A stretch of 64,000 nt of DNA from contig JAGFJJ010000031.1 of NCBI GenBank assembly GCA_024102815.1, positions 1 to 64,000 on the forward strand. The letters are read 5' to 3'. Position numbers and translations under genes: made by a program. Below, piece after piece: positions 1 through 64,000 of this stretch; position 1 is the stretch's first letter; every line of letters begins with the position of its first letter. The DNA comes from Phycisphaerae bacterium (GTDB lineage: Bacteria > Planctomycetota > Phycisphaerae > UBA1845). The notes beneath the pieces are model-generated. The model did not search any database, was not told where the DNA came from, and saw only the letters and a program-made list of their open reading frames with translations.

Positions 1-283
1 CGAAGATGAAGGCCTCCCGGTAGCGGCGGCGTCCGTCGCCACGCTTCCAGCCGAAGAGGTTGCCCACGATGGCTTGTTGCCACGGCTGGAGGATGAACGG
101 CTGGCCCATCCACTCCCCGGCGGTGAAGGTAAGGCATTCGTGGAAGAAATCGACGGCGCGCTGGGCAGCGCGAACATCGAACGTGCAGCCACCGGTGTTC
201 TCGAACGGATCGTAACCGGGGATGAGGCCGTAGACTTCGTCCTGCTTCAGCTTACCCCGCCTGGAAGAACCGCGCTTTGCCAC
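1..283 (-). CDS. terL: Phage terminase large subunit, N-terminal part (runs off left edge)
   Basis: The minus-strand frame from a GTG at 281-283 stays open to base 1, about 94 codons, and is cut by the window edge. It carries the N-terminal signature of HK97-type large terminases: a short leader, then GEWMGQPFILQPWQQ and the start of the ATPase region ending in REAFIF, just before the expected Walker A. TerL is the ATP-driven motor and nuclease that packs DNA into proheads. It overlaps the 3' end of terS by 32 bases, and the order HNH, terS, terL is the common phage packaging order. The start is inferred; no strong ribosome site is seen inside terS. The rest, and any head genes, should lie left of the window. 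Confidence 0.8.
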   Translation of the reverse strand, partial: MAKRGSSRRGKLKQDEVYGLIPGYDPFENTGGCTFDVRAAQRAVDFFHECLTFTAGEWMGQPFILQPWQQAIVGNLFGWKRGDGRRRYREAFIF

Positions 284-740
284 TGGCGGCCTCCTGCTTC
301 TGCGGGGCGAGTTGGATACGGGCTCTGGCGCTGGGTGTCATGCCGAACTCGGCTTCGAGCCGCGTGAGCTGTGTGGCCAGCTTGTTGGCGATGGCGACCT
401 GTGGCCACTGCTGGAAGCACTTCACGGCGCCGTCGTCAGTCTTGATGGGGTACATCTCCCCGCGCTGGTCGATGAACTGCTCGGCCTTGCGCCAGCGACT
501 CCACAGGCGGCAGTAGCGGCCGAGGGCGTTGCCGTCCACGCGGGTCAGCACGCCCATGACCTCGAGCAGCGGAACAAGATGATCCCAGGCCATGCCAGCG
601 TCTTCGTCGAGCCAGTCGGGGCGGTCGGGAACGCCATCGGGGCCACGGACCTCCTGCTCCTCGCGCTTGCGCGTGACACGTTTGCTGCCGCGAAGCTTCA
701 GCAGCGGCGTCGGCGTTGGGGCTGGTCCGCGTCGTCCCAT
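252..740 (-). CDS. terS: Phage terminase small subunit, P27 family
   Basis: A 162-residue protein starting MGRRGPAPTPTPLLKLRGS, the typical opening of P27-type small terminases, followed by a helical body with WxxLVPLLEVMGVLTRVDG and a C-terminal stretch FGMTPSARARIQL that is also characteristic of the family. TerS recognises the packaging site on phage DNA and loads TerL. I chose ATG 738-740; an in-frame TTG at 752 would add four residues. The gene lies between an HNH endonuclease and terL. A phased RAGC word array ends about 10 bases upstream of the start, a natural place for a packaging-initiation site. Confidence 0.85.
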   Translation of the reverse strand: MGRRGPAPTPTPLLKLRGSKRVTRKREEQEVRGPDGVPDRPDWLDEDAGMAWDHLVPLLEVMGVLTRVDGNALGRYCRLWSRWRKAEQFIDQRGEMYPIKTDDGAVKCFQQWPQVAIANKLATQLTRLEAEFGMTPSARARIQLAPQKQEAASGKARFFQAG

Positions 741-750
741 GATTCTATCC

Positions 751-895
751 AAGCATTGCCATGAGCCTGTCCGAGCCTGCGCAGAGCTTTTCGTGAGCTT
801 TCATGAGCAAATCCAAGCCTGTCACAAGCTTTTTCATGAGCAAGGCAGAGCATCGCACAAGCATCCCCAAGCTTTGCACAGAGCATTGCGCAAGC
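751..895. repeat. Phased array of 14 RAGC words (candidate pac/TerS-binding site)
   Basis: On the plus strand the tetramer AAGC or GAGC begins at 751, 763, 773, 784, 795, 805, 815, 826, 838, 848, 859, 869, 881 and 892. The intervals are 10, 11 or 12 bases, mean 10.85, close to one DNA turn. The filler between words is degenerate (often TTGC or CTGYC). Intervals of 10 and 11 do not keep a reading frame, so a purely protein-level cause such as a leucine repeat is unlikely. It sits directly upstream of terS. Binding by a TerS ring is inference. A 60-codon TTG-initiated minus frame (745-927) covers it but has no convincing ribosome site. Confidence 0.7.
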
Positions 896-1055
896 AAATC
901 GGGGTCGTAGCGTTTCTCACGGGCCAACCTGCGTTCTCGGCAGCGCCAGGGCGGTTTTCATGTTTCGACCCCTCCCCCCCATACGAAAACCGGGGGAGAA
1001 ACGCGTGTCGGTGGCGACGTGGTATACACCGAAAATCCGTAGATATTTGACCGGC

Positions 1056-1376
1056 CTACCGGTCGTTAGGTGAGTTCCCGAAGCCACCGTCATACTTCAC
1101 CGTCTTCTTCGAATGACAACTTGCGCAGAGCGTCTGCAAGTTCGATTCATTGTGCGTTCCGCCACGCGCCAGCGGCACGATGTGATCGACGACTTCGCCG
1201 GCGACGACGCGCCCGTCGTGATCGTTGAACGGGTCCTCGCACAGCGGATGCTTCATCAGGTACCAGCGTCGTACGCGCTGCCAGTGGCGGTCGTACCCAC
1301 GTTGCGATGGCGACGGTCGTTGGCCGACACGCTTGATGACAGGCATCGATCGATGTCGCTTGGGCGCGTAGGGCAT
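1056..1376 (-). CDS. HNH endonuclease (phage packaging-associated)
   Basis: A protein of 106 residues with a basic N-terminus and a complete HNH nuclease core: CEDP, then VVDHIVPLARGGTHNESNL, then LCASCHSKK, giving the DH, N and zinc-cysteine positions of the beta-beta-alpha metal fold. Small HNH nucleases beside terminase genes assist packaging in many HK97-like phages. I chose ATG at 1374-1376 (MPYAPKRHRS); an in-frame upstream start at 1397 adds seven residues. The stop codon is TAG, of possible note given the amber suppressor tRNA in this element. About 300 bases separate it from terS. Confidence 0.85.
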   Translation of the reverse strand: MPYAPKRHRSMPVIKRVGQRPSPSQRGYDRHWQRVRRWYLMKHPLCEDPFNDHDGRVVAGEVVDHIVPLARGGTHNESNLQTLCASCHSKKTVKYDGGFGNSPNDR

Positions 1377-1462
1377 GGTCGTTCTCCATCGCTCCAATCA
1401 TACGCACGCAATCGGCATGTCATTCCAATCGTTGGAACACGTTGAGCGTGGAATGCGTACGC

Positions 1463-1621
1463 TCACTCCTGCACCAAGCGGAACCGATAGCCGCACTGCT
1501 CATTCATGCACCGCACCCACGACAGCGCGCTGCCGTCGCCCTGGTCGCTGACGGTGCGGTATTTGCGTAGCCGTACGCCGCCGCATCGCGGGCAGCGCGG
1601 GCGTTCGACGGTGATGGTCAT
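1463..1621 (-). CDS. Small zinc-ribbon protein
   Basis: A 52-residue protein beginning MTITVERPRCPRCGG with a CPRCG knuckle and a second pair in VRCMNEQCGYRF, i.e. a four-cysteine zinc ribbon. Such small ribbons are frequent in phage early or transcription-related regions and can act as regulators, but no specific function can be read here. I chose ATG 1619-1621; an upstream start would add 14 unrelated-looking residues. It is followed downstream by the HNH gene on the same strand. Confidence 0.6.
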   Translation of the reverse strand: MTITVERPRCPRCGGVRLRKYRTVSDQGDGSALSWVRCMNEQCGYRFRLVQE

Positions 1622-1785
1622 CAGGCGTCTTTTGGGTGATTCAGGCTTATCTTGAAAGCACATCGATGCGGCCCTCCTTGGACCAAGGCAATGGCGGGAA
1701 TTCCCCGGGAATTAGCTTGATTCCGTTGGCAACCGTTGCCCTCATGTGGGTGTACGCATGGGGCGTACCGAACACGGAGAAGAAC

Positions 1786-2130
1786 ATGATGACGAACAAC
1801 ATGCCCGAGACGACCAACGACGAGCCGGCGGACCTGCTGGACACGCTCAAGATCACCGAGGTGCAACCACGGGACGCCGGTGGCTCGTGGGTGATGGGCA
1901 ACATCGGTGGCCACCGCTTCGACGCGCTCGTGTTCCCCGAGCATGCCGCCTTCCCCGATTACGAATTGGACGCGAGTCGCATTTCCAAGCTCTGGGTCCA
2001 GCGCATCGCCGACCGCGCGGTGGTGGTCAATTTCGACCGCGGCTGGGACGTTCGGCCGACGACACCGGTTGCCGAGGAAATCGTCGACCTGTTGGTCGCC
2101 GGATTGGCCGAGACCGTTTGCGCCGATTGA
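1786..2130 (+). CDS. Conserved phage/mobile-element protein (DUF7678-like)
   Basis: A 114-residue acidic protein starting at ATG 1786 (a second ATG follows at once), preceded by GGAGAAG. After a disordered, charged N-terminus it has a compact domain: GSWVMGNIGGHRFDALVFPEHA, here quoted in two parts as GSWVMGNIGG and HRFDALVFPEHA, then ISKLWVQRI and VVVNFDRGWD. This resembles small mobile-element proteins I associate with DUF7678; the family name is from memory, not a search. It heads a short plus-strand run of four small genes that points against the surrounding minus-strand genes. Function unknown. Confidence 0.6.
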   Translation: MMTNNMPETTNDEPADLLDTLKITEVQPRDAGGSWVMGNIGGHRFDALVFPEHAAFPDYELDASRISKLWVQRIADRAVVVNFDRGWDVRPTTPVAEEIVDLLVAGLAETVCAD

Positions 2131-2208
2131 ACAGGTTGCAGAGGCAATAGATTCAAGACCATTTGGCCGCGTCGCGTCGACGTGGCAGGAACCAAACATA
2201 GGAGAAGA

Positions 2209-2580
2209 ATGATGGAAACGACAAAGAGGACCGGATCGAAGAAGTCGAAGCGCGCCGCCAAGGCGAAGAAAGCCGCGACCAAGTCCACGGCGAAGAATGC
2301 CAGCGCGAAGGGCACCAAAGCCGAGAAGGTCGCCAAGCCCAAGCGTACCAGCGCGTTGGACGCCGCCGCGACGGTTCTCAAGAGCGCCGGCAGGCCGATG
2401 CGAGCGCAGGAACTCATCGCCTTGATGGCCGAGAACGGCCTGTGGTCCAGCCCGGCAGGGCGAACGCCTTCGAGCACCTTGTACGCCGCAATGATTCGCG
2501 AGATCAGCGCCAAGGGTAAGGACGCCCGCTTCCGCAAGGTCGATCGCGGGCAGTTCGAATTCAACGCGGGGGGCAAGTGA
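2209..2580 (+). CDS. Lysine-rich tail plus HARE-HTH domain DNA-binding protein
   Basis: A 123-residue protein. Residues 1 to about 45 are very rich in Lys and Ala, like histone H1-type tails, and residues about 46 to 123 form a winged-helix HARE-HTH domain ([51 protein letters not shown]). HARE-HTH domains link nucleic-acid binding to chromatin or restriction-type proteins. Start ATG 2209 follows GGAGAAGA; the next codon is also ATG. The stop TGA overlaps the ATG of the next small gene (TGATG), so the two are probably translated together. Confidence 0.75.
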
Positions 2581-2756
2581 TGACCAGCCACGACAACGGA
2601 CGCGAGCCGATCGATCCCGTCGCGTTGGAAGACGCCTGTCCGCAATGCGGCGAGCGCGAATGCGACGAACTGGTCTGGCTCGACGACGAGCGCGTCGAAT
2701 GCCAGCGGTGCAAGACGGTCTACCGACCGGACACGCGAGACCCGTCGTCCGAGTAG
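2580..2756 (+). CDS. 58-residue zinc-ribbon protein
   Basis: A short frame starting at ATG 2580, which overlaps the stop of the HARE-HTH gene as TGATG, and ending in TAG at 2754-2756. The product has two cysteine pairs, CPQCG and CQRCK, with an acidic linker, so a zinc ribbon is predicted. Tight coupling to the previous gene and the intact four-cysteine pattern support a real gene despite its size. Reading through its amber stop would add 39 codons and end at a TGA overlapping the next gene's ATG; I treat that as chance. Confidence 0.65.
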   Translation: MTSHDNGREPIDPVALEDACPQCGERECDELVWLDDERVECQRCKTVYRPDTRDPSSE

Positions 2757-2878
2757 TCCACGTCACGAACCCTCCACCAACGCCTCGCATTCTCGCGGGG
2801 CGTCTCTCCGGTTGGACGGTGGCGCCACGGCTATCGTTCAGCATTGCACGCGTCCCGGTCTCCGTTATCATCCGGCTC

Positions 2879-3175
2879 ATGAGCGGCGGCGCGGTCATCG
2901 TCATGAAACAGAACCGGTACCTTCGGCGCTTTCGCCAGGCCCGGGCCGATGCTGCCTCCAGGGCTTGCACGCTTGAAGAACTCAGCTTGCGGGATTCGTG
3001 GCTGTTTCGGCGCATGGCGGCGCGAGGGGTCTTTGTACAGGTGGAAGGCGACCGCTGGTATATCGATGCCGTGGCCGCGGAATCATTTTTGCGCCGCCGG
3101 GCGAGGATCATGCTCACGCTCGCCGCTGTTGGCGTCTTGATCATCATTATCGTGATGGTCCTGCTGGCTCGTTAG
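2879..3175 (+). CDS. Small membrane protein with helical N-terminus
   Basis: A 98-residue protein starting at ATG 2879 (ATG 2903 possible). The N-terminal two thirds are basic and helical (NRYLRRFRQARADAASR, LSLRDSWLFRRMAARGVFV), followed by DRWYIDAVAAESFLRRR and one hydrophobic segment (LTLAAVGVLIIIIVMVLLA) at the very C-terminus, so a tail-anchored inner-membrane topology is predicted. Its 3' end overlaps the converging methyltransferase gene by 29 bases. No function recognised. Confidence 0.6.
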   Translation: MSGGAVIVMKQNRYLRRFRQARADAASRACTLEELSLRDSWLFRRMAARGVFVQVEGDRWYIDAVAAESFLRRRARIMLTLAAVGVLIIIIVMVLLAR

Positions 3176-4556
3176 GGACAGCGACAGCATCCGGGACATC
3201 CTTCGCGGCAGACGAGGCCGACTGACAAGAGGATACGCATTCCGCTCTCCGTCCCGTAAACTTCTCCCACCTAGCGACGATGACATCCGCGTACAACGGG
3301 TCCAACTCCATCAAATACGCTCGCCTTCCCGTCTGCTCGGCCGCGATCAGCGTCGAACCGCTCCCTCCGAACAAGTCGAGTACATGTTCGCCGACGCGCG
3401 ATGAGTATTGAATCGCCCGCACGGCCAGCTCGACGGGCTTCTCAGTGAGGTGAATCATCGATTGGGGGTTCACCTTCTTCACATGCCAAAGGTCAGTCAC
3501 ATTGTTCGGGCCGAAGAAGGAATGGGCTGCGCCTTCACGCCAGCAATAGAAACACCATTCGTGTGCACCCATGAAGTCTTTTCTGGTCAAGACGGGATGT
3601 TCCTTGTCCCAGATAATGGCTTGGCTGAAATACAGACCCGCCTCCTTCAATGCGGCGGGATAGTTGGCACAATTGGCATAACCACCCCAGACATACGCCA
3701 CGCGGCCGGGGAGTAGCACGCGGCCGATCTGTCCGAACCAAGCCCGCAGCAACTGCGCGAACTGATCGTCACTCACGAAGTCGTTCTCCAACGGCCTGTC
3801 CTTCGCGCGCAGCTTCGCTGTTGTCTTCTTTGCCTTGGAATGACCACGAGCCAGGTCGAAACCCTGATGATGGGTGAGACCCCGCCTCTTGCCGTTGGCG
3901 CTGCTTTCCGCCGCCGGGAACGACGACAATCCCGCGCAGATGGCGTTATTCGAACGCGGTTCGACCTTGACGTTGTATGGCGGGTCGCAGTTACAAAGAT
4001 GGATCACTTGGTCGTCCAGCAATTGGTCCACATCGTGGACGCTTCCGCTGTCGCCGCACAACAATCGATGATCCCCCAGCAGCCACAGATCGCCGCGTTT
4101 CGTGGTCGCCTCGTCCGGCGGCGCGGGAATCTCATCCGGACCGCATTCGCCTTCCTTGACGCCGGGGTCGAGGAACCGCGACAGCTCGTCGTCCGTGAAT
4201 CCCAACAGCGACAGGTCGATGTCCATCGTCTGGAGCGCGGCCAGTTCTGCCGGGAGCATGTCCAGATTCCACTGGGCCAATTCGTTGAGTCGATTGTCCG
4301 CCAACCGGTAGGCGCGGCACTGGGCCGGCGTTAGCTCGGTGGCGACGTGGACGGGAATCTTCTCCAGCCCCAACTGCTTGGCGGCTTTCCACCTCGTGTG
4401 ACCGACGACGATCACGCCGTCGCCGTCCACGACCACCGGCTGACGGAAGCCGAACTCCTGGATGGACCTTGCCACCGCCGCCACGGCCTCGTCGTTGGTT
4501 CTCGGGTTGTCCGGATACGGCCGGATGTCGGCCACCGGGCGCATTTGGATCTTCAT
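3147..4556 (-). CDS. ParB-like nuclease domain fused to DNA methyltransferase
   Basis: A 469-residue protein with two parts. Residues 1 to about 125 form a ParB/sulfiredoxin-like domain (IRPYPDNPRTN, VVVGHTRWKAAKQLG). Residues about 150 to 440 form a DNA adenine or N4-cytosine methyltransferase in beta order: catalytic CDPPYN first, SAM-binding LDLFGGSGSTLIAAEQ later, with TEKPVEL between. Such fusions are common in prophages and may guard phage DNA from restriction. ATG 4554-4556 is preceded by GGAGG at good spacing. The last 35 residues are low-complexity. No partner restriction enzyme is in the window, so a solitary methyltransferase is likely. Confidence 0.9.
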   Translation of the reverse strand: MKIQMRPVADIRPYPDNPRTNDEAVAAVARSIQEFGFRQPVVVDGDGVIVVGHTRWKAAKQLGLEKIPVHVATELTPAQCRAYRLADNRLNELAQWNLDMLPAELAALQTMDIDLSLLGFTDDELSRFLDPGVKEGECGPDEIPAPPDEATTKRGDLWLLGDHRLLCGDSGSVHDVDQLLDDQVIHLCNCDPPYNVKVEPRSNNAICAGLSSFPAAESSANGKRRGLTHHQGFDLARGHSKAKKTTAKLRAKDRPLENDFVSDDQFAQLLRAWFGQIGRVLLPGRVAYVWGGYANCANYPAALKEAGLYFSQAIIWDKEHPVLTRKDFMGAHEWCFYCWREGAAHSFFGPNNVTDLWHVKKVNPQSMIHLTEKPVELAVRAIQYSSRVGEHVLDLFGGSGSTLIAAEQTGRRAYLMELDPLYADVIVARWEKFTGRRAECVSSCQSASSAAKDVPDAVAVPNEPAGPSR

Positions 4557-4792
4557 TTCACAACCTCCGTTGTCTCACGCGGCGTCCTGGCGCCGCGTTC
4601 CATTCCTTGGCCACGTAACCGCCCCCTTGGGTCCCCCAACGCCGCCCCGTGGCCAGACGGGCCACCGTGGGGCGAGATCGCGGGCCGGGTGGCCGTTGGG
4701 TACGCGGTCGTTCCAGGGACGCCCAGCACGCGGACACGACCTGCTCCAGTACACGCGGAGGTACTTGGGGGGATGGTGGTAGGCCTCACCAA

Positions 4793-4985
4793 CTTCTGCA
4801 TTGCGAGGGCCTCGCGCGCGTGGGGTGCCGAACATGCGGAACATGCGGAACATGACCGCATACAGACCACCAACTTCCGCATGTTTTTCATCTTCCGCAT
4901 CCCCTGTGTCTCAGGACCGAACGTCAACTTCCGCAACTTCCGCATCTCCGGGGGTCTACGCGCGCGCACGAGACGCATGCGGAAC
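4793..4985. repeat. Iteron-like cluster of TTCCGCA words
   Basis: The stretch 4557-4955 holds no convincing gene. It contains seven exact copies of TTCCGCA or its complement: as TGCGGAA at 4834-4842, 4843-4851 (perfect 9-base tandem ATGCGGAAC) and 4977-4985; as TTCCGCA at 4874-4882, 4892-4900, 4928-4936 and 4937-4945 (tandem). A one-mismatch copy is at 4793-4801. The last copy falls inside the primase 3' end. Iterons beside a replication gene suggest an origin or a regulator-binding region; that role is inference. Confidence 0.6.
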
Positions 4986-6986
4986 TTGCCCGTTGCCTTC
5001 ACCCATGACAAACCACTCCGGCGGAGAACGGTCGGCCAACCAATACCACCACTCAGCGGGATCGGTTTCCGGCCGGCGCTCGAAGCAAAGTCGACCCGCC
5101 TTGCGCAGGTCCGTCCGGGCCCGCTCGAAGGCGTCCATGCTGAACTGCCGATCGGTTTCGACCTCCGAGAGTGCTTTGACATTGAGGTCGGCCGCGGTCA
5201 TGGGTCCCAAGTCCAGAGCATTCGCAATGAACTCCGCCGCGCACTCCCGCTTGGACTTGCGACCCTCGCCCTTGCGCTGACCAATGAGCATCTCACCCGG
5301 AGTGAATGTGACGGGTGCGAAGTCGTAGTGGATGTACGGCGCCCCGGTGTCGGCGACCCGAATCTTCCACGACAGCGGGTCCGGCGTCGGACCGATGGAG
5401 AACTTGATCCACATGGCGACGCGCCGGGGGTTCTTCTCCTCCGCGGGCTCGTTCGGGTCGGTGCCGATGAATACCACGCAACGCATGGCTTCCGTCCACG
5501 CCGTGGAACCGGCGATGCGCTCCAAGGGGTCGGTATTCCGCCAGTCTTTGTTGGGGTGTTTGATAATCAGAACAGCGCAACCGACGGTTTCGGCCAGGGC
5601 CTTCAGGGGCTGGATGATCTCGTTACGGACCTGTTCGTTGCTGTTTTGCTCAACGCTGCCCAGGTAGCTGGTTACCGGCGAGACGACAATCAAGCCAACG
5701 TCGCCGATACGCCGGGCGAGCCGATGAATCTTCTCAACGTCCCGCTGGATGCTGATGAACCGGGTCCGGTCGGGATTGTCGGTAGGGGCGCCCTGCACGC
5801 AGCGGATTCGGGTCAAATCGGCGCCGGCGGCCGCGAGTCGGGGAACGATGGAAGATTCGAGGTGTTCTTCGGCTTCGAGCAGAATCGCGCTACGGGGGGC
5901 GCGCCGCGGTCCGGTTCGATCGTCCGGCCAGGGCGAGCCCGTGGTGATTCTGGCGATGATGTCGTAGGCGAACAGGTTCTTAGACGCGCACTGTCTGCCG
6001 CCAAGGAGCGTGCAGGATTCCGAGGGAATTCGCCCATCCCACAGGAATGGCTGTGCGCGAGGGGTGACGTCCGCGAGCCGCACGATAACGAGGTCGGGCT
6101 CCTCCTCGACGACAGGGGCCATTTCCACCAATTCTTCGAGCTCGTGGCGGATGTCGTCGTCGGTGGCCCCATTCTCACGGCGCATCGCAACGAACTGTTC
6201 AATGTCGTCGCCGTCGTTTACGACCGGAAGGCGGACCACCCTGATCATTGGAGCAGGGCTCAGCCGTTTGAGTGCCTCAAGTACATCCTTCGTGTGCGTC
6301 TCGCCGGCGGCGTCGTGATCGGGGCAGATGATGATGGTCTTCCCGGCCAGGGGAGACCAGTCAGTCTTCGAAACGGCCTTGGCGCCGTGGGCGTTGGTTG
6401 TGGCGATCAGGCCAAGTTCACGGAAGAGTTCGACGCATTTCTCACCCTCGCAAAGCCAGATGATCTTCGCATCGAGCAATTCGGGCAGGCCGTAGAGCGG
6501 CAGCAATCCGGGCGGGTCGCCGAGACGCCAGCCGGTGGGGGAGGGGCGCAGGGGGCGATACTGTTTGGGCCTGCTGCGCCGACAGTCGTCGAAGCGCAGG
6601 ACGCGGAAGACCTCATCCCCGTCCGCATTCTGGTATACCCAGGCGCCGCTGAGCCGTCCCCCGAGTGATCGCGCCAGGTGGGCCTTCGCTGCCGATTCCG
6701 TCGGGAAGGCGCGACCATTGTTCGACGGTGCCCGGCTGGCCTTCACTGTCGGCAAAGGCGAACGTTCCGGAAAAGCGTCCGAAGGCTTCAAGCCCACGGA
6801 ATTGAGGATGTCATTGAATTCACAGTTGGCGTGGCAGGTCGCGAGCAATCTGCCGTCGTCGCCCCGGCCAACGGAAAGGCTGGGGTTGCGGTCCGCGTGG
6901 GCGGGGCATTTTGCCGTCCACTGGTTCGGTCCCGCTGCGCGGACGCCGTCGAGCAAGTCGAGAAACCCGGCCACCGGATCCGTCAT
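4956..6986 (-). CDS. Primase/RepA-type replication protein (CHC2 zinc finger, Toprim, RecA-like ATPase)
   Basis: A 676-residue protein. An N-terminal CHC2-type zinc motif (CPAHADRNPSL, CHANCEF) is followed by a Toprim domain (LCEGEKCVEL near 180, CPDHDAAG near 230) and an AAA_25/RepA-like ATPase from about 330. This architecture initiates replication in phages and plasmids by primer synthesis and helicase loading. Oddly, the expected Walker A reads GGRQCASKN, lacking the usual GxGK[ST] residues, while the surrounding strands (TLLGG, LIVVSPVTSYLG) look normal. Its start overlaps the stop of the upstream gene by four bases, so they are coupled. Iteron-like repeats lie at its 3' end. Stop is TAG. 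Confidence 0.85.
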   Translation of the reverse strand: MTDPVAGFLDLLDGVRAAGPNQWTAKCPAHADRNPSLSVGRGDDGRLLATCHANCEFNDILNSVGLKPSDAFPERSPLPTVKASRAPSNNGRAFPTESAAKAHLARSLGGRLSGAWVYQNADGDEVFRVLRFDDCRRSRPKQYRPLRPSPTGWRLGDPPGLLPLYGLPELLDAKIIWLCEGEKCVELFRELGLIATTNAHGAKAVSKTDWSPLAGKTIIICPDHDAAGETHTKDVLEALKRLSPAPMIRVVRLPVVNDGDDIEQFVAMRRENGATDDDIRHELEELVEMAPVVEEEPDLVIVRLADVTPRAQPFLWDGRIPSESCTLLGGRQCASKNLFAYDIIARITTGSPWPDDRTGPRRAPRSAILLEAEEHLESSIVPRLAAAGADLTRIRCVQGAPTDNPDRTRFISIQRDVEKIHRLARRIGDVGLIVVSPVTSYLGSVEQNSNEQVRNEIIQPLKALAETVGCAVLIIKHPNKDWRNTDPLERIAGSTAWTEAMRCVVFIGTDPNEPAEEKNPRRVAMWIKFSIGPTPDPLSWKIRVADTGAPYIHYDFAPVTFTPGEMLIGQRKGEGRKSKRECAAEFIANALDLGPMTAADLNVKALSEVETDRQFSMDAFERARTDLRKAGRLCFERRPETDPAEWWYWLADRSPPEWFVMGEGNGQVPHASRARA

Positions 6987-7297
6987 TGACCGACCGCCTC
7001 GGCTTCGGATGAACGGGTTATCGGTGGATGATCAACGGCGCGGACCGTGAAGGCTGCCTCGCCGAACTCCTTTGTCAGATAGCCCGTGAAAAGCTGGCAG
7101 ATGGCGTGTCCGACTTCGCTACGTGCATCAATGGCGATTATCCGGCGCGCCTGATCGATGGAGTACGCGGCGTCCATCCGCACGGTGGATTCACCGAATA
7201 GGCCCTTCGCGCCTATTAATGCGAGGTGCAGCGTGCACTCGACATCCGCAATTGCGGCTTGTTCGTTGAATTCATAGCGATAGATCGCTGACATCAT
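6983..7297 (-). CDS. Conserved hypothetical phage protein
   Basis: A 104-residue protein starting MMSAIYRYEFNEQ; ATG 7295-7297 chosen because a GAGAGATG purine stretch precedes it (a GTG at 7312 would add five residues). The sequence alternates short hydrophobic strands (VECTLHLALIGAKGL, SIDQARRIIAIDARSEVG) and a helix (AICQLFTGYLTKEFGEAAF), suggesting an alpha/beta fold. It sits between the sigma-like gene and the primase, with a four-base overlap to the primase, so a replication accessory role is plausible, but I recognise no family. Confidence 0.6.
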   Translation of the reverse strand: MMSAIYRYEFNEQAAIADVECTLHLALIGAKGLFGESTVRMDAAYSIDQARRIIAIDARSEVGHAICQLFTGYLTKEFGEAAFTVRAVDHPPITRSSEAEAVGQ

Positions 7298-7325
7298 TGG
7301 GGCATCTCTCACTCGAAAGAAGCTT

Positions 7326-7916
7326 CTATTCTTTACTTACGCCGTTGCTCTTGGAGTTGGCCGGTCCGTCCGTGAGGTAAGCATCGAGTCCTGCCGACGC
7401 GAATACGTTGCGCAATGTTTGAAGGCGGCCCCGCACCTGCCCACGGGTCAGGCCCAGCCGGCGTGCCGCTTCGGAGACCGGCTCCTGCATCAGGAGAACG
7501 CAGAGAGATTGCAGATCGGCTTCCAAGCGACGGACGGCGTCTTCCACGTCTATTGCCAGATCGGCCTGTGAACAGCCCGTTTCGTGATGCGGATCGACAA
7601 CGTCTTCGCAATCGGAGCATTCGTCAGTCGAATGCCCATCCAACGACACGCTCCTTCTGAAATCGCGGCATTGGGCGAACCTCTGCCGCAGAATCGACGC
7701 GATCCTGCTGCTGACAATTCGGTCGGCATACGTGTTGCGACTGCCTCGATTCGGATCAAAACCTGTCATCCGCTGAATCAAATGCAGCGCGAGGTCCTGC
7801 TCGAGGTCGGCACTATCGGAGCCGGTGAAACCGTATTTGCCGACAAGTTGATGGGCCTTCACGCGAATCAAGTTGGCTTCGTAATCACTGAGTGCTTGCA
7901 GACATCCCGTGTCCAA
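7326..7916 (-). CDS. Sigma-70-family-like transcription factor (phage)
   Basis: A 196-residue protein with sigma-like layout: a region-2-type segment in residues about 25 to 90 (DLEQDLALHLIQRM, FDPNRGSRNTYADRIVSSR) and a region-4-type HTH near 150 to 180 (EPVSEAARRLGLTRGQVRGRLQTLR). It is probably a mobile-element regulator that redirects RNA polymerase. The start is TTG 7914-7916, preceded five bases away by AGGAGG; that ribosome site is the 3' arm of a perfect seven-pair hairpin, so translation is probably controlled. The stop is TAG. Assignment to a specific sigma group is not possible by eye. Confidence 0.75.
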   Translation of the reverse strand: MDTGCLQALSDYEANLIRVKAHQLVGKYGFTGSDSADLEQDLALHLIQRMTGFDPNRGSRNTYADRIVSSRIASILRQRFAQCRDFRRSVSLDGHSTDECSDCEDVVDPHHETGCSQADLAIDVEDAVRRLEADLQSLCVLLMQEPVSEAARRLGLTRGQVRGRLQTLRNVFASAGLDAYLTDGPANSKSNGVSKE

Positions 7917-7920
7917 GGTT

Positions 7921-8024
7921 GCCTCCTTTGAGGAGGCTCACGGGTGTCGTCAGGGCACTGCCCGACCAGGCAAGCAGCAGAGGCGTTGCGAGATCGCGAT
8001 ACTCCGCGACACCCGCAACGCCTC
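7921..8024 (-). promoter_or_regulatory. Structured leader with sequestered Shine-Dalgarno site
   Basis: On the minus strand, GCCTCCT-CAA-AGGAGGC (7937-7921) forms a 7-bp stem with a 3-base loop and buries AGGAGG of the sigma-like gene, whose TTG start is at 7916. Further upstream are a 45-base stem-loop with 11-bp outer arms (GAGGCGTTGCG 7980-7990 against CGCAACGCCTC 8014-8024) and 5-bp inner arms (7994-7998, 8005-8009), and a short GGGCA/TGCCC hairpin near 7950-7966. No T-run follows, so these are not simple terminators. A translational switch is inferred. Confidence 0.6.
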
Positions 8025-8074
8025 CGCTTAACGGCCGGCAAACTGCGCCGTGTTCGTCTGATCGTTGTTTCTTC

Positions 8075-8416
8075 TTAGACAGCTACGTGGCGTTGCTCGA
8101 TTTCGACGATGAAGGGCAGGCCGTGACGAACATCAACCGTCACGCGTTCGCCTTGAACGAGCGGCTTCAGTGCGTCCAGAAGCGCTAAATGCTCTCGACG
8201 CAACTCGAAATCCTCGAGGTGCCGTTCCGGCCGCGGGTCATTGTCGCCGCTGGCGAGCTTGACTGTGCGCTGCGTGGACCAGGGAGAATCCAGATCGGGC
8301 TCCCCGTTCCTGACATGCAACGTGATGCGTCCGAAGTTGATCCGCTGGCACTGGCCGACAAGGCGTTGCCAGGGATCGGAGAGCTGCAGCATCCTCATGC
8401 GATTGTCCTCCGTCAT
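8075..8416 (-). CDS. Hypothetical mobile-element protein
   Basis: A 113-residue protein from ATG 8414-8416 (MTEDNRMRMLQLSDPW). It has a beta-rich N-terminal half (INFGRITLHVRNGEPDL, RTVKLASGD), a helix (LEDFELRREHLALLDALKPL) and a final strand pair (ERVTVDVRHGLPFIVEIEQ). I have the impression of a small family carried beside sigma-like genes in planctomycete mobile elements, but cannot name it. A longer frame extends to 8494 without a better start. It lies just upstream of the structured leader of the sigma-like gene. Confidence 0.55.
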   Translation of the reverse strand: MTEDNRMRMLQLSDPWQRLVGQCQRINFGRITLHVRNGEPDLDSPWSTQRTVKLASGDNDPRPERHLEDFELRREHLALLDALKPLVQGERVTVDVRHGLPFIVEIEQRHVAV

Positions 8417-8577
8417 TCCATTTGGGCAGCCGACGGACCGCCCGGTTAACGGGGTCATTTTCGCGAGGAATTCGTGCGCGCAACTTTGGCGCAACCACCG
8501 AATGTGCTGCCCTGGGCTGTGCAGCTTGGAATCGGCTTCAATGATGGGAGTTGCGCAACTTGAATCGGCGGGCTGCG

Positions 8578-9597
8578 CTAAGACTTTCGAGACGTGATCT
8601 CGCCGATGATGGCATTACGGATCTGAGCGACTTCTTCATTGCCAAGATCCTCCCGCTTCTGAATCCACGTGAGGAAACTGGAAATGCGCACCCGCTTCAA
8701 ATGGCCAGCCTTGCCGTTGGTCTCGATTTGCTTACCGCAGAGTCGCGAGAAGCCACCCTTGTGGAACACTGGCTGCCCCAGCACCTGTTCCGTGGCCCTG
8801 ATCAACTCGGCCTGTCGGGCCCATTCGTATCGATCGTCCGCCTGCGGGGCGTGAGCTTTCTGTGGGGGCGCTTCTTTCGCCGCTTCCGATTCTCGGCTCT
8901 TGCTTGAACGCACAACCGCGATCCCGGCGGGCGTCAACGTGTAACAACGGCCCCAAGGCGATTCTTCCAACGAATCAAGCCCGAGATCGTCAGCCAACTC
9001 CTTCTCCGCTGCGGGGTCATAGTAGAGCCAAGTCAGCCGGGGGAAAGTCTCAACCACCTCAGTAAAGATCGTCGAATGGTCTGCATCAGGTTCGTAGTAA
9101 CGGGCGTCTCGCAGGGCTTCGTCCAGCTCGGAGTAAAGTCCGAAACTGACGCGGTATTCCCTGTAACGGCAGTCCTTGACGGTTTGATTCGGCCTGTCAC
9201 CAACCAGATAAGGCGTGGTTCCGTTTTCAGTATCCATGCAGATGAATCTCCCGTCGCGCATGGACCTGCAACCGAGCACGGGCCAATGGCTATTGCGCTT
9301 CTGCACGAAACCCAGCGAATCCAACGCCGCCAGCCGCGCATGAACATCGAACTCGGCAATTGGCCAGCTCAGGCGATTGTCCCCGACTTTTATTAACGAA
9401 ACCGTCGCGGCGTAAATGAGATAGGCCGCGACCGGTGATATGCGCTTCTCGCGGGCTCCTTTTCCGACGTAGGGGTCGAATTCGAACTCGTGAAGCGCCG
9501 CCAGAATACGTCGGTCGAAGGCGTCTATCAGCTTCGAGGGATCGTTTGCGCTCAAACCAACGTCAGTGCGCGAGGTCACCGGGTACGAACTCCTCAA
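8578..9597 (-). CDS. Unknown 339-residue protein
   Basis: A long open frame with no recognised family. Residues about 25 to 95 are helical (LIDAFDRRILAALHEFEF, ISPVAAYLIYAATVSLI) and could be a winged helix ending in LDSLGFVQKRNSHWPVLG; the middle is rich in Tyr and acidic residues; a charged linker (about 240-265) leads to a C-terminal helical domain ending EEVAQIRNAIIGEITSRKS. There is no signal peptide or membrane segment. It is probably a cytoplasmic, possibly DNA-associated, mobile-element protein. The stop is TAG. A noncoding gap of about 160 bases separates it from the next minus-strand gene downstream. Confidence 0.55.
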   Translation of the reverse strand: MRSSYPVTSRTDVGLSANDPSKLIDAFDRRILAALHEFEFDPYVGKGAREKRISPVAAYLIYAATVSLIKVGDNRLSWPIAEFDVHARLAALDSLGFVQKRNSHWPVLGCRSMRDGRFICMDTENGTTPYLVGDRPNQTVKDCRYREYRVSFGLYSELDEALRDARYYEPDADHSTIFTEVVETFPRLTWLYYDPAAEKELADDLGLDSLEESPWGRCYTLTPAGIAVVRSSKSRESEAAKEAPPQKAHAPQADDRYEWARQAELIRATEQVLGQPVFHKGGFSRLCGKQIETNGKAGHLKRVRISSFLTWIQKREDLGNEEVAQIRNAIIGEITSRKS

Positions 9598-9706
9598 CCC
9601 TGGCCGTGTTTTTCACGCACCGACGGTTGCCGGGCTGGCGGTGAATTACGTAACTATCGCATTAATCATCATGACTTGACCTCGTGTCTATGAACAGAAG
9701 CAACGA

Positions 9707-10171
9707 TCATGCCTTAGCGAGCCTTTCGTCCGCGATGTCATTGGGGTCCATGACCTCCTGATATTTCGTTGGGCGACGTCCCTTGCCCTTAGATCTTACA
9801 ACAATGAATCCCCGCCTTGTTAAGGCGTTCAAGTCATTCATCAGTGATACACGAGACGGAATCCGCACTTCATTGCCGTATTTCTCCTCGTATCGCTGGG
9901 CCGCTTCAGCTCGAGTAAACTGATCACCCTCAAACGATTTGATGACGTTCGTCAATAACTGACACTTGCTTGCCGAAACCAAGCGCACGCGCCCGGTTCC
10001 GTTCTGTTTGGCCTTTTGCGTGTGTATCATGTCTATTTTTGCTTTAAGGCCGACTTCGCAATCGTGGAGGCGTCGTTGAAGTTGCTCCAGCTCAGCCGTG
10101 ATCGCTGCACGCTCCCTGCGATAGGCGTCTACTGCTTCCTTTTCGATATCTTCCCAATTAACAGTGGACAT
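9707..10171 (-). CDS. Coiled-coil plus winged-helix-like protein
   Basis: A 154-residue protein from ATG 10169-10171. Residues about 5 to 60 form a coiled coil (EAVDAYRRERAAITAELEQL, RRLHDCEVGLKAKIDMI); residues about 70 to 150 look like a winged helix (QLLTNVIKSFEGDQFTRAEA, SLMNDLNALTRRGFIVVRSKG). This layout suits a dimeric DNA-binding regulator. The gene lies immediately downstream of the suppressor tRNA on the same strand, so tRNA and mRNA could share a transcript. Base composition is less GC-rich than the host genes. Confidence 0.6.
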   Translation of the reverse strand: MSTVNWEDIEKEAVDAYRRERAAITAELEQLQRRLHDCEVGLKAKIDMIHTQKAKQNGTGRVRLVSASKCQLLTNVIKSFEGDQFTRAEAAQRYEEKYGNEVRIPSRVSLMNDLNALTRRGFIVVRSKGKGRRPTKYQEVMDPNDIADERLAKA

Positions 10172-10191
10172 AGCATCACTCCATCCGGTCC

Positions 10192-10219
10192 TTGACAAGG
10201 AGCGGATATCTGCTATACT
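10192..10219 (+). promoter_or_regulatory. Sigma-70 type promoter reading antisense into the tRNA
   Basis: TTGACA at 10192-10197, a 16-base spacer, and TATACT at 10214-10219 on the plus strand. The predicted start near 10226 is one base from the 3' end of the minus-strand tRNA, so the transcript would run through the tRNA complement to the terminator at 10318-10365. Confidence 0.5.
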
Positions 10220-10226
10220 TTAAAAA

Positions 10227-10310
10227 TGCCCCCGGTGGGGATCGAACCCACAACGGCCCACGCCAACCCGATTTAGAGTCGGGCGCCTTTGCCAGTTTGG
10301 CCACGGGGGC
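10227..10310 (-). tRNA. tRNA-Sup(CUA), class II, Leu-like amber suppressor
   Basis: The minus strand folds as a complete tRNA: acceptor GCCCCCG/CGGGGGC, D-arm GCC/GGC with loop AAACTGGCAAA, anticodon stem CCCGA/TCGGG with loop CTCTAAA, a 15-base long variable arm with GGC/GCC pairs, T-arm GTGGG/CCCAC with loop TTCGATC, discriminator A. CCA is not encoded. The anticodon is CUA (complement at 10274-10276), which reads the stop codon UAG. The D-loop and A73 fit a leucine body; tyrosine is the alternative, because the loop differs from bacterial tRNA-Tyr CTGTAAA by one base. The long variable arm excludes tRNA-Pyl. Confidence 0.9.
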
Positions 10311-10317
10311 GCAGAGT

Positions 10318-10365
10318 AACCGGCGGCGGACGGCGAGCGCAATCGTCGCCGCCAGCCGGTTTTTT
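10318..10365 (+). terminator. Intrinsic terminator (plus strand)
   Basis: AACCGG (10318-10323) pairs with CCGGTT (10356-10361); inside, GGCGG and ACG pair with CGT and CCGCC, and six T residues follow (10360-10365). It would stop a plus-strand transcript begun at 10226 after about 140 bases. On the minus strand the same hairpin lies in the leader between the tRNA promoter and the tRNA. Confidence 0.65.
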
Positions 10366-10366
10366 G

Positions 10367-10395
10367 ATGCTATTCGGACCGGGCGTAGCTGTCAA
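10367..10395 (-). promoter_or_regulatory. Promoter for the suppressor tRNA
   Basis: On the minus strand TTGACA (10395-10390), a 17-base spacer, and TAGCAT (10372-10367), four of six matches to TATAAT. It points at the tRNA, whose 5' end is about 57 bases downstream, implying a processed leader. Confidence 0.5.
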
Positions 10396-10440
10396 GTCAT
10401 TTAGGGATTGCGTCTTGGCGACAAATGACAGGAGCAATTA

Positions 10441-10824
10441 ATGGCCAAGGGCAAGGGAGCTTCTAGGACCGCCCAACGGCGCGGAGCATTCAAGCCAACG
10501 GCAAGGGTCACTTTCCGATACATCAAGAGCGGATTTCACCGGGTGATCACGGCCAACGGGATACACGGCGGCCCCACGCCAAATGGCAAGATGATCGCAA
10601 TGTCGTTGTTCAACGAACGACAACCCATTCCTCAAGAGGAGGTGTATGGCGTCGACAAGAATGGGAAGCTGACGGAGAGGCCGCTTCAACGGACCCAGGA
10701 AGGCGACATCATCCGAGAGGTTGAGACAACCGTTCTCATGGAACCTCAAGTTGCCGCCAGAATCCGTGACTGGTTGGACGCCATGATTCGCGCCGTGCCA
10801 AATCAGACGGGACAGAAACCATGA
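10441..10824 (+). CDS. DUF3467-like small protein
   Basis: A 127-residue protein with a basic N-terminus, then strands (RVTFRYIKSGFHRVITANG, KMIAMSLFNERQPIPQE) and a C-terminal segment IIREVETTVLMEPQVAARI leading to DWLDAMI. The layout, a beta-sandwich with an REVE strand and a closing helix, recalls DUF3467 proteins; this is a resemblance only. ATG 10441 follows AGGAGCAATTA. It is the first gene of a three-gene plus-strand operon: its TGA overlaps the next ATG (ATGA at 10821). The operon is oriented against most of the element and is less GC-rich, as accessory genes often are. Confidence 0.55.
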   Translation: MAKGKGASRTAQRRGAFKPTARVTFRYIKSGFHRVITANGIHGGPTPNGKMIAMSLFNERQPIPQEEVYGVDKNGKLTERPLQRTQEGDIIREVETTVLMEPQVAARIRDWLDAMIRAVPNQTGQKP

Positions 10825-11258
10825 CCTTGTGCTTCGGGACAACAACGTCTATTAGCGACTATGCCGGGCATGTCGAGGCCATAGATATTAGCGCTGACAA
10901 GCAATACGTCGCACTTGACTGGCAAGTGCGCGTTCATTTTCAGAGGCTGGCTTCAGAATGGGAGCACGACATATATCATGTATCCTCTATGGAGAAGATG
11001 CGCGAACTGCCCAGCTTTCAAGCGCTGATCAGCCTCGGCAAGGCTGTGGTTCCGTTTGCAGTCGAGAGGCTTAAGCGTCACGTACTTTGGATTCTTGTAC
11101 TTGAAGCACTCCTTGGAAAAGCTCCCTTTGCCGCGGAGGGAAAGGAACTACATGAAATCAAGAAAGCGTGGCTTTCATGGGCGCGCAAGCATGGTTACCT
11201 CACCTCGAATCGAACCAATCAGCGAAGAAACGCTGCGCGCATTTCCAGCACTTGCTGA
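10821..11258 (+). CDS. Helical hypothetical protein, middle gene of accessory operon
   Basis: A 145-residue protein coupled to the previous gene by ATGA. The core, MRELPSFQALISLGKAVVPF, ERLKRHVLWILVLEALLG and EIKKAWLSWARKHGYL, resembles small alpha-helical repeat proteins of the kind that pair with DUF7689-like proteins, but I cannot name a family with certainty. No signal peptide. Its last 23 codons overlap the start of the next gene in another frame, which is a large overlap and suggests translational coupling or a short acquired C-terminal tail. Confidence 0.5.
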   Translation: MTLCFGTTTSISDYAGHVEAIDISADKQYVALDWQVRVHFQRLASEWEHDIYHVSSMEKMRELPSFQALISLGKAVVPFAVERLKRHVLWILVLEALLGKAPFAAEGKELHEIKKAWLSWARKHGYLTSNRTNQRRNAARISSTC

Positions 11259-11727
11259 GTCTGATTTCATTGGCCATAGCAACCCAAGTCCAGATTACAA
11301 TTGCGCCGCTTTTACGCTCGGGTTCAAGAACAAGTGGAGATGGCCCGATCAGCAGGGCCGGTGGGTCAGCCATGCGCCCCTTGGACAGTCAGACAAAATA
11401 TCTGTAGAGGTTCTGATTCGCGCCTACGAATCCGTGGGTTTTCAGGCGTGCGACAACGGGGAATTCGAACCTGGGTGCAAGAAAATCGCAATCTACGTCG
11501 GCGTCAATGGAATCGCAGAACACGTAGCAATGCAGCGGCCCGATAGGCCCGCCGGTCGTTGGTTTAGCAAGCTTGGAAGTGGTCACGATATTGAACATGA
11601 TCTGTACGCACTGGAAGGCGACGAATATGGACGTGTCCACGGCGTTTTTCTGAAGAGGCAGGTACGACGTGCAAGAAGAAGAGCCGAGCGAATTGGCGGT
11701 TCCGATCGATGTAGGCCGCGCCCTTGA
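11191..11727 (+). CDS. Predicted papain-like hydrolase (DUF7689-like)
   Basis: A 178-residue protein from ATG 11191, inside the 3' end of the previous gene. It has a conserved-looking YNCAAFTLG segment and WRWP, then VSVEVLIRAYE-type helices (here ISVEVLIRAYESVGFQACD), IAIYVGVNGIAEHVAMQ, FSKLGSGHDIEHDL and EYGRVHGVFLKR. A Cys near residue 35 and a His in AEHVA near 125 would fit a papain or NlpC/P60-type Cys-His pair. The fold and activity are inference. With the two preceding genes it may form a toxin-, defence- or modification-type cassette in the element. Confidence 0.55.
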   Translation: MVTSPRIEPISEETLRAFPALAESDFIGHSNPSPDYNCAAFTLGFKNKWRWPDQQGRWVSHAPLGQSDKISVEVLIRAYESVGFQACDNGEFEPGCKKIAIYVGVNGIAEHVAMQRPDRPAGRWFSKLGSGHDIEHDLYALEGDEYGRVHGVFLKRQVRRARRRAERIGGSDRCRPRP

Positions 11728-11793
11728 GCCCGGCAACTCCCGTGACCAGTGCAGACACCGCTGGCGGATGGGATGATCGACGTTCGAATCAAA

Positions 11794-12228
11794 TCAGAAC
11801 TGACTCGTCGTAAGCTCCCGCCACATCCGCCGCTGCTTCCGCCAGTCGGGTACGAGGGTGATGGGGCGGAGCTGCAGTTCGCGGATCGGGTCGCGACCCG
11901 ACTCCACGGGCGGCAGGAAAAGAACCTCTTCCTGGATGTCTGGCGCCAATAGCGTAAGGTTCATTAATTGCGTGAGCCGCGCGCGGGTGACGTGGCCCAG
12001 GCGGGCGAGTTCGGCGTAGTCGCTGACCTCGCCGGCATCGACGAGCTTCTTCATCCGGATGGCCAGCGCTATCAACCTGGAGATACGGGGCACGCGGCCG
12101 AACACCGACGATGGTGGGGGAGGAGCGTTACCGTGACGTAGTTCCTTCCGCCCGCGACGCGCCCGGGCGAAGTGAATCGTGCTCCGCGTCGTAACCCGTC
12201 CACCCGACTCCTCAACCATCTTGCTCAT
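11794..12228 (-). CDS. Recombinase-associated HTH protein
   Basis: A 144-residue protein whose ATG overlaps the recombinase stop (ATGA at 12228-12225). The middle carries a helix-turn-helix like ParB/KorB types: ISRLIALAIRMKKLVDAGEV, YAELARLGHVTRARLTQLM, followed by LNLTLLAPDIQEEVLFLP-type wording (here NLTLLAPDIQEEVLFLP). Similar small proteins travel with large serine recombinases in mobile elements; a directionality or regulatory role is plausible but not shown. N-terminus is basic and disordered. Confidence 0.7.
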   Translation of the reverse strand: MSKMVEESGGRVTTRSTIHFARARRGRKELRHGNAPPPPSSVFGRVPRISRLIALAIRMKKLVDAGEVSDYAELARLGHVTRARLTQLMNLTLLAPDIQEEVLFLPPVESGRDPIRELQLRPITLVPDWRKQRRMWRELTTSQF

Positions 12229-13787
12229 GCCGCGTTCTCCGCTTCCTCGGCCAGCGCCTTGATGCCCGTCGGCCGAAACGTGACCGAAACCGTGTTACTG
12301 CGACCGTCATAATCGACCCGCTCGACGAGCAATCGAACGATCCGCGCTTGTTCGTGCGACGTCAGCGAATTCCAGATTGGATCGAATGCGGTAAGCGCTT
12401 GGATGGCCTCGGTTTCGTCCACGAGTTCGTCGCGCAGCGCGGCTTGCCGTCCCCGCACTTCCGAAAGCCGGGTTTCCAACCGGCGAAGTTCATCACGCTG
12501 GCCAACTGCGTTCGATTGGCTCGCGCCCACGCGCGAGGCGAGTTCCTGCTTCAACGCCTTGCTCTTTCGGGCGATGTCGCGCTCCAACGCGCTCTTCTCG
12601 CGTTCGAGTTCGGCGATCGCCTTCTGGCTCTGCGTTCGCACCTGCCGGACGGTCTCCGCCAGAACGCTGGGGTCGCGACCGATGCCACGAATCTGATCGA
12701 CGACGAACCGTTCCAGCTCGCCGGCGGGCACGGACTTCGACGGGCACGTGTACCACCCACGCTTCTGGGCCTTCGTGCAGACGTAATACCGGTAACGCTT
12801 CGGTCCCTTGGACGAGGTCGAGTGGATCATCGCGCAGTCGCACGGAACGCAGCGCAGCAGCCCCTTCAGTAGCGCGCCGTGCTTGTTCTTCACGATCCCT
12901 CCGCCGGTGCGCCCGTTGCGTTGGAGCACGGCCTGGACGCGCTGCCAGAGCACCTCGTCGACGATGGCGTCGTGCTCGCCGTCGTACAGGTCCTGACGAT
13001 GCCGGACCTTCCCGACGTACACCGGATTCGTCAGGAGGCGGTGAAGCGTCACCTTGTCGAAGGGGTGACCACCCAGCGCCCTGCCCTTGCGCGTCGTCCA
13101 CGCCTTGGTGCGCCACTCGCGGCGGTCGAGTTCCTGGAGCACGGGCGCGATCCGCTCGTGGCCCAGGTACTGTTCGAATATCGCACGGACGCGGGCGGCC
13201 TCGTCCTCGTTGACGATGAGTTTGCATCCGCCCGGCGTGATCAGCAGGTCGTAGCCCAGCAGCGGCTTGCCGCCCATCCACTTGCCCTTGCGACGAGCGG
13301 CCGCGATCTTGTCGCGCGTCCGTTCACTGATGATCTCGCGCTCGAACTGGGCGAACGAAAGCAGGATGTTCAGGGTCAGCCGGCCCATTGAATGCGTGGT
13401 GTTAAAGGCCTGCGTGACGGAAACAAACGAAGCGCCGTGTCGGTCGAACGTCTCCATGATTCGGGCGAAGTCGAGCAATGAGCGGCTGAGCCGGTCCACC
13501 TTGTAGACCACCACGCAGTCGATCTTGCCGACCTCGATGTCGGCCAAGAGCCGCTGGAGCGCCGGGCGTTCCATGTTGCCGCCGGTGAAGCCGCCATCGT
13601 CGTAGCGGTCGGGCAGGCAGACCCACCCTTCGGCCCTCTGGCTGGCGATGTACGCCTCGGCGCTCTCGCGCTGGGCGTCCAGCGAGTTGAAATCCTGTTG
13701 CAGGCCCTCCTCGGTGGACTTGCGCGTGTAGATCGCGCAGCGGACCTGCGCCGTCGCGCTCTTGGTTTCGGTCTTCTTTCTACCCAC
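12225..13787 (-). CDS. Large serine recombinase (integrase)
   Basis: A 520-residue site-specific recombinase that likely moves the whole element. The N-terminal resolvase domain has the nucleophile in YTRKS (Ser24), DGGFTGG, VYKVDRLSR and FARIMETFD; the central recombinase domain includes LGYDLLI and RRLLTNPVYVGKVRH-type wording (LHRLLTNPVYVGKVRHRQ); a zinc ribbon follows (LRCVPCDCAMIHS, YVCTKAQK, TCPSKSV) and a coiled coil near 385 to 450. GTG 13785-13787 is used and overlaps the DUF2924 stop. No inactivating change is seen. Large serine recombinases usually sit at an element end, so attR should be near 14.6-14.8 kb. Confidence 0.93.
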   Translation of the reverse strand: MGRKKTETKSATAQVRCAIYTRKSTEEGLQQDFNSLDAQRESAEAYIASQRAEGWVCLPDRYDDGGFTGGNMERPALQRLLADIEVGKIDCVVVYKVDRLSRSLLDFARIMETFDRHGASFVSVTQAFNTTHSMGRLTLNILLSFAQFEREIISERTRDKIAAARRKGKWMGGKPLLGYDLLITPGGCKLIVNEDEAARVRAIFEQYLGHERIAPVLQELDRREWRTKAWTTRKGRALGGHPFDKVTLHRLLTNPVYVGKVRHRQDLYDGEHDAIVDEVLWQRVQAVLQRNGRTGGGIVKNKHGALLKGLLRCVPCDCAMIHSTSSKGPKRYRYYVCTKAQKRGWYTCPSKSVPAGELERFVVDQIRGIGRDPSVLAETVRQVRTQSQKAIAELEREKSALERDIARKSKALKQELASRVGASQSNAVGQRDELRRLETRLSEVRGRQAALRDELVDETEAIQALTAFDPIWNSLTSHEQARIVRLLVERVDYDGRSNTVSVTFRPTGIKALAEEAENAA

Positions 13788-14319
13788 GTGCGCCCTCCCT
13801 GCGCCGCTTCGGTTTCGCCGGCTTCGAATCCCGGTCCGCCTTCGATTTGGCGAGCTTGAAGAACAACAGCCCGTTCCAGTGGGAGCCGGTGATCAGCTTG
13901 GCGATCGCGCTGAGCGAGCGGAAGATCTGGCCGTCGTACTCGAAACCGTCCTGGTGAACCACGACGTGGTACGCCTGGCCGCGATAGACGCGGGTCAGCA
14001 CGGTCCCCGGCGGCGGGACGCGTTCGTCACCGAGCGACGCCGCCGGCTTCGCGTCGTTCGCACCCACGGCCGTCAGCGGCGTTCGTGGGGCGGTGGTTCG
14101 CAGGTCGGTGTCACGGGCCAGCAACTCCGCCCGCCGCCGCGCCCGCTCCGACAGGTCGCCCTCGGCCAGCGACTGAATCCGCCATGCGATCCGCTTGAAG
14201 AGGAAGTCCTTGTTCCCGGCCCGCGTGGGCTCGCCGAAGACCGTTTCGTATTTTTGGCGGAGTTCACGGACGCCCATCTGCCTGAGCTCCGCGATCTCCT
14301 TTCCGATGTTCATGGCCAT
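13780..14319 (-). CDS. DUF2924 protein, recombinase partner
   Basis: A 179-residue protein with the DUF2924 hallmarks: IAELRQMGVRELRQKYETVFG, GNKDFLFKRIAWRIQSL, and a C-terminal half LTRVYRGQAYHVVVHQDGFEYDG (given as LTRVYRGQAYHVVV and DGFEYDG) followed by SLSAIAKLITGSHWNGLLFF. These proteins are found next to large serine recombinases in proteobacterial and planctomycete elements; their job is not settled. The TAG stop overlaps the recombinase GTG. ATG 14319 is used; a second ATG lies two codons in. Confidence 0.85.
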   Translation of the reverse strand: MAMNIGKEIAELRQMGVRELRQKYETVFGEPTRAGNKDFLFKRIAWRIQSLAEGDLSERARRRAELLARDTDLRTTAPRTPLTAVGANDAKPAASLGDERVPPPGTVLTRVYRGQAYHVVVHQDGFEYDGQIFRSLSAIAKLITGSHWNGLLFFKLAKSKADRDSKPAKPKRRREGARG

Positions 14320-14354
14320 GCGTTTTTCTCCGTAACCGCCGCTCTCGCGGCGCG

Positions 14355-14627
14355 TTAACCACGTTGGCCATCAGGGCGACTGCTTCGAGAAACCTCAAGG
14401 CGAGTTTCGCCGGATTCCGAAAGACACTTCGATTTGCTTGCCCGAGCGTACGCACCGTCGTTGCGGATCCGATTCCGGCACGACCGGAAGCGCGGTAGCG
14501 AGCCCGCTCGCTCGGCGCGCATGCGGATCACGCCCGCCGCAAGGATCGCGGCTGCCTCGGCGATACGCTCGTCGGGTGGAAGGCTCGAGGGATCGGTAGG
14601 ATCGAAGGGTTCGCGTCGAACGGCCAT
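14355..14627 (-). CDS. Small recombinase-cassette protein
   Basis: A 90-residue protein from the ATG opening MAVRREPFDPTDPSSLPP, followed by one clear helix DERIAEAAAILAAGVIRMRA and a basic, low-complexity tail ending ETRLEVSRSSRPDGQRG. Similar short proteins with an LPxDERIxExAxILAxG motif are, as I recall, found beside DUF2924 and recombinase genes. It is the last gene before the likely right end of the element. Function unknown. Confidence 0.5.
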   Translation of the reverse strand: MAVRREPFDPTDPSSLPPDERIAEAAAILAAGVIRMRAERAGSLPRFRSCRNRIRNDGAYARASKSKCLSESGETRLEVSRSSRPDGQRG

Positions 14628-14817
14628 CGCAGGATCTCCGTGCGCCATGCCCTTCCGGCAGGCGCCGACGATGCCCACGACGACCTTCGCTTCGCGACCG
14701 GTGCGTCGTCCGGCGGATACGGGCCGGCGCAGCCCGCTACTGGTTACATACGCGGTACGTTAACAGAATGGTACGGTGGGAGAGAGGGCGCCAATAAGGT
14801 CCTGCACCGCAGGAAAG

Positions 14818-15915
14818 CTACGCTCGGAGGGAGTACAGCCAGCGATGGGCGCGGCCAAGCGCCGCTTCCACGGCGTCCTCACCGACCATTGACCCCCCCT
14901 CGACCGCAGCCTCAGTGAGCAGAGACCCGCCCGGAACAAAGACACTCGCGAGCGCCCCCAAAAAACGAAACCGCTTCATCTTCTTCTTGACTCCAAGCTC
15001 ATGCTCCAAGACCTCAGCCAGCAATCGCCTGCCGAGTTCTGCGTCGAACTTCTCACCTCTAGCAAGAACCGCTGTGATGTCTGCCCGAAGCGATTCGACA
15101 TTCTTGTTATTCCGAATGAATCTAATAACGCCGTCAACATTTTTGGGACGTAGCTGGGGCAGCGATAGCGTAAACAGGCTCCTAGCATGGTACGCGAGCA
15201 GATGGTCCTCCTGGCTGTCCCATCTCGCGGCATAGAGGCGCTCGTAGTATGGTTGGCTATCATCCCAATCGAGAACTGCCCCTTTCGTCTTGCATCTGAA
15301 CAAGTCTTGAATCACCGTGTGGCACACCAGCGGCCTCAGAACCTCCTTAACATAGACAGCCTCCTTAGCCGTGAATGTTTTCCGTTTTGAGTTGATAATC
15401 CTCGTAATTGCCCTCACGAGCGTAGGATTGAGCGCGCCGTCGATCTTCATTGCCGCATTGACGACCGAAAAATGGTGTTCGTTTATCGTCCGCTTCTCCT
15501 GGCTTCCAAATTTCTGGAGAAAGGTCTCGCGGTCGGCCTTCAGCACGCTCCACTGAGCACGAACAGGACCAAGCCACCCTACGATGTCCTCGCACAGGCG
15601 TTCAGTCTTCTCACGAATCTTATCAATGCTCTGCTCAATAATCGCCTTGCCATCGAATGTTTCGAGTAGGCCCTCTGCCTTCAACTTCAAGATGCTTTCA
15701 ACAAGGGGCGCCAGAAAACGCAGGCGAGATCTTTGTGCTAGAAGATAATCCAGCGCTTGCTGATCAAACAAGAAGCCCGTCCCAACCAGCAATAGTGAAT
15801 AGTCCAGGTCAATGAAGTCCTGCCCTTCGACCCCGATGGGATACACGGCATGATCTGGTATGTCAGTTAGGATGTACGGATTGCCAAGTCCATACGATGA
15901 TAGCAGGTACCTCAT
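14818..15915 (-). CDS. Unknown 365-residue protein, last gene of island operon
   Basis: Starts at ATG 15913-15915 (MRYLLSSYGLGNPYILTD), two bases after the TAG of the acyltransferase gene, so the two are co-translated; the frame extends upstream inside that gene but without need. The N-terminal region DLDYSLLLVGTGFLFDQQA and a long helical middle (SIDKIREKTERLCEDIVGWL) are followed by a C-terminal hydrophobic glycine-rich segment (FLGALASVFVPGGSLLTEAA). I recognise no family. The DNA is visibly less GC-rich than the flanking host genes, which suggests recent acquisition. Confidence 0.6.
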   Translation of the reverse strand: MRYLLSSYGLGNPYILTDIPDHAVYPIGVEGQDFIDLDYSLLLVGTGFLFDQQALDYLLAQRSRLRFLAPLVESILKLKAEGLLETFDGKAIIEQSIDKIREKTERLCEDIVGWLGPVRAQWSVLKADRETFLQKFGSQEKRTINEHHFSVVNAAMKIDGALNPTLVRAITRIINSKRKTFTAKEAVYVKEVLRPLVCHTVIQDLFRCKTKGAVLDWDDSQPYYERLYAARWDSQEDHLLAYHARSLFTLSLPQLRPKNVDGVIRFIRNNKNVESLRADITAVLARGEKFDAELGRRLLAEVLEHELGVKKKMKRFRFLGALASVFVPGGSLLTEAAVEGGSMVGEDAVEAALGRAHRWLYSLRA

Positions 15916-15917
15916 GG

Positions 15918-16550
15918 CTATTGATCCGTCAGGAATAAAGGATTCTGAGCAAGCTTTCCTCGCCATTGCGAGTAATGGACGATCTTGTTCACGCCGTACG
16001 CGATGTGGTACGGCAGCAGCGTACATGTTAAGGTGGCGCCGGCACACACATAGGCATGTGGGCCCACCTCGATTCCGCCGATCACCAGGGCATCATGTCC
16101 AATGAATGATCGTCGTCGAATGACCGGGCTTGGCTCTGGCTCCTCTCGGTCGTCCCATGGCGATCGTGAATCCCAATGCGTATGGATGAGCTTGCCAAAA
16201 GAGGTGCAGTCGTCTTCGACGACGGTACGCTCAGAAACCGAGCCGCCGATGACACATCGCTTGCCAACGACGGCCTGCATCCCAATCGTGCCTCGATACA
16301 GGACCAGCGAATCCTCGCCGAGCTGCGCCAGGGGTTCAATCCGACAGTATGCATCGACAACGCACCCGCTACCCAGAAGTGCACCGCAACCGATCACCGC
16401 GAAGGGCCCGACATAAACGAACTCAGGCAGTGCGACCGGACGGTTGAATTCGGCTTCAGTCTCGCACCAGGGCCGGGCCCCCTGCAAGAACCTCGGGGAG
16501 CAATCGAGAATCGCCGTGCTATCGACGTACTTGGCCCGCGCTGGCGTCAT
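15918..16550 (-). CDS. Hexapeptide-repeat (left-handed beta-helix) acyltransferase
   Basis: A 210-residue protein with LbetaH repeats along most of its length: VYVGPFAVIGCGALLGSGCV, RIEPLAQLGEDSLVLY, IGMQAVVGKRCVIGGSV, then a loop with HTHWD and RRRSFIGHDALVIGGIEVGP and AYVCAGATLTC. Such enzymes transfer acetyl or other acyl groups to sugars or nucleotide sugars. The two His in LIHTHW could be catalytic. Its ATG overlaps the hydrolase stop by four bases. In an operon with a glycosyltransferase and a hydrolase it may decorate a glycan or small glycoconjugate. Confidence 0.75.
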   Translation of the reverse strand: MTPARAKYVDSTAILDCSPRFLQGARPWCETEAEFNRPVALPEFVYVGPFAVIGCGALLGSGCVVDAYCRIEPLAQLGEDSLVLYRGTIGMQAVVGKRCVIGGSVSERTVVEDDCTSFGKLIHTHWDSRSPWDDREEPEPSPVIRRRSFIGHDALVIGGIEVGPHAYVCAGATLTCTLLPYHIAYGVNKIVHYSQWRGKLAQNPLFLTDQ

Positions 16551-17362
16551 CGTAGTGTCTTCCGAAGAATCGCGCGCAGATTCTGCTGGCTGCGCTCGCT
16601 CTCTCCCGTGTCATCATTATGGTCCATGAACCCGTGGTCCATTCCCGGCACAATTGTGAGATCAATGCTAGCATATCGTGCCGCTAGGTCGCGGGACAGC
16701 TCGTGGGGCACCATCGAATCGGCCTCACCATGAAGGATGGCCGTGTGACTCGCGATGGCGGCCAGTTGGTGAACGAGGTCGCACATGGCGAACTCGATTG
16801 CATTGCGCCAATTCAGCGCTGCGCGATCGGACACTGGGACAGTCGCCCCATCAAGAACGGCGTCCCGATAGAAATCTTTGTACCTTGCAGTGCGCAGCGG
16901 ATGAGTGGGTTCTATGTACAGTTCACGGTAACTGATCGCCGGGGCCAGCAGAGTGACGTTCCGCAGCGCGCTTTGAAAAAAGCTGGCCGCCATGATGGCG
17001 GGGCCCGCTCCAAAACTCGTCCCGAACACGTGCAGTCCAGAGTTGCCAATCTCCTCGAGGAGGAACTCAGCCGCTACAATCGCATCTAAAGCGCAGTTCC
17101 CTAATGTGAAGTGAGTCGCGTTCGCCTTACTGTCGCCGTGCGCTGGGAAATCAAATCGGAGCACGTCGAATCCTGCTTCCGTAAGCTTGGGTGACATCGT
17201 GCGATAGAAGCCAAGATACTCATCTTTATCTACGCCAAGGCCGTGGAGCAACAGAAAACCACCTGTCCGCGGTTGTCGACGCGACCGCTCAAGAATATAG
17301 GGAATTGTGTGGCCACCCGGTGAGGGCAGCTCGCCCGTGCTACGTTGCGAGTCGATGCTCAT
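16547..17362 (-). CDS. Alpha/beta-hydrolase family protein
   Basis: A 271-residue protein with the alpha/beta hydrolase pattern: LLLHGLGVDKDEY oxyanion region near 40, nucleophile elbow FGTSFGAGP near 115, acid in LHGEADSMVPHE near 215 and His in VPGMDHGF near 243. Substrate is not predictable; family members of this shape include esterases, thioesterases and lipases. No signal peptide, so cytoplasmic. It overlaps the glycosyltransferase 3' end by 23 bases and the acyltransferase start by four, marking one tight operon. Confidence 0.85.
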   Translation of the reverse strand: MSIDSQRSTGELPSPGGHTIPYILERSRRQPRTGGFLLLHGLGVDKDEYLGFYRTMSPKLTEAGFDVLRFDFPAHGDSKANATHFTLGNCALDAIVAAEFLLEEIGNSGLHVFGTSFGAGPAIMAASFFQSALRNVTLLAPAISYRELYIEPTHPLRTARYKDFYRDAVLDGATVPVSDRAALNWRNAIEFAMCDLVHQLAAIASHTAILHGEADSMVPHELSRDLAARYASIDLTIVPGMDHGFMDHNDDTGESERSQQNLRAILRKTLR

Positions 17363-18362
17363 AGTGCTCTAAAACCTCACGTTCAAAGCGCGCTGCAAAG
17401 GTGCGGAGGTCATCCGAGGATACCTCAGCCAATGCAGCAAGCGCAGCCTCGACGGTGTCTTTGTGGCCAGGACATCGAAGAAGCTCGTGAACCCAAGCGC
17501 GATACTCTTCGATGTAACCTACAACAAAATCTCTGTCCTGAAGTAGGGATAGATCAGCGCAGCTATTCTTCGGGTGAAATAGCATGGATACGATCAACTC
17601 GCCGAATTGTTCCATTTGCACGAGCGCCGCTCGCCCTTCCCGCGGAGCGAGCTGCACTACATTCTGCAGCGGAGTCACCACTGCGCCACCGTACTTAATC
17701 GATGACCAGAAGAATAGCCAGTCCTCGTTGTATATGTAAGGAAAGACCCCGAGCCGCGGGCTAACCCTAAGAATCACAGCATTGCCGCTAATTGACACAT
17801 GTGGCGGCGCGCCGGTCATTGCGTAATACAGGCGGTCCAGTGTCGAGACGTCGGGGTGATTCAGGGAATAGGTGCAGGCGATATCGGTGCCGTTGCGAAG
17901 CAGGTGTACCGCTGAGGGGATCAAGGACTGCCGGAAAACAATGTCATCATCAATGAGGAGGATCATGCTGTAACCAGCGCGTGTGGCGTGCTCCAAAGCG
18001 TACATACGCTTCGAAGGCAGATCGAACTGTTGGTTCCACCGAAGCGTCGGGTTTCTAGAAGAGGGCCGGTTCAGCAGTTGATCATGAAGGTCAGATCGAA
18101 ATAGAATAAACTCCACGCCCGGAAAGCGAGCATCCCGTGCGGCTAGGCAAGGTACCGTGTGGAGGACGACCACGTGATTGGCGCAACGCGAAATACGGGC
18201 GAGCTGCGTCGGAATGTGAGGGCTGTCACCGAGGGTTACAAGGTAGGCGCAGTCCACCTTTTCTTGGCCGTCGCGTGCCAGATGCGTATAGTGCGAAATC
18301 CGAAGAATGCTGTCACGGACGACTCCTTTCAACGCTGATTCTCCGTCCTGTCCAGAAGGCAC
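17340..18362 (-). CDS. GT-A-type glycosyltransferase-like protein
   Basis: A 340-residue protein. Features of a GT-A fold are seen: AYLVTLGDSPHIPTQLARI at the start, MILLIDDDIVFRQSLIP (a DDD metal/nucleotide-sugar site near 145), a middle ISGNAVILRVSPRLG, and YNEDWLFFWSSIKYGG (a catalytic-type ED motif near 222). No membrane segments. It heads the four-gene operon. The GTG start at 18360-18362 is weak: no good ribosome site precedes it, and an AAAGGAG lies about 35 bases inside without an in-frame standard start. Exact donor and acceptor are unknown. Confidence 0.7.
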   Translation of the reverse strand: MPSGQDGESALKGVVRDSILRISHYTHLARDGQEKVDCAYLVTLGDSPHIPTQLARISRCANHVVVLHTVPCLAARDARFPGVEFILFRSDLHDQLLNRPSSRNPTLRWNQQFDLPSKRMYALEHATRAGYSMILLIDDDIVFRQSLIPSAVHLLRNGTDIACTYSLNHPDVSTLDRLYYAMTGAPPHVSISGNAVILRVSPRLGVFPYIYNEDWLFFWSSIKYGGAVVTPLQNVVQLAPREGRAALVQMEQFGELIVSMLFHPKNSCADLSLLQDRDFVVGYIEEYRAWVHELLRCPGHKDTVEAALAALAEVSSDDLRTFAARFEREVLEHYEHRLAT

Positions 18363-18733
18363 GCCGTTGAGATCTGCCGAAAGGCTGGCCCCGCTTCATC
18401 GGTGCCGACGGCCCAAGCCCTCACGCGATTACCGCTGCGAGTACGTGCCGCGCGTTCGACGGGCTGGAATCGAGCGCGTCGAGAGCGAGCGGCGGAATCG
18501 AACGCGATTGGCGATTGAGTTGTCCGCTGCACGTCCATGACGGCGATATTCTAACCAAGCTTCGGCCAGATGCTGATTATCGACGGCCTCGCTCTTTGGA
18601 ACGCGGCCGACCGGGGGCGGTTCGCTGCGCGACGAGGCCGGAATCTGGATACCGGTCAGCTCAGTGGCACAGCGGTGCCCGCGTTGAACGCTCCTCGGTG
18701 GCGCTTCACCGCCGCGGCGTGCGTCGGGACGTC

Positions 18734-18780
18734 GCTGTAAACTGCATGGTGCGCTGTAAACAGCACGGTCGGCTGTTAAC
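18734..18780. repeat. Three GCTGTWAAC repeats with 19-bp period
   Basis: GCTGTAAAC at 18734-18742 and 18753-18761, GCTGTTAAC at 18772-18780, spaced exactly 19 bases start to start. The middle copy is part of a quasi-palindrome, GTGCGCTGTAAACAGCAC. The last copy, as CGGCTGTTAAC, matches 11 bases of the tRNA-Asn anticodon arm. An operator or a recombination site is possible; neither is shown. Confidence 0.5.
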
Positions 18781-18922
18781 GAGAGAAACGGAGAGCGTGG
18801 GGACCGAAAAGACGCCTCGAACGGCCCGCGAGCCGCGAAGCGGTCCGAAACGCCACTCTCTCACCGCCCGGCCCGCTGCGACCACATCTGTAAATCCTTG
18901 CGAATCCTCGCGTTAAAACGAA

Positions 18923-18952
18923 CGACCCCGGCCGCTCTCTGGCCCGGGGTCG
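18923..18952 (-). terminator. Terminator behind tRNA-Asn
   Basis: CGACCCCGG (18923-18931) pairs perfectly with CCGGGGTCG (18944-18952). Read leftward, the direction of the tRNA, the hairpin is followed by TTCGTTTTAA. Confidence 0.6.
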
Positions 18953-18995
18953 GGTGTCAACTCGTCGGTCGCCAGACTCGCTACTAATCGGTGAC

Positions 18996-19067
18996 CTCCC
19001 CGAGTAGGGCTCGAACCTACAACCTAGCGGTTAACAGCCGCTCGCTCTACCATTGAGCTATCGGGGA
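18996..19067 (-). tRNA. tRNA-Asn(GUU)
   Basis: A full cloverleaf on the minus strand: acceptor TCCCCGA/TCGGGGA, D-arm GCTC/GAGC, anticodon arm AGCGG/CCGCT with loop CTGTTAA giving anticodon GUU, variable loop AGGTT, T-arm GTAGG/CCTAC with loop TTCGAGC, discriminator G. CCA is not encoded. A promoter lies 42 bases upstream and a hairpin terminator downstream, so it is a single-gene unit. Confidence 0.96.
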
Positions 19068-19108
19068 TTCGTGCCATCCGGAAAGGACGGCCGCAAAACG
19101 TGCAACGT

Positions 19109-19136
19109 AATCTATCGTGCGGACCCGTCAAGTCAA
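19109..19136 (-). promoter_or_regulatory. Promoter of tRNA-Asn
   Basis: On the minus strand TTGACT (19136-19131), 16-base spacer, TAGATT (19114-19109), pointing at the tRNA. Confidence 0.5.
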
Positions 19137-19326
19137 GCTAAGTCCATGGCGGGACGCCATGGATCCCGCCGCCACACCTTCGGCAGGAGGATTACGCGGC
19201 GGAACATCCCTCGATCCGGCGATATGTTTCCGGACCCTGCCCGTGCCACGCGATCGTTCGAGTTGAGATCAGTCCGCTTCGGCCGGCCGGACGAACGCTG
19301 ATTTCGATCGCGATCGTAGGCGGGCC

Positions 19327-19860
19327 TCAGACCAGCAGATCCCCACCGTTTTCACCGGCCTTCGTATCGAGGCTGCGTCGCACGAGCCCCAAGCCGTACA
19401 GGCAATACTCGAAGTCGTCACTGAGGCTGCGGAATAGCGACGGCGGCGGCGCCTCGCCTTCTCCAATCAGTTCGGAAACGATGGCATAGGATCGCTTCCC
19501 GCGCGAAACGTACTCCAGCAGTAGGTCGGACGGATCCGCGCTGCGCCGGAGGTGCTCCGGGTACAGTCCCGCCCAGAATAGGGCGAAGTCACCGATGCAG
19601 CGATACAGCACCCGGTCCCGCTCCGACTGCGATTCCGCCGCCGACTCCGACTGAATGGCCAGCATGGCAGCGATCTGCTCCAGCCGCTTGGTTTGCGCCT
19701 GCCGGATCGTCTTCAGTCGATCGATGTGCATGAAGTCCAGCAGCAGCTCGACCAGGTAGTCGGTAAGCTGCGGGTCGCATAACCCCACACGCGTGAAGAA
19801 AACGTCTTCAACGACGCCAGAGAAATGCCGGCGCAGAGGATGGTTCGGACTCAGCTCCAT
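19327..19860 (-). CDS. Conserved hypothetical helical protein
   Basis: A 177-residue, mostly alpha-helical protein starting MELSPNHPLRRHFSGVVED; ATG 19858-19860 chosen because residues before it in the longer frame are Arg/Pro-rich and unlike a protein. Segments DPQLTDYLVELLLDFMH, GDFALFWAGLYPEHLRR and YAIVSELIGEGEAP are well formed. No membrane segment or signal peptide. I recognise no named family. It lies downstream of the RNase Z-like gene on the same strand, with 286 bases between. Confidence 0.65.
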   Translation of the reverse strand: MELSPNHPLRRHFSGVVEDVFFTRVGLCDPQLTDYLVELLLDFMHIDRLKTIRQAQTKRLEQIAAMLAIQSESAAESQSERDRVLYRCIGDFALFWAGLYPEHLRRSADPSDLLLEYVSRGKRSYAIVSELIGEGEAPPPSLFRSLSDDFEYCLYGLGLVRRSLDTKAGENGGDLLV

Positions 19861-20146
19861 CGTGGCCACTCCGGCACCTGCTTGCACGACTCCTGCGAGA
19901 AAGTATCTCGCGGGCGGGGCGCGCAGACAGCCGCCAAACTCCGATACCTTTGACCCGGTTAATCGTAGGATTGCCCACAAGGCGGGGCAAACAAGGTTCA
20001 AAGAGGTTCTCTGCGATATGGGGGCCGAACGGCCCGGATTTGTTTGATCCGCCGTCCGATAGCTTGATGGTCCGCTTCGTCTTGAGGATGCCAGGAAGGT
20101 CAGCTCAAATCGCTGGATCCACGCGATTTTGTTCGCGACTCCTTCA

Positions 20147-21052
20147 TCACGTGGACTCCGCCTCCCGCTTCTCTGAAGGCTCATGCGGCGGACGGCCTTC
20201 TCGACCCCTCGGCCTCGGCGGGCGCTCCATCAGCAGCGTGATCCGCGCGAAGTCCTCGGGTTTGAGCATCTTCTCCAGCATGCGCTTGGCAACCCGAAGA
20301 TCCGTTCGTCGCGAGAAATGGGTCAACAGAATTTTTGCCGTCGGCGCGGCTTCCATGACCCGCGGCATATCGTCGATGTGAATGTGCCGACCCGCGCGTG
20401 CCCGCGATCGATGGTCGGGCTCGAAGAACGTACATTCGATTGCCAGAACCTGGCTGTCGCGCACGAAGGGATGCTCCAGAAACCGACCCCACGCCGTGTC
20501 GCCCGTGTACGTGATTAACGCGTACTCGACCTGCTGCTCGATCTCCACTCCCTTCTTCTTCAGCGCCACAATTTCGGGTCCGAGTAGCCCGTGGAACTCT
20601 GGCCGGAGCTTGTGCCGCACGTCGATCAGCGTGAATCCCAATGCTCCCCCCGCATGGTTCACCGCGAACGGCCGGACGATCAGCCCACGCCGCAATTCCA
20701 CATCTTGCATGGGCTCAACGGGAACAATTACGGCAGGGGAGGGGTGTCCCTCAATCTCCCCCCAGACATCCATCAGCCTGTTAATTGGGGAAGCCAGTCC
20801 CGCCGGCAGAATGACCCGTCCCGGCGCTGTCCCAATAAAGTTGCGCTGCGAAAAGTAATAGGCTATTCCCGCCGCATGATCCATGTGGCCATGCGAAAGG
20901 CATACGTTGTCGATCGAGATAATCTCGCGCGGAGCCCGGCCCACGTCGAAACAGACGTTCAGTTCCGGAACGGCCAGTACCGTCTCCTCACCCGCAAGAG
21001 AGAAGCCTTGGACGTTCAGTCCGCCGACGGACTTTTCCACGAGCCTGCCCAT
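20147..21052 (-). CDS. RNase Z-like metallo-beta-lactamase-fold protein
   Basis: A 301-residue MBL-fold hydrolase with the metal motif SHGHMDHAAG (HxHxDH) near residue 54, a His in FAVNHAGGALGF, Asp in YTGDTAWG and His in LLTHFSRR, the set used for two zinc ions. The order resembles tRNase Z-type enzymes, which cut tRNA 3' trailers. Because neither tRNA here encodes CCA, an RNase Z is expected in this organism, but this sequence lacks a clear exosite arm, so a related phosphodiesterase is possible. The gene diverges from nrdR. Confidence 0.75.
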   Translation of the reverse strand: MGRLVEKSVGGLNVQGFSLAGEETVLAVPELNVCFDVGRAPREIISIDNVCLSHGHMDHAAGIAYYFSQRNFIGTAPGRVILPAGLASPINRLMDVWGEIEGHPSPAVIVPVEPMQDVELRRGLIVRPFAVNHAGGALGFTLIDVRHKLRPEFHGLLGPEIVALKKKGVEIEQQVEYALITYTGDTAWGRFLEHPFVRDSQVLAIECTFFEPDHRSRARAGRHIHIDDMPRVMEAAPTAKILLTHFSRRTDLRVAKRMLEKMLKPEDFARITLLMERPPRPRGREGRPPHEPSEKREAEST

Positions 21053-21154
21053 GTCGCGGGTGATACCGTCGCACCGCCCGACCGTCCAGTAGGGGGCACG
21101 TCAGATCAAGCTGTGACGCAATCCAAACCGCCGGTGCGCCCCGGAACATTGACA

Positions 21155-21170
21155 CCCAACATATGGTGGG
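21155..21170. promoter_or_regulatory. Near-perfect palindrome upstream of nrdR
   Basis: CCCAACAT then ATGGTGGG: seven of eight positions mirror. It lies 59 bases before nrdR, in the divergent gap shared with the MBL gene. NrdR boxes are AT-centred palindromes with some similarity, so autoregulation is possible. Confidence 0.4.
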
Positions 21171-21228
21171 GTTAAGTTCGCGCCGCCGGGTGCCCTGTTA
21201 AATCACCCGTTCCCCAGCAGACTCGGCT

Positions 21229-21726
21229 ATGCTCTGCCCCTCGTGCAAGGATACCCAGAATAAGGTCATCGACTCCCGCCTTACCGAAGCGGGCGTGGCC
21301 ATCCGCCGTCGCCGGGAGTGTCTCGTATGCGGCCGGCGATTCACCACGAAGGAGCGCGTCGAGCAGGAGCTGCGCCTGATGGTGGTCAAGAGCAACGGAC
21401 AGCGCTTACCCTATCGTCGCGAGGAGATCCTCCAGAGCCTGCAATATGCCTGCTTCAAGCTCGATGTCCCCGAGGAGCAGTTGGACGCCATCGCGGATCG
21501 GGTAGAGGAGGACCTGTTCAGCTACCACGACCGTGAGGTCGATGCCGAACAGATCGGGCGTTATGTTGGCCAGCACCTCCGCCGCGTGAACCAGGTGGCC
21601 TACGTCCGCTTCGCCAGCGTCCATCGCAATTTCCGCACGGTGGAGGAATTCATCGATGAAATCCGCGACGTGCAGGAGCAGGTCAAGCAGGACGACCCCA
21701 GCCAGCAGCCGCTATTTACCGTGTAG
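21229..21726 (+). CDS. nrdR: Transcriptional repressor NrdR
   Basis: A 165-residue NrdR: N-terminal zinc ribbon MLCPSC / RRRECLVCGRRFTTKERVE, then an ATP-cone domain (LMVVKSNGQRLPYRREEIL, SLQYACFKLDV) and C-terminal AYVRFASVHRNFRTVEEFI. NrdR senses ATP/dATP and represses ribonucleotide reductase operons by binding NrdR boxes. Length and motifs are full and standard. The start ATG 21229 gives the canonical zinc-ribbon opening. The regulator's targets are not in the window, unless it binds the palindrome upstream. Confidence 0.95.
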   Translation: MLCPSCKDTQNKVIDSRLTEAGVAIRRRRECLVCGRRFTTKERVEQELRLMVVKSNGQRLPYRREEILQSLQYACFKLDVPEEQLDAIADRVEEDLFSYHDREVDAEQIGRYVGQHLRRVNQVAYVRFASVHRNFRTVEEFIDEIRDVQEQVKQDDPSQQPLFTV

Positions 21727-21834
21727 TGGTGCCACTGCAATCCGCGGCCGCAACGTTCCACCGGCGATGCGGCACTGTTCCTGAGCAGTGCTCTTCGGCT
21801 GTCATTACCTCAGCGCCGTTGTCGTCATTCGCGA

Positions 21835-22992
21835 TTGAGCCAGCAACATCGTTGTCACTTGTCCGCCGCTCCCTTCGACATCCTCTACGTCATCACCGAC
21901 CTCGAACTCGGCGGCGTGCCGCTGCATCTCCACCGGCTCTGCCGGGCGATGACCAAACGGGGATTTTGCGTAGCGGTCTGTTCGCTCGCTTCACCCGGAC
22001 CGGTCGGCAAGATGCTGGAGGAAGACGGGATCGCGGTGCACACATGTTCGGCCGCCGGCGGATGGGACTTCCGCGTCTTTGGACGACTGACCCGCCTTCT
22101 GCGCGAGCTTCGCCCAGACATCGTCCATTCGTTTCTGTTCCATGCCAACTTCGCCGCGCGACGTGCCGCCCGCCGCGCCGGGATTCCTCCCGATCGCGTG
22201 CTCTGCGAAATCCAGACGGTGGAGATCGAGCGCCGCTGGCACCTGCGGGTCGATCGCTTCAGTCACTCGGCCTGTCGATATTTCATCGGGAACTCCCCCT
22301 CGGTCATCGACCACCTGGCGGCGCAGGCCCGAATCCCGCGCGATCGCCTGCGCCTTGTTCGCGGTGGAGTCGATCCAGATCGGTTCGCCGGTGTGGTGCC
22401 GCTGGATCGTGCCGCGCTCAAGATCCCGGCCGATGCACCGATCCTGCTCTGGGTAGGCCGCCTCGATCCCGTAAAGGGCTTGTTCGATCTGCTTGATGCC
22501 TTCGCCCTGATCGCGCCTTCGCACCCTGCGCAATTATTGCTCGTCGGCGATGGCTCGTTACGCGCTCGCCTGGAACAACACGCTCGTTCGCTGCGCCTTG
22601 CTGATCGCGTGCACTTCCTTGGTTCTCGAACGGATATTCCTGAGCTGCTCGCCACGGCCGATGTCTTCGTGTTCCCTTCGCGGACCGAGGGCCTGCCCAA
22701 TGCGCTGCTCGAGGCGATGGCGACAGGTTGCGCCGTTGTGACAACGGACGTTCCGGGGTGCCGTGATCTTGTCACTGATCAAGACACGGGTTTTGTCGTT
22801 CCGCGTGGCGACGTCGCCGGGCTTGCCGAAACCATCGCGCGATTATTGCGCGACGCCGCGCTTGCCAAGCGTCTCGGACAAGCGGCACAAGCACACGTGC
22901 GCGAGCATTGGACCATCGAAACGACATGGAATGCCTACGAGGCGCTGTACCGTGAAGTGATCTCCAGTTCCGACGTTGGGCATTCCGATTAG
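21835..22992 (+). CDS. GT4-family glycosyltransferase
   Basis: A 385-residue GT-B enzyme: N-terminal acceptor half with ILYVITDLELGGVPLHLHRL (the usual GG after the first strand), hinge RLVRGGVDPDRF, then a GT4 donor half with ILLWVGRLDPVKGLFDLLDA, LLLVGDGSLRARLEQ and FVFPSRTEGLPNALLEAMA (the E-x7-E site). It likely transfers a sugar from a nucleotide donor in envelope glycan synthesis. The best start is TTG 21835; no better ATG or GTG precedes the first strand. A 16-base hairpin follows the stop at once. Confidence 0.85.
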   Translation: MSQQHRCHLSAAPFDILYVITDLELGGVPLHLHRLCRAMTKRGFCVAVCSLASPGPVGKMLEEDGIAVHTCSAAGGWDFRVFGRLTRLLRELRPDIVHSFLFHANFAARRAARRAGIPPDRVLCEIQTVEIERRWHLRVDRFSHSACRYFIGNSPSVIDHLAAQARIPRDRLRLVRGGVDPDRFAGVVPLDRAALKIPADAPILLWVGRLDPVKGLFDLLDAFALIAPSHPAQLLLVGDGSLRARLEQHARSLRLADRVHFLGSRTDIPELLATADVFVFPSRTEGLPNALLEAMATGCAVVTTDVPGCRDLVTDQDTGFVVPRGDVAGLAETIARLLRDAALAKRLGQAAQAHVREHWTIETTWNAYEALYREVISSSDVGHSD

Positions 22993-23010
22993 TGTCACGC
23001 CTGTGACACT
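22991..23010. terminator. Perfect 8-bp hairpin at the end of the GT4 gene
   Basis: AGTGTCAC (22991-22998), four-base loop, GTGACACT (23003-23010), starting within the stop codon. No T-run follows, so it may be a weak terminator, an mRNA end-stabiliser or an operator. Confidence 0.45.
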
Positions 23011-23313
23011 TCCTGCCCGTCCTTCCCGGCGCGCTTTTTGCGCGACGTCGCCGTCTCCGATGTTGAATCCCCTTGGGCAACCTTGCAGACTCGCGAACGC
23101 CACCGCGCAATTCTTGCGCCGGGGGTTTCTCCTGTAAGACGATTGGTTGGGTTAGCCGATCGTCCGCCCCCCAGATCTTGATGATTCGTTACGGTCGCGC
23201 CGTCGGGCCTGTGATTTGTTTTCCTGAACATTTTTTCATTGACGGTTGCCCTTGTAGTGGTTAAATATGGGCCACTTTCCCACGCAGTGGAAAGAAGCGG
23301 GTGGCGGAGATCG
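22993..23313. other. Intergenic region before the dcw cluster
   Basis: No gene seen. It contains the AGTGTCAC hairpin, a GC hairpin with a T-loop near 23029-23047, the mraZ promoter at 23239-23266 and, just after it, GGGCCACTTTCCCACGC, whose complement carries GTGGGAAAGTGG and may be an MraZ-binding site. Confidence 0.5.
23239..23266 (+). promoter_or_regulatory. Promoter of the dcw cluster (mraZ)
   Basis: TTGACG 23239-23244, 16-base spacer, TTAAAT 23261-23266. Predicted start near 23273 gives a 40-base leader to mraZ ATG 23314. Confidence 0.45.
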
Positions 23314-23781
23314 ATGCGGTTTTTCACGGGTCAGTTTGAACGAACCATCGATGGCAAGAATCGCATTCAGCTCCCTTCCCAGTTCCGCGACACGATCGAT
23401 CCCGAGCGCGAAGGTTGTCCCGTTTACATTACCCCTGGCGAGGACAAGGGCACGTTGTCCATTTTGCCGCAGCGCTGCTTCGAGGAACTGGCCGGCCGCA
23501 TTGAGACCGAGTACATGCCCGGTCCTGAATCGCGTCGCTTCGAGCGCCAGTTCTACAGCCTGGCGTCGTACGTGGAACTCGACAAGCAAGGCCGGCTCGT
23601 GCTGCCCGATCGCCTGCGGCGCATGGCCCGCCTTCCGGATGAAATCTATCTTGTCGGGCAGAAGAACCGCATCGACCTCTGGGCACGCGACGCGTTCGAT
23701 CGCGAGCTCGGCATCGATCCGGACGGGGCGGACTGGCCCGCCTGGCAGGACTTCCTGCGGATGCGTCCGCAGAACACATAG
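23314..23781 (+). CDS. mraZ: Transcriptional regulator MraZ
   Basis: A 155-residue MraZ starting MRFFTGQFERTIDGKNRIQL, with two AbrB-like SpoVT repeats: DGKNRIQLPSQFRDTI in the first and LDKQGRLVLPDRLRRMA in the second. MraZ forms a ring that binds repeats in its own promoter and controls the division/cell-wall cluster. It is the first gene of that cluster here. The frame is open upstream to 23239, but ATG 23314 gives the family start and follows GGTGGCGGAGA. Confidence 0.94.
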   Translation: MRFFTGQFERTIDGKNRIQLPSQFRDTIDPEREGCPVYITPGEDKGTLSILPQRCFEELAGRIETEYMPGPESRRFERQFYSLASYVELDKQGRLVLPDRLRRMARLPDEIYLVGQKNRIDLWARDAFDRELGIDPDGADWPAWQDFLRMRPQNT

Positions 23782-24306
23782 GTGGTAACTTCGTTGCGTC
23801 GGCCGGAAGGAGCCGGTACTTCGCAGCGGGTGGAAGAGCCGTGGCATAAGGGCAGGAAGCCCGAATCGATCTCGGGAGGGGATGGAATCGCGGATAGGAC
23901 GCACTTGGATGAATGGCGCTGTCCAGTGCGGCCTCGCATGCACTTTTCAAAGAAGGAGTCGTTTGCTGTAGTCACCAACGACACCCCAGCGGTCGAAGCG
24001 AAAGGAATCGCCGCGCTGCGGTGGACGAGAGTGGAGGGAGTGTCTATCGTGCAGGGACGTCAACCGCAAACGCTGGTATCCAGGATCCAGCGAAGGTTGC
24101 AACAGGAGGAACGCGACGGCGTGCCCGCGAAAGTATCGCCGCGCGAAATCCGGATTCTCCGTACCCGATTATTAAGTTTACAACAATCGGGCGGAAAGTT
24201 CCAGCACGCAACGCTCGCTCCGTTCGTTTCCGCTCCGGCGGAGACGGGCTCTCGTTACCTCGGGGGCGAACTCGTCGCCACGGAAGCGTGACGTGCCCCT
24301 GACGGG
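23782..24306. other. 525-base spacer between mraZ and rsmH
   Basis: Unusually long for this cluster. A GTG-initiated frame (23782-24291) directly follows the mraZ stop but its first half is Arg/Gly/Pro-rich and not protein-like. The first 150 bases contain three GGAAG words next to short inverted repeats (GGCCGGAAGGAGCCGG) and could fold as an RNA leader. The last third may encode a small protein (see 24049-24291). Confidence 0.4.
24049..24291 (+). CDS. Possible small protein between mraZ and rsmH
   Basis: An 80-residue frame from GTG 24049, preceded by GGAGGGAGTGTCTATC. It has a helical middle (TLVSRIQRRLQQEERDG, SPREIRILRTRLLSLQQ) and a polar tail ending GGELVATEA. Position before rsmH is where some clusters carry small division genes, but no family is recognised and it may be spurious. 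Confidence 0.3.
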   Translation: MQGRQPQTLVSRIQRRLQQEERDGVPAKVSPREIRILRTRLLSLQQSGGKFQHATLAPFVSAPAETGSRYLGGELVATEA

Positions 24307-25245
24307 TTGGTGAGATTGACAGCCATCGACGACCCCAATGCACACATTCCCGTGCTTCCCACGGAGGTCGCGCGGCTGCTGGCCGTATGTCCTGGCGATG
24401 TCGTCGTCGATGCCACGGTAGGACTGGGAGGGCACTCGCGCTTGCTCGCCGAGGCTGCCGGACCGGCGGGGCGCCTGATCGGCCTCGACGTCGATCCCGC
24501 CAACCTGGCGATCGCACGTGCGCGACTTCGGGACATCTCGTGTCCGATCACGCTGCGCGAGGCGAATTTCGCCCGGCTACGCGACGTGCTTGCGGTGGAA
24601 GGTGTCGGTTCCGTGGACGTTCTGCTGGCGGACCTTGGTGTGAGTTCAACACAACTCGATGAGGCCGATCGCGGTTTCTCCTTCCGCTACGATGCTCCGC
24701 TGGACATGCGCATGGACCCGACGCTCCCTCAGACCGCTGCCGATCTGGTCAATCGCCTCAAGGAAAAGGAGTTGGGCAATGTCCTTTTCTTCAATGCCCA
24801 GGAGATGGCAGCGCGAAAGATCGCCCGCGGCATTTGCGAGGCGCGCCGCGAGAGTCGCATTACCACCACCGGACGACTCGTGGAGGTGATCTGCAATACG
24901 CTTCACGTGGATCCGCTGTCCCGAAGGTCGAAGATTCACCCGGCGACGCGCACATTCCTCGCGCTGCGTATGGAGGTCAACGACGAGAAGGGGGCGCTGG
25001 CCTCGCTCCTGGACGCCGCCCCTCACGTGCTCAAGCCCGGTGGGCGCTTCGGCGTCATCTCGTTTCACAGCGTGGAGGACAAACTCGTAAAACTCGATTT
25101 TCGCCGACGCAAGAGTGACGGAATCTACGATATAATCACAAGCAAACCGGTGTCCGCCGAACCGGAAGAGCGTGAACGCAACCCGCGATCACGCAGCGCC
25201 AAGTTGCGCGTGATCCGCCGGCGGCCCATGGATGACACTGTCTAA
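24307..25245 (+). CDS. rsmH: 16S rRNA (cytosine-1402-N4)-methyltransferase RsmH
   Basis: A 312-residue RsmH (MraW): HIPVLPTEVARLL, SAM motif VVDATVGLGGHSRLLAE, LDVDPANLAIARARL, LADLGVSSTQLDEADRGFSF and the C-terminal GGRFGVISFHSVEDKLVK with a basic tail. It methylates N4 of C1402 in 16S rRNA and is a standard dcw member. Start is TTG 24307 or GTG 24310; both give the family N-terminus within three residues, and no strong ribosome site helps choose. Confidence 0.95.
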   Translation: MVRLTAIDDPNAHIPVLPTEVARLLAVCPGDVVVDATVGLGGHSRLLAEAAGPAGRLIGLDVDPANLAIARARLRDISCPITLREANFARLRDVLAVEGVGSVDVLLADLGVSSTQLDEADRGFSFRYDAPLDMRMDPTLPQTAADLVNRLKEKELGNVLFFNAQEMAARKIARGICEARRESRITTTGRLVEVICNTLHVDPLSRRSKIHPATRTFLALRMEVNDEKGALASLLDAAPHVLKPGGRFGVISFHSVEDKLVKLDFRRRKSDGIYDIITSKPVSAEPEERERNPRSRSAKLRVIRRRPMDDTV

Positions 25246-25289
25246 CGGGCGGTCCAGGCTGCCCTTTTGCAATGCAGGAGGCGCGGGGC

Positions 25290-26411
25290 ATGGGGCGAGA
25301 GACCAAGGTTGGTCTACTGGCTGGACTCACCTTCATCACGTGCTTTGCGGTCATCCTTGCCAATCGTGGCAAGGAGCGGTTTTCCGAAGTGGCGCCCTGG
25401 CCCAGTTCAGCAAGCAAGTATTCCGTTCCGCCTCCGCCTGCCCCGCAATCTTCCTCGCCTTCCCGAGTTCCGGTCCCCGCACCGTATCAAACGCCCGCTA
25501 CCCAGCCGACACGCCGTACGCCCAATCCTGTTCCTCGCCGGAGAATCACGCCGCGCACGACACAGGACCCCGTGCCGGCGGCGCAGTACGCGCAAGCTCC
25601 ACAGCAGCCTGCCAAGGACGACGTCCGCGAGGTCCCGGCGGTGCGTCATCAAGGTCAGGGACCCGCCCATACTGCGGAAACCAGCCTGACCGCGACGAAT
25701 CCGCCGCCGTTCATTCCAGGCCCGAGGCAACCGGCGACCCGCGTGAATCCGGCGGAGCAGGAGCGCTTGCTTCGCGAGCGATTGGCCCGGCTTTCGGCCG
25801 AACTTGCGGCGACACAGGAGCGGGGGCCATCGCCCGCGAATTCGCCGGCGAACAACTCCCCGACCGCCGATACGAATCCGGCCGCTACGTTGGCTGATTC
25901 GGGGAATCGACCCGGACGTGATCCGCAAGCAGCAGGATCGCGGCAGCCGGCCGGCAAGCCTGCGGTTGCGATTCTGGCCAAGCACTCCGTTCAAAAGGGG
26001 GACACGCTGACGCGCATCGCCCACCGCTACTACGGCTCGTCGTCGGCCCAATTCGTCAACGCCATTTTCGATGCGAACCGAGCCGTCGTTCCCGATCCCG
26101 ATCAGCTTCGAATTGGTGACGAAGTGGTCATTCCCGCGCTCGCGGGCGCTGCCTCCGGCGAGGCGGCGCAGTCGCAGGAACGCGTCGCGAAGCAGCGTCC
26201 CGCCCCTCGGAATCTGCACGAGGAGAGGGCAAGAACGGATACGGCAGCCCGCTGGTACCAGGTTCGCAAGAACGACCGCTATATTACCATTGCCCGTGAG
26301 CAACTGGGCGATGAGAATCGTTGGAAGGAAATTTTCGAGCTCAACCGGGAGCGATTCCCCGATCCGTCGCGCATTCGCGAGGGCGTACGAATTCGTATTC
26401 CGAACTCCTAG
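25290..26411 (+). CDS. Membrane-anchored protein with two LysM domains
   Basis: A 373-residue protein from ATG 25290 (AGGAGG eight bases before). One N-terminal membrane segment, VGLLAGLTFITCFAVILA, is followed by about 200 residues of Pro/Gln/Arg-rich disordered linker, then LysM-like units: SVQKGDTLTRIAHRYYGSSS with IRIGDEVVIP-type wording (LRIGDEVVIPA), and YQVRKNDRYITIAREQLGDE ending VRIRIP. LysM binds peptidoglycan, so this is likely a periplasmic wall-binding division or synthesis factor. It is an unusual guest between rsmH and ftsL. Confidence 0.85.
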   Translation: MGRETKVGLLAGLTFITCFAVILANRGKERFSEVAPWPSSASKYSVPPPPAPQSSSPSRVPVPAPYQTPATQPTRRTPNPVPRRRITPRTTQDPVPAAQYAQAPQQPAKDDVREVPAVRHQGQGPAHTAETSLTATNPPPFIPGPRQPATRVNPAEQERLLRERLARLSAELAATQERGPSPANSPANNSPTADTNPAATLADSGNRPGRDPQAAGSRQPAGKPAVAILAKHSVQKGDTLTRIAHRYYGSSSAQFVNAIFDANRAVVPDPDQLRIGDEVVIPALAGAASGEAAQSQERVAKQRPAPRNLHEERARTDTAARWYQVRKNDRYITIAREQLGDENRWKEIFELNRERFPDPSRIREGVRIRIPNS

Positions 26412-26438
26412 TCCCGCGTCTTTTCCGCACGACACCGC

Positions 26439-26729
26439 ATGATCGTTCGGCGTGTGGTCATTCTCCTGATCATGCTGGCAGCGCTCGCGGCCGCGCTGCT
26501 TACGGTGCGTGCTGCGCAAACGAGAGCCTCGGTCCAGGCTTTGCGCATGGAGCGCGACTGGCTGGCACTCCAGCGCGAGGCGTGGCAGTTGCAGGCCAGC
26601 GTGGCACGACTTCGCGCTCCGGAAAACGTCCACGATCGTCTGGATCGCTTCGAGGCCGATCTGCTACCGCCGGAAATCGCCTCCGTCCAGTCGCATCCCG
26701 ACCGGCAAGTCCCCAACCCATCCCGTTGA
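26439..26729 (+). CDS. ftsL: FtsL-like division protein
   Basis: A 96-residue bitopic protein: short cytoplasmic start MIVRR, one membrane helix VVILLIMLAALAAALLTV, then a periplasmic coiled coil (ALRMERDWLALQREAWQLQ) ending before a short Pro-rich tail. Size, topology and position between rsmH and ftsI match FtsL, whose coiled coil pairs with FtsB and FtsQ to activate FtsW-FtsI. Sequence identity to FtsL is too weak to prove this; the symbol rests on synteny and topology. Confidence 0.65.
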   Translation: MIVRRVVILLIMLAALAAALLTVRAAQTRASVQALRMERDWLALQREAWQLQASVARLRAPENVHDRLDRFEADLLPPEIASVQSHPDRQVPNPSR

Positions 26730-26742
26730 GTCGGTGAAGAGC

Positions 26743-28482
26743 ATGATCCCTTCGGCCCACGACATCAGCGACCGACTGCGGCGGCGGGGAAGCATCGCGG
26801 TTGCGCTGCTCATCCTCTGCTTCATTGCGTTGGCGGGGAGACTCGCCCACGTCACCGTTTCGCTCTCGCCGCGTCTGCTGCCCATCGTGGAAAGGCAGCA
26901 CGAGGGAAGCGGCGTCCTTACCGCGCGGCGAGGCTCGATTTTCGATGCCCGCGGAAGAGTGCTCGCTTGCAGCCGCCTGCTTCCGGATGTCTTCGTGGAT
27001 CCCGCCCTGGTCACGGATATTCCCGACCTCGCCCAGCGTCTCGCGCCGCTGCTGAATGTCCCTTGCTTGGACCTGGAAGCAAAAATATTGGAGCGCGTGT
27101 ACACCCGTTTCGTCTTGGTTGCCGAAGGGGTGGACGAGGCCACGGCCGACGCCGTCCGGCATTTGGACGAGCCTGCCGTCGGCCTGAGTGATCGGCAGGT
27201 CCGCTATTACCCCCTCGGCGTTTCCGCCGGGCAGGTGCTTGGCTTTGTCGGTCGGGATGGACGCGGATTGGAAGGCCTTGAACTCCGCTACGACGAGCAT
27301 CTCCGCGGAAAGGAGGGTCGCCGCACGACCATTCGCGACGCCCGGCGTCGGGCGCTCTGGAGAACCGGAGAGGGGACCGTGCTTCCCGTCGACGGCGGCC
27401 ACCTCGTGCTGACGATTGATGCAGAAATCCAGCACGTTGCCGAGGCGCTTCTGGAGGAGGCCGTCGAGCATGTGGAAGCGGAAAGCGGCGTCGCGATCGT
27501 TATGGATCCGCGCACGGGCGAGATCCTCGCCACGGCCGTGTATCCGCAGTTCGACCCCAATCACATCGACGGCGGGCGCCCCGGTGCGCGGCGCAACCGC
27601 ACGATCACCGATCCCGTCGAGCCCGGCAGCGCCTTCAAACCGATCATCGCGTCCGGCGCCCTGGACGGCGGATTCGTGTCCACCGAGGAGCAGATCAACT
27701 GCCACAACGGTCGCTACACGATCGGCCGGCGGGTTATCGAGGACACCAAACCGTCCGATCGGCTCGATCTCCGTGGCATCATCGCCCGCAGCAGTAACAT
27801 TGGGATGAGCATCATCGCCGAGCGGATGGGCAACCCCATCATTTACGAAACGGTCCGGCGTTTCGGATTCGGACAGCCGACGGGCGTCGAATGCCTCGGC
27901 GAAGATCCGGGTCTGGTTCCCTACAAGCAGTGGACATCACTCAGCACGGCGTCGGTTTCCTTCGGTTATGAGGTGCTGGTGACGCCGTTGCAGTTGATCA
28001 GTGCATTCGCGGCCCTGGCCAATGACGGTGTTCAAGTCCGTCCGCACCTGATTCGGGAGCGGCTCGCGCCCGACGGGACGGTGATCGAGTCGTGGGACGA
28101 GCCCGAAGCGATTCGCCGCGTTGCCAGTACTGCCACGGCACGTTTCATGCGCGAAGTCGCCCTCGCCGCCGTCGTGGAGGAAAGCGGCGGCAGCAAGGCC
28201 CGCTCGGCACTCTATCAGGTGTTCGGAAAGACGGGGACGGCCAAGCTGACCTCGCCCGGCGAGCGCGGCTACGTCTCCGGACAGTACCTCGGCACGTTCG
28301 TCGGCGGAGCTCCATTGTCCGATCCGCGCGTCGTCGTTCTGGTGCAGATCCGCCGTCCCAATCCGGCGATCGCCTACTACGGCGGACAGGTAGCCGCCGG
28401 TCCGGCCGGAAAGCTCATCGAACGCTCCCTTTCCTACCTCGGCGTACCTCCCGACGCTCGCCTCGTTTCCGCGAAGCCGTGA
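26743..28482 (+). CDS. ftsI: Division peptidoglycan transpeptidase (PBP3/FtsI)
   Basis: A 579-residue class B penicillin-binding protein. One membrane helix (IAVALLILCFIALAGRLAHV) near 20-40, a dimerisation/pedestal region with RGSIFDARGRVLA, then the transpeptidase: SxxK motif in PGSAFKPI (Ser about 296), SSN in ARSSNIGMS, and KTG in FGKTGTAKL (about 495). It cross-links septal peptidoglycan with FtsW. ATG 26743 chosen; GTG 26734 is an alternative. No PASTA domains. Presence of this enzyme without a nearby ftsZ is notable for a planctomycete. Confidence 0.93.
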   Translation: MIPSAHDISDRLRRRGSIAVALLILCFIALAGRLAHVTVSLSPRLLPIVERQHEGSGVLTARRGSIFDARGRVLACSRLLPDVFVDPALVTDIPDLAQRLAPLLNVPCLDLEAKILERVYTRFVLVAEGVDEATADAVRHLDEPAVGLSDRQVRYYPLGVSAGQVLGFVGRDGRGLEGLELRYDEHLRGKEGRRTTIRDARRRALWRTGEGTVLPVDGGHLVLTIDAEIQHVAEALLEEAVEHVEAESGVAIVMDPRTGEILATAVYPQFDPNHIDGGRPGARRNRTITDPVEPGSAFKPIIASGALDGGFVSTEEQINCHNGRYTIGRRVIEDTKPSDRLDLRGIIARSSNIGMSIIAERMGNPIIYETVRRFGFGQPTGVECLGEDPGLVPYKQWTSLSTASVSFGYEVLVTPLQLISAFAALANDGVQVRPHLIRERLAPDGTVIESWDEPEAIRRVASTATARFMREVALAAVVEESGGSKARSALYQVFGKTGTAKLTSPGERGYVSGQYLGTFVGGAPLSDPRVVVLVQIRRPNPAIAYYGGQVAAGPAGKLIERSLSYLGVPPDARLVSAKP

Positions 28483-28705
28483 TTGCGCTGGGGACGCGAA
28501 CACCGTCTTCTCGGTCACGCGAAATCAAGCTTCCGACCGATGAATGTCATTGTGATTCGACGTGCGGGGTGCACGCGAATGACGGGCCGCTTGGTATCCG
28601 TCGGGAACAATTCACAGCCGTCGGCGTATTGACGCGAACCGACCATCTAATCAGCGGTAGACGGCGTGCAAGCGGCTGTGCCGAGGGTACAATACGACGC
28701 GCCGG

Positions 28706-30277
28706 ATGATCGTAGAACCGCACAACTTCGCTGCTGAATCGGGCATCTGCCTCGGCGACCTCTTCGCCCGCGCGGGGGTCTGCCCGGTCGGCGCCGTCAC
28801 CGGGACGAGTGTCAGTATCACGGCACTCGTCGATGACTCGCGCGATGTCGTGCCCGGGGCGTGCTTCGTCGCCGTCCGCGGAACCCGCGGCGACGCGGCT
28901 CAGTATGTCGAGTCAGCCGTCCGCGCCGGCGCAGCGGCCGTTGTGGTCAACGCCGACGCCCGGGTGGAGGATGTATCAGTTGGTCAAGCTTCTGCGCTCA
29001 TTCGGGTGGCTGATACCCGAGAGGCAGTGGCACGAATGGCCGCCGCGTTCTATGGCCTTCGTGACGAAACAAGGACTCGTTGCGACGACCTCCAGGGTCT
29101 GAAGCTCATTGGCGTCACCGGAACCAATGGAAAGACCACCACGGCCTGGATGCTGCAGGCGATTCTGCGGGCGGCCGGTCAGCGCCCGGCACTGTTCGGA
29201 ACCGTGGGATATGATCTTGCGGGGCGGCGCATGGATGCGCCATTGACGACGCCCGGTCCCGTGGCCCTTTGTCGCTATCTTGCAGAAGCACGCGCGGCCG
29301 GTGCAACGCACGCTGTCATGGAAGTCTCATCTCACGCCCTGGACCAGCGCCGAACGGATGGGCTCCGCTTCTCCGCCGGCGTGTTCACGAACCTCACCGG
29401 CGACCATCTCGACTATCACGGTACGTTCGAGGCCTATCGCGACGCCAAACGACGGCTCTTCGTTGGCCTCCCGTCCTCCGCGGTCGCTGTGGTCAACGCG
29501 GAAGACCCATCTGCCGAAACCATGCTGGACGGAACCAGTGCCCGCAGCATTCGCGCCGGAATCGGTTGCCCCGAGGCAGACTACGCGGCCGTTGTCGAAG
29601 ACTCTGGAATTGCCGGAATTCGGCTGTCCATCCGTGGGCCGGGTTGGCAACGACGCATCCACCTCGCCCTCGTCGGACGATTCAACGCCAGCAACGCGCT
29701 CCTGGCGTCGACGACCGCCCATGCGCTCGGCATTTCGATGGACGCCATTGTCGATGGTCTTGAAAACATGCGTGGCGTTCCCGGCCGTCTGCAGCGCGCG
29801 GAACCGCCCGGTCATCCCTTCAGTGTTCTCGTCGATTACGCTCACTCCGACGATGCTTTGCGCAACGTCCTTTCCGCCATGCGGCCACTCGTGCCCGGGC
29901 GGTTGATCTGCGTCTTTGGATGCGGTGGGGACCGCGACCGCAGCAAGCGACCTCGCATGGGCAACGTGGCGGGGGAGTTGGCCGATCTGGTCGTGGTGAC
30001 GAGCGACAATCCCCGCTCGGAATTTCCGCAGTCGATCATCGACCAGATTCTGCCGGGCCTGAGCGGCGCGGATCGTCGGGCGGTGTTCGTCGAGCCTGAT
30101 CGGAGGAATGCGATCGAACTTGCCGTGGATCTTGCCCAACCCGGCGATGCCGTGTTGATTGCCGGAAAGGGGCACGAAAACTACCAGATACTTGCTGATC
30201 GAACGATCTCGTTCGACGATGTTGCCGTTGCCAATGCCGCGATCAGGCGAACGGTGGTCAGGGAGGACGTAGCATGA
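28706..30277 (+). CDS. murE: UDP-MurNAc-tripeptide synthetase MurE (meso-DAP type)
   Basis: A 523-residue Mur ligase: N-terminal domain ALVDDSRDVVPGACFVAVRG, ATP site GVTGTNGKTTTAWML near 137, EVSSHALDQRR, NLTGDHLDYHG, and C-terminal VFGCGGDRDRSKRPRMG with the specificity motif TSDNPRSE near 433. The DNPR motif marks ligases that add meso-diaminopimelate. Preceded by a 223-base gap that includes TACAAT at 28688-28693, so a local promoter is possible. Its stop overlaps the murF ATG (ATGA 30274-30277). Confidence 0.96.
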   Translation: MIVEPHNFAAESGICLGDLFARAGVCPVGAVTGTSVSITALVDDSRDVVPGACFVAVRGTRGDAAQYVESAVRAGAAAVVVNADARVEDVSVGQASALIRVADTREAVARMAAAFYGLRDETRTRCDDLQGLKLIGVTGTNGKTTTAWMLQAILRAAGQRPALFGTVGYDLAGRRMDAPLTTPGPVALCRYLAEARAAGATHAVMEVSSHALDQRRTDGLRFSAGVFTNLTGDHLDYHGTFEAYRDAKRRLFVGLPSSAVAVVNAEDPSAETMLDGTSARSIRAGIGCPEADYAAVVEDSGIAGIRLSIRGPGWQRRIHLALVGRFNASNALLASTTAHALGISMDAIVDGLENMRGVPGRLQRAEPPGHPFSVLVDYAHSDDALRNVLSAMRPLVPGRLICVFGCGGDRDRSKRPRMGNVAGELADLVVVTSDNPRSEFPQSIIDQILPGLSGADRRAVFVEPDRRNAIELAVDLAQPGDAVLIAGKGHENYQILADRTISFDDVAVANAAIRRTVVREDVA

Positions 30278-31680
30278 TTCCCATGCCTCTGGGTCAGGTT
30301 GGTGCGGCGCTGGGCGTACCCGTCGCCGCCGGTGTGCGCGAGGATGTCGCCCTTCGCATTTGTACCGACTCGCGCGAGCTTGAGCGCGGCGATCTCTTTT
30401 TTGCGCTGAGCGGTCCCAACTTCGACGGAAACGACTTCGTGACCCAGGCCCTGGCTCGTGGCGCGGTGGGCTGCGTGGTGTCGCGCAGCCGGTTCTCGGC
30501 GGAAGAAGGAGGTGCCGCCCGGCCGCTCCTGGTCGTCGATGACACCGTCTCGGCACTCGGCCGGCTGGCACACGACTATCGTCGCAACGTGATGAGTCCG
30601 CGCACGGTCGTCGTCGGAGTTACGGGCAGCAACGGAAAGACCACGACCAAACGCATGCTGGACCACGTGCTCCGGGCGGAGCTCGCCGGACGGGCCTCTC
30701 CCAGGAGCTTCAACAACCAGATCGGTGTACCGCTCACCCTGTTCTCAGCAAATGCCAATGATCAGTACCTCGTAACCGAAATCGGAACCAATTCCCCCGG
30801 GGAAATCGCCCGCCTGACGGAAATCGCCGCGCCGGACGTCGGCGTGCTGACCTCCGTGGGTGAAGCCCACCTGGAGAAACTGGGATCCATCGACGGCGTC
30901 GCCCGGGAGAAGATGTCGCTATTCCATCATGTCCGTTCGCGCGGGTTGGCCGTGATCAATGTCGACCGCGCCGAGGTTCGGCGCCGGTTGGAGGAGGCCG
31001 CTCATCTGCGCTGCATGACCATCGGGTTCACCGCTCATGCCAACACGCGCGCCCGCTGCCTGGAGCACTCCATCCGTCACAGCGATGTCGAGATCGATGG
31101 GCGGTTTCGTATCAGGCTGCCCATGCCCGGTGCGCACCATGCTACGAATGCCGCGGCGACTTTCCTCGTAGCCCGCTGGTTCGGCGTCGATCCGGAGACA
31201 ATCATCGAGCGGCTTCGAAACTACGTCCCACCGGAGGGGCGTACGGAGGTATTCGACATTGGTGGCGTCACCGTCGTGGACGACACCTACAACGCCAACC
31301 CTTCCAGCATGTCCGCGGCGATCCAAACCTTGAGGGATTCGGCTGCCGCCCGCCGCATCTTCGTCATGGCCGACATGCTCGAACTCGGCGCTCGAAGCGA
31401 GCGGCACCACCAGCGTGTCCTTCGCAACTTGCTCGATGCGGGGTTCGACACGGTCGTTTGCGTCGGCCCGCTGACGTGCGAAGCGCTGGCCGAACTCCGT
31501 GGTTATTCGGGCAGGGGTGCGGTCGAGACCTGCCCGAATACGTCCGACGCATCGAGCGTCCTTTCGAACCTGCTCCGTCCCGGCGATGTCGTCTGGCTCA
31601 AGGGTTCGCGGGCGATGAAGTTGGATCGGGTGGTTGGGGATCTGAAGCAGGGGGGCGGCAGGCGCGCGGCCGTCGCCTGA
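30274..31680 (+). CDS. murF: UDP-MurNAc-pentapeptide synthetase MurF
   Basis: A 468-residue Mur ligase adding D-Ala-D-Ala to the UDP-MurNAc-tripeptide. Motifs: ICTDSRELERGDLFFAL, ATP site GVTGSNGKTTTKRML near 117, TEIGTNSPGEIARL, VGEAHLEKLGSI and TVVDDTYNANPSSMSAAI, RRIFVMADMLELG. All are normal for MurF. Four-base overlap with murE shows translational coupling. Confidence 0.96.
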   Translation: MIPMPLGQVGAALGVPVAAGVREDVALRICTDSRELERGDLFFALSGPNFDGNDFVTQALARGAVGCVVSRSRFSAEEGGAARPLLVVDDTVSALGRLAHDYRRNVMSPRTVVVGVTGSNGKTTTKRMLDHVLRAELAGRASPRSFNNQIGVPLTLFSANANDQYLVTEIGTNSPGEIARLTEIAAPDVGVLTSVGEAHLEKLGSIDGVAREKMSLFHHVRSRGLAVINVDRAEVRRRLEEAAHLRCMTIGFTAHANTRARCLEHSIRHSDVEIDGRFRIRLPMPGAHHATNAAATFLVARWFGVDPETIIERLRNYVPPEGRTEVFDIGGVTVVDDTYNANPSSMSAAIQTLRDSAAARRIFVMADMLELGARSERHHQRVLRNLLDAGFDTVVCVGPLTCEALAELRGYSGRGAVETCPNTSDASSVLSNLLRPGDVVWLKGSRAMKLDRVVGDLKQGGGRRAAVA

Positions 31681-31755
31681 TTACGCCTCGGTAAGTCTGC
31701 TCGGCCATGGGCCGTGACCCCGTGACCGGCGTCCATCGACAAGCGGGGTCGGTTT

Positions 31756-32898
31756 GTGCTTTATCAGCTGCTCACGCATCTTTTTCAGGGACGCCATTAC
31801 GCGTACGAGAATCCGCTGTTTCGCGGCGCATGCGCCGCGGTCCTTTGTTTCGTGCTCCTGCTGATTTTCCTTCCTTCGGTGATTCGCCTGCTCATTCGCT
31901 GGAAGCTCGGCGATCGACCCGAGTTCGATCACGCTTCCCTCAATGAACTCACCCGGGACAAGAGCAACGTTCCCACGATGGGGGGGCTGGCCATACTCGC
32001 CGCCGTCGGCCTGGCGACGCTGTTGCTGGCCGACATCACGGGCTTCTACGTGCAGATGGCGCTGGTCTGCCTGGTCTGGCTCGGCGTGCTCGGCGGCATC
32101 GACGACTGGCTCAAGCTGACGGCCAAGAAGCGGGGGACCTCGCGCGACGGGCTGAAGATGTACGAGAAACTTCTGTTTCAGCTCGGGCTCGGCGTCGTGC
32201 TCGGCTACTACATCTTCGAGCACGGCAGCCACAATCTCGCCGTGCTGAGCCCGCTGATTTCCTCCGAGGAGGTTCCCGCGTACCGCGTCTTGACCGTCCC
32301 GTTCTACAAGGCCGGCGTCCAGCTCAGCGCCCTCGCGTTTATGCTCGTGACCGTGGCTGTGATGACGGCCACCTCCAATGCGGTCAATTTTACCGACGGC
32401 ATGGACGGCCTGGCATCAGGCTGTGTCGCCCTCTGCGCGCTCGTATTCGCGATTCTCTCCTACGTCGTCGGTACGCAGAATCTGGCCCACAAGCTGCTCA
32501 TGCCCTACGTGCCGCAGTCGGCGGAACTGGTCGTGCTCTGCGGGGCGATTCTGGGGGCGAGCCTCGGCTTTCTGTGGTACAATTGCCACCCGGCGCGGGT
32601 GTTCATGGGCGATACGGGCGCCCTGGCTTTGGGTGGACTGATCGGCTACGTGGCCGTCGTGACCCGCCAGGAAATCATGTTGCTGATCGCCGGCGGCGTC
32701 TTCGTGATCGAGGCCATGTCGGTGATCCTCCAGATCGGGTATTTTCGGTGGACCGGCGGACGGCGCCTCTTTCGCGTCGCGCCCATTCATCACCACTTCC
32801 ACGTCGGCGGCTGGAGTGAGCCGCAGACGGTGGTGAGGTTCTGGCTCATGGCCGCCATGTTCGCGGCACTTGCGCTGGCGACGATCAAGCTGCGCTAG
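31756..32898 (+). CDS. mraY: Phospho-MurNAc-pentapeptide transferase MraY
   Basis: A 380-residue polytopic enzyme forming lipid I at the inner membrane. Motifs: KSNVPTMGGLAIL, the metal-binding GGIDDWLKL (Asp115/Asp116), NAVNFTDGMDGLASG, HPARVFMGDTGALALGG and the PIHHHFHVGGW loop. The latter usually reads HHHFE; here His replaces the Glu. GTG 31756 start gives MLYQLLTHLF, a normal MraY N-terminus. The next gene is ftsW, not murD. Confidence 0.96.
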   Translation: MLYQLLTHLFQGRHYAYENPLFRGACAAVLCFVLLLIFLPSVIRLLIRWKLGDRPEFDHASLNELTRDKSNVPTMGGLAILAAVGLATLLLADITGFYVQMALVCLVWLGVLGGIDDWLKLTAKKRGTSRDGLKMYEKLLFQLGLGVVLGYYIFEHGSHNLAVLSPLISSEEVPAYRVLTVPFYKAGVQLSALAFMLVTVAVMTATSNAVNFTDGMDGLASGCVALCALVFAILSYVVGTQNLAHKLLMPYVPQSAELVVLCGAILGASLGFLWYNCHPARVFMGDTGALALGGLIGYVAVVTRQEIMLLIAGGVFVIEAMSVILQIGYFRWTGGRRLFRVAPIHHHFHVGGWSEPQTVVRFWLMAAMFAALALATIKLR

Positions 32899-32926
32899 GG
32901 GCGCTTGTCAATCACGGAGGATGATC

Positions 32927-34153
32927 ATGCTCCTTTCAAACGGGGCGGCGGCGCGACGTGTGGAATCGCTCATCATCGTGACCGTGGCACTGGTCGTCAT
33001 CGGACTACTGGCGGTCATGTCGGCTACAACGCCCGTGGACCGCGGCATGTTCAGCATTCCCATCTGGCGAAGCATCTTCGGCCGCCAATTGATCTTCGCC
33101 GCCGGCGGACTCGTGCTGCTGGCCGCGACAGCACGGATTTCCCCTTGGATTCTGGGTAGAACGAATCTCTGCCGGGCGCTGGCCGTCATCGCGGTTCTCG
33201 TGGCCGTTGGGCTTCTGGTGGCGACGTTGATTCCCGGGTTTGCCGAAACGCGCCGCAATTCCCAGCGCTGGCTCCAGATCCTGCCCATGTGGGGCGGGAT
33301 TGGCCTGCAGCCCTCCGAGCTGGCCAAGCTCGCCATGGTGGCGATGCTGGCGGCGCTCCTCAGCCTCCGCTTCTACGACGTGCGCTCGTTTTTCCGTGGA
33401 TTTCTTCCCGCGGCCGGTGTCATTGCGCTTTGCGCGGCGCTCGTTGGTTTCGAAGACTTCGGCACCTGCGCCCTCATCTTTGCCGTGGGCTTTTTGACGC
33501 TCTTCGTCGCGGGATGTCGAACCTGGCACTTGGCGCTCACCGGGCTGGTCGGCGCCGGCGGGCTTGCATTCCTCGTCTTCCTCAAGCCCTATCGTGTGGA
33601 GCGGCTCACCTCATTCCTTGACCTGTGGGCGGATCCTCGCGGCAGCAGTTACCAGCCCGTGCAGTCGCTGATGTCCATAACAAGCGGGGGTTGGCTGGGC
33701 AGCGGCATCGGGGCGGGAGTCCAGAAGTACGGCTACGTGCCCGACGGGCATACCGATTTCATCTTCTCGTTGATCTGCGAGGAAACGGGCATCGTTGGTG
33801 GCGGGCTGATCCTTCTGTTGTTTGTCTTGTTCATTCTGGTGGGCTGGTCGACCATGCGTGCGGCCCGAACGCCGCTGGAGCGCCTGCTGGCGTTTGGCCT
33901 GACCGCCATGATCGCCGTTCAAGCGCTGTTGAATGTCGCCGTGGTGACCGTTGTCGCACCCACGACCGGCATACCGCTGCCCTTCATCTCGGCCGGAGGG
34001 AGCGGGCTTGTCGCCAATTGCTTTGCGGTCGGCGTCCTGGTGGGCATCGCTGCCCGCGCGGGGCTGCCGGAGTCGGAACGGGAGGAACTCCTTTCAGCGT
34101 ACTCCGCTCAACCAGCTGAACCGGCCCGAAGGGAGGGGTTTGTCTTGTGCTGA
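32927..34153 (+). CDS. ftsW: Septal peptidoglycan polymerase FtsW
   Basis: A 408-residue SEDS protein with about ten membrane helices. Typical parts: LIIVTVALVVIGLLAVMSAT, GIGLQPSELAKLAMVAML, VGFEDFGTCALIFAVGF, SYQPVQSLMSITSGGW, GAGVQKYGYVPDGHTDFIFS and PTTGIPLPFISAGGSGLV. It polymerises lipid II glycan chains at the septum with FtsI. ATG 32927 is preceded by GGAGG six bases away; ATG 32921 is too close to it. Stop overlaps murG GTG. Confidence 0.95.
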   Translation: MLLSNGAAARRVESLIIVTVALVVIGLLAVMSATTPVDRGMFSIPIWRSIFGRQLIFAAGGLVLLAATARISPWILGRTNLCRALAVIAVLVAVGLLVATLIPGFAETRRNSQRWLQILPMWGGIGLQPSELAKLAMVAMLAALLSLRFYDVRSFFRGFLPAAGVIALCAALVGFEDFGTCALIFAVGFLTLFVAGCRTWHLALTGLVGAGGLAFLVFLKPYRVERLTSFLDLWADPRGSSYQPVQSLMSITSGGWLGSGIGAGVQKYGYVPDGHTDFIFSLICEETGIVGGGLILLLFVLFILVGWSTMRAARTPLERLLAFGLTAMIAVQALLNVAVVTVVAPTTGIPLPFISAGGSGLVANCFAVGVLVGIAARAGLPESEREELLSAYSAQPAEPARREGFVLC

Positions 34154-35334
34154 GTCCCCCTTCGGGAACTGTCGATGGCCCCGTCTTCGCCTTCGCCGGC
34201 GGAGGCACCGGAGGCCACCTCTATCCAGCGCTGGCCTTGGCCCAAGCCCTTCGCCAACACTGGGAAGACGCCCGCTTCGTCTTCTTCGGCTCAAGCCGTA
34301 CCATCGATCGCCAGATCATCGAGGGCGCTGGATACGATCTCTACCCGCAAGCCCTCTCCGGTTTCAGTGCTCGCCCCTGGCGGTGGCCTAAGCTCGCTTT
34401 CGACATGTTAAGAAACGCCGTGCGCTGCCGGGCATGGATGAATGCCCTCCGCCCCGACGTGCTCATCGCTTCGGGTGGCATCAGCGCCCTCCTTCCGGCG
34501 TGGGAGGCCCGGCGTCGCCGGATACCAATTTTGGTGATGAATCCCGATGCCATCCCCGGCCGGGCCAACCGCCTTCTCGTTCGACGAGCGAGCCTCGTCT
34601 GCGTGCAGTGGGGCGAATCCATCGCGCAGTTTCCCGCGACGGTTGAACTCCGTGTCACGGGCTGTCCGGTCCGATCGCGATTCAACGAAGTCGATCGCCA
34701 CGCAGGCTGTGCGGCTTTCGGCCTGGACCCCAATCGCCGCGTACTGCTCGTAACGGGCGCTTCGCTGGGGGCGCGCACGTTGAATCAAGCCGTCGTTGCC
34801 GCGCTTGATCTGTTCGCCCGCCGAACAGACTGGCAGATCCTCCACCTGACCGGTACGCTCGATTTTGAGACCGTTCGCGCCGCCTACCAGCAGAAGCGCG
34901 TAGACGCCAAGATACTTGCCTATACCGACGAGATGCCCGAGGCATTGGCCGCGGCCGATCTGGTCGTTTCCCGCGCCGGCGCCTCTACGCTTGCTGAAAT
35001 CACCGCGGTAGGACGGCCGTCGATCCTGTTGCCCTATCCATTCCATCGCGACAACCACCAGTTTGCCAATGCGCGATGTCTGGTGCGCGGCGGGGCAGCG
35101 CGCATCCTGGGCGATCGCATCGATCCAGCGATCAACGGTCCGGCGCTGCGTGAGCTGCTCGCCCAGTTGATGGACGATCATGCCCAGCGTGAACAGATGG
35201 CTGCCGCAGCTCGGCGTCTGGGGCGTGGACATGCGGCGCAGGAAGTCGCCAACTGTATCGCGGAGCTACTCGACGGGCGCTTGAAGGGGGTAGCCTGTGA
35301 ATCGTTGAAGCGGCAACCCGTGCTTGCCCGATGA
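34147..35334 (+). CDS. murG: UDP-GlcNAc:lipid I GlcNAc transferase MurG
   Basis: A 395-residue GT28 enzyme making lipid II. Motifs: FAFAGGGTGGHLYPALALA near residue 15-33, ASGGISALLPAWEARRR, MNPDAIPGRANRLL, LLVTGASLGARTLNQAVV and the donor-site VVSRAGASTLAEITAVGRPS with PYPFHRDNHQFANA. Motif order and length are normal. GTG 34147 sits in the ftsW stop (GTGCTGA), giving coupling. Confidence 0.95.
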   Translation: MLSPPSGTVDGPVFAFAGGGTGGHLYPALALAQALRQHWEDARFVFFGSSRTIDRQIIEGAGYDLYPQALSGFSARPWRWPKLAFDMLRNAVRCRAWMNALRPDVLIASGGISALLPAWEARRRRIPILVMNPDAIPGRANRLLVRRASLVCVQWGESIAQFPATVELRVTGCPVRSRFNEVDRHAGCAAFGLDPNRRVLLVTGASLGARTLNQAVVAALDLFARRTDWQILHLTGTLDFETVRAAYQQKRVDAKILAYTDEMPEALAAADLVVSRAGASTLAEITAVGRPSILLPYPFHRDNHQFANARCLVRGGAARILGDRIDPAINGPALRELLAQLMDDHAQREQMAAAARRLGRGHAAQEVANCIAELLDGRLKGVACESLKRQPVLAR

Positions 35335-35433
35335 TCCTTGGCGCTCGGGCTTCGCGGATTCATTGAATGGACGTTTATCACGGCTCTTGCGACAGGGAAG
35401 TCCGGTCGCCGGCCGGGAAGGGGACACACGGGC

Positions 35434-36849
35434 GTGGTGCTCAAGGCGTTGGACGGCTCCGTGGGAAGATTCTCAGTGGACGGGCTGCATGTCCACATGA
35501 TCGGTATTGGCGGCTGCGGCATGTCCGGAGCCGCCCGTATTCTCCTGGGTCTGGGCGGGCGCGTTTCCGGCTCGGACATGACCCCCTTTGACGGCATGGG
35601 GGAATTGGTCGCCCAAGGCGCCACGGTACACATCGGCCACGCCGCCGCCCATCTTCCCGACACCGCCTCGCTCGTCGTCATCAGCGCGGCCATTCCCTAC
35701 GACAACCCCGAGCTCCTCTACGCCCGCGAGCGCGAGCTCCCCGTTTTGAAATACGCGGAGTTGCTCGGCATTGTCATGGACCAGCTGGAGGGAGTGGCCG
35801 TCGCCGGCACCCACGGCAAGACCACAACCACGGCCATGTGCGCTCATCTGTTCCGCACGTCGGGACTTGATCCGTCGTTTGTCTTTGGGGCGACTTCGGT
35901 CCAGCTCGGCGGGGGCAGCGGGTTGGGGAAGGGTCCGCACCTTGTTGCGGAATCGTGCGAATTTGACCGTTCGTTCCTGCACCTTCGCCCCCGGCTGGCC
36001 ACCATCCTCAACATCGAGCCCGATCATCTGGACTGTTACCGCGACATCGACGACATCGTCGATGCCTTCGGCACCTTCGCCTCGCATATTCGTCCTGATG
36101 GCATACTGCTGATTCACGATGCCGATGCCCGCGCCCACGACGCCGCCAGGCGCGCTCGAGTTCGCGTGGAGACTTTCGGGTTTACCGCCGATGCTGACTG
36201 GCGGGCCGTCGATCCGGCGGCGAACTGTGGCTGCTATTCTTTCGAAATTCACCACCGGGGTCGTCGCCTGCTCCAGGCGCGGCTCGCAGTAGCCGGCAAA
36301 CACAACGTTCTCAATGCGCTGGCCGCCGCGGCACTGGCCCATCATGCCGGCGCCGCCGTCGAGCCCATTGCCGAAGGACTGTCTTCCTTTGCCGGTGTAC
36401 ATCGCCGCATGACCCTGCGCGGCAAAGGCGCCGGCGTGATCATCGTCGATGACTACGCCCATCATCCGACCGAAATCCGTGCGACGCTCGAGGCCGCTCG
36501 CGGCCAATACCAGCCCCGTCGACTCTGGGTCGTCTTCCAGCCCCACCAATATGCCCGAACCAAGCACTTCATGGACGAATTCGCTGGCTCATTCGGGCTT
36601 GCGGATGAGATCATCATTCCGGATGTGTACGGCGCGCGCGAGACCGACCGCGCGGTTCTTTCCCAGGGGTCCGAGGAACTTGTCTTCCGCATCCTGCTTC
36701 GTGGCGGTCACGCGTGCTACATGAGCTCACTCAATCAGGCGATCGAGCATCTCATTAAGAATGTGACGGAAGGCGACCTGGTCATGACCATGGGCGCCGG
36801 TGACGTATGGAAGGTAGCCGATGAGCTGGTGGCACGAATTTGCCGATAG
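35434..36849 (+). CDS. murC: UDP-MurNAc-L-alanine ligase MurC
   Basis: A 471-residue Mur ligase adding L-Ala to UDP-MurNAc. Motifs: VHMIGIGGCGMSGAARILLG, VVISAAIPYDNPEL, ATP site AVAGTHGKTTTTAMCAHLF near 125, CEFDRSFLHLRPRLATILNI with EPDHLDCY, IIVDDYAHHPTEIRATLEA and VFQPHQYARTKHF. The open frame extends up to 35338, but GTG 35434 after GGGAAGGGGAC is the best start. The 3' end overlaps murB by 29 bases. Confidence 0.94.
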   Translation: MVLKALDGSVGRFSVDGLHVHMIGIGGCGMSGAARILLGLGGRVSGSDMTPFDGMGELVAQGATVHIGHAAAHLPDTASLVVISAAIPYDNPELLYARERELPVLKYAELLGIVMDQLEGVAVAGTHGKTTTTAMCAHLFRTSGLDPSFVFGATSVQLGGGSGLGKGPHLVAESCEFDRSFLHLRPRLATILNIEPDHLDCYRDIDDIVDAFGTFASHIRPDGILLIHDADARAHDAARRARVRVETFGFTADADWRAVDPAANCGCYSFEIHHRGRRLLQARLAVAGKHNVLNALAAAALAHHAGAAVEPIAEGLSSFAGVHRRMTLRGKGAGVIIVDDYAHHPTEIRATLEAARGQYQPRRLWVVFQPHQYARTKHFMDEFAGSFGLADEIIIPDVYGARETDRAVLSQGSEELVFRILLRGGHACYMSSLNQAIEHLIKNVTEGDLVMTMGAGDVWKVADELVARICR

Positions 36850-37723
36850 CGTCGAGCTGGACGCACCCCTCGGACCATTGACGTGGTTCCGCGTCGGCGG
36901 AAGGGCCGAAATGCTCTGCCGGCCGCATTCCGTTAATGCGCTTGCGGAAATTGTCCGTCGCGCGCGCGAGCAGGACGTGCCCGTGCGAATTCTGGGCGCC
37001 GGCGCCAACGTGCTTGTCAGCGATGACGGTGTCGATGGCGTCGTGGTCCGCTTGGATAGCGCCGCATTCCGTGAAGTCCGCAGCGAGGGCGATGCGCTTC
37101 GCGTTGGTGCGGGCGTCGATCTGATACCTTTCGCCCGCCGTTGCAGCCGGTCCGGGCTTTCCGGATTGGAATGCATGGCCGGGATCCCCGCGTCCATCGG
37201 AGGTGCCGTGCGTATGAACGCCGGGGGCCGCTTCGGGGAAATCAAGGACGTCGTGCGCGAAGTCGAGGTCCTCACGGCCGAGGGACATCGTCAGTGCTGG
37301 CCCGCCGAACGGGTCGGCTTCGGCTACCGCCACACGAACCTCCGCGACGAAATCGTCCTGTCCGCGACCGTCGAACTGCGTCGCGACGATCCCGAACGTG
37401 TAAGCGGGCGCTTCGACGAATGCCACGCCTATAAACAAAAAAGCCAGCCGTTGTCGCAGCAGAGCGCGGGCTGTATTTTTCGCAATCCGCCCGGTGCATC
37501 CGCCGGGGCGCTGATCGATCAGGCCGGGCTCAAGGGAAGGAATTGCGGCGGTGCCCGCGTTTCGGAAATTCACGCGAACTTCATCGTCGCGGAGCCCGAT
37601 ACGCGTGTGGCCGACATCCTGCGATTGATTGAACTCATCCGCGAGCAGGTCCGCCGCTGTTTCTCCGTCGAGTTGCAGCCGGAAGTGGAGATTTGGGGAA
37701 AAAGGAACCTGGCCGTTTGTTGA
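36821..37723 (+). CDS. murB: UDP-N-acetylenolpyruvoylglucosamine reductase MurB
   Basis: A 300-residue flavoenzyme of the shorter MurB type, reducing UDP-GlcNAc-enolpyruvate to UDP-MurNAc. FAD-binding parts ILGAGANVLVSDDGVDGVVV and GLECMAGIPASIGGAVRMNA are present; the catalytic Ser lies in PGASAGALIDQAGLKG (about residue 226), and the Glu in LQPEVEIWGKR near the end. ATG 36821 lies within murC. Confidence 0.95.
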   Translation: MSWWHEFADSVELDAPLGPLTWFRVGGRAEMLCRPHSVNALAEIVRRAREQDVPVRILGAGANVLVSDDGVDGVVVRLDSAAFREVRSEGDALRVGAGVDLIPFARRCSRSGLSGLECMAGIPASIGGAVRMNAGGRFGEIKDVVREVEVLTAEGHRQCWPAERVGFGYRHTNLRDEIVLSATVELRRDDPERVSGRFDECHAYKQKSQPLSQQSAGCIFRNPPGASAGALIDQAGLKGRNCGGARVSEIHANFIVAEPDTRVADILRLIELIREQVRRCFSVELQPEVEIWGKRNLAVC

Positions 37724-37740
37724 GGGGGAGTGGTAAACCT

Positions 37741-38715
37741 ATGTCCAAGATGGCGGCGAAACCGGCCCATGAGATTCCCTCGGCCGGGTCGGAGAGCAAA
37801 CGCAAAACGATGAATATCACCGTGCTCGCCGGCGGCCCCGGAGCGGAGCGGGATGTCAGTATCCAGAGTGGCCGGGCCGTCGCCGAGGCGCTCAGCCGTC
37901 GAGGCCACCGGGTTACGATCAGCGATATCTCCCCCGATGACCTGTCCGCGCTCGAGCATCCCGCGGACTTTGTCTTCATCGCCCTTCACGGCCAGTTCGG
38001 CGAGGATGGTACGCTCCAGGCCGAGCTCGATCGGCGCGGACTGCCATACGTCGGATGCGGCGCGCAGGCTTCGCGTATCGCCATGGACAAGGTCCTGGCC
38101 AAACGCGCCTTCGAAGAGGCCGGCGTCCCCACGCCGAAGTATGTGGTCATCGAACAGGAAAACGATCTCGCCGCGCTGTCGGACTTTCCCGTTCCTGCTG
38201 TGGTCAAACCGGCCGCGTCCGGCAGTAGCGTGGACACATCGATTGCCCGCGATCGAGAAGCCTTGCAGACCAAGGCCCGACACCTCTTCCGGCAGGATGG
38301 AAGAGCTCTCATCGAAGCGTACATCGTCGGGCCCGAACTGACCGTGGGCATTCTCGGCGGCATGGCGCTTCCCGTCTGCGAGATCCGTACCCGGCGAGAA
38401 TTCTACGACTACCACGCCAAGTACGTCGACGAAAACACCCAATACCTCTTCGATCTCGAACTTTCGCCCGATCTCGTGGAGCGCGTTCAGGTCGTCGCCC
38501 TTCAGGCTTTTCGAGCTCTGGGGTGCGAGGTGTTTTCACGGGTGGACGTCATGATCGATCGCGAAACACAACGTCCCTATGTGTTGGAAATAAACACGAT
38601 TCCCGGCTTCACGAGCCACTCCCTCGTTCCCAAAGCCGCCGCGCGCGTGGGCATCGAGTTCGACGAGCTCTGCGAACGCCTCGTGGAAATGTCCCTGCGT
38701 TGCCGGCGCGGATGA
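37741..38715 (+). CDS. ddl: D-alanine-D-alanine ligase
   Basis: A 324-residue ATP-grasp ligase supplying D-Ala-D-Ala to MurF. Motifs: ITVLAGGPGAERDVSIQSGR, IALHGQFGEDGTLQAELD, GCGAQASRIAMDKVLAKRAF, PAVVKPAASGSSVDTSI, LIEAYIVGPELTVGIL and YVLEINTIPGFTSHSLVPKA. The N-terminus carries about 20 extra residues; an internal ATG at 37810 would remove them. ATG 37741 follows GAGGGGGAGTGGTAACCT. Confidence 0.94.
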   Translation: MSKMAAKPAHEIPSAGSESKRKTMNITVLAGGPGAERDVSIQSGRAVAEALSRRGHRVTISDISPDDLSALEHPADFVFIALHGQFGEDGTLQAELDRRGLPYVGCGAQASRIAMDKVLAKRAFEEAGVPTPKYVVIEQENDLAALSDFPVPAVVKPAASGSSVDTSIARDREALQTKARHLFRQDGRALIEAYIVGPELTVGILGGMALPVCEIRTRREFYDYHAKYVDENTQYLFDLELSPDLVERVQVVALQAFRALGCEVFSRVDVMIDRETQRPYVLEINTIPGFTSHSLVPKAAARVGIEFDELCERLVEMSLRCRRG

Positions 38716-38981
38716 TTCCGGCAGTCCGTGGCGACTGTCTTCCGCAATGTCGTCTGCAGGGAATCGTGCATTCCAATACTGCCAACCGCGTTCGCCCATG
38801 ACATTCGGCCATTGCGTTCTTGCCGAAACCCCTCTGACGCCGATAGTAGTGATTTGCCGACATTGCCCGTCTTCGCGCGATGACTTTCGATGAGCCATAG
38901 GCTCCAGCCTTTGTGATCTGGAGGAAGTTCGCGAGGCAATGCAATGTCTTCCTGCGGGAGTTTGCACTGGCAATTGAAAAC

Positions 38982-39890
38982 ATGGCTTGGCGGCGTAAAC
39001 AACCGAAAAAGGGCAGGCCGAAACAGCGCCAGCAACGAACCTGGCCGGTGAATCCTGCTGCGCTCCTGCCGTTGCTTCGCGTGCTGCTGCCCGTTCTGTT
39101 CGCAGGCGGTGCGCTCGGCGGCGCGGCCTACGGTCTCGTGCGTCTGGAGCGGACGTTCCACGATTCTCTGTTGGCGCGAAGCGACCGCGCTCTCCCTGTT
39201 CTTGTCGATCTGCCCCCCGTGCTCGTGCCCCTGGCCCGATCCGATCTCGAACAAGCTCTCCAGCCCGTGCTCGACGGCGATTGGACGGACAACCAGTTCT
39301 GCCGTCGTGCGGCGGCGGCGCTGGCCGATGTTGCCTGGGTACGGTCCGTCCGCCACGTGCGCCGCCTCAGCGATGCGCGCCTCGAAATCAGTTGCGACTA
39401 TCGCCAGCCCGTCGCCTTCGTTCGCCACGAGGCAACGTATTATCTTGTCGATCACGAGGCCGTCCGCCTTCCCGGGCGGTATCCTTACGACCCCGGCCTG
39501 CCACTCGTCGAGGGCGTGGCGGAGTCTCCGCCGCAGCCCGGCGGGCGCTGGCTGGGAAGCGATCTCCGGGCCGGGCTCGCCACGCTGGAGCTTCTCCTCA
39601 AGGAGCCTTATGCCGCCCAGATCTACGGCGTAACCGTGGAGAACTACGAAGGCCGGCGCGATCCCCACCGTGCCCACCTCGTGCTCATGACCGATCAGCC
39701 CGGGGGACGCATCGCCTGGGGATCGGAGCCGGGCATGGAAATCGAGGAGAACACGGCCGCACAAAAAATGGCCATACTCAGGGAAAACTACCGCCGCACG
39801 GGGCGAATCGACGGCGGCTATGCCGTCATCGACGTTACAACATTCCCCGACCGCTTCGATGTGGTTGCTTCGGAGGTTTCGGGCGTATAG
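38982..39890 (+). CDS. ftsQ: FtsQ-like division protein
   Basis: A 302-residue bitopic protein: a very basic cytoplasmic head (RRKQPKKGRPKQRQQR), one membrane helix (LLRVLLPVLFAGGALGGAAY) near 30-50, then a POTRA-like region (VAWVRSVRHVRRLSDARLEI, ISCDYRQPVAFVRHEATYYL, VDHEAVRLPG) and a domain ending YAVIDVTTFPDRFDVVAS. Position after ddl matches ftsQ in classical clusters. FtsQ links FtsL/FtsB to the septum. ftsA and ftsZ, expected next, are not there. Sequence support is moderate, synteny strong. Confidence 0.7.
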   Translation: MAWRRKQPKKGRPKQRQQRTWPVNPAALLPLLRVLLPVLFAGGALGGAAYGLVRLERTFHDSLLARSDRALPVLVDLPPVLVPLARSDLEQALQPVLDGDWTDNQFCRRAAAALADVAWVRSVRHVRRLSDARLEISCDYRQPVAFVRHEATYYLVDHEAVRLPGRYPYDPGLPLVEGVAESPPQPGGRWLGSDLRAGLATLELLLKEPYAAQIYGVTVENYEGRRDPHRAHLVLMTDQPGGRIAWGSEPGMEIEENTAAQKMAILRENYRRTGRIDGGYAVIDVTTFPDRFDVVASEVSGV

Positions 39891-40110
39891 TCCCGTGGGC
39901 GACGAATCCGGGCGCGCTCCGTTTTACCCCACAGGCGAATATTGGCGGCCGAGCCGCGAATATACGCTCCGTGGAGACGGGCGAAGCCGCTCGTCGAGGA
40001 TGCGAATGGGCGAACGGAGCGACGGCGGCCGCGCACCCGGGAGGGTGTTATCGTGCGGCGCCGCTCACTCGCCCGGGTACAATGGATCAGCACCGAAAGC
40101 AGGTGGGACC

Positions 40111-40935
40111 ATGACGACATTGCAGCCCTTTTTCGATCAATTGAACCTTTACCTGTCCGGCCAGGCGACAGGGGGCTTTGATGCCCGCATGTTGCTCATC
40201 GGGGCATTCGCCCTCGTTGGCGGAGGACTCCTCAGCGTATTCGGCGCAAAGCTGGCGCGCGGGGGCCTTACGGTGGCGCTTGCGCTCGGAGGCATGACGA
40301 TCGGTGCGGAGTACGGCGCTCGCCTTGGCCTGCCCGGCCCGGTGGCGGCTATCCTTGCCGGAGCCATGCTCGGTACCATCGGTTTCCTGACTTTCCGACT
40401 CTGGGCGGGCGTGCTCACCGGACTGGTTGCCTGCGGTGTGGCCATAAGTGTCTTCGGATATCGGGAAGTCGCTCCCCACGCGGCCGATTTCCAGCCGTTG
40501 CCCGTTCAGGCCATGACCGTCCAGGCGGGCGTCGAGTCAGGCGCGGATGCCGTCGTGACCCCGTCCGGGGAGTTGATTCCCCCCGCTCCAAGGGAGTGGA
40601 TGCAGCAATTCTGGGCTTACGTCCGTTCGCAGAACGCCTCTCTTACCTCAGACGCCGAACCTATCATCGCCGCAGCACTGCTGGTGGGCCTCTTCCTTGG
40701 CGTGCTCGCGGTCCGGGCGATGCTGATACTGTCGACATCGTTGCTGGGAACGTCACTCATTTTCGGCGGAGCGATAACCCTGCTGGGCCAGGTATTCCCT
40801 ACGTCGCTGTCCGCAATGGAACGCAGCCCGGGAGCCGTCGGCATGGCCCTGGGCGGATTCCTGGTCAGTTCACTCATCCTGCAGGCGCTGCTTACGCGAA
40901 AGCGCCCGGAAGGCGAAGCCGAGCGCTCCAAGTAA
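40111..40935 (+). CDS. Multi-pass membrane protein (DUF4203-like)
   Basis: A 274-residue protein from ATG 40111 after AGGTGGGACC. About seven hydrophobic segments, glycine-rich: MLLIGAFALVGGGLLSVFGA, GGLTVALALGGMTIGAEYGA, VAAILAGAMLGTIGFLTF, WAGVLTGLVACGVAISVFG, then a periplasmic-type loop and three more helices from about 190. The alternation recalls TMEM198/DUF4203-type proteins. TACAAT at 40078-40083 may be a -10 element. It probably pairs with the next gene, which has a similar layout. Function unknown. Confidence 0.65.
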   Translation: MTTLQPFFDQLNLYLSGQATGGFDARMLLIGAFALVGGGLLSVFGAKLARGGLTVALALGGMTIGAEYGARLGLPGPVAAILAGAMLGTIGFLTFRLWAGVLTGLVACGVAISVFGYREVAPHAADFQPLPVQAMTVQAGVESGADAVVTPSGELIPPAPREWMQQFWAYVRSQNASLTSDAEPIIAAALLVGLFLGVLAVRAMLILSTSLLGTSLIFGGAITLLGQVFPTSLSAMERSPGAVGMALGGFLVSSLILQALLTRKRPEGEAERSK

Positions 40936-41114
40936 TCGGACGTTCAACGAGCGAAGATATCCTATGCTTGCGGAGAGGGTAGGCTCGGCCGCCGCCGAGC
41001 GACCCTGGGGATGCTCCGCGCCGACCGCCGGTGTGGAACCAGCATGCCGGGCGTGCGCCGAATCGGGGACTGAGTGCCCGCGGCATGTCGAATGCCGCAA
41101 TCGGGGACATACCT

Positions 41115-41726
41115 ATGTTCACCTCGTTGAACGACTGGCTGATCTTCCTGCGCAATTCCGACCCACTGCTCGGCGTGCCTATGGTCGTGGTCGGTGCTTC
41201 GCTATGCCTGTTCGGCTGGCGGCTGTGGCGATTCTGTGTGGTAGTATCTTTTGCATTGATCGGCTACGGCGTCGGCGCCGTGTTCCTCAGCGGGCGCCCG
41301 GATCAGTTGTGGTATACCATTCCCATCGTGGTTGGCCTGGCGGCCTTGAGTTATCCGCTGGCATCCTATGCCGTGGCCGTGTTGGGGGGATTGCTCGGCG
41401 CGGCCCTCGTTTCGCATCTCATGGCCGATCTTCGAATCGATACCTACGTTTACTGGATCATCTGCGCCGTGGCCTTCTTCGGCGCGACGGGATACGCCCT
41501 GATCAACCGGCGCCTCGTGGTCATTCTCGTTACCGCCGCAATCGGGGCCTTCCTTGTGCTGTCCGGACTTACCGCATTCCTCATGGCATCACCGAGCATG
41601 TACGGCTCCATGCGCTCCGTCGTCACCAGCAGCGTGATCGCGCTGCCCTTCGTGATGCTCGTGCCCACGGTGATGAGCTGCTTCTACCAGGTGGCCGAGG
41701 TAAACCGCCTGCAAGTGGAATTGTGA
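41115..41726 (+). CDS. Multi-pass membrane protein, relative of the preceding gene
   Basis: A 203-residue protein from ATG 41115 with six to seven membrane helices: VVVGASLCLFGWRLWRFCVV, VSFALIGYGVGAVFL, YTIPIVVGLAALSYPLASYA, VAVLGGLLGAALVSHLM, YWIICAVAFFGATGYALI and VVILVTAAIGAFLVLSGLTA. The glycine-rich helix pattern resembles the upstream protein, suggesting duplication and divergence. No enzymatic motif seen. Confidence 0.65.
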   Translation: MFTSLNDWLIFLRNSDPLLGVPMVVVGASLCLFGWRLWRFCVVVSFALIGYGVGAVFLSGRPDQLWYTIPIVVGLAALSYPLASYAVAVLGGLLGAALVSHLMADLRIDTYVYWIICAVAFFGATGYALINRRLVVILVTAAIGAFLVLSGLTAFLMASPSMYGSMRSVVTSSVIALPFVMLVPTVMSCFYQVAEVNRLQVEL

Positions 41727-41824
41727 TCGACGGAGCCTCCTGTTCGAGCGCCCGCAGGTCGCACGTTCCTTGCCGGTTATTCCAGTCCCCGGCAACCACC
41801 CTCCCGGAACATTGGTCCGCTCCA

Positions 41825-43369
41825 TCATCCCACGCGCCAGATTGTCCCGTCCGGTCGGTCCTCCAGCGTGATCTTGCGCTCCGCCAGAAGGTCGCGGATC
41901 AGGTCGGACGTTTCGTAGTCCTTCTTGTTCTTGCGCAGGTGCTGGCGGATCTGGATCAGCACCTGCATTACCGCGTCAGTCAGTCCGTCGTCACCGGCGG
42001 CACGCTTCGCCGCGGGTTCGATGAACATGCCGATCAGCCGCGCCGTGGCGATCAGCCGTCCCGTAGCGTTGGTGGCGTCGTCGAGCAGTTCTTTCGACCC
42101 CCCGGACTCCAGCTTGTTCTGTTCGATGAAGCGGTTGATCGCCCCGGCGAAATCGAACAGCGCCGCCAGCGCCCCGGCCGTGTTGAAGTCGTCGTTCATC
42201 GCCCGCACGAACGCATCAACGTGCTCCTTGCTCGCTTCCGAAAGCGTCGCATCAAGAAGCTGGGCCGCCGACCAGCGGGGTTCGTCATGCTTCGGCGCGC
42301 CCAGCCGATCCGCCGCCGTGTAAGGCGAAATTCGGGCGATGCGCTCCACGCGCTCGAACAAGCGGTAGAACGTATCGAGTCCCTTGCGCTTGCTTTCGAT
42401 TTCCGCGTCGGAGTATTCGATCGGCCGGCGATATTGCGTGCTCAGGACAAAGAAGCGGATCAGCTCTCCGGGATACTCGTCGAGCAGCACGTGCAACGTC
42501 ATCTTCCGCAGCGCCGCCTGCATTTCCGGATCGGTATCCGACTTGGCGATCTTTTTCGATTCACCCTTCTTCGTGTTGATCCGCGTCAGGCCATTGTGCA
42601 TCCAGTACTTGACGAAAGGCCGGCCCGTCGCGCACTCCGACTGCGCGATCTCGTTCTCGTGGTGGGGGAAGATGAGGTCCATGCCGCCCCCGTGGATGTC
42701 GAACGTCTCGCCGAGATAGCGCATGGCCATCGCGGAACACTCGATGTGCCACCCGGGGCGTCCGGGACCCCAGGGTGAATCGAACTTGACCTCGTCCGGC
42801 TCATCCGGCTTGGACGCCTTCCAGAGGGCAAAATCCCCTGCATTGCGTTTCTCGCCGCTCTGCAAATCGCGCTGGCCCTCCTGCTCCTCCACGCGGCGAT
42901 TGGATAGCTTCCCGTAGTCGTCGTCCTTGGTGACATCGAAGTACACGTCGCCGCCGGATGGATACGCGATGCCTCGATCCACCAGTCGTTGGATGATCCC
43001 GATAATGTCTCCGATGTGCTCCGACGCCTTGGGCATGAGGTCGATGGTGTCGATGTGGAGACACTTCATTGCCTTCATGTAATCGGCCGTAACGCGCTCC
43101 GCCAGTTCCAGCGTCGTGCAGCCCTGCTTGTTCGCCTCGACAATCAGCTTGTCGTCCACGTCAGTGACGTTGACCACCCACGTCACCTTGAATCCGCACC
43201 AGGCCAGGTAGCGCTTGATCGCGTCGAAGATGATCGGGCCGATGGCGTGCCCGAGATGGCTCGGCTTGTAGACCGTCGGGCCGCAAAGGTAGATGCCCAC
43301 CTCGCCCGGGCGCATCGTCTCGAACGGCTCCTTCTTGCGTGTCAGCGTGTTATAGACCGTCAGGTTCAT
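41825..43369 (-). CDS. cysS: Cysteinyl-tRNA synthetase
   Basis: A 514-residue class I synthetase charging tRNA-Cys. [19 protein letters not shown] holds the zinc Cys and the HIGH-type motif (HLGH), followed by [28 protein letters not shown] and [14 protein letters not shown] supply the other zinc ligands. The KMSKS signature is altered: after TKKGESK the sequence reads KIAKSD, with a short insertion before it. A long C-terminal DALR region follows. The rest is normal, so the enzyme is probably active. Confidence 0.93.
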
Positions 43370-43428
43370 GATTCCGCTTCCATTCCGCGATAAGACGCGT
43401 CATGCCGCAGTGGCGTCCAGTTGCGCCG

Positions 43429-43926
43429 TCACGGCAATTGGTTTCCACGCGATTCGATTTCCACGAGCGCCACGGCCGTGCAGGCCATGGCCTCGCCCCG
43501 GCCCACAGGTCCTACGCCTTCGTTCGTCTTGGCCTTGACGTTCACGGCGTCTGCTGACAGACCAATCAACTCCGCCATCGACGCGCCCATCTTCCGCTTG
43601 AGGTCGCCTAACTTGGGCGCCTCGGCGTGGACAATGACGTCGAGATTGACAGGGCGTCCGCCACGCTCGCGTACGCGTCGAACCACCTCGACCAGGATCA
43701 ACTTGCTGTCCGCGCCGCGATATACCGGATCGCTGTCCGGGAACAGGTCGCCGATGTCCGGCAGCCCGGCTGCGCCCAGGAGGGCGTCGGCCACCGCGTG
43801 CAGCACAACATCCGCATCGCTATGTCCGATAAGTCCGAGCTCGAAGGGGACCTCGACGCCGCCCAGGATCAGCCGACGTCCCGCGGCGAGCCGGTGCAGA
43901 TCATAGCCGATTCCCACGCGCAGCAT
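43429..43926 (-). CDS. ispF: 2-C-methyl-D-erythritol 2,4-cyclodiphosphate synthase
   Basis: A 165-residue IspF of the MEP isoprenoid pathway: MLRVGIGYDLHRL with the Asp/His metal pair, LGLIGHSDADVVLHAVADAL, GDLFPDSDPVYRGADS, and AKTNEGVGPVGRGEAMACTA. It closes the cyclodiphosphate from CDP-ME phosphate and works as a trimer. It lies 59 bases upstream of cysS on the same strand, so they probably form an operon. Confidence 0.95.
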   Translation of the reverse strand: MLRVGIGYDLHRLAAGRRLILGGVEVPFELGLIGHSDADVVLHAVADALLGAAGLPDIGDLFPDSDPVYRGADSKLILVEVVRRVRERGGRPVNLDVIVHAEAPKLGDLKRKMGASMAELIGLSADAVNVKAKTNEGVGPVGRGEAMACTAVALVEIESRGNQLP

Positions 43927-44185
43927 GGCGTTCGTTCCTCAAACGAAGGGGTAAACGCTATCGGCAACGCGTGGGTGATTCAAGCCCGCCATTCTCAGGG
44001 GCGGGACCGCTGTCGCACCGCCTTCTCAATGCTGTTTCGCAGCCTGGAACATATCGGACGGGGACGACAACCCTTGCTTTGACCCTTAACATGGACATAA
44101 AGTTGCCTGAAAGGGGGGGCTTACGCTCGGGTCGTCCTTGGCGCCGGACCCCTCCTTGTTCATCCCCAGCTTGGGAGAACCTGTA

Positions 44186-46096
44186 ATGCGTCGTGCTTCG
44201 ACTGTGCTCGGATTCTGGCTCACCTGCGGATTGGCCTTGGCCGTGGCCGCGGTTTTCATCCCCGGTTGTCCGCCGGCGCCGCCCTCGAACGGCAACACCA
44301 ACGGCAATACGAATGGCAACAACAATGGCAACGACAACACGCCGGGTGAAGACGCCGATGGCGACGGCGTGACCGATGCCGCTGATCTCTGTCCCGACAC
44401 GCCCGCGGGCGCCGAGGTCGATGCCGACGGCTGTGCCGATACGCAACGTGACACCGACGGTGACGGCGTATTCGACGCCTTTGATGACTGCCCGGACACG
44501 CCCGCCAATACCACGGTCGGCAACGACGGGTGTCCGATTGACGATCCCGACCTCGACAGCGACGGCGTGCCCAACGATCAGGACCTTTGTCCCGGAACGC
44601 CCGCGCGCGTCGCGGTAGATGCCAACGGCTGCTCCGCCGCCCAGCGCGATACCGATGGCGACGGCGTCAGCGACGCGGATGACGATTGCCCGCGTACCCC
44701 GGCCGGGGCGGATGTCGACGCCAACGGATGCCGCATTACTGCCGGCGGACCCGACTCCGACGGTGACGGCGTCAACGACGACGTGGACGACTGTCCCGAT
44801 ACCCCCGCTGGCGCGACTGTGGATGCCACCGGCTGCGCGCCCAGCCAGCTTGACTCTGACAACGATGGTGTGACCGATGACGTGGACGTGTGCGGCGGCA
44901 CCATGGCCGGTGCGACGGTTGACGCCCAGGGATGCTCCGCCGCCCAACGCGATACCGACGGTGACGGCGTCAACGATGCGGTCGATCAGTGTCCGGATAC
45001 GCCCGCCGGCACGGCCGTGGGCGCTGACGGTTGCCCGACCGGCGGTGGGGGTGGCGGAGGCGGTGGCGGCGGCGGAGCCGTCTGTGGAAACGGCGTGGTC
45101 GAAACCGGTGAAGGTTGCGAGCCGCCCAACACGCCGACCTGCGACGCGAACTGCCAGATCACCAGCGGCGGCGGACTGGCCAACAACAGTTGCTCCAGCC
45201 CCACGGCCATTGGCGAAAGCACGCGCCAGTACAGCAACGTCGGCGCCACAACGGACGGACCAGCCGACTGCACGTTCTTCGGCAATGCTCAGACCGATTC
45301 GGACATCTGGTACTGTTACACCGCCACCTGCACGGAGCAGGTCATCGTCAGCCTGTGCGGCAGCCAATACGACACTAAGCTCGTTGTCTACAACGGATGC
45401 GATTGCCCCACCGGCGACCCGCAGGAGGTCGAGGCTTGCAGCGATGACGCTTGCGGCAACGGGAACGAGTCGCGCCTTACCATCTCAGCCGTTGCGGGTC
45501 AGCAGTACCTGATCCGCGTAGGCGGATTCCGGGGCGACCAGAACAACGACCAGGGTGCCGGCACGTTAACGGTTTATTGCGAAAGCGACCCCAACCGTGG
45601 CGACAACGCCTGTCTGAACAGCCAGGGCGATTGCTTCGCGGGGCATATGGGTGCCGGATGCGAAACGACGGAAGTCTGCACGAACACGTGCAACGCGGAC
45701 CCGTACTGCTGCGACACGCTCTGGGATGACCTGTGCGGGGAAAAAGCCGACGGTATCGTCAATGGTTTCCCCTCATGCTCGCCCGCGTCCGGTGCCTGCG
45801 AAGTGGGACGGGCCACGCCCGGCTGCAACGACGTGGACTGCTGCCAGGCGGTCTGTGAACAGGATCCGTTCTGTTGTCTGACCCAGTGGGACGGCGTCTG
45901 CGCCGCGGAAATCGGCCCCGTCTGCGCATTGTTCCCGGCCTGCGGCATGGGAGGTAGTTGTTTCGAGGCCAATGCTCTGGTCCCGGGTTGCGACAACGCC
46001 GCCTGCTGTGCGCTGGTCTGTGCCCAGGACGGCGCCTGTTGCACCGACGGCTGGGACGAGATCTGCGTGAACGCGGCCACGACCCTTTGCCGTTAG
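44186..46096 (+). CDS. Secreted TSP3-repeat, cysteine-rich protein
   Basis: A 636-residue exported protein from ATG 44186 (GGGAGAAC before). A signal sequence ends near FIPGC, a possible lipoprotein site but with Pro in the lipobox. An Asn/Gly/Thr linker leads to seven thrombospondin-type-3-like calcium-binding repeats (DTDGDGVNDAVDQCPDTPAG type) of about 28-32 residues, a run of 11 Gly, a GNGVVETGEGCEPP cysteine repeat (DUF4215-like), a PPC-like beta domain, and three C-terminal repeats with CCDTLWDDLCGE-type cores. Probably a cell-surface adhesion or matrix protein; many disulfides are expected. Confidence 0.8.
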   Translation: MRRASTVLGFWLTCGLALAVAAVFIPGCPPAPPSNGNTNGNTNGNNNGNDNTPGEDADGDGVTDAADLCPDTPAGAEVDADGCADTQRDTDGDGVFDAFDDCPDTPANTTVGNDGCPIDDPDLDSDGVPNDQDLCPGTPARVAVDANGCSAAQRDTDGDGVSDADDDCPRTPAGADVDANGCRITAGGPDSDGDGVNDDVDDCPDTPAGATVDATGCAPSQLDSDNDGVTDDVDVCGGTMAGATVDAQGCSAAQRDTDGDGVNDAVDQCPDTPAGTAVGADGCPTGGGGGGGGGGGGAVCGNGVVETGEGCEPPNTPTCDANCQITSGGGLANNSCSSPTAIGESTRQYSNVGATTDGPADCTFFGNAQTDSDIWYCYTATCTEQVIVSLCGSQYDTKLVVYNGCDCPTGDPQEVEACSDDACGNGNESRLTISAVAGQQYLIRVGGFRGDQNNDQGAGTLTVYCESDPNRGDNACLNSQGDCFAGHMGAGCETTEVCTNTCNADPYCCDTLWDDLCGEKADGIVNGFPSCSPASGACEVGRATPGCNDVDCCQAVCEQDPFCCLTQWDGVCAAEIGPVCALFPACGMGGSCFEANALVPGCDNAACCALVCAQDGACCTDGWDEICVNAATTLCR

Positions 46097-46186
46097 AAAC
46101 AGACTCGTCGCGTCTGCGATTGCAAAGCTCGGTAAAAGCGCTACGATCCGGCAGGAGCCTTGTTCCTCCTGACCGGATCGTTGCAT

Positions 46187-46669
46187 GTGTTGACCCAGAA
46201 AAAAGCGATTCTCTTCCTCTGCACGGCCAACGCCTGTCGTTCACAAATGGCGGAGGCACTGCTCCGTCATCTCGGCGACGAGGACTTCGAGGCCTACAGC
46301 GCCGGTTCGCGTCCGGCCGGGTTCGTCCACCCGCTGGCGCTGGACGTTCTCGAGCACCTGGGTGTTTCCGCCGATGGCCAGTTCTCCAAGAGCTGGGACG
46401 AACTTTCCGACTGCCGCTTCGACGTGGTGATCACGCTCTGTGACGCCGCGGCCGACCAGCCCTGTCCGGTCTGGCCCGGCGCGCCCCTCCGTGCCCATTG
46501 GCCGTTGCCCGATCCCGTATTTCATCAGGGTACGGATGAAAATCGTCTGGCGTTCGCCCTGCGCGTCGCGGATCGCCTACGCACGAAGATCCAGGGTTTG
46601 ATCGACCTTGACTGGTCCCTCCAGCAAGCCAACCTTCAGCAACGGCTGGAGTTTCTGGGCGAAATCTGA
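46187..46669 (+). CDS. Arsenate reductase-like / low-Mr protein tyrosine phosphatase fold
   Basis: About 160 residues with the P-loop LFLCTANACRSQMAEALL near the start (CX5RS), AGSRPAGFVHPLALDVLEHL, and two further Cys in VVITLCDAAADQPCPVWPG. The three-Cys set matches thioredoxin-coupled arsenate reductases (ArsC), which reduce arsenate by a Cys relay; a phosphatase role is the alternative. The start is uncertain: GTG 46187 or TTG 46160, the latter with GGAG upstream. No arsenic-resistance genes are nearby, so I leave the symbol empty. Confidence 0.8.
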   Translation: MLTQKKAILFLCTANACRSQMAEALLRHLGDEDFEAYSAGSRPAGFVHPLALDVLEHLGVSADGQFSKSWDELSDCRFDVVITLCDAAADQPCPVWPGAPLRAHWPLPDPVFHQGTDENRLAFALRVADRLRTKIQGLIDLDWSLQQANLQQRLEFLGEI

Positions 46670-46714
46670 ACCATCTGCCGAGCCGCGCGGCGTTTACGCG
46701 CTGGACCGCGAACC

Positions 46715-47203
46715 ATGGATACTGCAATGCTGTTGGACTCCGCCGCCGACGAACGTTTCATGCGTGCCGCATTGGACGAAGCGGTCAATGCCCTGGAGGA
46801 GGGCGAGGTGCCGGTGGGTGCCGTCGTCGTTTCGGGCGGAAAGATCATCGGCAGGGGGCACAACCAGCGCGAGACGCTTCGTGACCCCACCGCCCACGCA
46901 GAAATGATCGCCCTCACCGCCGCCGCGGCCGCGCTCGATTCCTGGCGCCTCGAAAACTGCACGCTTTACGTCACGCTTGAGCCCTGCGCCATGTGCGCCG
47001 GTGCCATTGTACTGGCACGACTCCCGCGACTGGTGTACGGCCCCGACGACCCCAAGGCAGGCGCCTGTCGTTCCCTGTTCGAAATCCCCACGGACCCTCG
47101 TCTCAACCACCGTGTTGATCTGACCGCCGGCGTCCTGGCCGATGACGGCGCTTCGTTGCTGCGGGAATTCTTCGCCCGTCAGCGCGCCCTGGGAAAAAAG
47201 TGA
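46715..47203 (+). CDS. tadA: tRNA-specific adenosine deaminase
   Basis: A 162-residue cytidine-deaminase-fold enzyme: [20 protein letters not shown], the zinc/catalytic [14 protein letters not shown] (HAE) and [13 protein letters not shown] (PCxxC), then [20 protein letters not shown]. It converts A34 to inosine in tRNA-Arg(ACG). Family length and motifs are complete. It lies 45 bases downstream of the ArsC-like gene, so the two may be cotranscribed. Confidence 0.94.
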
Positions 47204-47296
47204 GGGCTCCGCCTGCGGAAGTGACCGCGAACTGCTGCTGGAGCCGGCTCGCTCTTATCGCCCTGTTGGACGTCTCCTCGCATCAATGATATAGGT

Positions 47297-49033
47297 ATGC
47301 CCGCGAATCAGCCGGGTCGCGCATGGCGCGATGATGCGACCGGTACGGATTCCATTCCCGTTTTCAGGGCCAGCTTCGTGACCTCCCGTCCGCCGTCCGG
47401 ATCGATTGCCTCTGCGAAACCGCGACCTCGCCTGACCACGCTCGCAGGGATCGTGATCGCCGCTGGTCTAATCTGGCGCGTCATGCAGTACGCTCTTGGC
47501 CTGCCCGTCTGGGGTGACGAAGCCTTCGTCGGCGTGAACTTCCTCATGCGCGACTTCGCGGGCATGATCAAGCCGCTCGTCTACGGGCAGATCTGTCCGC
47601 TCTTCTTCATGTGGGGCGAACTGGCCGTAAGCCGAGTTCTGGGCTACTCGGAGTGGGCTCTTCGTCTTCTGCCATTCCTTGTGGGCTTGGCCGGCTTGGC
47701 GCTCTTCATCCGCTTCGCCCGACACGTTCTCCCCCGCACTGCGGCGTTGATGGCCATTGCCATCTTCGCCTCATCCTATTTCATTGTCCGCCATGCCGCC
47801 GAGATCAAGCCCTATTCGGGAGATCTGCTGGTCTCGTTGGGTCTGATTGCGCTCGCCGTCGCCGTCGCCGAGCACCCGCGCTCCTGGGTCCGCTGGGCCG
47901 GGCTGATCCTGCTTGCCGGCGCGGGCATCTGGAGTTCGTACCCCTCGATGTTTGTCGGGGGCGCGGTCGGTCTCTACTTGACGGCAAGACTCATCCGCAT
48001 GGGGTTTCCGAAGGGGTTTCTTGCCGGATGGCTCCTCTTCGGATTGGTGCTCATCGGCAACGCCGCGTGGATGTACTTCGCGTATGCCAAGCCCCACGCC
48101 GCTCAGGCGGCCGACGTTTTCGAGCTCGCCAGTTGGCAACGCGCGTTCCCGCCGACGGACCGTCCATGGACCATTCCTTTCTGGCTCCTCTACATCCACA
48201 CGGGCTACCTTTTCGCCTATCCGCAGGGCGGCCACCCGCCGGGGAGCATCATCACGCTCTTGCTTTTCCTGGTGGGCGCCTGGCGACTATATCGCAAGGA
48301 TCGCGATCTGCTTCTTCTGCTCATCGCGCCATTCGTTCTGACCTTTATCGCCGCGGCTTTGCATGCGTATCCCTACGGCGGATCGGCCCGCGTCGCCCAG
48401 CACCTTGCCCCGCCCATCTGTCTTCTAGCGGGGCTGGGGCTCTCCGTCCTGCTGCGCGCCGGCCTGCGAAACCGCCGGCTCCGGCTGGGCCTGACCGTCG
48501 CCACAATTGTTTTTACCGTGATTCCCGTGGCCGGAATTGCCCGAGCCATCATCCAGCCCTACAAGTCGGAAGAAGTCTATCGGCGGCGTCAGGCGGTCGA
48601 GTCGCTCGTTGAGCAAACCGGTCCCGCCGACCGCTGGGTCCTGTTCAACAGCATTGACCGCAACGACTACGCCCCCTGGCTGGGCGACTGGCGCGGCATC
48701 GGTGCCCAATTCCTGTTCGATGTGATGCGCTTCGCGCCCGTGGAGGTCAGATACTCGCCCCCGCCAGACTCCGTGCAGCGCCCGCCGGACGGTACCCTTT
48801 GGCTATTCGTCTACTATGCCAAGCGAGATGACAAGGAAAAGATGGTTCCCTTTTCCGATGAGCAGCTGGAGGCTTACCTGGGCAACATCTCGGCCCGCCT
48901 GGGACCACCGCAGCGCGAGGAAGTCGTCTTTGTCGATCGCAAGAAAGCCGGGGGGGAAAAGAAGGAATCGCTGATCATCTACCGCTGGCCGGCCAAGGAC
49001 GGCCCGGTATCCGCAGACTCCGGCTCAGGCTGA
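47297..49033 (+). CDS. GT-C-type membrane glycosyltransferase
   Basis: A 578-residue integral membrane protein with about ten helices. The first extracytoplasmic loop has VWGDEAFVGVNFLMRD, the Asp-Glu acidic motif typical of PMT/ArnT-like GT-C enzymes that use lipid-linked sugars; FIVRHAAEIKPYSGDLLVSL resembles the ArnT/PMT-2 second loop. The C-terminal 150 residues are soluble and periplasmic. Likely glycosylates proteins or envelope lipids. The last nine bases overlap the converging BNR-type gene. Confidence 0.75.
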   Translation: MPANQPGRAWRDDATGTDSIPVFRASFVTSRPPSGSIASAKPRPRLTTLAGIVIAAGLIWRVMQYALGLPVWGDEAFVGVNFLMRDFAGMIKPLVYGQICPLFFMWGELAVSRVLGYSEWALRLLPFLVGLAGLALFIRFARHVLPRTAALMAIAIFASSYFIVRHAAEIKPYSGDLLVSLGLIALAVAVAEHPRSWVRWAGLILLAGAGIWSSYPSMFVGGAVGLYLTARLIRMGFPKGFLAGWLLFGLVLIGNAAWMYFAYAKPHAAQAADVFELASWQRAFPPTDRPWTIPFWLLYIHTGYLFAYPQGGHPPGSIITLLLFLVGAWRLYRKDRDLLLLLIAPFVLTFIAAALHAYPYGGSARVAQHLAPPICLLAGLGLSVLLRAGLRNRRLRLGLTVATIVFTVIPVAGIARAIIQPYKSEEVYRRRQAVESLVEQTGPADRWVLFNSIDRNDYAPWLGDWRGIGAQFLFDVMRFAPVEVRYSPPPDSVQRPPDGTLWLFVYYAKRDDKEKMVPFSDEQLEAYLGNISARLGPPQREEVVFVDRKKAGGEKKESLIIYRWPAKDGPVSADSGSG

Positions 49034-50971
49034 CCGGCGATCCGGACCGAAAACGACTTTGCCGCAGACCAGGAGCACCATCGCAAACACGACAAGTCCC
49101 CAATCCGAGGTCGTCGGGATCGCCTCGGCACAGCCGGGGGCATAAACGCGGTCATCCACGTTCGCGCATTGGTCCACACAGTCGGCCACGGTGTCGCCGT
49201 CGGAATCCACGTCCGCCACGCCGCACCCGCACACCCCGGGATCGATCTTGTTCGGGTCGAACGGGCATGCTTCGTCGGAGTCGCACGCGCCGTCTCCGTC
49301 GCGGTCGTCCAGGAAATCCACCGGACACGGGTCGCACACGTTGCCCTTGCCGTCGCCATCGATGTCGGCCTGGTCGGAGTTCGTGGACATCGGGCAGTTG
49401 TCGCAGGCATCGATTACGCCGTCGGAGTCGCCGTCCGGGTCGCACTCGTCTGGCCGGTTGTTGCCGTCGCAGTCCTCGCTCGTGCCCGCCGCAACATCGC
49501 ACGAATCGATGTTGTTGTTGCCGTTGCAGTCCAGCGCGGGATCATCGGCCAGCTCGTCCTCGTCGGCAACACCGTTGTCATCGCAGTCAAACCCGATGCG
49601 CAGGAAGTAGACGTCCTGCTCACCGTTGAATGTGGCGCAGTAGGCTAGGCTGGCCCCGTGCCGGTCGGAGACCATATCGTAGTAGTCCCCGATCTTGTTC
49701 TGTCGAGGCCATCCCAGGTAACTGTTGAAGGGCGGCGTGACCGGCACGTTCGCCGACCAGGTCTCGCCAAAGTCGAGCGAGTAGCTGTAATAGACTTCGC
49801 TGATCCTGAAATCGCCCGAAGCCCGCGTATCGTTCCAGATCGCGTCGATCCGTCCGTTGGGCGCCACCGACATCGTCCCGAACCACTGCCACGCGCCCGA
49901 TCCGGCGTCATCATTGACCGGCACCGGCGCGCTCCATGTCACTCCGCCGTCGGTACTGCGCACGAACATGACGTCGAGCGGATCGCTTCCCGGCGGGTCC
50001 ACGGACGCCAGGAGGTAGACGTTACCCCGCCCCGGCCCTGGGGAATTGTCCGTGGCCACCCAAACTTGCCCGAGAAGCCCGCCGGGGTTGGGACCGGTGG
50101 AAATCCGCGTGAGCCCGCCGATATTGACGGAATTCGCCCAGTCAAACGTCGGGGCAGCGCCCGGGTTTCGCGCGTTGGTCGATCGGGCGATGGTCGCCCC
50201 GACGCCCGAGATGTAAACCTCGCCGTCCGGGCCCACGGCGACGGTTCCCCAGTACGGCGCCGTGGGAATCGCCAGGATATTCGGATAGGTCAACCCTCCG
50301 TCCACGGACCGGGTGAAATCCCGCCCCGAGCAGCAGCTGTATACCCGATTCCACGTCGTGTAGATGTTGCCGTTGCCGATCCCGCCCGTGGTATCAATGT
50401 CCATCCAGGTCTTGTCCCCGCCCCGTGCGGGGATCGGCCCGGCCCAGGTGGTGCCACCGTCGCCGGAGATGAACATCTCTGCCGAAAGGATGCTGCTCAG
50501 GCTGTAATAATAGATGTTGCCCAGCGAGTCCGCACCCAGCACCGGATCGCTGCGAAATTGCCCCGGCTGAAGCGAACCGGGGAACGCCCACGTCGCGCCG
50601 CCATTGCGGGTGTAGGCATATCCCGCCTGCCGGAAGTCCGACGCAATCGTGTCGAACTGCCGCCATCCGATGACGATGACGTCGGGGTCGGTCGGATCGA
50701 CGGCCAGCGAAGGTTCGTTGGCGGCGTCACCCGGGATGTTGGTCTGGTTCGGCCGGACGTTCACCTGCACGCTGCGAAATCGTCCGCGGTCCACCGTGCC
50801 GAACCGCTCGACGTAGGTTCCCGGCGGATCACCCGGACCGGGCATGTAGGGGTCGTGGTGCGTTTCCAGGAGCTCTGTCGGCGGGGGCTGACCGACGGGT
50901 TCATCGCCTCGACTCACCGCGCCGGCGAACATCAGGACGACGGCGGCAAAACGGACCGTGTGATGGCTCAT
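49025..50971 (-). CDS. Secreted BNR-type protein with TSP3 region and IPTL-CTERM-like signal
   Basis: A 648-residue exported protein from ATG 50969-50971. Signal peptide AAVVLMFAGAVSRGDE; residues about 60 to 460 form a sialidase-type beta-propeller with Asp-box-like repeats (RNGGATWAFPG, GDGGTTWAGPI, TDGGVTWSAPV, DFGETWSANVP); then a calcium-binding TSP3/Asp-rich region; then AIPTTSDWGLVVFAMVLLVC and a basic tail, an IPTL-CTERM-like sorting signal. Such tails are processed by exosortase-type systems. No catalytic sialidase residues can be assigned. Confidence 0.8.
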   Translation of the reverse strand: MSHHTVRFAAVVLMFAGAVSRGDEPVGQPPPTELLETHHDPYMPGPGDPPGTYVERFGTVDRGRFRSVQVNVRPNQTNIPGDAANEPSLAVDPTDPDVIVIGWRQFDTIASDFRQAGYAYTRNGGATWAFPGSLQPGQFRSDPVLGADSLGNIYYYSLSSILSAEMFISGDGGTTWAGPIPARGGDKTWMDIDTTGGIGNGNIYTTWNRVYSCCSGRDFTRSVDGGLTYPNILAIPTAPYWGTVAVGPDGEVYISGVGATIARSTNARNPGAAPTFDWANSVNIGGLTRISTGPNPGGLLGQVWVATDNSPGPGRGNVYLLASVDPPGSDPLDVMFVRSTDGGVTWSAPVPVNDDAGSGAWQWFGTMSVAPNGRIDAIWNDTRASGDFRISEVYYSYSLDFGETWSANVPVTPPFNSYLGWPRQNKIGDYYDMVSDRHGASLAYCATFNGEQDVYFLRIGFDCDDNGVADEDELADDPALDCNGNNNIDSCDVAAGTSEDCDGNNRPDECDPDGDSDGVIDACDNCPMSTNSDQADIDGDGKGNVCDPCPVDFLDDRDGDGACDSDEACPFDPNKIDPGVCGCGVADVDSDGDTVADCVDQCANVDDRVYAPGCAEAIPTTSDWGLVVFAMVLLVCGKVVFGPDRRSA

Positions 50972-51055
50972 CGTGGGAGCTCCGGTGGGGTTCCATCTTG
51001 ATACCATAAACCCCGCCCGCGCCGATTCTGTTCCCGTTTCCGACCTTTTCTTCGA

Positions 51056-52606
51056 CTATTCGGTGGGCAGAGTTGCTGCATAGGCGCCAAGCTCGGCCGA
51101 ATTCGCCACAGAATAGTCGAGCAGGTCCGTAGATGGCATGGGGCTTCCCGGGTGCCCGAAACGAATCTTGTGCAGGAACTCCCACGGATTGTCCACGGCG
51201 ATCGTTCCCACGTACCGCGGGTTGGCCTCGCTGCCGAAGTTGATGCCCGTGCCGGTCCCGCCGATTCCGTCGGCCGGGTCGTGGCACGACGCACAGGCCT
51301 CACCATACCAGATGCTCCCGAAGAGCTGGGAACCAACAAAACGACCCGTTTCGCAGGTCTCCCCGCCAGGGCAATCGCTGCTCATCTCGCAGGACTGGTC
51401 TGTGCTGCTGCAACGACCGATGTACTGCCGCGTGTCCACCGCGCCCTCGATGGAGAACTTCACCAGGTCCCACAGGTCATCGTCGGACAGCCCGTACGCG
51501 GCCATGTTGTGCCCGTTGGGCAGCGCCGCCGAGGCCGGCTGCTTCAGAAGATCGAAGATCGCTTGGGCCGGCAGGGTTGTGTCGGCGATCCCCGCAATGC
51601 CCGTAAAGTGCGTCCCCGAACCGTACACTCCGTCAGCCCCGCGGTAATCCCACCCGTGACATTCCTTGCAGCGGAACGTCGTGCTCCCGCTTTGCTGTCC
51701 CGCCACCGGATAAAGTGGATGATTGCCCGTCGGTGTCGAAACGCCGGCGACGCGCCACCAGCGGTCGTAGAGCAGACCTCCGCGAATGACGTTGGCGGTG
51801 ATGTATCCGCCCGGCGTTGTTGCTAAAGGTCCATCAATCCCCACGATCCACGCCGCGTAATCTTCCAGTGACACGCTTCCGTCATTTCCCGCATCCATAA
51901 TGCCGCAGATTTCCGAGAGCGGGCTCGTCGTCCCCAGGCAGTTCTGTAACGCCGCCCAGTCCTGAAGGTCGAAGTCCGTGTCCGCGTCAGCATCGCCGGC
52001 CGTGGTGGGATGAGACTTCTGCGTGTGCGCGTAGTAGTTATCCAACTCGATGTCCGCGCCCATGCCGCTGCGCTGCGTGGCCAGCGCCGCCAGGAACACG
52101 TCGATTTCGCCCTGGTCCACGCCCGGCGCCTGCCACTGAAGAGCGAACGAGGCCGAGCTGCCGTTCATGATCCAGTCGGTCATCGAATTCTCATAGCCGG
52201 CTTCCGAATGCGTAACATAGTTGGTATCGGGCGGAAACGGACCCTCCGCCGTGAAACGGGTATTGACCGCGTCGCTGAGCAGCAGTGAGCCGGCATACGT
52301 GAAGCCGTCCTCAACGCTGATCTCGAACCCCGCTCCGATCTGGTCTGCGTCGGTTACGCGCACGGTCAGATCGTACGTTCGATTGAGGATGTACCGTTTG
52401 GGCATGCCGATCAGTTCGATCGTTCCGTGCCCCTCGTTGAAGAAATGACATTGCGTGCAATTCTGGCCCGGCGCGCCGAGAAGATTGAGACTCTGATAAC
52501 CGCCGGAGTAGCCCGGGCCGGCGCCCGTCGGCCGGGCCCATGTAATCGAGCAGCAGGCCGCGACCGCAAGCAGAGCGGTCGCGGCGCGCAAGTGGCAAAT
52601 TGACAT
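51056..52606 (-). CDS. Exported multi-CxxCH protein with dockerin-like insert
   Basis: A 516-residue protein starting MSICHLRAATALLAVAACC (signal peptide), with ATG 52604-52606 behind GGGGGG. Three haem-type motifs are visible: CTQCH near 45, CKECH near 330 and CASCH near 455. The first follows a choice-of-anchor/Reeler-like beta region; between first and second is an EF-hand pair DADADTDFDLQDWAALQNCL and DAGNDGSVSLEDYAAWI, a dockerin-like or calcium module. The C-terminal 200 residues resemble cytochrome c. Likely a periplasmic or surface multihaem protein. Confidence 0.75.
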   Translation of the reverse strand: MSICHLRAATALLAVAACCSITWARPTGAGPGYSGGYQSLNLLGAPGQNCTQCHFFNEGHGTIELIGMPKRYILNRTYDLTVRVTDADQIGAGFEISVEDGFTYAGSLLLSDAVNTRFTAEGPFPPDTNYVTHSEAGYENSMTDWIMNGSSASFALQWQAPGVDQGEIDVFLAALATQRSGMGADIELDNYYAHTQKSHPTTAGDADADTDFDLQDWAALQNCLGTTSPLSEICGIMDAGNDGSVSLEDYAAWIVGIDGPLATTPGGYITANVIRGGLLYDRWWRVAGVSTPTGNHPLYPVAGQQSGSTTFRCKECHGWDYRGADGVYGSGTHFTGIAGIADTTLPAQAIFDLLKQPASAALPNGHNMAAYGLSDDDLWDLVKFSIEGAVDTRQYIGRCSSTDQSCEMSSDCPGGETCETGRFVGSQLFGSIWYGEACASCHDPADGIGGTGTGINFGSEANPRYVGTIAVDNPWEFLHKIRFGHPGSPMPSTDLLDYSVANSAELGAYAATLPTE

Positions 52607-52821
52607 CGCGGATTCCCCCCTTGAGACGGTCCCGACCCTTGCCTGGACCGCATTTGCGCAGGCCAACCGTATTCGTAGAGGTAGCCGGCCCGTACCCCAT
52701 TCCGCCGCGTGATTCTACCGCGTCCGCACCCGGCCTTCCACCGCCAATGGCCGGGGTCCGAAATAATTCCCCCTCGATCGGACAGCGTGCGCATCGATCG
52801 TGATACGCTTCGTTTTCAAAG

Positions 52822-55014
52822 CTAAGCAACACCCGCCAGGGGAATGACGTCCGCATAACGCCGCCGCAGTGCCCGTCGCAGCGCGGCGTTTTCCGCCGTA
52901 CACAGCTCTGGGTCGGTTCCGAGCAGGACCGCCGCGTCGTCTCGGGCCTGCACGAGCAGTTCAACATCGCGCAGCAGATCGGCCACCTTCAGCGCCGGCA
53001 TTCCGTGCTGCCGTCGCCCGATCAGTTCGCCCGGACCGCGCAGCCGCAAGTCCTCTTCCGCGATACGGAAACCGTCCGTCGTCTCGACGAGAATGTTCAA
53101 GCGGTGCCGTGCCGTTTCCCCCGGATCCGCACAAAAGAGTAGGCAGTATCCGCGCCGCGTCCCCCGGCCGACCCGCCCGCGCAATTGATGGAGCTGCGAT
53201 AGCCCGAACCGGTCCGCATGCTGCACGGCCATGATCGTTGCGTCCGGCACGTCCACGCCGACCTCGACGACCGTCGTGCACACCAGCGCCCGGACCTGGC
53301 CCTTTCTGAACGACTCCATCATCTCGGATTTTTCCGCCGGGCGCATCCGGCCGTGAAGCAGGCCTACTCGGAATCCGGCAAGTTCATCACGTTCCAGCCG
53401 GTGTGCTTCCGCCACCGCAGACCGCAGCGGAAGATCATCCGATTCCTCCACCAGCGGATACACGACGTATACCTGCTCTCCGAGCGAGAGTCGCCGTCGA
53501 ACAAAATCCCAGGCCTGCGCCTCCGCTTCTGATGTGACCAGGCGGGTGACAACATCCTGTCGCTCGCCGGGACGCTCCCGGATCGTGCTCACGTCAAGAT
53601 CGCCGAAGAGCGTCATGGCCAGCGTTCGCGGGATGGGCGTGGCGCTGAGCACCAGCGTGTGCGGCGCCGTGCCCTTTTCTCGCAGGGCGGCGCGCTGCGC
53701 GACTCCAAACTTGTGCTGCTCGTCGATCACGACCAGACCCAGATCGTGAAACCGTGCATGCTCTTCGAACAGCGCGTGCGTGCCCGTGATCAGATCGATC
53801 GTGCCGCCTTCCAGCGCGCGAAGGACCGCCTCCCGCGGCCGCCGCGGTGTCGAGCCCGTGAGCGTCGCGAGCCGCACCCGGCTGCCTGCCAGATAATGCG
53901 AGACCTTTGCGTGATGCTGCTCGACCAGGATCTCTGTGGGGGCCAGCAGGGCGACCTGACGTCGGTGGGCGACCGCTGCCAGCGCCGCATACACCGCGAC
54001 CGCGGTCTTCCCACAGCCCACATCACCTTGCAGCAGGCGGTTCATCGGCACGTTCCGCGCAAGGTCCGAGACGATCTCGGCAACGGCCCGGTCCTGTCCT
54101 TCCGTCAGCTTGAATGGAAACCGCCCGCGAATCCGCCGGTCGAGTTCCGCGCCGACCGTCATGGGCTGCGTCGTGACCGATGTCGCCATCGAACGCCGGC
54201 TCATCAGCAGGGCAAGCTGTCCCAGGAACAACTCCTCGTAGGCCAATGCCCGACGCGCGACCTCGACATCCTCCGGCCGGGTCGGAAGGTGAAAGCGGAG
54301 AATGGCCGTCCGCCGCGGCGGAAGCCCCCGTCGTTGCCGCAGCCCGGCCGGAATCAATTCGTCAACGAGTTCCACCGCCCGCGGAAGCACGCCTTGCACA
54401 ATGCGCGCGATCTGCCGGCTCTCCAGTGAGCCAGTCGCGGGGTACACAGGTTGGTATGCTTCGCGATCCTGCGCGAACGCGTCCTCGCCTTCGGGCACGA
54501 CGGCAAGCGTCGGGTTGGTCATGCCCGCCCGACCGCTGCGGTCTTCAACTTTTCCCGTGAGGCGGACAATCATGCCGCGGGCGAAAGCCTCGCGCAGATG
54601 CGGCGAATTGAACCAGGAGACCGTGCAGCTACCGCTGCCGTCCTTGACAACAGTCGTGACGGTGGGGCGGCGCGGGCCATGCCCATGACGGACCGAATGG
54701 ACTTCGCCGATGATCGTGGCGACTTCGTCCGGCTCGGCCTCCCCGATGGGAATTGACTTGGGCTTATGCTCGTGTCGAAACGGGAAGTGTTCGATCAGGT
54801 CCCCGATGACGCTCACACCGAGCTTCTCGAACTCCAGCGCGCGCGCCGGACCCACGCCGCGCACGAATTGCACCGGATCATCCAGCCGAAACGAGGTTCG
54901 CCCGGAAGTCGACGTGGTCGAGGGGACTGGGGTGTGCTGCGTTGCTGACGATCCCGATATTCTGGTGGCTTGGCCTTCGCGGTGTCGCCCCGACGAATAC
55001 TCGTCTTTATTCAC
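52822..55014 (-). CDS. recG: ATP-dependent DNA helicase RecG
   Basis: A 730-residue RecG: N-terminal wedge/OB region ([20 protein letters not shown]), then SF2 helicase motifs [20 protein letters not shown] (Walker A), [39 protein letters not shown] (DEQH), [14 protein letters not shown], and C-terminal [18 protein letters not shown] with [20 protein letters not shown]. It reverses stalled forks and processes branched DNA. The first 35 residues are a disordered extension. Normal in all motifs. Confidence 0.96.
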
Positions 55015-55051
55015 AACCGCGCACCACCCCTCGTCGCGACCGCCGCATGGG

Positions 55052-55474
55052 CTACGGAATCACCAGTTTCTGGCCCACGCGAATGCGGTTGGGATCGGGC
55101 AGCGCCGCACGGTTGGCCTCGTAAATGTCCTTCCAGCGCCGCTGGTCATTGTAGTAGAGACGCGCCAGCCCGAAGAGCGTGTCGCCCTTGGCTACCTGGT
55201 GGTAGCGCGTCCCGCTCGCCGTCGTGGTTGCATACGTATCGGCGCTGGCTTTCCCGGTCGTTTCCGTTTCGGCATAAGGATCGGCCGTCGTGCCGTAATT
55301 CGTTTGCTCGTAGGCGGGCGTGCTGGCTACTTTCGACTCATAGGGCTGATAGTAGTCATCGCTCGCGGTGTAGTCCGCCGCCATCCCGTTCCCGTTCTTC
55401 TTCTTGCCGCCACAACCGGCAATCACCAGGCAGGAAAGCGCGACCACCGCCAGCCGAACTGCACTCCTTTGCAT
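55052..55474 (-). CDS. LysM-domain lipoprotein
   Basis: A 140-residue lipoprotein: signal [17 protein letters not shown] with a good lipobox (VIAGC), an Asp/Tyr/Thr-rich disordered linker, then one LysM domain ([35 protein letters not shown]) ending VGQKLVIP. Its LysM is similar in wording to the LysM units of the dcw-cluster protein (IFDANRAVVPDPDQ). It probably tethers or senses peptidoglycan. A promoter lies 55 bases upstream. Confidence 0.87.
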
Positions 55475-55528
55475 AATGACACTCCTTACTGTTTGAAAGG
55501 AAAGGTAATCGCCTGGAACGAGAGCGAG

Positions 55529-55556
55529 TTTATCCAGAATACTGCCTCAATGTCAA
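55529..55556 (-). promoter_or_regulatory. Promoter of the LysM lipoprotein gene
   Basis: Minus strand TTGACA (55556-55551), 16-base spacer, GATAAA (55534-55529), 55 bases before the start codon. Confidence 0.5.
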
Positions 55557-55752
55557 CGAGGCGCGCCGCGGCGAACTGCAAGCTGGAAGCCTGCGCAGAT
55601 ACTCCGCAGCGATCGCTCCCCGATGGGCCATCTCGCGTCTTTCGCAGGGTGCATCCCCCGATGCACCATCTTTCTTCCGCACGCTTGTGGATTGTCAAGA
55701 ATTAACAGGCGTGACGATTACAAGGAATAACACTGACAGACCAGCGCCGCGC

Positions 55753-56139
55753 TTACAGGTAGATCGGCTGGTCGAATCGCATGGCTGCCCCGATTGCCCC
55801 CGGCGATGCCTGGGCAATGCGTTCCGTGCGGATCACCGTGGCACTCCAGTCCGTGTCGTCCATCGCAGCCAGGGTGCCCCTTCCGATCAGGCGCAGATCG
55901 TAGCGCTGTCCGACGGTGACTTCCTGACCGGGCGGAATCACGACGAACACGCCGCCTTCGCTGATGTTACGAACGTTGCAATGGGCGACATCCCCGCAGC
56001 CGCATCCGATCAACTGCAATTCGAGCGGCCGGGCGGTTCGTTCGAAGGAGCGCCGGTCGTCAACGAGCGCGTTCTTGCCACTCGAATAACGGCTCGCACC
56101 CGTACTGGTCGAGGATGTTTCGTGGTCGGAAGTATTCAT
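55753..56139 (-). CDS. PilZ-domain protein
   Basis: A 128-residue protein from ATG 56137-56139, preceded by AAAGGATCACGCC. After a Ser/Thr-rich N-terminus it has DDRRSFERTARPLELQLIG, where DRRxxxR is the cyclic-di-GMP contact region of PilZ, then CNVRNISEGGVFVVIPPGQE (the DxSxxG motif reads NISEGG, with Asn for Asp), LRLIGRGTL and a final strand. PilZ domains commonly bind c-di-GMP and control motility or envelope functions; some, like this Asn variant, may not bind. It has its own promoter at 56258-56285. Confidence 0.75.
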   Translation of the reverse strand: MNTSDHETSSTSTGASRYSSGKNALVDDRRSFERTARPLELQLIGCGCGDVAHCNVRNISEGGVFVVIPPGQEVTVGQRYDLRLIGRGTLAAMDDTDWSATVIRTERIAQASPGAIGAAMRFDQPIYL

Positions 56140-56257
56140 GGCGTGATCCTTTCCGGCGTGTGCCGTCGACGCGGCGCCTGCGTCGCTTCCTCGCCGAGGG
56201 ATTCCAGCAGTGGGCGCTGGGCATCCTGACCGGCCCGGGTTCGGCAAGGGTGTATCA

Positions 56258-56285
56258 AGTGTAACACAGACTTGAAAATCGTCAA
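56258..56285 (-). promoter_or_regulatory. Promoter of the PilZ gene
   Basis: Minus strand TTGACG (56285-56280), 16-base spacer, TACACT (56263-56258), about 120 bases before the start codon. Confidence 0.45.
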
Positions 56286-56355
56286 GCAGAATCGGCGCTT
56301 CCCAATGCTCAATGGGGAGCACCTTGGGAGCAAGCATCGCGCTGTAAAATCAATA

Positions 56356-57648
56356 TTACAAGAAGTTTATCGATCGGCCGCAAATTGTCCCCACAGCTTG
56401 CCCCAGCAGCGTCCGACCCCCGAACGGCGTGTTCCGACTTCGGGAGTGGAACTGGTCCGGCTCAACCCGCCAAACCCGATCGGGTGCCAGAATCGTGATT
56501 TCCGCCGGATTTCCCACCGTCAGCGCTGGCAACCGCCTTCCCAGCACTGCGGCCGGCCCGGTCGTGAACCATCGCACCAGCTTCGCCCAATCTGCCGGCT
56601 CGCCGCTGAACATCGCCTCCGCCGTCACCCCGATCGCCGTTTCCAGCCCAACGATCCCCGGCGGGGCGGCCGGGAACCCCCGTCCCTTCTCTTCCGCCGT
56701 GTGCGGAGCATGGTCCGTGGCCACAGCGTCGATCGTCCCGTCCAAGAGCCCCTCCCGGCACGCTGCAACATCCTCCGCGGTCCGAAGAGGCGGGTGCATC
56801 TTCGTATTGGGATCCGCCCCCAGGCAGGCCTCGTGCGTCAGTGACAAATGGTGCGGCGTAACCTCGGCCGTAACCGGAATACCCTCTCGTTTGGCCCGCC
56901 GGACCATCTCCACCGCCCGCGCCGTCGAGATATGCGCTACATGGTACCGACCGTCCGTTTCTGCGCACAGCCGAAGATCGCGCTCGATCATGGCCTCTTC
57001 CGAGCGAGGATCCAGCCCCGGCAGCCCCAGCCTTCGGGAGACCGCTCCGGCGTGCATCACGCCCCCCGCGGACAATGCCCGGTATTCACAATGTTGGATC
57101 AGCACTGCGCCCGTTCTTGCGGCCCGTCGGAATGCCTCGGCCATTACCTCGTCGTCTTCCACGCCGGTACCGTCGTCGCTGAAGGCAACCGCGCCGGCCT
57201 CGAGCAGGGCGTCAAAGTCGGTAACTTCTCGCCCCTCCCGACCGCGCGTGATTGCGGCGATGGGGAGCACCTCGCAATTGTCGCACCGCCGGGCTTCGGT
57301 GGTCACCTGCCGCACGACCTCTGCCGAGTCGATCGGCGGCGTCGTATTCGGCATGCAGGCGACCACCGTGAACCCGCCCGCCGCAGCCGCGGCTGTCCCG
57401 GTGGCAATACACTCCTTGTGCGTCTGCCCCGGCTCTCGGAGATGAACGTGAATGTCCCAGAACCCCGGCGCCACAATCCACCGCGACGCATCCAGCTCCA
57501 GCGCCCCGGCCGGCGCCGACCCTGCAACGCGTCCATCCACAATCGCCAGGTCACCGATCTCATCTCGCCTTGACGCCGGATCGATGATCCTGCCCCCTCG
57601 CAGAACGAAAGCGTCGTGTGATTCCTTGCGTCGCACAGGTAGAGGCAT
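56356..57648 (-). CDS. pyrC: Dihydroorotase (class I type)
   Basis: A 430-residue amidohydrolase of pyrimidine synthesis closing carbamoyl-aspartate to dihydroorotate. Metal and active-site motifs: APGFWDIHVHLREPGQTHKE (HxH), VACMPNTTPPIDS, LIQHCEYRAL, YHVAHISTARAVEM, and VATDHAPHTAEEKGRGF with the catalytic Asp, then PAEITILAPDRVW. All are normal for the long PyrC type found with or without PyrB. ATG 57648 gives MPLPVRRKES. A separate zinc-ribbon gene lies just upstream on the same strand. Confidence 0.94.
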   Translation of the reverse strand: MPLPVRRKESHDAFVLRGGRIIDPASRRDEIGDLAIVDGRVAGSAPAGALELDASRWIVAPGFWDIHVHLREPGQTHKECIATGTAAAAAGGFTVVACMPNTTPPIDSAEVVRQVTTEARRCDNCEVLPIAAITRGREGREVTDFDALLEAGAVAFSDDGTGVEDDEVMAEAFRRAARTGAVLIQHCEYRALSAGGVMHAGAVSRRLGLPGLDPRSEEAMIERDLRLCAETDGRYHVAHISTARAVEMVRRAKREGIPVTAEVTPHHLSLTHEACLGADPNTKMHPPLRTAEDVAACREGLLDGTIDAVATDHAPHTAEEKGRGFPAAPPGIVGLETAIGVTAEAMFSGEPADWAKLVRWFTTGPAAVLGRRLPALTVGNPAEITILAPDRVWRVEPDQFHSRSRNTPFGGRTLLGQAVGTICGRSINFL

Positions 57649-57679
57649 CGTTCTGGTGTCCGCGAGCGTGCCGCTTCTA

Positions 57680-57898
57680 CTACCGGCTGTCCTGATCCTT
57701 CCGCTGATCGTCGGGATTCATCTGGTTGGGGACGAAATTGTCCTCACAGCTCTCCACGTATCCGCACCCGTCGCACACAAGCTTGCAATGGGCGGCGCGG
57801 AGCAAACGGCGTTCGCAGAGCGGACAAAGTTGCGCCCTGTGGCTGGGCCCTGCCTCGGCATGTTCATCGTGGTCTTGGGACAAGATCACGCTCCGCAA
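57680..57898 (-). CDS. Small zinc-ribbon protein upstream of pyrC
   Basis: A 72-residue protein with LCPLCERRLLRAAHCKLVCD and GCGYVESCEDNF, giving CxxC and CxxCG pairs of a rubredoxin-like zinc ribbon, an acidic/charged N-terminus and a polar C-tail. It lies 31 bases upstream of pyrC on the same strand, probably one transcript. The cysteine spacing makes chance unlikely; no function assigned. Confidence 0.6.
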   Translation of the reverse strand: MRSVILSQDHDEHAEAGPSHRAQLCPLCERRLLRAAHCKLVCDGCGYVESCEDNFVPNQMNPDDQRKDQDSR

Positions 57899-58116
57899 CG
57901 GTGGCGGCTCGGACGAAAGCCGTCTTTCGGCCGTCGCCTGACCGGAGGGGGAGTATACGCGTCATTCACGCCGACCGCACGGGCCGTCTGCCCGACATTG
58001 CCGGGCTGACATAGTCCGCCTCGCCGACTACTCTCTAGAAATCGGGTTCGATCAATCGTGAGCCCTTCGCGCCGTCCGCCCGTATCGGAGTCCAGACCTT
58101 GAGTGCCCTACAGCTC

Positions 58117-59820
58117 ATGAAGTCGTCTGCGGCAGTTCTGATTCTCGCCGGGATTACCTGGGCACAGCCCGAGTTGCCGAAAAAGCCGTCTGCTGATCTG
58201 GTAATCGTCAATGCCCGCGTTTGGACCGGTATCGCAGGCGATGCACAAGCAGGGGAGCAGCAACCCTCGGCGATCGCCATCAGCGGCGGCCGGATCGTCG
58301 CCGTCGGCCGCGATGACGACGTCCGCTCGTTCATCTCGAAGATCACGCGCGTGATTGACGCCGGCGGCAAACGGGTCATTCCCGGCATCACCGACAGTCA
58401 CACGCACATCGTCGGCGGGGGCTTTCAGCTTGGCCGGCTCGAACTGCGCGAAGTCAAGGAAAAGAAGTCGTTCATCGAAGCCGTCGCTGCCGCTGCGAAG
58501 GAACTGCCTCGCGGTCAGTGGGTCCAGGGCGGCCGATGGAGCGTCGAAAGCTGGACCAAACGGGAACAGCCCACGCGCTACTGGCTGGACCCGGTCACCG
58601 GTGAAACGCCAGTGTTTCTTTCGCGAATGGACGGGCATCAGGCGCTCGCGAACTCGGCCGCGCTGCGTATCGCCGGCATCAATGCCGACGGCCCCCGCGA
58701 TCCCGTCGGCGGCGAGATCGAACGCGACCCCGTTACCCGTGAACCGACTGGCATCCTCAAGGAATCCGCGATGGACCTCGTGTCGCAGCACATCCCGCCG
58801 CCTTCCTCCCGGGAACGCGCCGAGGCCCTGCGCCGCGCCATGCGTCACGCCAACGCCCACGGGATCACTTCCGTTCACGACATGAGCGACCCGGCCGACG
58901 TTCCCGTCTTCGCCGACCTCGCCGCGCGGAACGATCTCACCGTCCGCATCACCTCGTACATCCAGTGGGAAGACTGGCTCGAACACGTTGACGAAGTCGC
59001 CGCGCTCGCAAAACAATACACTGGTCCCGTGTTTCGCGTTGCCGGACTCAAGGGCTACATGGACGGATCGCTCGGCAGTCGCACGGCCTACATGCGCGAG
59101 CCGTACGCCGACGCTCCGTCGGCCACACCCTATCCGCGAGGCCAGTTGACCGCCTTCGCCGTCGATCGCGAGCAGCTTCTCCACTCCGCGGAAGCCGTGA
59201 ACAAGCGCGGCCTGCAGATGGCGGTTCACGCCATCGGTGACGAGGCCAACCACCGTATTCTCGACGTGTACGAGCGATGCGGCCCGCCAAGCGGCGGCAG
59301 CGCAATCGGCCACCGCGTCGAACACGCTCAGCACCTGCTGCTCGAAGATATCCCCCGGTTCTCCCGCCTCGGCGTCGTGGCATCCATGCAGCCGTACCAC
59401 AAGGCCGATGACGGGCGCTATGCCGAAGACCGCCTGGGCAAGGAGCGCCTCCGCGGCTCCTACGCCTATCGTCAACTGCTCGACGCGGGAGCCCTGCTCT
59501 GCTTCGGCAGCGATTGGCCTGTGGTCACGCTCGATCCCTTCGCCGGCATGGACTCGGCCGTCAACGCCCGCACCCTCGATGGCAAGGTCTGGCTCGAGGA
59601 CCACTCCATCGATGTCGAAAAAGCCCTCCGCGCCTACACGGTCTCGCCCCCCAAGGCGATTCATCGCGCCAAGGAACTCGGCACCATCGAGCCCGGCAAG
59701 CTGGCCGATCTGGTCATTCTGGACCGGGATATCCTGACGATCCCCCCGGAGAACATCTCCGGGACGAAGCCTTTCTTAACAATTATGAACGGAAGAATCG
59801 TGTACGAGCGGAGCAAGTGA
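58117..59820 (+). CDS. Exported YtcJ-like metal-dependent amidohydrolase
   Basis: A 567-residue protein. ATG 58117 gives a signal peptide MKSSAAVLILAGITWAQPEL; an upstream TTG at 58099 is possible. Amidohydrolase-3 motifs: VIPGITDSHTHIVGGGF (HxH), LSRMDGHQALANSAALR, GLKGYMDGSLGSRTAYM (with the Lys), VHAIGDEANHRIL, GHRVEHAQHLLLEDI, CFGSDWPVVTLDPFAGM and LGTIEPGKLADLVILDRDIL. The family hydrolyses amide, imide or ester bonds of varied substrates; export suggests a periplasmic nutrient role. Substrate unknown. Confidence 0.88.
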   Translation: MKSSAAVLILAGITWAQPELPKKPSADLVIVNARVWTGIAGDAQAGEQQPSAIAISGGRIVAVGRDDDVRSFISKITRVIDAGGKRVIPGITDSHTHIVGGGFQLGRLELREVKEKKSFIEAVAAAAKELPRGQWVQGGRWSVESWTKREQPTRYWLDPVTGETPVFLSRMDGHQALANSAALRIAGINADGPRDPVGGEIERDPVTREPTGILKESAMDLVSQHIPPPSSRERAEALRRAMRHANAHGITSVHDMSDPADVPVFADLAARNDLTVRITSYIQWEDWLEHVDEVAALAKQYTGPVFRVAGLKGYMDGSLGSRTAYMREPYADAPSATPYPRGQLTAFAVDREQLLHSAEAVNKRGLQMAVHAIGDEANHRILDVYERCGPPSGGSAIGHRVEHAQHLLLEDIPRFSRLGVVASMQPYHKADDGRYAEDRLGKERLRGSYAYRQLLDAGALLCFGSDWPVVTLDPFAGMDSAVNARTLDGKVWLEDHSIDVEKALRAYTVSPPKAIHRAKELGTIEPGKLADLVILDRDILTIPPENISGTKPFLTIMNGRIVYERSK

Positions 59821-60004
59821 ACCATCTATCCGCCCAATTGGGCACGCAAACAATCATTCCGTCTCCCATCTTCGCATTTCGCCCTTCCAGCCAATCCTCT
59901 GTCTCTTGACTGGCCTCAATGGGAGGACCTGTGGTATACTCGTCGACGGCTTCAGGGCATTCGGGTCGCAGATTCCGTCACATCTTCCTCACGGAGGAAA
60001 ACCG

Positions 60005-62014
60005 ATGAAACGTCATTTCTGTTCTGCGCCTTACCTTATCGCGCTTGTCTTGCCGTCCATTGTCCTGGCAGCCCCGCCGTATCCCTATGATTTCGTCCAC
60101 GACAGCGGGCGGATATCCCCGCCGGAGAACACCACCAACTTCAAGTTCGGCAGCAAGCTCGTGTCCGACGGCCAGCGTCTCGGGGTCCTGGCCCTAACGG
60201 CCAATTTGAACCTTCATAAGACGTTTGTTATGGAGAAGTCGGACGGACAGTGGCTGACCTTCGCGGTCGGCGAAGGCAACACGCTGGAGATTGCCATTCA
60301 CGGTGACTTGTTTGTCGAAGGTCGCGAGCTCGAGGAAGCGGCGGTGGTCTACTGGCGGGATAACGCCGGGACGCCCGGCCAGCCCACGGACGATTCCTGG
60401 CCGCTGATGGCCCAACTCGTCGCGAGTGACGGCCACGACGGGCAGGATTTTGGATCACGCGTTTCGGTTTCATCCGATTGGATCGCCGTATCCGCTCCTG
60501 GGGACGATACCGAATGCGTGACGGACCCGGACTGCAATGCCGGTGCTGTTTACATGTATCGGCGGAATGACGCAGGAACACCGGGCGATTTGTCAGACGA
60601 CACCTGGACGCAGGCCCAGAAGCTTCTGCCCTGGGCTGATGCCGGTAGCGGAAGTCGCTTCGGCGAGTCCATTGACTTGGAAGGCGACTGGCTGGCGGTT
60701 GGGGCTCCGTATAATAAACACTGGCAGGGGTCATCTGGCGCGGTGTTCATGTTTCGGAGATACGATCACGGCACGACCGATTTGTCGGATGACACGTGGT
60801 CCGCTTTTCAAAGGCTGATCATTAATGGCGTTGCAGGTTCGTATGGATTCGTTGGCAAGAACGTCGTTATTGGCGGGAGTCGGGTTGCCGCTACTGCGGG
60901 CTTCTCAATAGATCCCGCCATATTCACGTTCGACCTCGAAGGAACCTGGTCGCAGTCCGGCGTCGCCATCCATACGGGCGGTGTAGTCCAGTTTAAACTG
61001 CATGACGATTTGCTGCTGGCGACCATGGACAAACTTCAGGGATATTACGGTGGGGCGCTCCGGATCTACGAGTTAGATGCCTGGGGAACACCTCAGGATC
61101 AATCGGACGACCACTGGGTCGTTCGTCGAGAGGCCGTCTCGCCGTTCCCCCTGATCCAAAGTACCACTTATCTCGAAGTCGTGGGCGACGAATTGCTTGT
61201 GTCCGCTCCGTATGACGATGCGGGCTGCAACTATGCCACGCAATGCAATACAGGCGCGGTCTTCCAGTTCTCGTACGATGCGCTGCTCGCAGAGCCACCG
61301 TCATCACCCCTCCTGCCCTCCAACGATTTCGTCGGAATTCAGCGGAAGAACCGCTATATCTCGTTTGCACCCAATCCCGCTTACGCCGGGCAGCCGGTCG
61401 CCTACCTCGTGCGCCGGGGCTACAGCCAGGCTCAGGCATTCAGCGTTAGCGTCCCTTTGCCCGCGACAGGCCTCCGGGCCGGGGAAGCCATCACGGCCCT
61501 CGTTTCGGACCCGTATCTGATTTACCAGGACACCGGCGCGGTCGATCTGTTTCACGTTAAAGGCTGCCTCATTCAGCCCCAGCTCAAGAACACGGCTTTC
61601 TACTACGAGGTATTCGCCACGCTCGACGGTATGAATCTCTCGCAACCGCTGGCGCTCTACACCACCGATCCGCCCGGCGACAATCGCCAATGGGGAGACG
61701 TCGTGGGTGCCAAGGAAATCATGGACCCTTCGCCAACCACGCCGCCAACGCCCCTCTACGACTGGCGCGCCCCGGATAACTTTGTGACCGGCTACGATCT
61801 GACGGCCCTGGTGGATACGTTCCAGCACGCGACAGGCTCGCTGCATGTGACGCGCGGCGATCTGGCCCCCGAGTTCCCCGACGGTGTGGTAAATGGAGTG
61901 GATATCCTCGCGGCCGCCAAGGCCTTCGCGGTCGGTACCGGAAGGGAGTTCTATCCCTTCGCCACGCTGAGCCAATGCCCCACACCGCCAAGCTCGGCCG
62001 AACTGATGCCGTAG
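60005..62014 (+). CDS. Secreted FG-GAP-like beta-propeller protein with dockerin-like end
   Basis: A 669-residue exported protein from ATG 60005 (GGAGGAAAACCG before). Signal peptide LIALVLPSIVLAAP. Residues about 40 to 430 carry repeats of the type FGSKLVSDGQRLGVLAL, FGSRVSVSSDWIAVSAPGDD, FGESIDLEGDWLAVGAPYNK and GAVYMYRRNDAGTPGDLSDD, as in integrin-like FG-GAP propellers. A beta domain follows and the end (DGVVNGVDILAAAKAFAVG) resembles a dockerin half. Probably a surface-associated protein; no enzymatic residues seen. Confidence 0.75.
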   Translation: MKRHFCSAPYLIALVLPSIVLAAPPYPYDFVHDSGRISPPENTTNFKFGSKLVSDGQRLGVLALTANLNLHKTFVMEKSDGQWLTFAVGEGNTLEIAIHGDLFVEGRELEEAAVVYWRDNAGTPGQPTDDSWPLMAQLVASDGHDGQDFGSRVSVSSDWIAVSAPGDDTECVTDPDCNAGAVYMYRRNDAGTPGDLSDDTWTQAQKLLPWADAGSGSRFGESIDLEGDWLAVGAPYNKHWQGSSGAVFMFRRYDHGTTDLSDDTWSAFQRLIINGVAGSYGFVGKNVVIGGSRVAATAGFSIDPAIFTFDLEGTWSQSGVAIHTGGVVQFKLHDDLLLATMDKLQGYYGGALRIYELDAWGTPQDQSDDHWVVRREAVSPFPLIQSTTYLEVVGDELLVSAPYDDAGCNYATQCNTGAVFQFSYDALLAEPPSSPLLPSNDFVGIQRKNRYISFAPNPAYAGQPVAYLVRRGYSQAQAFSVSVPLPATGLRAGEAITALVSDPYLIYQDTGAVDLFHVKGCLIQPQLKNTAFYYEVFATLDGMNLSQPLALYTTDPPGDNRQWGDVVGAKEIMDPSPTTPPTPLYDWRAPDNFVTGYDLTALVDTFQHATGSLHVTRGDLAPEFPDGVVNGVDILAAAKAFAVGTGREFYPFATLSQCPTPPSSAELMP

Positions 62015-62042
62015 TCGCTTTGAGGCAGACTCGAACTGGTAG

Positions 62043-62067
62043 GGGCGTAGCAGTCTACGCCCTTTTT
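62043..62067 (+). terminator. Intrinsic terminator after the FG-GAP gene
   Basis: GGGCGTAG (62043-62050), loop CAGT, CTACGCCC (62055-62062), then TTTTT. It lies between two converging genes. Confidence 0.85.
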
Positions 62068-62068
62068 C

Positions 62069-62812
62069 TCATGCCGAAAGCGCCAACGCGACGTTGTACG
62101 CCGCGTGGCAACCCGCGGCCGGTCCGTATCCCCGGAACCAGAACACCAGCGCCAGGTAGACGCCCGCCATGGTTCGAAACACGAACCGTCCCAACTCGAA
62201 CGGCTCCTCGCCCAGCGGCGGATGATGATGCGCGGCGAACACCAGTGCCGAGATGCCCACCGCGATCACCGCAACCATGGACGTGGGTGAATTGAGCAGG
62301 TCCACGCCGATCATCATGATGATCGAGATCAGGAACAGCCGGAAGATCAGCTCTTCGTACACGCCCGCCCCGATGCCGAGCGCAATGGTCTCGATGACCG
62401 TTGGACCCTGGTCCGCAATCGCCGGCGCCGTCCCCAGCGACGAAAGTGGAATCGCCCAGTTCAGGACGAGGAGCGGGACGGCCAGGAACATCGCCTCGGC
62501 GTACATCAGGCTCACCTGGTTGAGATGCACGGTCCAGGGCTCGCGGGATGCGGCGTGCGTGGACAGCAGGATCACGACGATCGCCAGCGCGGGCGCCCAC
62601 ATCCCGAACTGCCCGAAGAGGTCGAAGAAACGCTGCACGAGCTTGAACGCGATGACCCGCTGCGGTTGCGCCGCCAGCGCATCCGGGTAGATCAGGAACG
62701 CAACCTGAAAAAAAATGATCAGCGGCAGCAGGAAAACGAGACTGTCCAGCGGGCGGGCAAGGAGTCCGCGCTGCGGCTTGGGCGGTCGTTGGGCTTTCTT
62801 GGGTTTCGCCAC
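62069..62812 (-). CDS. CPBP-family intramembrane metalloprotease
   Basis: A 247-residue membrane protein from GTG 62810-62812 (VAKPKKAQRPPKP); the longer frame to 62947 would overlap the next gene's start. About seven helices follow. CPBP/Abi motifs: AGVYEELIFRLFLIS (EExxFR), LVFAAHHHPP (His of motif 2) and YGPAAGCHAAYNVALAL (HxxxN of motif 3). CAAX-processing and bacteriocin-immunity-type proteases share this fold; target unknown. Confidence 0.85.
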   Translation of the reverse strand: MAKPKKAQRPPKPQRGLLARPLDSLVFLLPLIIFFQVAFLIYPDALAAQPQRVIAFKLVQRFFDLFGQFGMWAPALAIVVILLSTHAASREPWTVHLNQVSLMYAEAMFLAVPLLVLNWAIPLSSLGTAPAIADQGPTVIETIALGIGAGVYEELIFRLFLISIIMMIGVDLLNSPTSMVAVIAVGISALVFAAHHHPPLGEEPFELGRFVFRTMAGVYLALVFWFRGYGPAAGCHAAYNVALALSA

Positions 62813-62936
62813 GCGATTATGTTGGCAACTTCGACGCGGCCCGCAAGCCGTCCGGGATGATTTCACGACGCGCCGCACAGGATGTGATATCATTAGGCAC
62901 GAGCGCCAATCCATTCGGCGACAGCCGCGCGTCACC

Positions 62937-63701
62937 GTGAGGCGCAAGCCGGGATCACCGGCGTCCCTTGCTCGCAGCGGTAGTCCTCCCGGGTTTGGAC
63001 ATCCGTCCCGTCACGAATTCGACGCCGTGTACGATCGTCTCTGGCGCGCCTGGGGCCCGCAGCAATGGTGGCCTGGGGAGACGCCCACCGAAATCGCCGT
63101 TGGCGCCATCCTCACGCAGAACACCGCATGGACAAACGTCGAGCGGGCCATCGCCCGGCTAAAGGGTGCAGGCGCCCTTGCCTGGCATCGCCTCCATGCG
63201 CTGACGGAAAGCGAGCTGGCCGACTTGATTCGATCTTCCGGCACATTTCGCGTGAAGGCGCGGCGGCTGAAGGAACTCGCCGGGCGAGTCGTCCGGGAAC
63301 TCGACGGGTGCATCGAAGCCCTAGCCGACGTCGATCCTTCCGCCGCACGGGCGTGGCTTCTGGCCGTGCCCGGTATCGGTCCCGAGACCGCCGACGCGAT
63401 TCTGCTGTACGCGCTCGGCCGGGCGACGTTCGTGGTCGACGCCTACACCCGCCGCGTCCTGCGGCGTCACGGTTGGATTAATGACAGCGCGACCTATCAG
63501 GACGTCCAGAGCCTGTTTCATCGGGCCTATCTTGACGACGTGGATTTGAAGCCGGTTCGGACGCCGCGGGAGATTCCCGTCGCCCGGTTCTTCAACGAGT
63601 TCCACGCCCTGATCGTCGCCGTGGGCAAGCGCCATTGCCGATCGCGGGCCCGATGTGCCGGTTGTCCGCTCGCCGACTTGCCCCACGACGAGGCGCGATA
63701 A
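62937..63701 (+). CDS. Endonuclease III-superfamily (MagIII/Pdg-like) DNA glycosylase
   Basis: A 254-residue HhH-GPD protein: EIAVGAILTQNTAWTNVERA, FRVKARRLKELAGRV, HhH segment LLAVPGIGPETADAILLYAL, catalytic Asp in TFVVDAYTRRVLRRHGW, and a C-terminal cysteine cluster CRSRARCAGCPLADL. The EndoIII lysine after the hairpin is Glu here (GPET), so a monofunctional glycosylase like MagIII is likely rather than a lyase. Only three of the usual four Fe-S cysteines are present: the fourth, expected after PLADL, is Pro. GTG 62937 start is approximate. Confidence 0.85.
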   Translation: MRRKPGSPASLARSGSPPGFGHPSRHEFDAVYDRLWRAWGPQQWWPGETPTEIAVGAILTQNTAWTNVERAIARLKGAGALAWHRLHALTESELADLIRSSGTFRVKARRLKELAGRVVRELDGCIEALADVDPSAARAWLLAVPGIGPETADAILLYALGRATFVVDAYTRRVLRRHGWINDSATYQDVQSLFHRAYLDDVDLKPVRTPREIPVARFFNEFHALIVAVGKRHCRSRARCAGCPLADLPHDEAR

Positions 63702-63743
63702 TACTCTGGTGTCGCCGCAGGTACGCCGCCCGAGGCCGCTTCC

Positions 63744-64000
63744 ATGCGAGAACCGCTCATGTTCGATCCGGCCGTGTGCCGCATGCTTGATGCCAATTTC
63801 AACCGCGCCCGCGAGGCCCTTCGTGTCATGGAAGACTTCGCACGCTTCGTCCTCGATGACGCCTCCCTCAGCGCGGCCATGAAAGACGCTCGCCACGAAT
63901 TGGCCGCCATCTTTCCCCGCGATCTGACGTCGGCGATCACCATCTGCCGCGACACGGTCGGCGACGTCGGTACGACTGTCGCGGGATCCGGGGAGTATCT
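63744..64000 (+). CDS. thiE: Thiamine-phosphate synthase, N-terminal part (runs off right edge)
   Basis: From ATG 63744 the frame is open to the window end (about 85 codons). It begins MREPLMFDPAVCRMLDANFN and continues RAREALRVMEDFARFVLDDA, the N-terminal extension found on ThiE of planctomycetes and cyanobacteria, where it precedes the TIM-barrel synthase. ThiE joins HMP-PP and thiazole phosphate to thiamine phosphate. The catalytic barrel lies beyond the window, so the call rests on the extension only. Confidence 0.75.
   Translation, partial: MREPLMFDPAVCRMLDANFNRAREALRVMEDFARFVLDDASLSAAMKDARHELAAIFPRDLTSAITICRDTVGDVGTTVAGSGEY

Follow-up and report, generated by a model that had tools for sequence, protein, structure and literature searches.

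How can a bacterial cell survive with a suppressor tRNA that should disturb about one third of its genes? This question is raised by a tRNA gene with the anticodon CUA, tRNA(CUA), located in the window, i.e. the whole stretch of 64,000 nucleotides of Phycisphaerae DNA analysed here, which begins with the first base of contig C31. An earlier note on this DNA had described the gene as an amber suppressor with a Leu-like body inside a prophage-like element and had proposed that the element may read UAG as Leu (or Tyr). On the evidence below (features in the table) we give somewhat better than even chances to tRNA(CUA) being a functional leucine-accepting amber suppressor that is carried as restricted prophage cargo, without established recoding.

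Table. Features of the tRNA(CUA) locus and of the surrounding prophage (window coordinates)
Feature	Position	Strand	Basis or remark
Class II tRNA(CUA) with Leu-like body, CCA not encoded	10227..10310	-	ARAGORN; Rfam RF00005, 59.3 bits; host tRNA comparison
Antisense promoter-like site, TTGACA-16-TATACT, 11/12, TG before -10	10192..10219	+	best in window
Sense promoter-like site upstream of tRNA(CUA), TTGACA-17-TAGCAT, 10/12	10367..10395	-	two sites of this score in the 64 kb
Intrinsic-terminator-like hairpin of the antisense unit	10318..10366	+	-32.7 kcal/mol, followed by TTTTTT
Predicted ~140-nt RNA, antisense to full tRNA(CUA)	10226..10366	+	inferred
CATTTTT, terminator-like T run directly after tRNA(CUA)	10222..10228	-	
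Rest of prophage: TerL start (cut), TerS, HNH, ParB-MTase, primase, sigma-like, o8075	1..8494	-	
o8578, prophage gene	8578..9597	-	C-terminal domain common to C56 and G488 elements; TAG end in all three
o9707, 154-aa protein just downstream of tRNA(CUA)	9707..10171	-	predicted long N-terminal helix (low-confidence model)
o10441, 127-aa orphan ORF, cargo	10441..10824	+	
o10821, 145-aa ORF, cargo	10821..11258	+	
DUF7689 protein, cargo	11185..11727	+	PF24738, E 4.1e-25
Integration module: small ORF o11794, serine recombinase, DUF2924	11794..14319	-	same module in C56 prophage

ARAGORN called a tRNA with the anticodon CUA over exactly the minus-strand interval given in the table. Its label, 'tRNA-Pyl', is due to the CUA anticodon alone, and a pyrrolysine tRNA was ruled out, the gene having a long variable arm and a full D-loop where a short variable loop and a small D-loop are required. 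Direct reading of the 84-nt gene from its 5' end to the anticodon arm gives GCCCCCG UG GCCAAACUGGCAAAGGC G CCCGA CUCUAAA UCGGG, and the 3' half comprises a 15-nt variable arm, a regular T-arm with a conserved T-loop and A73, CCA not being encoded. All stems are intact, the acceptor stem being GCCCCCG/CGGGGGC, and the anticodon loop is CUCUAAA. The Rfam tRNA model is covered as a whole with no non-standard pairs marked (gathering threshold 29 bits, E-value 2.8e-10), and the score lies within the range of the class II tRNAs of the host (about 52-61 bits). ARAGORN, Rfam and direct reading thus bear out the cloverleaf, the loop, the anticodon, the long variable arm and A73 as described earlier, and the host-range score together with the intact stems rules out a pseudogene, one of the outcomes that the earlier note had named as refuting its reading.

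A search of the whole genome with the tRNA(CUA) DNA returned the self match only and no close copy, which excludes a recent origin from a host tRNA by mutation of the anticodon. An IUPAC pattern extending from the D-arm to the anticodon loop had a single match in the window and no match in 100 shuffles. Among 35 further genomes of the same family DNA similarity revealed no close homologue, and in the searched records, mostly fragments, no relative of the element carries a CUA tRNA, so that selection cannot be read from conservation.

The identity of the tRNA was addressed by comparison with five Leu, four Ser and one Tyr tRNA of the host. A15-U48, U44, the layout of the long variable arm and A73 are common to tRNA(CUA) and the host Leu tRNAs, and the D-loop has the Leu-type layout, GG being preceded by two bases and separated by four from the 3' half of the stem. 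In the Ser tRNAs of the host position 73 is G, and in both its Ser and Tyr tRNAs position 15 is G. By alignment, tRNA(CUA) is closest to Leu(CAA) of two related genomes and to another CUA tRNA (0.72), followed by a further CUA tRNA and a host Leu tRNA (0.69) and by Tyr (0.64), with the host Ser tRNAs being furthest. Counting against the Leu reading, pair 12-23 is C-G in tRNA(CUA) and G-C in the host Leu tRNAs. A Tyr identity suggests itself because CUCUAAA and the loop of the host Tyr tRNA, CUGUAAA, are a single base apart; the body, however, is of the Leu type, and as its features fit Tyr or Ser less well both were rejected. Of the two amino acids considered in the earlier note Leu is therefore retained and Tyr is not, the Leu-like body having been confirmed by the host comparison, and the nucleotides of the body suggest that tRNA(CUA) would be charged by LeuRS.

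The prophage genes span positions 1 to about 14.7 kb of the window (a visible element of about 14 kb), and the genes for terminase, replication and integration are ordered as in phages. TerS (PF05119), HNH, ParB-methyltransferase, primase/AAA, a sigma-like protein, a serine recombinase and DUF2924 were found, in agreement with the prophage-like element recognized earlier, and prophage genes of the window are also present in related viral contigs. No CUA tRNA was found in these related viral records, most of which are fragments. Contig C56 of the same genome holds a third related prophage, whose genes follow the order DUF2924, recombinase, o11794, o8578-like gene, o8075 and sigma. There the o11794 and o8578 homologues lie side by side with a gap of about 50 bp, whereas in the window they are 2.2 kb apart, the insert containing o9707 and tRNA(CUA) in leftward and o10441, o10821 and the DUF7689 gene in rightward orientation, indicating that tRNA(CUA) is accessory cargo. 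o9707 matches no family; no relatives of it were detected in plasmids, and in viral contigs relatives of neither o8578 nor o9707 were detected.

Contig C26 of the same genome starts with the same TerL start (99% identity over 140 bp), and about 2 kb of it match the window at 87-93%; its prophage has instead an integrase-like ORF beside tRNA-Gly(CCC). The similarity of 87-93% covers the TerS/HNH DNA of window positions 1-2130 and of locus L111 (G000:C26:1-4280), and the two contigs end at one and the same position inside TerL, probably due to two nearly identical late modules that were collapsed into an unbinned contig. Family PF03354 is represented in the genome only by this cut TerL start, on C31 and C26. 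Contig C42, which is matched by the TerL of a relative, was considered as source of the missing late genes and rejected, as it was taken to belong to a different prophage. The late genes are absent from view because C31 breaks inside TerL, and any effect of tRNA(CUA) on them would be hypothetical.

The earlier note had envisaged that the element reads UAG as an amino acid, and for the visible part this is not borne out. A UAG-recoded phage is recognized by internal TAG codons and few TAG stops. In the visible 14 kb no element gene contains an in-frame TAG, and TAG terminates 6 of 19 element genes as compared to 11 of 35 host genes (~31%), the latter having been picked by length and codon-position G+C. 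The list of TAG-ending genes given earlier proved correct on checking, and the high cost then predicted for unrestricted expression is backed by this share among the scanned host genes. Moreover, the same TAG end is kept by HNH in C26 and by the o8578 homologues in C56 and G488, and no CUA tRNA was found in the stretches of C26, C56 and G488 that hold these homologues. Read-through extensions of HNH, primase, sigma, o8578 and DUF2924 were rejected as no conserved coding extension was present; downstream of the o8578 TAG the bases are conserved in three elements, apparently as an inverted and direct repeat, GCGCAAC...GTTGCGC, and not as protein. These repeats (window 8350-8580, L164:7055-7250 and L165:3573-3803) begin at the o8578 TAG and recur downstream, and might constitute an operator or an origin.

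A rival explanation is a recoded phage whose late genes carry in-frame UAG for Leu, while the early genes keep the standard code and the tRNA switches on the late programme. In crAss-like phages read-through is reported to affect late genes for the most part (PMC7886860), the late genes of the window element are absent from the assembly, and Leu-type tRNA(CUA) accompanies TAG-rich genes in other phages (see below). This scenario nevertheless appears rather unlikely: the visible genes frequently use TAG as stop, the first 94 TerL residues contain no TAG, and in L113, the closest viral contig found, with a TerL start 78% identical to that of the window, TerL is open over 535 residues in the standard code. 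In addition, tRNA(CUA) lies in the cargo of the integration/early region and is absent from the C56 sister prophage. In our preferred reading, leucine-accepting cargo without established recoding, the visible phage half keeps the standard code, and UAG decoding would thus be at most partial, conditional or late.

A pattern scan for Leu-like tRNA(CUA) identified three viral contigs and six genome contigs. Two of them, L049 and its relative L095 from goat reticulum, carry the Leu-type tRNA(CUA) beside DnaE and primase genes that contain four to eight TAG codons each (L049:2537-8340, L095:979-6724). In phage homologues the TAG columns of DnaE and primase hold mostly L, I, M, V or Y, with Leu foremost, and where only one of the two contigs has TAG the partner has L in 2 of 4 cases, and E and Q in the others. 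This small sample suggests that UAG is read as Leu in L049/L095, unlike the Gln of code 15, and by analogy the class of Leu-type tRNA(CUA) can plausibly act as Leu suppressor. By a crude test the remaining cases are not obviously recoded, and several are located near mobile or defence genes. An island on a Thermoguttaceae contig (G533:C103; loci L170 and L171) comprises an integrase-like ORF, an AbiE-like pair, an ORF of about 4600 aa and a Leu-type tRNA(CUA); its TAG codons are few, yet it has no sign of recoding.

How should such a tRNA outside recoded genes be understood? It might have no role in phage decoding at all, being an incipient or neutral suppressor that was acquired with the cargo and is expressed at a low level. 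Published cases of suppressor tRNAs with no apparent reassignment have been interpreted as pre-emergent (PMC7886860), and the distribution of the Leu type is rare and scattered, with matches in 2 of 392 genomes of the host phylum, the window genome included, and, using a stricter Leu-type pattern, 6 cases among 84,980 species represented by one genome each. The second matching phylum locus, L153, has the same sequence as L092 from a Planctomycetota genome, by which the window host is assigned to that phylum. The intact stems and the divergence from every host tRNA, however, speak against both a recently mutated and a decaying gene copy, and the gene has a promoter-like site of its own. We regard an accessory tRNA of this kind as unlikely, if a serious candidate.

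Alternatively, the suppressor could serve defence or anti-defence by disturbing termination in an incoming phage or in the defence genes of the host. Recoding has been proposed as an anti-defence strategy (PMC7886860), and unrecoded Leu-type tRNA(CUA) genes do occur near defence or mobile genes: in L092 (2180-6017) the tRNA gene adjoins, in divergent orientation, the anti-phage system IetAS, whose genes IetA and IetS both end in TAG; a Fic protein like SoFic and an IS1595 transposase are found near that of L090, an IS1-like transposase near that of L093 and a serine recombinase near that of L096; and L171 has the AbiE-like pair, assigned by our own reading. These cases are few, with an uncontrolled base rate of island genes adjoining defence genes, and none of the cargo proteins of the window prophage matches a defence family. 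We consider a defence function very improbable.

If tRNA(CUA) is a functional suppressor, the cell would need to keep its expression low, as UAG is the stop of about one third of both host and phage genes. Two of the top three sigma70-like sites in the 64 kb face each other across tRNA(CUA); both are consensus matches only. Under a first-order Markov model 0.05 sites of the antisense quality (11/12) are expected per window and 1.55 of the 10/12 class. The antisense -10 element ends 7 nt before the 3' end of tRNA(CUA), and the plus transcript predicted from these sites would start approximately where the complement of the tRNA starts and end at about position 10366, at a hairpin that the consensus terminator scanner missed, probably because of a bulge. 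For positions 10226-10370 the fold z-score is -4.9. Among 31 host tRNAs with flanks, a sense site of at least 9 matches is present within 250 bp in 5 and an antisense site in none, a contrast that was noticed after the fact and concerns one gene. Host tRNA-Thr(GGU) has the identical TTGACA-16-TATACT site, but on the sense side. As a side observation, the plus strand of window positions 10226-10310 gives a sub-threshold Rfam match to the Plastid-ycf2 5' UTR, possibly an echo of trnL antisense sequence.

These elements could be combined into a genetic switch, where in the lysogen the stronger convergent promoter would drive a dedicated full-length antisense RNA silencing the suppressor, and induction would free the tRNA, converting UAG from stop to leucine at a time set by the phage. 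We consider this elaborate version decidedly unlikely; more simply, the plus promoter could drive the cargo genes to its right and the terminator act as attenuator. In the reading that we favour, restricted prophage cargo, host LeuRS would charge tRNA(CUA) with Leu, the tRNA would then compete with RF1 for UAG, inserting Leu at a low or conditional level, and the host would tolerate it owing to limited expression, plausibly brought about by the strong antisense promoter and its RNA.

Suppressor tRNAs of phages are known, and the variant found here is a Leu-type tRNA(CUA) as prophage cargo with a pair of promoters facing each other. The classical amber suppressors of E. coli, supF (Tyr) and supP (Leu), are chromosomal mutants of host tRNAs. 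Like supF and supP, the window tRNA has CUA in a class II body with a loop of the CUCUAAA type; unlike them it is without a close host parent. With L049 and L095 it shares the Leu D-arm, the class II body, CUA and A73, but these tRNAs encode CCA and have TAG-rich neighbours, whereas the window tRNA is about 60% identical to them, does not encode CCA and is surrounded by unrecoded genes.

In crAss-like and other code-15 phages Sup-CTA suppressor tRNAs read UAG as Gln, the documented amino acid (PMC11210395), and phage suppressor tRNAs also occur without apparent reassignment (PMC7886860). The window tRNA resembles Sup-CTA in being a CUA tRNA on a phage element, but it is Leu-type and located in an integrated prophage of a G+C-rich bacterium with no visible recoded gene. 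The theta-ribozyme-associated suppressor tRNAs of phages likewise have a dedicated neighbour that may control them, a self-cleaving ribozyme adjoining the tRNA (PMC10879173), whereas the window locus has a convergent promoter and an antisense unit. Rfam gave only the tRNA and the sub-threshold plastid family at this locus and no ribozyme, the theta model perhaps being absent from Rfam. A literature search covering few subscription papers returned none on UAG as Leu in phages or on an antisense unit of a suppressor tRNA, which speaks only weakly for novelty. The trigger of the code switch in recoded phages is poorly understood (PMC10879173). If our reading is true, a prophage suppressor that has an apparent antisense switch and inserts Leu, not Gln, would provide a compact system in which both this trigger and the survival of the cell could be tested.
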